Both the position numbers and the translations under genes were made by a program. Below the pieces are notes generated by a model. It worked only from the letters and a program-made list of their open reading frames with translations, did not search any database and was not told the DNA's origin. From a virus: a DNA stretch of 21,395 nucleotides. Numbering within the stretch: position 1 is the first letter of the stretch; every line of letters starts with the position of its first letter. Below are positions 1-21,395 of the stretch, piece by piece. The DNA lies in the IMG/VR virus record IMGVR_UViG_3300020179_000212, positions 1 through 21,395 of that record; one strand, 5' to 3'.

Positions 1-80
1 ACCGAACTGTTGACTGTTGCCGCAGACCACAGCGTCACATTATCGACGAGTGCGGCGCGGGTAATGACTGAAGCTGCCAT
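1..80 (-). CDS. Partial small virion-like protein, paralogue of the gene at 111-431
   Basis: Only the first 26 codons are inside the window; the frame runs open through position 1. The start is an ATG at 80-78, preceded by an AAGGA Shine-Dalgarno sequence. The N-terminus begins MAASVITRAALVDN and continues with an L-W and a VNSS motif. Aligned without gaps to the protein at 111-431, about 12 of 26 residues are identical, including MAA, ITR, the D, T, W and the NS pair. It is therefore a tandem duplicate of that gene. Its role is not known from sequence; the place after the hub-like tail gene suggests a tail-tip or other virion component. The gap to the upstream gene is 30 bases and holds a small hairpin. 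Confidence 0.8.
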   Translation of the reverse strand, partial: MAASVITRAALVDNVTLWSAATVNSS

Positions 81-94
81 AACGTCCTTTCTGT

Positions 95-109
95 GGTCGC
101 CCCGCGACC
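95..109 (-). other. Small hairpin between the two paralogous genes
   Basis: A perfect 6-bp stem (GGTCGC / GCGACC) with a three-base loop sits directly after the TAA of the gene at 111-431 and just before the ribosome binding site of the next gene. No U-rich tract follows, so it is a poor intrinsic terminator. It could slow ribosome loading on the second paralogue or protect the upstream transcript end. Chance occurrence in a GC-rich gap is also possible. Confidence 0.4.
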
Positions 110-110
110 G

Positions 111-431
111 TTACACTGTCCAGACGGGAATGTAGCCCGTTACGCCGTTGATACTTAGCGACCACCAGCCAGTCGGATTGCCCGCCTTCGGGCAATTGGT
201 CATCGTCGCCGTTAATGCCGCCGTTGTGTAGCTGACATTGTCCAGCGTTAAAGTGGCTGCGCGAATACCGCCAATCACTCGCACAGACCCACCAAACTCG
301 ACCGTGGTGTAACCCGCGCCCCCCGCAAACAGCTGGTCAATCTTGTCATATACCGCACTGTTGATTTGTGCGCTATTCCAGACTGTCGTGCCATCAATAA
401 AACTGCTGCGGGTAATTGTGGTTGCCGCCAT
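111..431 (-). CDS. Small virion-like protein (tail-tip or decoration candidate), 106 aa
   Basis: The protein has 106 residues. The N-terminus carries the pattern D-G-T-x-W followed by INSAVYDKID, a pattern I associate with short phage tail and fibre proteins. The middle is beta-prone and rich in G, T and V. The end reads INGVTGYIPVWTV, like the 'NG-T-x-YIP-W' ending common in phage tail-associated proteins (family resemblance from memory, not a search). The ATG at 431-429 has a GAGGA Shine-Dalgarno sequence six bases upstream, and the hub gene ends one base away. The next gene (80 to the left edge) is a paralogue. It could be a receptor-binding, tail-tip or head-decoration protein; the exact role is open. 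Confidence 0.75.
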   Translation of the reverse strand: MAATTITRSSFIDGTTVWNSAQINSAVYDKIDQLFAGGAGYTTVEFGGSVRVIGGIRAATLTLDNVSYTTAALTATMTNCPKAGNPTGWWSLSINGVTGYIPVWTV

Positions 432-432
432 G

Positions 433-1893
433 TTATGTCCTCACAATGCGCGTCTGCCCCAGCGCACGAATTACACCCTGATCGCGCAGCTCGGTGCCGA
501 GCGTCACGCGCCGTAGGAAATGGATGTTATCGCCTGACAATGCCCCATCGGGCGTGATATCGACCTGCTGGACGCGATACGATTCCGCAATGCTGCTGGG
601 CGTTGTCAGATTAACCGCCACGACCTGCCCAGGCACCATGTAGGGCGCAAGCGTGGCATGAAACTGATCCTGCGTATCAAACACAATCTGATCCTGCCCG
701 TAACCCTTTGCCGCCAGCAATGCCTGCGCCACACCATCCGCCTCGGTTGCCGTCAATCGCGCATCCTGATAGTAGAACGTGGCAATGCCCGACGCTTCAT
801 TCAGCAGCACTTGCTGTCCCAGCGTAAATCCCAGATACGACAAGTCATAGCTCAGAGCCGACGACAGCGTTGCCGCTGCCGTGGAATCCACGCGCGTGAC
901 CAGTAAATCCACCGTTTCATTGACAGATAGCGTGCGCGGCAGCACGACGCCTGTCAGATTGCCAGGGCCACTTGGCGTAATATTGCCGTATTGGTTGCCC
1001 AGAAATTGCGTGCCCAGCGCAAAACCCAGATACGCCGAGACCAGGTTGACGGCCGCTCCCGCAGGCGTTAACACCTGCCGTCCTACATAGTCAATTTTGC
1101 TCGGGCCAACCACAACCGTGCCCGCTTGGTCATAGAACCGGATATCGGTGACCGGAATCACGGTCATTGACGTCGCGGTCAACGATGAAACCTGAGAGCC
1201 GCCGCCACGCACCGTGACTTGTGTGGCCACATCCGTCAAATCCAGGGCGCGTTGAAATGCCGCAAAGTTCTGGCTCGTATCCGTCAGTGTGAGGCTATTG
1301 GACGGCAGATGATCCGGCAGCTGGAAAATATTGACATGTCGTTCAGGCCCAATCGTTAAATACGCATCCGACGTTTCTGCCAGTCGTTGCAATGCCCCCA
1401 GCGGTGTCTCTTCAACGAACTCGAGTCGAGTCACATTGCCCAGAGACGAGGGAATAAACCCAGTCACAAACCCGGCATTCGTAAACGACTGACAAATCCG
1501 CGCCGCCACGGTGTTGACGCCTTCATCCACAAACGTCGCCGTGACCCGCGCATAGCGGTCAATTAACCACGTGTAGTCCTGACACTGGATGACATAGGAG
1601 GAGCGGTCGGATGCTCGTGCCTGACTGACGGTGACCGTGAGAATATGACCCGCAAAGTAGACGGTGCCCGACCCATTGAACGCCGTGACGCGGATTTCCT
1701 GTCCACGAATGGGCACAAATCCGACACATCGCGCTGACATGGTCGAGGGCTGGCCTAACACCTGCTGGATAGACAGTTCGCTCATGACGAACTGCTTGGT
1801 GCGGTCTACGCCGTTAACCTGAATACTGAAGGACGGCGTAATGTCATTCAGCACCAGACTGCCGACGAATGCCGAACCAACCACCGCGCCCAT
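433..1893 (-). CDS. Tail protein, probable baseplate hub / tail-associated (gp27- or Tal-like)
   Basis: A protein of 486 residues follows the tape measure gene, the usual position of distal tail, hub or tail-associated lysin genes. The N-terminal third is beta-rich, with a V-N-G-V-D motif near residue 27 and the stretch GQEIRVTAF near residue 64. Residues around 125-160 (VNTVAARICQSFTNAGF) match the helix found after the first beta domain of hub proteins of the T4 gp27/Tal type. The segment TRLEFVEETPLGALQRLAE fits a hub domain boundary. No peptidase or lysozyme motif was recognised. The ATG at 1893 overlaps the tape measure stop by one base, so translation is probably coupled. Assignment as a hub rests on order and fold-level resemblance. 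Confidence 0.7.
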   Translation of the reverse strand: MGAVVGSAFVGSLVLNDITPSFSIQVNGVDRTKQFVMSELSIQQVLGQPSTMSARCVGFVPIRGQEIRVTAFNGSGTVYFAGHILTVTVSQARASDRSSYVIQCQDYTWLIDRYARVTATFVDEGVNTVAARICQSFTNAGFVTGFIPSSLGNVTRLEFVEETPLGALQRLAETSDAYLTIGPERHVNIFQLPDHLPSNSLTLTDTSQNFAAFQRALDLTDVATQVTVRGGGSQVSSLTATSMTVIPVTDIRFYDQAGTVVVGPSKIDYVGRQVLTPAGAAVNLVSAYLGFALGTQFLGNQYGNITPSGPGNLTGVVLPRTLSVNETVDLLVTRVDSTAAATLSSALSYDLSYLGFTLGQQVLLNEASGIATFYYQDARLTATEADGVAQALLAAKGYGQDQIVFDTQDQFHATLAPYMVPGQVVAVNLTTPSSIAESYRVQQVDITPDGALSGDNIHFLRRVTLGTELRDQGVIRALGQTRIVRT

Positions 1894-4800
1894 TACGCCA
1901 CCCGCCGCCGTTGCCGCAGTTCGCGGCCCAGTTCACTCGACACAATGGACGCCAGTTGCTGTCGTGCGGACGAACTGTCCAGATAGCCCGCCACATTGAT
2001 CGAGACATTGATGGGGCTATTGCTGATGCTGCCACGCTGTACGGCCTGCTCTGGCGTCAACACCACCTCACCAGGTCGGAGCATTGCTGGAATGACATCC
2101 CGCGAGGACGCCGCACGGAAGTCGCGTCCGACAACGCCGCCCTGATCGAATCCAGGCATCTCGCCTAATTCCACAAACCGCACACGCACTTCATCGGGAA
2201 TGCTATTGATGGCGTCCGTGGCGCGTTCCGCAAACTCTGTCGCAGCGTTGCCTGCCTTTTCAAAACTGTCAGGCATACCCTTGACCAGCTTGTCAATTAA
2301 CTCCTGAATCTTTTTGATGAGTTTGTCCGTGGCGGTTTCAATGGGTGCGCCAAAGTTAATCGCTCCCAGGTCTTCCAACTTTTTCCCGTTTGCATCTGTC
2401 AGCGCTCCCTGCTTTAACATGGCGTCCAAAATTGGGCGCATGTTTTCAGGCACGGTTGCGCCAGTGCGAATGGATGCCTGCACAAAGTCATTGATTTCGT
2501 CTGACATGCCGGTGATGACGCCAGTTAAGTCTGCGCCGCCCTGCATCATCAGATTAAACGACTGAATAATATCGGCGGCACGTTCATTCAGTTTGTTCTG
2601 ATTGAACGCTGGCCCCAGGGCAGACAGTTCGACACCGTATTTCTTAGCAGCGTCTTCCATCGCCTTAAACTGGCTCTGACTGCCCATGCCAAGTGCTTCC
2701 AGCAGCTTGCGGTTCTCATCCGTCAGCTGTCCAGATTCCAGCAACTTGTTGATGGCTCCCTGCATGGAGTCTGGTAGCACGACGCCCAGGTCACCGGCTT
2801 CTCGCAGTAGGTCGCCCAGCTCGGTGTTCATCTTCGCCAGTTCTTCTTTGGCTTTGGCTGCTTTCTCTTCAGACGCGGCAAGTTCCTTGTTGAATTGCTG
2901 GGTAGCGCGTTCAAACTCCTGCACGGTTCGCACGTTGAAGAGCGCGTTGATCGACACACCGGCCAGATTCGCTCGTTGCTGCATGGCCTCCAACCCGCCA
3001 TTGGCGTCGAAGAACTTGGCCCGCATGTCCATGACTTGCTTCTGCTGCGACGGCCCAAACACCTTGCCAAACAACTGCCCCGCCAGTTTGCCCGCCGCCG
3101 CGCCCAGCGCAGACCCAATTGGGCCACCCAGTGACCCCAACGCCGAGCCAAGTTTGCCGCCAATGCCCTCGGCAATGCGTTTGCCCAGATCGACCCCTAG
3201 GCCACCAATCAATGATGCCCCAACCGATTTCAGCACATCGCCGCCGCCCTGCAATGCACCAACAATCGTCGTCGGCAACGATTCGAGTGATTTGCCAAAA
3301 TTGACAAAACCGCTAGAACTGCTTTTAGTGATTTCTGACGCTTGTTTTACCGATCCAGCAAATCGTGTCCACAAAAAACCATAGTCGCGGTTAAAGAAAT
3401 TCTGCATTTCGTCACTAAACGACGTGACGCTTTTTTGAAATGCGTCAATATCGCTTTGTGCTTTGATCATTGGATCGGTCTTAAACTCAAAGATTTTTTC
3501 CAGATCAACGGCTTTAGTGTTCCACTGAATCGAAGCAAACTCATTGATATCCTGCAAAAACTCTTTCCATTTTTTTTGAGTTTTTGCGATTTGTTTTTCG
3601 CTCAAGCCAGTATTGTTAGCAAAGTTGCTCATGGCATTCGCCGCGTGTTGCGTGACAACAGTGCCAGAGGATTGCGCCACTGTCGCTTTATCAATTTCAG
3701 TGCGAAGGCTCTGCATGATAACCCGAGTGCTATCTAAGGCTTTGCCCAATAAACTATTGCCCTGAATACCTTTTTCGGCCTCATCCCGTTGCTTACGCGA
3801 CTCAACAATTAACGCTTCCATTTCAGCGCGCTGCACCACAAGCTTCATCGTCATATCTTCGTATTTTTTGCCGACGCCAGGCAGCAGTGAAGTAAGCGCA
3901 TAAAACAAAGTGGTCGATTCTGTGGCTTTCAAGCTAGTCTGTGCAAACGCTTCTGTGGTGAGATTCAAGGCAAACTTAAGACCGTACAGCGCACGCACGG
4001 CAATATCACTAATAGCAACAATTCCTTCGCCTAATGAAACAAAGACCTTCAATAGGTTCTTGACTTGCATTTCTGTGTCGCTGCCGAGCGATTGTTTAAT
4101 GCTCTGCGCGAGCATTGAAAACGTCTGCTGCAGTCCTTCTGAGCCTAAGACTTGCGCAATGACACTGGCTCCCTGCTTGACCATTTCAAAAAATGGTTCC
4201 AATGCGTCAGCAATCGTAATTTGAACTGCATCAGAAATAGTACTCATCAGGCCATCAAACGTATTAGCCTGCAAAGCCATCGCGCCGGTAAACTTGCCCA
4301 GAGACGCTTGAAACGCAGCAAAGGCTTTGGCCCCGCCATTAGCAGTTTCTGACAAGCGTTCAATGGCATTGCGTGCCTCTGGAGTCACCACACCCAATTC
4401 CATAAGCCGCATCATGGCTTCGCCAATCGGCTTACCCGCTTGCAAGCTGGCATACATACGACCCGTCCAGAACGCTACTTCTTCAAAGTTTGCGCCAGAC
4501 GCTGCTGATGCATCACCAAGCATTTCAAGATTTTTGGTGGTATTCAGCGCATCTCCGCCAAACAACTGAAGATGCTTAGAAGCTGTAATGATTGGGCCGG
4601 TTTCAAATGGGGTACGTTTGGCAAAATCAAATAGGCTACGCACATGTGCTTCGGCTTTAGCAGAATTGCCCATGAGCGTTGTAAACTGCAGGGTCGATTT
4701 CTCTAAACTGCTATTCATCTCCAACGCCACGGATGCTACAGAACTAATGCCACCCGCAAGCAAACTGAAGCCTTTTGAAACAACAGCGCCTACCCCAATC

Positions 4801-5024
4801 AATGCACTGATTTTGGCAAACTGTCCGATCATGCCATTCAGTGACGCATCAAACTTGCCAGCGGTATTCTGAACCGCTTTCATCGTGGCTTCAAAACCAC
4901 CCACTGATTTATTAGCGCCACCTGCCCCTTTTTCGACATCCGTAACTGCCTGATTCACTTTCTTCAGGGATTCGACCGCTGCCAGCGTATCGGCTGTAAC
5001 GACAATCGACAGTTCACGGGCCAT
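1893..5024 (-). CDS. Tape measure protein
   Basis: This 1043-residue protein is the longest in the window and sits between the tail chaperones and the hub gene, as tape measures do. Residues 60-275 resemble the TP901-type tape measure domain. Residues 586-655 form a glycine/alanine-rich hydrophobic stretch, typical of the part that can enter membranes during DNA delivery. Residues 715-735 are a charged coiled coil. Two 45-residue repeats lie at 735-779 and 843-887. The end has the usual PGFDQGGVV and DVIPAMLRPGEVVLTPEQA elements. By the usual rule of about 0.15 nm per residue the tail would be roughly 155 nm. The first half is much more AT-rich than the second. An AAGGAG sequence precedes the ATG at 5024. 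Confidence 0.93.
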   Translation of the reverse strand: MARELSIVVTADTLAAVESLKKVNQAVTDVEKGAGGANKSVGGFEATMKAVQNTAGKFDASLNGMIGQFAKISALIGVGAVVSKGFSLLAGGISSVASVALEMNSSLEKSTLQFTTLMGNSAKAEAHVRSLFDFAKRTPFETGPIITASKHLQLFGGDALNTTKNLEMLGDASAASGANFEEVAFWTGRMYASLQAGKPIGEAMMRLMELGVVTPEARNAIERLSETANGGAKAFAAFQASLGKFTGAMALQANTFDGLMSTISDAVQITIADALEPFFEMVKQGASVIAQVLGSEGLQQTFSMLAQSIKQSLGSDTEMQVKNLLKVFVSLGEGIVAISDIAVRALYGLKFALNLTTEAFAQTSLKATESTTLFYALTSLLPGVGKKYEDMTMKLVVQRAEMEALIVESRKQRDEAEKGIQGNSLLGKALDSTRVIMQSLRTEIDKATVAQSSGTVVTQHAANAMSNFANNTGLSEKQIAKTQKKWKEFLQDINEFASIQWNTKAVDLEKIFEFKTDPMIKAQSDIDAFQKSVTSFSDEMQNFFNRDYGFLWTRFAGSVKQASEITKSSSSGFVNFGKSLESLPTTIVGALQGGGDVLKSVGASLIGGLGVDLGKRIAEGIGGKLGSALGSLGGPIGSALGAAAGKLAGQLFGKVFGPSQQKQVMDMRAKFFDANGGLEAMQQRANLAGVSINALFNVRTVQEFERATQQFNKELAASEEKAAKAKEELAKMNTELGDLLREAGDLGVVLPDSMQGAINKLLESGQLTDENRKLLEALGMGSQSQFKAMEDAAKKYGVELSALGPAFNQNKLNERAADIIQSFNLMMQGGADLTGVITGMSDEINDFVQASIRTGATVPENMRPILDAMLKQGALTDANGKKLEDLGAINFGAPIETATDKLIKKIQELIDKLVKGMPDSFEKAGNAATEFAERATDAINSIPDEVRVRFVELGEMPGFDQGGVVGRDFRAASSRDVIPAMLRPGEVVLTPEQAVQRGSISNSPINVSINVAGYLDSSSARQQLASIVSSELGRELRQRRRVA
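2364..2498 (-). repeat. Second copy of an internal 45-residue repeat in the tape measure
   Basis: Residues 843-887 of the tape measure. They align without gaps to residues 735-779, with about 16 of 45 identical positions by hand. Shared positions include P and M at repeat positions 17 and 20, then L, G, LTD, N, K, LE and LG in the second half. Confidence 0.65.
2688..2822 (-). repeat. First copy of an internal 45-residue repeat in the tape measure
   Basis: Residues 735-779 of the tape measure, containing the core LPDSMQGAINKLLESGQL. The same pattern recurs at residues 843-887 (core VPENMRPILDAMLKQGAL), pointing to an old in-gene duplication of a helix pair. Confidence 0.65.
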
Positions 5025-5026
5025 GA

Positions 5027-5380
5027 TTAGGTTTTCTCCTTGCGTGGGGCGAGGATATCGTAGACCACGGCAAGCCGTTCTGCCGTCTCTGCGAACTCCT
5101 CAGCCCCCATATCTTGGGTCAGCCGGTCAAGCATGACCGACCCGGCCCCCAAGTCCTGCGTAAACCGATTGCAGCAGCTGCGATACAGCGACCAGACCTG
5201 CTGGTTGGCTTGGTCGAGGTCATTGAGGTGCGCCAATAGTTGACAGCCGTCACAGTCATACAGGTCAGGTTCCTGCTGTATTAGGTCGTCGTCTGCCGTC
5301 TGACAGCAGACGACCCGACCTGACGCCACCTCATCAGCCCAGAACTCAGCCCAGCTCCGTAGTTGTGCGAAAGGAGGCAT
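5027..5380 (-). CDS. Second tail assembly chaperone frame (gpT-like position)
   Basis: A 117-residue acidic protein lies between the chaperone gene and the tape measure, the position of the downstream frame of gpG/gpGT-type chaperones. It holds five cysteines, including CC at 25-26 and a C-x-x-C pair in YDCDGC at 41-46, and helical segments such as LLAHLNDLDQANQQVWSLY. The frame is +1 relative to the upstream gene and overlaps it by 35 bases. The ATG at 5380 has a GGAGG ribosome binding site six bases upstream, so it can be translated on its own rather than only as a frameshift fusion. The cysteine pair hints at metal binding, but that is inference. The function is assigned by position; I do not recognise the family with certainty. 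Confidence 0.65.
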   Translation of the reverse strand: MPPFAQLRSWAEFWADEVASGRVVCCQTADDDLIQQEPDLYDCDGCQLLAHLNDLDQANQQVWSLYRSCCNRFTQDLGAGSVMLDRLTQDMGAEEFAETAERLAVVYDILAPRKEKT

Positions 5381-5759
5381 CCCGTGCCTCCGACGCCTGC
5401 ACGATCTGGGTCAGCCCTGCCTTGCCCACTAACGCGGCCTTCAACACCCCGTCCAGGCGGTGCTTGTTTTCCGTCGTGCAGGGCGCAGGCGTGCCACCGC
5501 GCTCGACGATGCCTCGCCAATCAACCAGGACGTAGTCAACGATGGCGTCGGCAAACGCTTCCTGATCGACCACATCTTCCATCCGCTTGGTGACCTTATT
5601 CGGCACCTTGCGGCTGTAGCTCTTATTGAGTTCCCGCCACTTCTTGGTCGTTAATTCGCGCAGGACGTAGACCACCTGAGGGTCTGCGTCCTGCACGTCG
5701 TCCAATTCCGTCTCCTTCACTTCAAACGTATAGTCGTCCGACTGAAGCTGTCTCGGCAT
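5346..5759 (-). CDS. Tail assembly chaperone (gpG-like position)
   Basis: A 137-residue protein directly after the tail tube gene and before the tape measure. It has the usual features of phage tail assembly chaperones: an N-terminal beta stretch (DDYTFEVKETEL), a helical middle, the segment DYVLVDWRGIVERGGTPAPCTTENKHRLDGVL, in which a W-x-G-I core is followed by a conserved 'pcT-en' turn, and a short C-terminal tail. Such proteins bind the tape measure during tail assembly and are absent from the virion. The ATG at 5759 is preferred because AAAGG and GGAG sequences lie upstream; a longer TTG start would cover them. A 36-base gap separates it from the tail tube gene. Confidence 0.8.
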   Translation of the reverse strand: MPRQLQSDDYTFEVKETELDDVQDADPQVVYVLRELTTKKWRELNKSYSRKVPNKVTKRMEDVVDQEAFADAIVDYVLVDWRGIVERGGTPAPCTTENKHRLDGVLKAALVGKAGLTQIVQASEARDASFRTTTELG

Positions 5760-5795
5760 GCTCGGTGCCTTTCTCCTCAAAAAGCTGGCGCGTTG

Positions 5796-6860
5796 TTAGA
5801 ACGCCACCAGCGACTGCGTAGTAATGCGGGTTACGCGGAACGGATTGACAAACGCCATCCCATTCGGGCTGGTCGCTGCCGTCTTCGCCACAAACACCGC
5901 CTGCGGCTTGACTTGATCCGCGCCGTTCAGGTTCGCCGTGAACCCGTCCGTGTCCAGCTCCAGCGCGGGCCACTCGATCTTCTCGGTGTACCGGTCAGTG
6001 CTGTTGATGTAGCTGCCCAGCAAGGTCATGTCGGCCTTGAACACGGTATCCGCGCGCAGTGCGGCATACAGGCTGTTGGCAGACACGGTGTTCATGCGCG
6101 GATACGTGATTGTCAGCGTGGCCGTTGGGAACCCGTTATCGCCAGGTTCAAAGATATAGTCCTGCCCCGTGACATTCGGTGCATCCTGCGGACGGCTGAA
6201 CTCAAAGGTAAAGCCTTCGAGGTTGATGGCATCGCCTGCCACCAGTGACCCCGCCGCCTGCACGTTCATGCGGAACGTCCCCTGCTTGCGGAAGACGCGG
6301 TTATCCAGCGCAGGGAACGTCGCGCCATTGACGGTGCTGCGCGTGTTCGTCGAGCTGATGTCGGTCATCTTATTGCCCATGAACTGGAACGTGTTATCCA
6401 TCACGCCCGAATCGCCCACGGTCTTTGAGAAGCCGTACACCTTTGCCGCAGTCAGTTCATCGACGAACTGCACCTTGTCAAAAGCCAGCGTGACGCCCAG
6501 CCCGTCAATTGACGGGGCCAGATTGATGATGTGCTGCCAAGAGGTCGTCTGGCCTGACGCACTGCTGCTGATGGTGACCGCTGTTGGTGACCCCATCGCC
6601 AGTGCTTCCAGAATGTACTGATGATCCGCGTAGCGGTCGCGCCCGGTCAGCGTAATGTCCTGCGCTGAGGTGTCGCCCTGATCGCCGCGTCCATAGAATG
6701 TCTGTCCAAACGCCTCATCATTGACGCGCTGTGGCGCAAACCGCGCCCCGCCGTCTGAGGTGAAATAAATGCCCTTGGTCACACTCGCCGCCGTGCCCCA
6801 CGAATTCGTGGCGAACTTAGCAAATGCAGCGCGGGCTTCTCTACCGGTGACTCCTGCCAT
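5796..6860 (-). CDS. Major tail tube protein
   Basis: The 354-residue protein follows the tail terminator-like gene and precedes the chaperones, the standard place of the tail tube subunit. The N-terminus reads MAGVTGREARAAFAKFATNSWGT, followed by GIYFTSDGGARFAPQ, an opening I associate with the phage tail tube family that has a longer, two-part beta barrel. The rest is beta-rich, with segments such as LTLTGRDRYADHQYI, FQFMGNKMTDISS and TATLTITYPRMN. A typical lambda-like tube is about 250 residues, so this is a large tube protein with probable extra surface domains. An AGGAG ribosome binding site precedes the ATG. The hexameric rings would stack around the tape measure. Confidence 0.85.
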   Translation of the reverse strand: MAGVTGREARAAFAKFATNSWGTAASVTKGIYFTSDGGARFAPQRVNDEAFGQTFYGRGDQGDTSAQDITLTGRDRYADHQYILEALAMGSPTAVTISSSASGQTTSWQHIINLAPSIDGLGVTLAFDKVQFVDELTAAKVYGFSKTVGDSGVMDNTFQFMGNKMTDISSTNTRSTVNGATFPALDNRVFRKQGTFRMNVQAAGSLVAGDAINLEGFTFEFSRPQDAPNVTGQDYIFEPGDNGFPTATLTITYPRMNTVSANSLYAALRADTVFKADMTLLGSYINSTDRYTEKIEWPALELDTDGFTANLNGADQVKPQAVFVAKTAATSPNGMAFVNPFRVTRITTQSLVAF

Positions 6861-6872
6861 AATGGTCGTCTC

Positions 6873-7301
6873 CTAGACCTGTGTTTCGTAATTTAGCGGC
6901 ACCGTCAGCCGCAACGTCAGATACGACGCGCCTGCCGGAGCCACCACATCCCAGGTGCGACCATTGTCTGGCACGGCATACAGCCCCGAGGTCTGATGCC
7001 CGTCCCTGACAATCGCTGCGGTCACACTGTTGCAATCCCGCACAAGCGTCTTGTGAGTGGCGACATAGTCCGCAGCAATATGCCGCGACAGTTCGAACTC
7101 CAACACATCCGTGCGGTCTTCCGAATACGCAAACCCGCCGAGGCTGGTGCCGCCACTCATCTTCACGCGGAATCGGGCATCGCTGCTGCCTGACCCCTGA
7201 AAGATGAAGTCTTCACTGCTGACGGCTTCCACATAGCTAAACGGAGCCGCCACCATGAGTGACCGCACACGATTGAGCAGCACATCTGGCGTTGTTGCCA
7301 T
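6873..7301 (-). CDS. Tail terminator-like / neck protein
   Basis: A 142-residue protein between the connector gene and the tail tube gene, where the tail terminator (lambda gpU position) normally lies. It begins with an amphipathic helix (TTPDVLLNRVRSLMVAAPF) followed by alternating beta strands (FRVKMSGGTSLGGFAYSEDRTDVLEFELSR). A helix around ADYVATHKTLVRDCNSVTAAIVRDG follows, and a final strand ASYLTLRLTVPLNYE closes the domain, which fits the alpha/beta terminator fold. The ATG lies three bases after the previous stop. Family membership is inferred from order and secondary structure, not from a motif. Confidence 0.65.
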   Translation of the reverse strand: MATTPDVLLNRVRSLMVAAPFSYVEAVSSEDFIFQGSGSSDARFRVKMSGGTSLGGFAYSEDRTDVLEFELSRHIAADYVATHKTLVRDCNSVTAAIVRDGHQTSGLYAVPDNGRTWDVVAPAGASYLTLRLTVPLNYETQV

Positions 7302-7304
7302 CGG

Positions 7305-8177
7305 TTACGCTCGATTCCATCCGAAACTCGACGCGCCAGCCGTGACATCGCCTGCCGTCTGCGCGGCCTCGGCACTGTCGATCTGGTCGTCTACGGTGAT
7401 GGTGTCGAAATCTCGAGCCACTAAGAGCAGTGCGCCCTGCATGGCTTCGTCCGCGTCCCGCAGGTAGGCGTCGGCCTTTTCCTGCCACGGGCCGCCCTGC
7501 ATTGTCTGCGCTTCGCGGAAAATCAGACCCAGCGTTCGCAGCGTCACCGGACCGGTCAAGGCCGTGCCACGAATGCAGCCAATCTGCCCAGCAAACGCGC
7601 CCGCGGGTGTAGAGGTCAGCGTGATACGCGCCCAATACAGCGGAGCCGAGCCGTTCAGGGTGCGGGTCACCCAGTCTTGCGGCATCACCCAGCGCACATC
7701 GCCGCCCCGGCTGAAGGGCTTGTTGTTAAGGAACTGCGTCTCGTTTAGCGTCGTCACGCTTGTCCAAGCATCTGCCCAGACCTGGACGGTCAGGGTGCCG
7801 TTCGTGTTACTGACCTGATCCAGCATGCGAATCGACAAGCCCCGAAACTGAAACGGTGCGCCGACCAGCAGGTGGTCAGTTGCATGATTCGTGAACACCG
7901 TTGCCAGAGGGATGGTGGCGGCATTGGCGGTCGTCGCCTGCGAGGTGTAATCGGTATACGCGCCGCCGGTCAGTCCCCAGACTTTTGCTGGGGCATAGCG
8001 CGTCCGCAGACGTTCGGGCACAAACCCGGCCTTTGCTAGTGTTGGAAATGCCCAGTCCTCCAGAGCTTTTTTCCGCTTGACCTGCCAGGCGGTCTGTCCA
8101 AATTGCGTCAGAATGGTCTGCTCGTAGGCCTCAAGGTCGCTATCGAACACCACGTCGTTGGGAAACCAGACACTCAT
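7305..8177 (-). CDS. Head-tail connector-like protein with an inserted beta-rich domain
   Basis: A 290-residue protein that appears to be made of three parts. The N-terminal 60 residues and the C-terminal 75 (LGLIFREAQTMQGGPWQEKADAYLRDADEAM, then DFDTITVDD) look like the helical ends of adaptor proteins that describe 'Y-R-A' helices and a D-x-D turn. Residues about 95-205 form a beta-rich domain with the cues APFQFRGLSIRM, TLTVQVWADAWTS, FSRGGDVRWVMPQDW and YWARITLTST; this pattern recurs in many phage virion proteins as a surface domain. The ATG overlaps the preceding stop by ATGA. A role at the head-tail junction is inferred from order; the middle domain may face outwards and bind glycans. 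Confidence 0.6.
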   Translation of the reverse strand: MSVWFPNDVVFDSDLEAYEQTILTQFGQTAWQVKRKKALEDWAFPTLAKAGFVPERLRTRYAPAKVWGLTGGAYTDYTSQATTANAATIPLATVFTNHATDHLLVGAPFQFRGLSIRMLDQVSNTNGTLTVQVWADAWTSVTTLNETQFLNNKPFSRGGDVRWVMPQDWVTRTLNGSAPLYWARITLTSTPAGAFAGQIGCIRGTALTGPVTLRTLGLIFREAQTMQGGPWQEKADAYLRDADEAMQGALLLVARDFDTITVDDQIDSAEAAQTAGDVTAGASSFGWNRA

Positions 8178-11092
8178 AGCGGCTCCACATCTAGTGACGG
8201 CGGCGGCTCAAACAGCTTGAGCCACTCGGCCTGTTTTTGCGCCAGCAGCGCGGGAATCTGCCCAGCGTGCCGCACCCACACTCGTTCTGGCTTCGCGTGG
8301 CCCTTTAGCCCTTGTGTTTGGGCGGCAAAGGCCACTTCCACTTCCATTGCGCCCTGCACTCGCTTGACGGCCTGCTCATAGAACGGGTAGGCCAGCGGGT
8401 AATACTTGTCTGCCGGGTTGCTAAAGTGCGTTTCAAACAGCTCGACCACCTTCCGCAAGTGGGCATAGCCCTGCGTGGTCGTCTGCCCGTGCTGTTCAGT
8501 AGACCACGTAGACAGGTTCAGGTGGTCGCGCAGCACCAACAACTGGTGGAGTCGTCGGTCAGGAAAGACCTCCCCGTCACGCACCAGTAGCGGCAGATTG
8601 CGGCTAATGGCCTTCTGGCGTCGGATGTCCTCCGTCAGGTAGCCCGTATGCGCGATCTGCACATCATGCAGTTGCAGGGCGGGCGTAATGTCGCCGTTGC
8701 AATCGCCCTGCTGCGGCTGCTCATGGACGCACCCATAGAACTCGATGCTCGGTTGCTTCCGAAACACGCGGATCGGCGTGTCAAAGGTCAGCGGCATGTC
8801 CAGCTGAAGATGGTTCTGTTTGATACCGTAGCCCTGAAACACGGTGCCTTCCAGATACCGACACAGCGCGTGCGGATGCATCAGCCGCTCGTCACTGTCA
8901 ATCCACAGAAACCACGGCTCTCGTGCCGCTGCCAGTGTTTGGTTCCGCGCCTCAGCAAACCCGCCGCGCAGTGCAATGACCGAGCCGACTTCAATGCGCC
9001 TGGTGCGTGGATACTCTGCCAGTATCGGGGACAGCGCGTCGGCTCCAAGGCCCGTGTCTGCCAGAATAATCTCGTCAGCAATCGCCCAGATTGACTCCAG
9101 ACACCGCCGCAGGTCGATGGTTTCGCCCGCCAGAATGCCGACCGACAGTCCCTGCTTTGGACGCACCCGCCAGATCGTGTCGTCAAGATTGCGTAAGCCA
9201 AACGGCTGTCCGCTCAGTACGCAGGCCACAATCCAATGTCCCAGCCGGTTGCCGCGTGGACTGATGCCGAGGTCAAGCAGCGAGACTGCCAGGTCACGCT
9301 GTGTCCCAAAGATGGCTTCCAGGTCATCGGGCTGGTAATGGTGGACATGCCCACGCTTGAGCGGAATGTCTTTACTGGCGAGTTCCCCGAATGGGCCAGC
9401 GGGCATCGTACACACGATGCGAGCATCCCGCTGTCCCAGACCAGCGGTCGAGGAGAGGAAGCCCGAGACGTTGGCTATATGTTCGAGGAACTCGCCAATG
9501 AAGACCCCATCGAACGGCCCATACGCACGTAACCGCTCGAGCGTCTGCGGGTCAGCCTGATGGGTGGCATAGTCATACACCGCGCCGATCAAGAACGTGC
9601 AGCGGTCGTCCACACCCAGTTCCCGTGCAGCGGCTTCCGCAGCGGCTATGTTCTCGGGCGCATAGTCAATCCCGACGACCTGTCGCGTCGGGTTGGCGAG
9701 GGCCAGCGCGACGGCAAAGGTGCCGTTTCCACAGGCAATGTCCAGTACGCGCTGTGCGCCGTTCAGGGCACCGACCACCGGCTGGATGCGCAGGTTGTTT
9801 CGCAATTCAAACTGCGTGTCCATTGCCTGTGCCGAATAGTCCTCCGCGCCTTGATCCTTGCCGTCCATTACATGCTGGCACCAGGCTGCTGCGGAGACAT
9901 CGCCGAGTCGGTCAGCCAGTACCTGTGCCGCGCAGTGTTCGTCTTCGTGGAGCAGCTGCGCCAGCATCTGCGGCCCCTGTGTCGCCAGCCGCTGCTGCAC
10001 CAGCGCGTCGATACGGGCTTCCCATTCCTGCGCGACGGCATCGAAGGTGTAGTGCTGCACATGCCGCAGCCCCGCCTGGACGGCGTCAGCAGTGGTGCCG
10101 CCCGTCAGGATGTCCACGACGGCCTTGACGCTTTGCGCCTGATACTCCGCACTGTCGGCATCACCCGCAATCAGCGTGCCGTGTGGCACCGTCTCTGGCA
10201 GTGCGCCCTTGTAGCTGCCCACAAACGGCGTCCCACACGCTTGCGCCTCGATGGCTGCAACGCAGGACGTTTCCGCGAAATCGACCACGCCGGGATACCA
10301 CATGACTGCCGCGCCAGCAATGGCTCGATACAGGTCAGGCTTGCCCAGTTCGCCCAGATATCGGATGCCGCCCACCGCGTCGTTAACCGCCGCCACCTGC
10401 TCGTCATAAGCCGCGCACACACGGCCCCAGCCACTGGCGTCATACATCGAGTTATAGCGGCACAGGTGCAACTCGGCCTCTGGCACCAGCTGTCGCACTG
10501 CAGGCCACATTGCCAGCAGGGGTCGTAACCCGCGCTCAGGCCGAGTAATGTGAATGACGCGCTTGGGGTGCCGCGTGACGCCGGTGGGCACATACGCCGG
10601 GTCAAATCCGTTCTTGGTCGCCCAGCCAATGCCTGCCAGCTCAGGCATGATGCCTTCCCACTGCTTCCGGTGATACCCACTGACGTAGGCGACCAGGTCA
10701 TAGGCATACGCCGGGGCCATCGTCAGCACTTTGGCCTGTTCCCCGGTCATCATGTCTTGATTCCACAGCACCCGCACCGTTGCCGGGATGTGCTGGGTGA
10801 AGATGTGCGGCATTCGCAACCCCACAAAGACATCCCAGCGGGTAAACCGGCTGACATCGGCAATGTCTGCCGTCCGATGCCACTGAACGCCCGCCTGATC
10901 AATGCGCGGGGCGTCTGCATGCAGTTGCGTGGTAAAGATGTGGACGCGATGTCCACGAGCCTGTAACGCCCGCGCCAGTCCTAGGCAGGCCGATTCTGAA
11001 CCGCCCAGCGATGCCGTGCCGGCAATGACCGCAGGCGTAAACTCGACAGAATCAATATGAAAAGCCCAGGTGCTGCGCTTAGGCATCGGCAC
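8174..11092 (-). CDS. Three-domain glycosyltransferase - methyltransferase - glycosyltransferase
   Basis: A 972-residue fusion. Residues 1-375 look like a GT-B glycosyltransferase of the GT4 type: GGSES at 30-34, RPERG at 184-188 and the E-x7-E element at E274 and E282 within DFAETSCVAAIEAQACGTPF. Residues 385-645 are a class I SAM methyltransferase: VLDIACGNGTFA at 449-460, GIDYAPENI at 474-482 and GEFLEHI at 533-539. Residues 648-840 resemble GT2 enzymes: CLESIWAIADEIILADTG, then FAEARNQTL and the D-x-D motif in LWIDSDE (732-734); the usual K-N-E after the first strand is replaced by AGE. The helical C-terminus ends in a proline-rich tail. A GTG at 11092 has AAGG nine bases upstream; an ATG at 11086 is an alternative. 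It lies inside the virion gene cluster, so capsid or tail glycosylation, or building a capped glycan, is inferred. Substrates are unknown. Confidence 0.88.
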   Translation of the reverse strand: MPMPKRSTWAFHIDSVEFTPAVIAGTASLGGSESACLGLARALQARGHRVHIFTTQLHADAPRIDQAGVQWHRTADIADVSRFTRWDVFVGLRMPHIFTQHIPATVRVLWNQDMMTGEQAKVLTMAPAYAYDLVAYVSGYHRKQWEGIMPELAGIGWATKNGFDPAYVPTGVTRHPKRVIHITRPERGLRPLLAMWPAVRQLVPEAELHLCRYNSMYDASGWGRVCAAYDEQVAAVNDAVGGIRYLGELGKPDLYRAIAGAAVMWYPGVVDFAETSCVAAIEAQACGTPFVGSYKGALPETVPHGTLIAGDADSAEYQAQSVKAVVDILTGGTTADAVQAGLRHVQHYTFDAVAQEWEARIDALVQQRLATQGPQMLAQLLHEDEHCAAQVLADRLGDVSAAAWCQHVMDGKDQGAEDYSAQAMDTQFELRNNLRIQPVVGALNGAQRVLDIACGNGTFAVALALANPTRQVVGIDYAPENIAAAEAAARELGVDDRCTFLIGAVYDYATHQADPQTLERLRAYGPFDGVFIGEFLEHIANVSGFLSSTAGLGQRDARIVCTMPAGPFGELASKDIPLKRGHVHHYQPDDLEAIFGTQRDLAVSLLDLGISPRGNRLGHWIVACVLSGQPFGLRNLDDTIWRVRPKQGLSVGILAGETIDLRRCLESIWAIADEIILADTGLGADALSPILAEYPRTRRIEVGSVIALRGGFAEARNQTLAAAREPWFLWIDSDERLMHPHALCRYLEGTVFQGYGIKQNHLQLDMPLTFDTPIRVFRKQPSIEFYGCVHEQPQQGDCNGDITPALQLHDVQIAHTGYLTEDIRRQKAISRNLPLLVRDGEVFPDRRLHQLLVLRDHLNLSTWSTEQHGQTTTQGYAHLRKVVELFETHFSNPADKYYPLAYPFYEQAVKRVQGAMEVEVAFAAQTQGLKGHAKPERVWVRHAGQIPALLAQKQAEWLKLFEPPPSLDVEPL

Positions 11093-11273
11093 TCGTCACC
11101 GCCTTGCTGTTACGCTTGGGTGTGGCGGCTGCGGCCTTCTGCACCATTTCGTCGTAGGCGTCCAGCTTGGGCTGGACTTCAAATCGCAGATAGTCCTGCC
11201 AGCGGCGCAAGCTGGACTGGCGAATGTCTGCCGGTGTCCTGACTCGCGCAATCTCTTCGATAATGCTATCCAT
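11079..11273 (-). CDS. Small helical protein of unknown function, 64 aa
   Basis: I do not recognise the family. The 64 residues begin MDSIIEEIARVRTPADI, continue as a charged helix (RRWQDYLRFEVQPKLDAYDEMVQKAAA) and end in a basic, low-complexity tail. There is no signal peptide or membrane segment. The ATG at 11273 is preceded by a GAGGGGA ribosome binding site. It is the first gene after the hairpin behind the major capsid gene and overlaps the start of the large glycosyltransferase gene, so it is probably translationally coupled to it. It could be a capsid-related accessory factor or a partner of the enzyme; nothing in the sequence decides. Confidence 0.65.
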   Translation of the reverse strand: MDSIIEEIARVRTPADIRQSSLRRWQDYLRFEVQPKLDAYDEMVQKAAAATPKRNSKAVTSADA

Positions 11274-11301
11274 ACAGGTTCCCCTCGGCGTTGCTCAGAC
11301 G

Positions 11302-11312
11302 CCCACAAGTGG
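11302..11312. repeat. Copy of an 11-base near-palindrome (CCCACAAGTGG)
   Basis: CCCACAAGTGG, whose core CCAC-AA-GTGG is an inverted repeat with a two-base centre. The identical 11 bases occur at 16331-16341. Both copies are in the two longest non-coding gaps of the window, in the same orientation. An operator for the small helix-turn-helix protein encoded at 16345-16587 is one possibility. Confidence 0.45.
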
Positions 11313-11313
11313 A

Positions 11314-11341
11314 ACCGGGCCACTCAAGCGAGTGACCCGGT
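11314..11341 (-). terminator. Strong hairpin behind the major capsid gene
   Basis: The minus-strand RNA can form a 12-bp stem with a GCUU loop. Eleven pairs are Watson-Crick and one is G-U; on the plus strand that same position would be a C-A mismatch, so the structure fits RNA transcribed in the gene direction. It begins 10 bases after the capsid stop codon. Only a short UUCC follows instead of a U-tract, so it is more likely a partial terminator or a 3'-end stabiliser that lets the capsid message accumulate above the distal genes. Confidence 0.6.
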
Positions 11342-11351
11342 CCCCGTGTTA

Positions 11352-12494
11352 TCAGACCCGCAGACGAGCCATTGCGTTCGGGTGATGCACCTCAATGGTG
11401 TATTCGCCCGTCAACAGACCCTTCTTGTTGTCGCCCGAGACGCCCATCTCGGTGTAGTTGAACGACCGCCCCTGCAGCGGCACGACCTTGACGCGCTCAC
11501 GCGGCACCAGGAGCAGTTCCGTGCTAGACAGCACGCGGCTCAGGATGACGGTGGCACGACCCAGCGGCCCCTCGTAGGTGCGGATGACGCGCTTGAAGAG
11601 TTCGGACTGGTTGCTGTCCTCGACCTTCGTGTCGTTCAGGTTGCTAATGTCGCGGAAGAACGTCGGCCCCGCCACAATCGCCCAGGTCTCGGTGTCAGGA
11701 GAGCCGCCCTGCGAGTAAATCTGCTCCCAGACGTTGCCGATGAAGAGGTGCGGGTTCGCAGCAAAACTGCTAGCCGTGACCGTGGAATTGATGGTGCTGA
11801 GATAGTTCCGCAGCCCCTGCATCGTGCGGGTCTGCGACGAGGAGCCGAGCGAGTTGGTGCTATTCAGCACGCCGCGCACAACTTCCTTCTCCAGCTGATG
11901 CATCATGTCCACCACGCCCTTTGCCACCGCGTTGTCATAGGCATCGTTGCCGTAGACATTGATGGAAAGGTCAGTGCCAGACGCCGCCACGGGCATCTGG
12001 AACAGGCCGACGGTGTTGGCCTTGCGGTCACCCAGACGGCGGGTGTGCCGCCCGTCGTGATCCGCGCCTTCAATCCCCGCCATGCCACGGACGTAGAGCT
12101 GCCCGCCAGCCGCCAGCGAACCCACCGCGCCGCCGCCGTATGCACGGGTCGCCACGATGCTGTTGGCACCAACGATGCTCGACACCTGCATCACTTCGGT
12201 CTGCGTTTCGTTTTCCAGAAGCGTGCCGACGGTGAGAGCTTCACCCAGGCCGTTGATCTGGAACGCCGTCGCCGCCGTTGCCGAGTTAATCGCCGTTGAA
12301 GCCACGATGTAGTTGGGCAGCATGTAGTCCTGCACAAACTCGTGCTTCGTCGAAGTGGCGAACACATCGCCATCACCAAGAAAGTTTAGAAAAGGCGTTT
12401 CTTTCGGCGACAGCGTCGCAATCAGGCGCGAGACATCCTCCTGCACCAAGGACGCGGTAAACAGATCATTGGTCGAAAGACCACTAAAAGCCAT
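11352..12494 (-). CDS. Major capsid protein (SU10/DUF5309-like)
   Basis: The 380-residue protein follows the scaffold gene. It starts MAFSGLSTNDLFTASLVQEDVSRLIATLSPKETPFLNFLG, like the opening of SU10-type capsid proteins, in which 'D-v---I--l-P-etPf---lG' precedes the HK97-fold core. It then reads FVQDYMLPNYIVASTAIN, TLLENETQTEVMQVSSIV and a G-G-rich turn (RAYGGG). A long helix (AYDNAVAKGVVDMMHQLEKEVVRGVL) is followed by SQTRTMQGLRNYLST, fitting the spine helix and later segments of DUF5309-like proteins. The end (GLLTGEYTIEVHHPNAMARLRV) is a final strand. The ATG at 12494 has a GAGGAG ribosome binding site. No delta domain or protease was seen; the protein would form the icosahedral shell. 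The family name is from memory. Confidence 0.85.
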   Translation of the reverse strand: MAFSGLSTNDLFTASLVQEDVSRLIATLSPKETPFLNFLGDGDVFATSTKHEFVQDYMLPNYIVASTAINSATAATAFQINGLGEALTVGTLLENETQTEVMQVSSIVGANSIVATRAYGGGAVGSLAAGGQLYVRGMAGIEGADHDGRHTRRLGDRKANTVGLFQMPVAASGTDLSINVYGNDAYDNAVAKGVVDMMHQLEKEVVRGVLNSTNSLGSSSQTRTMQGLRNYLSTINSTVTASSFAANPHLFIGNVWEQIYSQGGSPDTETWAIVAGPTFFRDISNLNDTKVEDSNQSELFKRVIRTYEGPLGRATVILSRVLSSTELLLVPRERVKVVPLQGRSFNYTEMGVSGDNKKGLLTGEYTIEVHHPNAMARLRV

Positions 12495-12514
12495 AACGTG
12501 TACTCCTCAAAGAA

Positions 12515-13258
12515 TCAGCGCACCCCGGCCCGCTGCCGCATTGAGCGGATGGCGTTGCCCACGGTACGCACTGTCGGATTTTCGGCCACTGCCGCAAACG
12601 CCTCTTCATGCGCGTCGGCGACCTGACCCATAGCACGGTTCATCGCCACACCACCCTGTGCGCGACCGGACGTAGACCGCCCGCCCTTCAGGTGATGAGG
12701 ATGTGCCGCTAAATACTCTTTCACCAACCCCTCGATGGTGACCGGCTTCCCGTCGCTGACACGCGGTTCACCTTGCGCGTCTTTGACGACGGGGTTCAGA
12801 TCGCCGTCCAGGTCTACATCCGCTCCGAGGAGCTTTGACAGCTCAGACAGGCTTTCATCCCGCGCCCCGGCAGCGACGGCGGCGGCACGGATTTCAGCCC
12901 CGAGCATGTGCTTGAGCCGCGCTTCACGCCGCTCAATTTCGGTCTGGAAAGACTTGGCCCGCGTGTCCGCGTCAGCCAGGGCTTTCTGGAAGCGTTCTTC
13001 CCGCAGCCGGGCGGCTTCCTCAAAATTTTTGTCGCGGGTGGCAATCTCTTCCTTCAGCAACGCATTGTCGGCTTCCATCTGCTTCAGCCGTTCCTGCTCC
13101 GCAGGATTGATGATGCGCTCTGACAGTTTCTGCTCCGCTTTGGTCGCCCCGCGCTTATACGCCTCATTGATGGCCTTGTCCAGGAAGGACTGCAACGGGG
13201 CGGGCAATGTTCCGATGTTGCCCTGTTCATCGACTTCGACGGTAATCGGTTCCGGCAT
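12515..13258 (-). CDS. Capsid scaffolding protein
   Basis: A 247-residue protein directly upstream of the capsid gene. Residues 40-120 are a long charged coiled coil (KAEQKLSERIINPAEQERL, then EARLKHMLGAEIRAAAV), followed by an acidic loop near DVDLDGDLNPVV and a flexible glycine-rich part (HHLKGGRSTSGRAQGG). The basic C-terminus (IRSMRQRAGVR) matches the capsid-binding helix of scaffolds. Such proteins guide procapsid assembly and are then lost. No protease motif is visible, so it is probably a pure scaffold rather than a protease-scaffold fusion. AGAGG precedes the ATG at 13258, and only 20 bases separate its stop from the capsid start. Confidence 0.8.
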   Translation of the reverse strand: MPEPITVEVDEQGNIGTLPAPLQSFLDKAINEAYKRGATKAEQKLSERIINPAEQERLKQMEADNALLKEEIATRDKNFEEAARLREERFQKALADADTRAKSFQTEIERREARLKHMLGAEIRAAAVAAGARDESLSELSKLLGADVDLDGDLNPVVKDAQGEPRVSDGKPVTIEGLVKEYLAAHPHHLKGGRSTSGRAQGGVAMNRAMGQVADAHEEAFAAVAENPTVRTVGNAIRSMRQRAGVR

Positions 13259-13281
13259 ACGCCTCTGCTTCCTCTCCCCGG

Positions 13282-13491
13282 CTAGATGACTGAGAGCCGT
13301 TGACTCAGGCGGCGTTCCAGCAACGCCACGATGCCCTCAACGTCTCGGTCGTTGAGGTTGAAGAACTCGCGAATCACCCGTGACCGCCCTGCACCCGTCT
13401 CGTTATGGAAGACGGCCTTGTCAGCCGGGGCAACCTTTCGTGACCGCTGCACCATCGTCATCTTGCGGCCCGATCCCTTGCGTCTGGGCAT
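13282..13491 (-). CDS. Small basic protein of unknown function, 69 aa
   Basis: Not recognised. The N-terminal 25 residues are highly basic (MPRRKGSGRKMTMVQRSRKV), followed by a short linker and a C-terminal amphipathic helix (DRDVEGIVALLERRLSQRL). The ATG overlaps the upstream stop by one base (TAATG), a sign of translational coupling. Basic tails of this kind suit nucleic acid or acidic-protein binding. Lying just before the scaffold gene, it might take part in head assembly, but that is inference only. Confidence 0.65.
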   Translation of the reverse strand: MPRRKGSGRKMTMVQRSRKVAPADKAVFHNETGAGRSRVIREFFNLNDRDVEGIVALLERRLSQRLSVI

Positions 13492-13778
13492 TAGAAAGTC
13501 ACCGTCACTTTGTCAGTGTCAGGTTGCACCTTGATGGCCCGCAGCATCTCGCCACTTAGCTCGAGCTTGACCGTGTTGCGCGTCAACCCTTCTTTGGCTC
13601 TGGCGTCCGCATAGCCTTGACTGTAAGGCGCAAACCTCTGGTAATTCGCATCGACACCCTGTCGCGTGCGCTGCAAGATGTTCTCACGAATCAGCAGCCC
13701 AACCTGCTGGAAATCACCTTTCGTCAGTTTGGCGGCATTGACCAGGTTGCCAATGTTGCGACGGACGATGACGCCCAT
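13491..13778 (-). CDS. Virion morphogenesis protein (Mu gpG / HK97 gp10-like)
   Basis: A 95-residue protein with the family pattern RQGVDANYQRFAPYSQGYA, then VKLELSGEMLRAI and a last strand KVTVTF. The 'f-PYS--Ya--K--G' turn followed by 'L-SG-ML-ai' is typical of small phage tail-completion and morphogenesis proteins. It follows the Mu gpF-like gene, as gpG follows gpF in Mu. The ATG shares its A with the upstream TAA (TAATG overlap). It probably acts at the head-tail interface or on the tail top. Confidence 0.75.
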   Translation of the reverse strand: MGVIVRRNIGNLVNAAKLTKGDFQQVGLLIRENILQRTRQGVDANYQRFAPYSQGYADARAKEGLTRNTVKLELSGEMLRAIKVQPDTDKVTVTF

Positions 13779-14674
13779 TAGTTGCTCACCCCAGCTCGTG
13801 CACGCCGCTGACGGTCAGCCCGTCGCGCTTGGGCGCGTTGCGACCGAGCCAGCGCAATCTCTTCCGCAAACCCTGGCGCACGCAGTCCCGTGCCAGTCAG
13901 GGCGGTTAGCTCATCCGACGCGATAGCAATAAACGAGTGGCGGCAGTTATAGCCCCCGCCGGTCAAGAACGGATTCGGCAGCTGGTTATTGTCCATCGCT
14001 TCGATTTCCGCGCGCGTATAGACCTTGCCGACACGCTCCAAGCACCAATCTCGCGTCCGTCCATCCACCGGGCCAGTATACAGATACCCCTGCTCAGGCC
14101 CGAGAGTGTTGGTGGCAATCGCTTCAATCTGCCGCCCGTAGATGCTCGTCTGCGTGTCAAACAGCGTCTGCACCTTGCTAAACTCCGTGTCTGTGACCTG
14201 TGCCAGCACATTCAAGATGCGGTCTGGGTCAGTCACCGTAAATGCCCACACGGACACGGCTTGCACCAAGGCGGTCGTAATGTCCTCTGCCGTGCCGAGC
14301 AGGTTGGATTCCCCGAGAGCCGCCAGTGCCGCAATACGCTGCTGGCTGGGCTTGACTAGCTTGGCAACGCCCCGCGCTGTGCGGGTCTGCATTACTTCTT
14401 CCGCCATCGCTTTGACCGCCGCTTCTGAGGCACTGCGGGCCAAGTCGTCGAACCCGGCATCCGTTAGGGCCTTGCGGATATCCGACCGCAGGATTACGCC
14501 CCGTGCCGCTCTCACCGTGGCGGTGCGGTCACCGGCAATGGCATCTTCCAGCACCGGGCGCAACGCCCGATCCGCTGCCGTCAACACATTGGCCAGCAAC
14601 CGCGCAAAGTTAGCCCCGAGCTGCTCAGAGCGTCGTGCAAGCGCATTCCCGGCGTCCTCTGGAGTCGTCGCCAT
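13778..14674 (-). CDS. Minor head protein (Mu gpF-like)
   Basis: A 298-residue protein after the portal gene. The first 200 residues are helical; residues about 195-245 carry the diagnostic motif: YTGPVDGRTRDWCLERVG, then LPNPFLTGGGYNCRHSF. The 'D-RTR--C' and 'GGYNCRH' elements are the hallmark of the phage Mu F-like / SPP1 gp7-like family, with C and H residues that may bind metal. The C-terminus is strongly basic (SQRAQARRADRQRRARAG). Members are carried inside the head in a few copies and help DNA exit. The start lies three bases after the portal stop. A fused ADP-ribosyltransferase, found in some relatives, is not visible. Confidence 0.85.
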   Translation of the reverse strand: MATTPEDAGNALARRSEQLGANFARLLANVLTAADRALRPVLEDAIAGDRTATVRAARGVILRSDIRKALTDAGFDDLARSASEAAVKAMAEEVMQTRTARGVAKLVKPSQQRIAALAALGESNLLGTAEDITTALVQAVSVWAFTVTDPDRILNVLAQVTDTEFSKVQTLFDTQTSIYGRQIEAIATNTLGPEQGYLYTGPVDGRTRDWCLERVGKVYTRAEIEAMDNNQLPNPFLTGGGYNCRHSFIAIASDELTALTGTGLRAPGFAEEIALARSQRAQARRADRQRRARAGVSN

Positions 14675-14677
14675 GCG

Positions 14678-16285
14678 TTAGCGGGTCGGCTCCTCGGCAG
14701 TCTGGTCGGGCGTCTCGTCTTCGTTCTCGTCTACTTCCATCGCGGGCGACATGCGGGCTGTCAGAGCCGCCATCGCATTCTGTCGCCGCGTAGCGGCAGA
14801 TTCGGTGGGCGACTGCTGGATGTCCGCATCGACGGTCGCCAGCGTCTCTTCATTCAGGTCAGGCAGCACAGCTCGAGCCGCCCGCTTACGAATCTCTGCC
14901 GCTGCGGTCGGCCCCAGGTCAAGACTCAGGGCTTCCGTAAACTGCTTCGTGAGCTGTTCCAGCGGCGTGATTTCAAACTGCTGGGGCCAGCGAATAGTAA
15001 GCGCGTCAGACTCCTGCCAGCGGTCAGCCGCATCTCCATACCAGGCGCGATAGACGCACTGCGTGACAAACTCATCGACGCGCTGGAGTTCGTCGGCGTA
15101 GTTGGCGAGTTGCTGATTCAGGTCTTCTCGTTTGATGCGGCGGCTTTCTGCCGTCTCAGCGCCGCGTGTATCTGCTTCCCACGGCAGCACCGACAATCGA
15201 TAAATCAGGCGCGTCAGCCGGTCAATATGTTCGTGATAGCTGGTGACGTTCGAGTTGTCGGGCGACAGCATCTGTGCGCTGTTCGTTGTAAACAGAATAT
15301 TGCCCGTGCCCGACTGCTGCCCAATCAGTTCCTGTTCGCGCTGCACGCCGCCCGGCGTATCGCCCACCGGCACGTTCAGAATGGAAAATGTCTGCTTGCG
15401 GAGCAGTTCGCGGGTTTCGCTGATTAGGTTGTATAGGTCAATGAACAGTTGCGGGTCACCGAGAATCGACCGCCCGATAAACGGCGTCAAGGCACGACGC
15501 TTGGCATACAGCACAAACGCGGGCACCCGCCCGAAATCGTGCGTGCCCTCGCTAATGACCCTACCAGCCCGGTTCAACAGCTTCCAGCCGTCTTCTGTGA
15601 CCTCGCGCACGCGGATGTCAATCGACTGCGTGTTGCTCAGTTTGGAGAACTTCTCACGCGGCACGGCTTCCAGAAACTTGACAGCCTTGAGGCCGCCCTG
15701 CTCATTGACCAGCCAATCGACGACATCGATGGGCGTATACCACTTGACAATGGCCCGTTTCGGGTCGTCAGGCAGCACATCGACATAGCCCCACATGTTC
15801 CCAAACGCCGCGCATGGCCCCCACGCTTCAATCAGGAGATCATCCCACTTGGTGCCGTTGCCGTCCGCGTCGTTCCAGAACTGCTCAATCGGACTGAGCG
15901 GCCCGGTGCGTTGCTGCTCGGCAAACACGCGGTCGGGCTTGACGCGGAACAGCGCGGCACTCAACTGGTCAATCAGCGTGGCGGCAATGTTCTCGTAGCG
16001 GGCCAGCTTGCGGCGTTCGATGAGTTTCGGGCTGGCATTGCGCGGGTTCGGGTTTGGCTCAAACCGCAGCAGTTCCTGATTCGGGCCATAGACCGGCGTG
16101 GAATGGTCGAGCCATTCACGTGGATGCGCCGTCAAGTACGGCTTGGCGTCATCCAGAAAACCACCTGCGCCTTCGTAGACATCCAGCAGTTTTGTCCAGA
16201 CCGAGCGCCAGCGCAAATAGAGCGGATGGGTCACCCCCAACACGGACGACGGCTGCGACAGTGGAGTACTAGCAGGAATCGGCAC
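14678..16285 (-). CDS. Portal protein (DUF4055/SPP1 gp6-like)
   Basis: A 535-residue protein in the portal position between terminase and minor head genes. Early residues HPLYLRWRSVWTKLLDVYEG and YLTAHPREW fit the opening of DUF4055-type portals. The core shows FGRVPAFVLYAKRR near 251, then DLYNLISETRELLRKQTFS, the stem region, and the 'AE---r----LN--L--YA--L' helix (ETAESRRIKREDLNQQLANYA) around 377-397. The last 25 residues are acidic, useful for contact with scaffold or terminase. The start is a GTG at 16285, since the frame has no ATG nearby and the upstream ATG is out of frame and stopped. The ribosome binding site is weak, unusual for an essential gene. A 59-base gap with a hairpin lies upstream. 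Confidence 0.85.
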   Translation of the reverse strand: MPIPASTPLSQPSSVLGVTHPLYLRWRSVWTKLLDVYEGAGGFLDDAKPYLTAHPREWLDHSTPVYGPNQELLRFEPNPNPRNASPKLIERRKLARYENIAATLIDQLSAALFRVKPDRVFAEQQRTGPLSPIEQFWNDADGNGTKWDDLLIEAWGPCAAFGNMWGYVDVLPDDPKRAIVKWYTPIDVVDWLVNEQGGLKAVKFLEAVPREKFSKLSNTQSIDIRVREVTEDGWKLLNRAGRVISEGTHDFGRVPAFVLYAKRRALTPFIGRSILGDPQLFIDLYNLISETRELLRKQTFSILNVPVGDTPGGVQREQELIGQQSGTGNILFTTNSAQMLSPDNSNVTSYHEHIDRLTRLIYRLSVLPWEADTRGAETAESRRIKREDLNQQLANYADELQRVDEFVTQCVYRAWYGDAADRWQESDALTIRWPQQFEITPLEQLTKQFTEALSLDLGPTAAAEIRKRAARAVLPDLNEETLATVDADIQQSPTESAATRRQNAMAALTARMSPAMEVDENEDETPDQTAEEPTR

Positions 16286-16321
16286 GGGTCTATTGTGTTC
16301 TCATCTGTTGCCAGTTTGCTA

Positions 16322-16341
16322 CCACTTGCCCCCACAAGTGG
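16322..16341 (-). promoter_or_regulatory. Hairpin upstream of the portal gene
   Basis: A perfect 7-bp inverted repeat (CCACTTG / CAAGTGG) with a six-base loop, 3 bases after the TAA of the helix-turn-helix gene and 36 bases before the portal start. No U-tract follows on the minus strand. It may be an RNA hairpin that lowers or times portal translation, or a DNA operator; the second interpretation is favoured by the CCCACAAGTGG element shared with the gap at 11302-11312. I see no convincing -35/-10 pair in the gap. Confidence 0.5.
16331..16341. repeat. Copy of an 11-base near-palindrome (CCCACAAGTGG)
   Basis: Same 11 bases as at 11302-11312, same strand, here forming the right arm and part of the loop of the hairpin at 16322-16341. 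It directly follows the gene of a putative DNA-binding protein. Confidence 0.45.
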
Positions 16342-16344
16342 CGG

Positions 16345-16587
16345 TTATAGCGGTTCCAACTCAATGCGCACCCGTAATCGCATTGCCGTCGCCAGTCGAA
16401 TCACGGACGACAAGTGGACATTGTTGGCGTGCAGGATGCGGTAAATGGTGTTTTCGCCCATGCCAGACAGCATCGCCAACCGTGGGCCGGACAGGGAATT
16501 GGCGTGCATCTGGGCCTCGAGCTGGTTAGCGACCGCCTCGAAGACCGCTTCCTGCCGCCGCCGCTCGTCGTCGTAAATGACGTTCAT
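16345..16587 (-). CDS. Small helix-turn-helix protein (XRE-like), 80 aa
   Basis: An 80-residue protein. The first 30 residues are a charged helix (DDERRRQEAVFEAVANQLEAQM); residues 33-72 fit an XRE-type helix-turn-helix: LSGPRLAMLSGMGENTIYRIL, with the recognition helix probably NTIYRILHA, then HLSSVIRLATAM. It ends in a strand (RVRIELEPL). The ATG at 16587 overlaps the previous stop by ATGA, so it is translated from the packaging operon. A transcription regulator between terminase and portal genes is uncommon and could control late gene levels. The inverted repeat just downstream is a candidate target. Confidence 0.75.
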   Translation of the reverse strand: MNVIYDDERRRQEAVFEAVANQLEAQMHANSLSGPRLAMLSGMGENTIYRILHANNVHLSSVIRLATAMRLRVRIELEPL

Positions 16588-16889
16588 GCGCCGTAATTGC
16601 CCCACTTGACATGATAGGCCCACCAGGCGGCTGACAGCTTGCCGCGCTTGATGTCGGTCTCATGGCGGCGGTAGAAGGCAATGCGCCGCGCCTTATACTC
16701 CTCGGATTCTTTGTCCTTGGGCGGGTTGCCGCGCACGCCCTGCTCCCCAAATCGGATGGTCTTAATCTCGTCGCCCTCTTTTGCGACGACCACATGCGAT
16801 TTCGTCGGATGCCCCGGCGTCCGCTTCGGCACGTTGTAGTCCTCGACACCAATGGCCTTCAGCCGTGGATCAATGGGTCGTTTTGCCAT
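16584..16889 (-). CDS. Conserved basic phage protein of unknown function, 101 aa
   Basis: A 101-residue protein with a conserved pattern that I remember from many phages and some giant viruses: PKRTPGHPTKSHVVVAKEGDE, then IRFGEQGV, then FYRRHETDIKRGKLSAAWWAYHVKW. No enzyme signature is visible. The KRTP-HP-KSH and SAA-WA-KVKW blocks are the family's most conserved parts. The ATG at 16889 follows a GGAGGAG ribosome binding site, and the start overlaps the membrane protein stop by 20 bases. In related phages it often sits near packaging or structural genes. No function should be assigned. Confidence 0.75.
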   Translation of the reverse strand: MAKRPIDPRLKAIGVEDYNVPKRTPGHPTKSHVVVAKEGDEIKTIRFGEQGVRGNPPKDKESEEYKARRIAFYRRHETDIKRGKLSAAWWAYHVKWGNYGA

Positions 16890-17109
16890 AGCTCCTCCGC
16901 GAGACGAAATCAACGACGGTGGCTTTGATGCGGTCGGCCTCCTGCGACTGCTGCACCCGCGCCATCGCCCAGGATACCAGGTAGCCCATCGCGTTCGCTC
17001 CGCACCAGCAGCCGACCAGGTAGCTGGCCCACGCCGGCAATCCTGCGGCCCAGACCAGCACTGCGCCTGCGACCAGATACCCCACTGCCTTGACCAGCCT
17101 TACAGCCAT
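16870..17109 (-). CDS. Two-helix membrane protein, 79 aa
   Basis: A 79-residue protein with two hydrophobic helices, residues about 8-24 (AVGYLVAGAVLVWAAGL) and 28-50 (ASYLVGCWCGANAMGYLVSW), separated by a short turn, and a charged C-terminal tail (VQQSQEADRIK). The first residues are basic. This fits a class II holin-like layout, but no lysin gene is nearby, so a holin call would be speculative. The ATG at 17109 overlaps the large terminase stop by 10 bases. It could instead be a small inner-membrane factor, for example in superinfection exclusion. Confidence 0.65.
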   Translation of the reverse strand: MAVRLVKAVGYLVAGAVLVWAAGLPAWASYLVGCWCGANAMGYLVSWAMARVQQSQEADRIKATVVDFVSRRSYGKTTH

Positions 17110-18377
17110 GACGAGAATCCTACACCGACACCGCCCCGAGCGACAGGCGGGAATTCCTGATGCACCCAATAGCCCAGCGCGTCGGAAATGTGGGTCAGGA
17201 GCGGGTTGCTGCGCTTGTTAAGTTCCCCGTTATCGTCAAAGACCACCTGTTCCAAGTCTCCGATGAGATGCTCACAGGCCGGGTCTACCGTTAGCCAGTG
17301 CTTGCCGTCGTGCGTCTCACATCGGGCATTGACCGCTGATACGCGGTCACGGACATGCGGTGCGGCCTTCGGAATGCGCCAGGATGCATGCGGGAAGACC
17401 TGGGCCAGCACAGCATGATCAGACGGCCCGGTCGTCTTGCCAGCGCGTCCCGCCGGGTCACCGTAGCCATGCACCGGCCCTCGCCAACCTGCTGCCGCCA
17501 GCAGTTGCAGAGCTGCCATCCCTGCCGCCCGTGTTGCCTCGCCACCGGCATGCGTCACCCAGACCTCCCGCCAAACGCGCACTTCCTGCCCGACGCGCTG
17601 CCCAATGATGGCGGTGGCTGGATTGATATTAAAGTCGAACGCAATGCAGACCGGCACATGCGGGTCGAGCTGCACCGGGCGCACATGCGCGACCCGACTG
17701 AAGGCATAGTAGGCGCGTCCTGACATGCCCTCAAACGACGCCTCAAACTCCTGCCGAAACGTGCGGGCGTCCATTTCCTGCCGCATCTGATTCAACATGT
17801 CCTGGGCGATATGCGGAGCATCGGCAGTCTTGAACTGCCATGAGTGCCACGCTGCGTACCGGGTATCTGTCGATTGCCCCCGCTGCCACAGGTCATACAG
17901 GTGATTGAAATGCTTAGGCGTCCCAGCAATCAGGGCGGTGCCATTGGTCGTCAGCAGCATGGGTTGCAAGACTTCTTCCCAGACGGACATGCCCCGATCC
18001 CAGTCTTGGAACTCGTCCATGAGCAGTTTTCGCACGCCGCGTCCACGGAGTCGATCGGGTCGGTCTGCCGACTTGACACTGAAGTGACAGCCCCAGATGG
18101 ACAACATCTCCATGCGCGTTTCGTGCGGGTCTTTTGCTAGCCAGGCGCGTGGAATCATGGCACGCAGTGGCTCCCAGAGAATCTCGCGGCCCATGTCATA
18201 CGTCGGGGCGACATACCAGACCTTGCCAGGTGTGCCAAACTCCTGCACGGATTCGATCTTCTCCAACTCAGTCTTGCCCCAGCGACGACCAGAGACAACA
18301 ACGCGATATCTGGCGCGTGACTGATGCACCGTTCTCTGGCCCCGATGCAGCCGCAGCCGCACCGCGTCAGTGGACAT
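17100..18377 (-). CDS. terL: Terminase large subunit
   Basis: A 425-residue DNA packaging motor with both domains present. ATPase: Walker A SGRRWGKT at 29-36, Walker B with catalytic acid in KLLMDEF at 117-123, coupling motif LIAGTP at 149-154. Nuclease: FDFN with D248, GYGDPAG with D307 and HISDALGY with D399, the expected acidic triad of the RNase H-like fold. The length is normal for a compact terminase. It overlaps the small subunit gene by 11 bases. It cuts concatemeric phage DNA and pumps it through the portal into the procapsid. The sequence alone does not decide between headful and cos packaging. Confidence 0.95.
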   Translation of the reverse strand: MSTDAVRLRLHRGQRTVHQSRARYRVVVSGRRWGKTELEKIESVQEFGTPGKVWYVAPTYDMGREILWEPLRAMIPRAWLAKDPHETRMEMLSIWGCHFSVKSADRPDRLRGRGVRKLLMDEFQDWDRGMSVWEEVLQPMLLTTNGTALIAGTPKHFNHLYDLWQRGQSTDTRYAAWHSWQFKTADAPHIAQDMLNQMRQEMDARTFRQEFEASFEGMSGRAYYAFSRVAHVRPVQLDPHVPVCIAFDFNINPATAIIGQRVGQEVRVWREVWVTHAGGEATRAAGMAALQLLAAAGWRGPVHGYGDPAGRAGKTTGPSDHAVLAQVFPHASWRIPKAAPHVRDRVSAVNARCETHDGKHWLTVDPACEHLIGDLEQVVFDDNGELNKRSNPLLTHISDALGYWVHQEFPPVARGGVGVGFSSWL

Positions 18378-18834
18378 CCTCGTCGTCGGAGGCTTCTACT
18401 TGAATGACAAACGCGGGCAAGTCGCCAATGATTTCCTGCTTTGTCGCCGCGTCCAGGCCCAGATACTTCGCTCGTCGTTCCTGCACGCGCAGACAGGCGG
18501 TAATGGCCTGCACATCGCCCCGCTGCGCCTTCGGAGCCAGCGCCAGCATGTAATCGTCGAGCCGCCGCAGCTCGAGGTCACGAATGACCTCGGCGTCCTG
18601 CTCGGTGACTTTCCGCAGCGCCGCCAGCTCGGCCTGCACATCCGCATAGGCCACTTCGACGCTGACTCCGCACTGCTGGGCGATGGTGCGGTAGTGTGCG
18701 CCTGCACGCCTCAGTTGCAGGGCTTTGGCACGCCGCTCGAGAATCTGCACATCCTCCGCGATGTGCGGCGGTCGGGTCGCCGACTGCTTACGTTTCTGCT
18801 GGCGGTGTGGGGCCACTGGTTTCTTGATGCTCAT
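18367..18834 (-). CDS. terS: Terminase small subunit
   Basis: A 155-residue protein directly upstream of terL. The N-terminus is basic (PHRQQKRKQSATRPPH). Residues about 32-68 (RRAKALQLRRAGAHYRTIAQQCGVSVEVAYADV) form a helix-turn-helix for packaging-site recognition, followed by long helices (residues 75-125) that would form the oligomeric ring. The end is acidic (EASDDEDVH), suiting contact with the large subunit. The ATG at 18834 overlaps the methyltransferase stop as ATGA, so packaging and modification genes are translated from one message. Confidence 0.85.
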   Translation of the reverse strand: MSIKKPVAPHRQQKRKQSATRPPHIAEDVQILERRAKALQLRRAGAHYRTIAQQCGVSVEVAYADVQAELAALRKVTEQDAEVIRDLELRRLDDYMLALAPKAQRGDVQAITACLRVQERRAKYLGLDAATKQEIIGDLPAFVIQVEASDDEDVH

Positions 18835-20048
18835 GCCGATGCGCCCTCACGAGTCGCGGTCTTGCCGGTGTAGGTTTCCCACCGCTGTACGATGACATCG
18901 CAATACTGCGGACTGATTTCCATCCCGTAGCACTTGCGGCCAAGCTGCTCGGCGGCGATCAGCGTGGTGCCGGAGCCAAGGAATGGATCGTAGACAAGCG
19001 TGGCTGCGTGGTTCCGCATCGGGCGAGCCATGCACTCAACGGGCTTCTGCGTGCTGTGCCCGGTCTCGGACTTGTGCGGCTTGTCGATCTGCCAGAGGGT
19101 CGTTTGCTTGCGGTCGTCTGTCCTCAGCCCCGGCTTGCCCTTGCGGACACAATACCAGCACGGCTCGTGCTGCGGATGGTAATCGCCACGCCCGATCACA
19201 AGTTGGTTCTTTGCCCAAATGATCTGTGCGCGGATGTGCAGGTCGCAACCAATCAGGCTTTCTGCCACGACGTGCGCCATGTTGCCAGCGTGCCACACGT
19301 ACGCCACGTCGCCGGGGAACAACCGCCACGCCTCCGACCAGTCGGCGCGGTCGTCGTTGGCAACCTTGCCGACAGCTCTGCCACCGTCGGGCGAGCCATC
19401 AGAGCGCAGCGCGTGGTTGCGCCAGTCCGCGTCATACTCGACCCCATACGGAGGATCGGTCACCATTAGCACCGGCACTACGCCGCCAAGACACCGCCCC
19501 ACGTCCTCGGCCTTCGTGGAGTCGCCGCACAGCAGCCGGTGGTCGCCAAGCAGCCACAGGTCGCCTGGCTTCGTAATCGGGTCGGCAGGCGGCTCAGGCG
19601 CAGCGTCTGGATCACCTAGTGCCTGCGCTGGCGCAAGGTCACCAAGCAGCTCCTGCAATTCGTCAGCGTTGAACAGCCCGTCGAGTTGATTATCCCGCGC
19701 CAATTGCTCTAGCACTGCCGCGTCCCACTCGGCCAGCTCAGCTGCCCGGTTGTCATACAGGGCCAGCCGCGTCTTCTGCTCAGGCGTCAGGCCCGTGCGC
19801 CTGACCGCCACCAGCTCATGGCCGCTGGCCTCGACTACCTTGACCGCAGTGATGCCAGCCTCTGCCGCCGCGTCCATCGTGGCATTTCCCGCCAGGACGA
19901 CGCCATCCTCATCGATGACGATTGACCGCGCTGCGCCCACTTCATGCAGGGCTGACACGATAGTGCCGACGTTTCGCGACGTATGCTTCCGCGCATTCTT
20001 CGGGTCGTGTACAAGGTCTTTGATGTGGTCAATAGGTTTGGACTTCAT
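18831..20048 (-). CDS. ParB-like domain fused to a DNA adenine-type methyltransferase
   Basis: A 405-residue fusion. Residues 1-100 resemble the ParB-like domain found in phage methyltransferases: NARKHTSRNVGTIVSALHEVG, VLAGNATMDAAAEAGI and VVEASGHELVAVRRTGL. The nuclease-type 'G-H-R-R' loop of true ParB proteins reads GNATMDA here, so it is more likely a DNA-recognition module than a nuclease. Residues 160-395 are the catalytic part: DPPY at 198-201, TQKP at 333-336, DPFLGSGTT at 354-362 and GMEISPQYCDV at 375-385. DPPY placed before the FLGSG motif is the beta-group order and suits N6-adenine methylation. No cognate restriction enzyme is evident, so protection against host restriction or a packaging mark is likely. 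AGGA precedes the ATG. Confidence 0.9.
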   Translation of the reverse strand: MKSKPIDHIKDLVHDPKNARKHTSRNVGTIVSALHEVGAARSIVIDEDGVVLAGNATMDAAAEAGITAVKVVEASGHELVAVRRTGLTPEQKTRLALYDNRAAELAEWDAAVLEQLARDNQLDGLFNADELQELLGDLAPAQALGDPDAAPEPPADPITKPGDLWLLGDHRLLCGDSTKAEDVGRCLGGVVPVLMVTDPPYGVEYDADWRNHALRSDGSPDGGRAVGKVANDDRADWSEAWRLFPGDVAYVWHAGNMAHVVAESLIGCDLHIRAQIIWAKNQLVIGRGDYHPQHEPCWYCVRKGKPGLRTDDRKQTTLWQIDKPHKSETGHSTQKPVECMARPMRNHAATLVYDPFLGSGTTLIAAEQLGRKCYGMEISPQYCDVIVQRWETYTGKTATREGASA

Positions 20049-20060
20049 AGGTCGGTTATC

Positions 20061-20270
20061 CTAATGCTGCCGCCGTTGCTGCGCCACGATCTGCTGAGGA
20101 AACGACGGGCTGCTATCGCGCAGTTCCTCGTCAATCAAGTCAGTCAAGGCCATGTTTGCCAGCGAGGACAGGCTGACGCCGTAGCTGACGGCCAGCTGCT
20201 GCGCTTTCCGGTAGGTGTCCCAGTCGAGCCAGGCCGTGACGGCGCGTCCGGTGTCGCGGCGGTCAGACAT
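20061..20270 (-). CDS. Ribbon-helix-helix-like small protein, 69 aa
   Basis: A 69-residue protein starting MSDRRDTGRAVTAWLDWDTYRKAQQLAVSYG. The pattern of a short strand (AVTAWLDWDTY), a helix, the turn YGVSLSSLANMAL and a second helix (TDLIDEEL) is that of ribbon-helix-helix DNA-binding proteins (CopG/Arc type). The C-terminus is polar with glutamines. The ATG at 20270 overlaps the upstream stop by a few bases. It may bind its own operon or act as a small regulator; the target is unknown. An upstream extension of the frame is covered by the nuclease gene and is not used. Confidence 0.7.
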   Translation of the reverse strand: MSDRRDTGRAVTAWLDWDTYRKAQQLAVSYGVSLSSLANMALTDLIDEELRDSSPSFPQQIVAQQRRQH

Positions 20271-20583
20271 GCAGCACCGCCGTAGCCCAGCGCAGCGCAT
20301 CGCCGGTCTTGACCTGCTGGGGCGTAACGCGCAGAAATAGCCAGCCGTCCATTGCCAGATAAGCAATCTTTTCGTTGTCCTTGAGCACGCCCGATCCTCT
20401 GGTGTGCCGCCCATTGACCCAGACGCCCCCGTCGATTTCAATGGCCAGCTTTCGTGTGCCGTCCTGCCGAGACGCGGCGATATCGATGCGCCATTTCCGC
20501 GTGGCATGAAACTTGACCTCCGTGGCGACGACGTAGCCGCTCGAGGCTAGCGCCGCCGCCAATGCTGCTTGGGCGGTCGTCAC
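20263..20583 (-). CDS. PD-(D/E)XK-like endonuclease, 106 aa
   Basis: A 106-residue protein with the fold pattern of small phage endonucleases. It reads TEVKFHATRKWRIDIA, then RKLAIEIDGGVWVNGRHTRG and GWLFLRVTPQQV. Probable active-site residues are E22, D34, and E49 with the following D51; the 'EIDGG-W--GRHTRG' block is highly typical of these VRR-Nuc/DUF559-like nucleases as I remember them. The start is GTG at 20583, the first usable codon after an in-frame stop; no clear ribosome binding site is seen. Roles in DNA processing, host DNA degradation or branch resolution are all possible. Confidence 0.8.
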   Translation of the reverse strand: MTTAQAALAAALASSGYVVATEVKFHATRKWRIDIAASRQDGTRKLAIEIDGGVWVNGRHTRGSGVLKDNEKIAYLAMDGWLFLRVTPQQVKTGDALRWATAVLHV

Positions 20584-20614
20584 GGCTGGTCAGGCGTCGG
20601 TGTCCAAACCAGCA

Positions 20615-20845
20615 TCAACGGTACCTTCCGACTTTAGTAGCAATCTTGTCGGGTTGTTTGACGAACTGCTTGCCCTTGGCGTTGCCTTTCGCCTTGGCGG
20701 CGTTTGTGGCGGCTTTTTCGCCGGGGCTAAGAGCGTCCCACGCGGCCTTGGGCAGGTAGCGTTTCTTACCTTCCGACGGACTCCCGTCGCTGGTCTGCCA
20801 CTTCTGATCGCTCCAGGTTTTGAGTGATTTCTGAGAAGGCTTCAT
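20615..20845 (-). CDS. Small basic protein, PSQKSLK...KQFVKQP family, 76 aa
   Basis: A 76-residue protein. It reads MKPSQKSLKTWSDQKWQTSDG, then KRYLPKAAWDALSPGEKAAT, then KGKQFVKQPDKIATK. This set of blocks is one I recall from phage and giant-virus proteins, where it usually follows a 'WSARKAQLLA' segment in the same chain. Here that segment is in the separate preceding gene. The ATG at 20845 overlaps that gene's stop (ATGA). There is no enzyme signature; the lysine-rich end suggests nucleic acid binding. Function unknown. Confidence 0.75.
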   Translation of the reverse strand: MKPSQKSLKTWSDQKWQTSDGSPSEGKKRYLPKAAWDALSPGEKAATNAAKAKGNAKGKQFVKQPDKIATKVGRYR

Positions 20846-21030
20846 GACCGATAGCCCCCGCCTGCCTTCTTGTATTCGGTAGCCAGCAGTTGGGCCTTGC
20901 GTGCTGACCACTCACCCGGGTCGCCACCCTTGGTGCCCGCTTTGATCTTCTTGAAAAGCGTTTCGCGCATCTTCGGCTTGGTGTAATTGCCTGCCTCATT
21001 CACACGGCTTTTTGTTGTCGTCTTTGTCAT
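20842..21030 (-). CDS. Small basic protein, WSARKAQLLA (DUF5872-like) family, 62 aa
   Basis: A 62-residue protein: NYTKPKMRETLFKKIKAG, then KGGDPGEWSARKAQLLATEY and KKAGGGYRS. The 'GG-PG-WSARKAQLLA-EY---GGGY' block is very distinctive and known to me from phage and giant-virus proteins, probably catalogued as DUF5872 (name not verified). The ATG at 21030 has GGAGG nine bases upstream, which decides for this start over a longer GTG. It overlaps the upstream gene by 35 bases and the next gene by ATGA. Function unknown; possibly nucleic acid binding. Confidence 0.75.
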   Translation of the reverse strand: MTKTTTKSRVNEAGNYTKPKMRETLFKKIKAGTKGGDPGEWSARKAQLLATEYKKAGGGYRS

Positions 21031-21395
21031 CGGGCCATTCCTCCACACCGTACACAGTGAGCGATCGCCGGAGCCACGTCGGGACGTGGGGGCGCGTGAA
21101 ACTGCTTTCGTGCCAAAGCAGGTGGTTGTTGGGTTGAAACGTGAGAGTGCCTTGCTCCAGCTCGATGGCGTGGAAGCATTTGGTCTGCCCGGGGTAGCGG
21201 CTGAAACCGTCCTCGGCCCATTCCAGAGTAAACAGGTAACTGCCCGTCTGCGCCGTGGCTATGACTTTTACGGGCAGCTCACGCAGATACTGGTATTCGA
21301 TGAGCTGGGCGGCCCCACCAAAGCAGTCCCACGCCTGACACTCGGCCAGCGACACCCCAGACGCCTCCGGGTCAAACATCCACGCATGGGGTGGG
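20996..21395 (-). CDS. Unknown protein, 5' end probably outside the window
   Basis: Not recognised. From the first ATG in the window (21379) the protein has 127 residues, with mixed alpha/beta content: CFGGAAQLIEYQYLRELPVKV, then GSYLFTLEWAEDGFSRYPGQ and TFQPNNHLLWHESSF, and an acidic-then-basic end (PDDKDDNKKPCE). The frame stays open to the window edge (codons for P-P-H-A-W precede the ATG) and no ribosome binding site precedes that ATG, so the true start probably lies beyond 21395. It overlaps the next gene by 35 bases. Confidence 0.6.
   Translation of the reverse strand, partial: PPHAWMFDPEASGVSLAECQAWDCFGGAAQLIEYQYLRELPVKVIATAQTGSYLFTLEWAEDGFSRYPGQTKCFHAIELEQGTLTFQPNNHLLWHESSFTRPHVPTWLRRSLTVYGVEEWPDDKDDNKKPCE

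Follow-up and report, generated by a model that had tools for sequence, protein, structure and literature searches.

The window, by which we mean the whole stretch of DNA analysed here, is a 21.4-kb virus record. Its minus strand carries, in this order, a ParB-like/DNA methyltransferase fusion, terL, the portal, a minor head protein (with weak matches to Mu F and SPP1 gp7), the scaffold, an SU10-type major capsid protein (MCP), a 64-aa ORF, a GT4-methyltransferase-GT2 fusion, proteins of 290, 142, and 354 aa, a tail-assembly chaperone, the tape measure, and a tail protein; the named genes were identified by PHROGs and Pfam. The fusion is read from a GTG start at 11092, with an alternative ATG at 11086, and ends at 8174 (Table 1). 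From the end of the capsid gene to the start of the fusion, the distance is 259 nt. A strong hairpin lies directly 3′ of the capsid stop codon, ahead of the 64-aa ORF and the fusion, where it could possibly serve as a partial terminator or an RNA stabiliser.

Table 1. Features of the fusion locus, in window coordinates.
Feature	Position	Strand	Evidence
Major capsid protein, SU10_MCP family	11352..12494	(-)	PF17236 5.8e-45; phrog_1328
GC-rich hairpin	11312..11345	(-)	-32.9 kcal/mol, z -5.4
64-aa ORF overlapping the fusion start	11079..11273	(-)	homologue in many clade-1 relatives
GT4-methyltransferase-GT2 fusion gene, 972 aa	8174..11092	(-)	ORF, Pfam, AlphaFold2 model, full-length conservation
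GT4 (GT-B) domain, residues 1-370	9983..11092	(-)	PF13692; structure alignment
Class I SAM methyltransferase domain, about residues 426-625	9218..9817	(-)	PF13847; profile search
GT2 (GT-A) domain, about residues 640-820	8633..9175	(-)	PF00535; profiles; Foldseek
C-terminal helical segment, residues 821-972	8177..8632	(-)	long helices in model; purifying selection
290-aa downstream gene	7305..8177	(-)	4-bp overlap with fusion; beta-sandwich model

The original prediction placed the fusion between capsid and connector genes and described it as overlap-coupled to both neighbours. The fusion indeed lies between capsid and tail/connector genes, but the 290-aa gene can be called a connector only tentatively. 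Downstream, the fusion stop overlaps the start of the 290-aa gene by four bases (ATGA, 8174-8177). Upstream, however, the overlap is with the 64-aa ORF (14 bp from the GTG start, 8 bp from the ATG) and not with the capsid gene. Short ORFs related to the 64-aa ORF are kept in many clade-1 loci, and the short ORFs at that place in the distant branch differ; the 64-aa ORF therefore seems not to be a component that all loci have in common, and the idea of it as a universal partner of the fusion was dropped. The 290-aa gene follows the fusion in nearly all clade-1 loci that extend that far. It has no family match in PHROGs. The model of its product (pLDDT 86) is a beta-sandwich with a single significant Foldseek match, to chain M of the LME-1 phage portal-tail complex (E 1.4e-7), together with weak fold matches to carbohydrate-binding modules, and suggests a possible virion protein of the portal-tail connector.

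The three-domain architecture proposed for the 972-residue protein was borne out by Pfam and by a confident AlphaFold2 model, and every motif claimed for it (GGSES, RPERG, E-x7-E, VLDIACGNGTFA, and IDSDE) is present. From N to C terminus, both sources place a GT4 domain of GT-B fold, a class I methyltransferase, and a GT2 domain of GT-A fold, and all three Pfam matches exceed the curated cut-offs. An alignment of 32 sequences underlies the model, whose mean pLDDT is 91.3 and pTM 0.89 and which is confident along the whole chain; the catalytic residues are intact in all three domains. The window protein is without a strongly hydrophobic segment, its highest 19-residue Kyte-Doolittle mean being 1.4.

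The first domain (PF13692, 8.6e-8) is a GT4 glycosyltransferase with the GT-B fold, the E-x7-E pair (E274 and E282), and basic donor-binding residues (R184, R187, and K251); it carries GGSES at 30-34 and RPERG at 184-188. Structure alignment by VIA-align over residues 4-368 gave Z scores of about 32 to sucrose-phosphate synthase, MshA, and PimA (rmsd 2.6-2.7 across 324-339 residues), and profile matches among solved structures include alpha-maltose-1-phosphate synthase and PimB′. The second domain (PF13847, 3.7e-13; 49.8 against a cut-off of 27) is a class I SAM methyltransferase with a Rossmann fold and a D-x-[AG]-x-G-x-G-like loop, motif I being VLDIACGNGTFA at residues 449-460. Its profile matches among solved structures include the sugar O-methyltransferases RebM (6.1e-14) and AtmM, a glucose O-methyltransferase (2.1e-13), besides other small-molecule methyltransferases. 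The third domain (PF00535, 1.4e-6; 28.8 against 23.3) is a GT2 glycosyltransferase of GT-A fold with a D-x-D, carrying ARN at 715-717, IDSDE at 731-735, HEQP at 790-793, and H-T-G-Y at 815-818. Its nearest solved relatives by profile, GmaR (2.7e-33), SunS (5.2e-24), and ThuS (7.4e-22), are all protein or peptide glycosyltransferases, and ThuS and SunS are also among its top Foldseek matches in the whole of the PDB. The ARN, D-x-D (IDADE), HE, and H-x-GY residues are common to this domain, GmaR, and SunS. Judged by profile and motif, the domain belongs with the protein glycosyltransferases.

Relatives of the fusion were found at 16 close loci, and a profile search of viral contigs gave 66; the patterns of that search were confined to the GT4 domain, yet the full-length matches carry the methyltransferase and GT2 domains too. 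A search seeded with distant members, which used GT4 and GT2 patterns (the LGGSESA and W-x-W-x-D-x-D regions), confirmed at least 253 relatives, 80 of which were kept. When genome contigs were searched for bacterial copies, only two matches were obtained, both on MAG contigs; in one of these (L078) the phage head-tail gene order is complete, and in the other (L079) its downstream portion is present. All three domains are kept in 100 distinct full-length relatives with pairwise identities down to 22%. Residues R184, P185, E186, R187, and K251 of the GT4 domain are invariant, E282 is found in 98 of the 100, and position 274 is E or D; in the methyltransferase, D451 is present in 98 and G457 in every member. 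The GT2 residues R716, W730, D732, D734, E735, H790, E791, and H815 occur in 100/100, where the distant-branch counts at residues 29-36 and 727-734 are biased upward by the search patterns, and D732, D734, and E735 are also invariant in a 32-member set (A3) reached mainly via GT4 motifs. Each domain is under purifying selection (NG86 dN/dS 0.04-0.28, with synonymous sites near saturation in the more distant pairs). Because of the 100 full-length relatives, the near-invariant active-site residues, and this selection, the fusion is not a chance join, and a chance or misassembled ORF is ruled out by full-length relatives in many loci and their conserved residues.

The original prediction took the lack of K-N-E in the GT2 domain as a hint of changed donor or acceptor use. 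K-N-E is indeed absent, with AGE at 655-657, but family members vary freely at this site (E at 657 in 21/100), whereas D-x-D-E, ARN, HE, and H-x-GY are near-invariant. Such absence is common among members, and reading it as a sign of changed chemistry is unsupported. The loci also vary in other respects: an additional GT4-like gene precedes the fusion in L188 and L191, and a gene of similar size in L192; L193 carries a GDP-mannose dehydratase; and an intein with an HNH endonuclease sits within the GT4 domain of L215.

The survey of phages for the same fusion and its position found it recurring beside capsid genes in two capsid families. Among SU10-type phages, 41 of 42 distinct cases have the fusion after the capsid gene (median gap 302 nt). 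The 42 are distinct capsid sequences from a capsid-profile search that have 1.5 kb or more of DNA downstream; the set also takes in loci that were reached by way of the fusion, so it is tilted towards the association. The exception is an MCP relative (L150/L152; 41% capsid identity) without the fusion. Among loci newly added by two capsid searches, again with at least 1.5 kb downstream, the fusion is present in 50/52, a count that includes repeats of one contig. In the distant branch, 50 of the 56 upstream genes match PHROG 1005, a major head protein family unrelated to the window capsid (phrog_1328 and SU10_MCP); these 56 ORFs of about 280 aa or more are a hand-picked list in which a smaller ORF was skipped in several cases, and in L064 the capsid gene, picked by eye, lies several genes upstream. 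Downstream in the same branch, the head-tail adaptor is the commonest named family (8/52). Taken together, the SU10-type and PHROG 1005 counts show that the fusion adjoins the capsid gene in two capsid lineages.

With regard to sugar supply, 28 large contigs of 25-104 kb, which may themselves be fragments, were surveyed for glycan genes (glycosyltransferase matches at E <= 0.001). A single GT2 match was found in 27 and a single GT4 match in 26, nearly all of these within fusion-sized open frames. An NDP-sugar epimerase/dehydratase was above the cut-off in one contig, and an NTP-transferase in none of the 28. Since genes for NDP-sugar synthesis are almost absent from these contigs, the host probably supplies the sugar donors.

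Our preferred explanation, which we regard as probable, is that the fusion is a soluble one-chain enzyme adding a short O-methylated glycan to a virion protein, most likely the MCP. The capsid link in 41/42 phages, its recurrence with a second capsid family, and the grouping of the GT2 domain with protein glycosyltransferases favour this role, and so agree with the virion-protein modification first proposed. The enzyme would probably be made alongside the head proteins, late in infection, and act in the cytoplasm during head assembly. As in GmaR and SunS, the GT2 domain would act directly on protein, placing on a side chain an initial sugar drawn from a host NDP-sugar. Extension by a further sugar would fall to the GT4 domain, and O-methylation of a sugar as a cap to the methyltransferase. 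The order given in the original prediction, with extension, methylation, and renewed extension, is likewise conjectural. The C-terminal helical segment is a candidate for the acceptor-binding part. The glycan may benefit the phage through particle stability, shielding, or changed binding to cell surfaces. We infer the sugars, the linkage, the order of steps, the late timing, and the benefit, and likewise the acceptor, for which gene position alone favours the MCP; GT2 enzymes are able to use many acceptors.

Should the acceptor instead belong to the tail or connector (the 290-aa or 354-aa protein, for instance), the modification would tune adsorption. We consider this unlikely, although the 290-aa gene is the overlapping neighbour that follows the fusion almost throughout clade 1, its beta-sandwich weakly resembles carbohydrate-binding modules, and mycobacteriophage enzymes act on both capsid and tail tube (PMC12363180). 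The pairwise distances of the fusion, too, correlate best with those of the 354-aa putative tail gene (0.65), followed by the minor head gene (0.63) and the capsid gene (0.56); these values lie so close together that the capsid does not stand out as acceptor, and distance correlation was discarded as a non-discriminating way to name one. In the distant branch, however, other genes stand downstream of the fusion while the upstream capsid gene stays.

It is considerably less probable that the fusion modifies a glycan on the host surface (LPS, capsule, or teichoic acid) and thereby brings about superinfection exclusion. Phage serotype-conversion glycosyltransferases are known, and the GT4 fold matches many enzymes of envelope glycans, e.g., PimA, TarM, and PglA. 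In contrast, the GT2 domain groups with protein glycosyltransferases, the position within the head operon is stable, and no strongly hydrophobic segment is seen in the window protein (a 19-residue mean of 1.6 is reached in 11/100 members). Phage DNA glucosyltransferases exist as well, and the methyltransferase domain weakly matches a PHROG named DNA methyltransferase (2.8e-5), as glycosylation and methylation of phage DNA bases against restriction would have it. This last explanation seems to us very improbable, given the head-operon position of the fusion, nearest solved relatives of its domains that act on proteins or small molecules, and a thymidylate-synthase-type enzyme above the cut-off in only 1/28 large contigs.

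Returning to virion glycosylation, we judge as evenly balanced the broader claim of a widespread undescribed class of capsid glycosylation system: in many uncultured tailed phages, a single three-domain enzyme would assemble the entire O-methylated glycan directly on capsid protein, and it would have crossed between the two unrelated capsid lineages without losing its place next to the capsid gene. The original prediction called the fusion unusual. This holds among cultured phages, as none of 50,697 catalogued phage genome records has a match covering at least 80% of the protein, but not among uncultured phages, where the fusion is common. The literature searched, which covered few subscription journals and bioRxiv preprints, yielded no description of the family, of where it sits, or of how widely it is spread. 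Fused phage glycan enzymes as such are not new to databases, because Foldseek against viral models lists other multi-domain glycosyltransferase/methyltransferase proteins of uncultured phages (11-20% identity). As far as the same literature tells, the only phages with demonstrated capsid glycosylation are a few cultured mycobacteriophages. If our reading is true, the presence of this conserved one-gene system next to the capsid gene of many environmental phages would point to glycosylated heads being common, and its compact enzyme could be tested by one co-expression experiment.

The proposed function has precedents in mycobacteriophage and chlorovirus capsids. In mycobacteriophages (Che8 gp108-110; Corndog; Myrna), phage-encoded glycosyltransferases glycosylate major capsid and tail proteins, the Che8 capsid among them (PMC11256854, PMC12363180). 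Che8 gp108 is a partial likeness, with a GT2-type domain and a TylF-like O-methyltransferase in one chain; gp109 is GT2-like and gp110 GT25-like. In contrast to the fusion, Che8 has three separate glycosyltransferase genes near the genome end and not in the head operon; no GT4 domain was found in gp108-110, and the window fusion had no significant match to gp108 in BLASTP, nor to gp109 or gp110 when its profile was run against these single sequences. By profile, the solved structure closest to the GT2 domain of the fusion is the GT2 domain of GmaR, the Listeria flagellin GlcNAc transferase, whose target is a structural protein (PMC9638930). GmaR, however, has TPR and antirepressor domains and neither GT4 nor methyltransferase, whereas in the fusion these two precede the GT2 domain and only about 150 residues follow it. 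The peptide S-glycosyltransferases SunS and ThuS, alike in fold and motifs, also lack a fused GT4 or methyltransferase, and the fusion scores 24.5 against the 350-bit cut-off of the SunS family (TIGR04195). Two glycosyltransferases and a methyltransferase do stand in one viral chain in PBCV-1 A064R, a chlorovirus enzyme that finishes the capsid glycan by extending and O-methylating it on the MCP (PMC7826918, PMC9614988). A064R differs in coming from a giant virus of algae, in its length (638 aa), in its glycosyltransferase families, in its order (GT-GT-MT versus GT4-MT-GT2), and in extending an existing N-glycan; the fusion is therefore not of the A064R type, but it offers a phage counterpart to that enzyme.

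In three loci with relatives of the GT4-methyltransferase-GT2 fusion (L188, L191 and L192), a further gene directly precedes the fusion gene, and this arrangement suggests a longer glycan in the corresponding phages. The extra genes of L188 and L191 are GT4-like by Pfam. In another such locus, L193, the same position holds a GDP-mannose 4,6-dehydratase gene, a hint as to the sugar employed there. The separate gene between capsid and fusion in L042 looks like one for an O-methyltransferase. The fusion relative of L215 carries an intein with an HNH endonuclease (PF14890, 3e-22; PF13392). Plus-strand ORFs are almost lacking 3′ of the fusion in L223-L227, for which a strand switch and an altered code are candidate readings.

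In the window itself, the strong hairpin after the capsid gene could possibly serve as a partial terminator, holding expression of the fusion under that of the capsid. On the tail side, the overlapping ORFs 5346-5780 and 5027-5380 are perhaps a programmed frameshift pair.

Features in the window and in loci with fusion relatives
Feature	Location	Strand	Position and details
ParB-like domain and DNA methyltransferase, one fused protein	window 18831-20048	-	near terminase gene; phrog_498, 4e-112
Hairpin	window 11312-11345	-	immediately 3′ of capsid stop codon; z -5.4
Overlapping ORF pair (5346-5780, tail assembly chaperone; 5027-5380)	window 5027-5780	-	ahead of tape measure gene
Additional 316-333-aa genes	L188:4934-5935, L191:5938-6888, L192:5935-6894		immediately upstream of fusion
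GDP-mannose 4,6-dehydratase gene	L193:4660-5682		directly upstream of fusion; PF16363, 3.8e-113
Basic Lys/Gly-rich proteins, KKRGGKGSVKASGRVGTG-like repeats	L138:6700-7641		capsid-fusion interval
Separate 200-aa gene	L042:1098-1700		capsid-fusion interval; O-methyltransferase-like, sequence inspected by eye
Fusion ORF, 1276 aa	L215:6001-9831		GT4 domain split by intein
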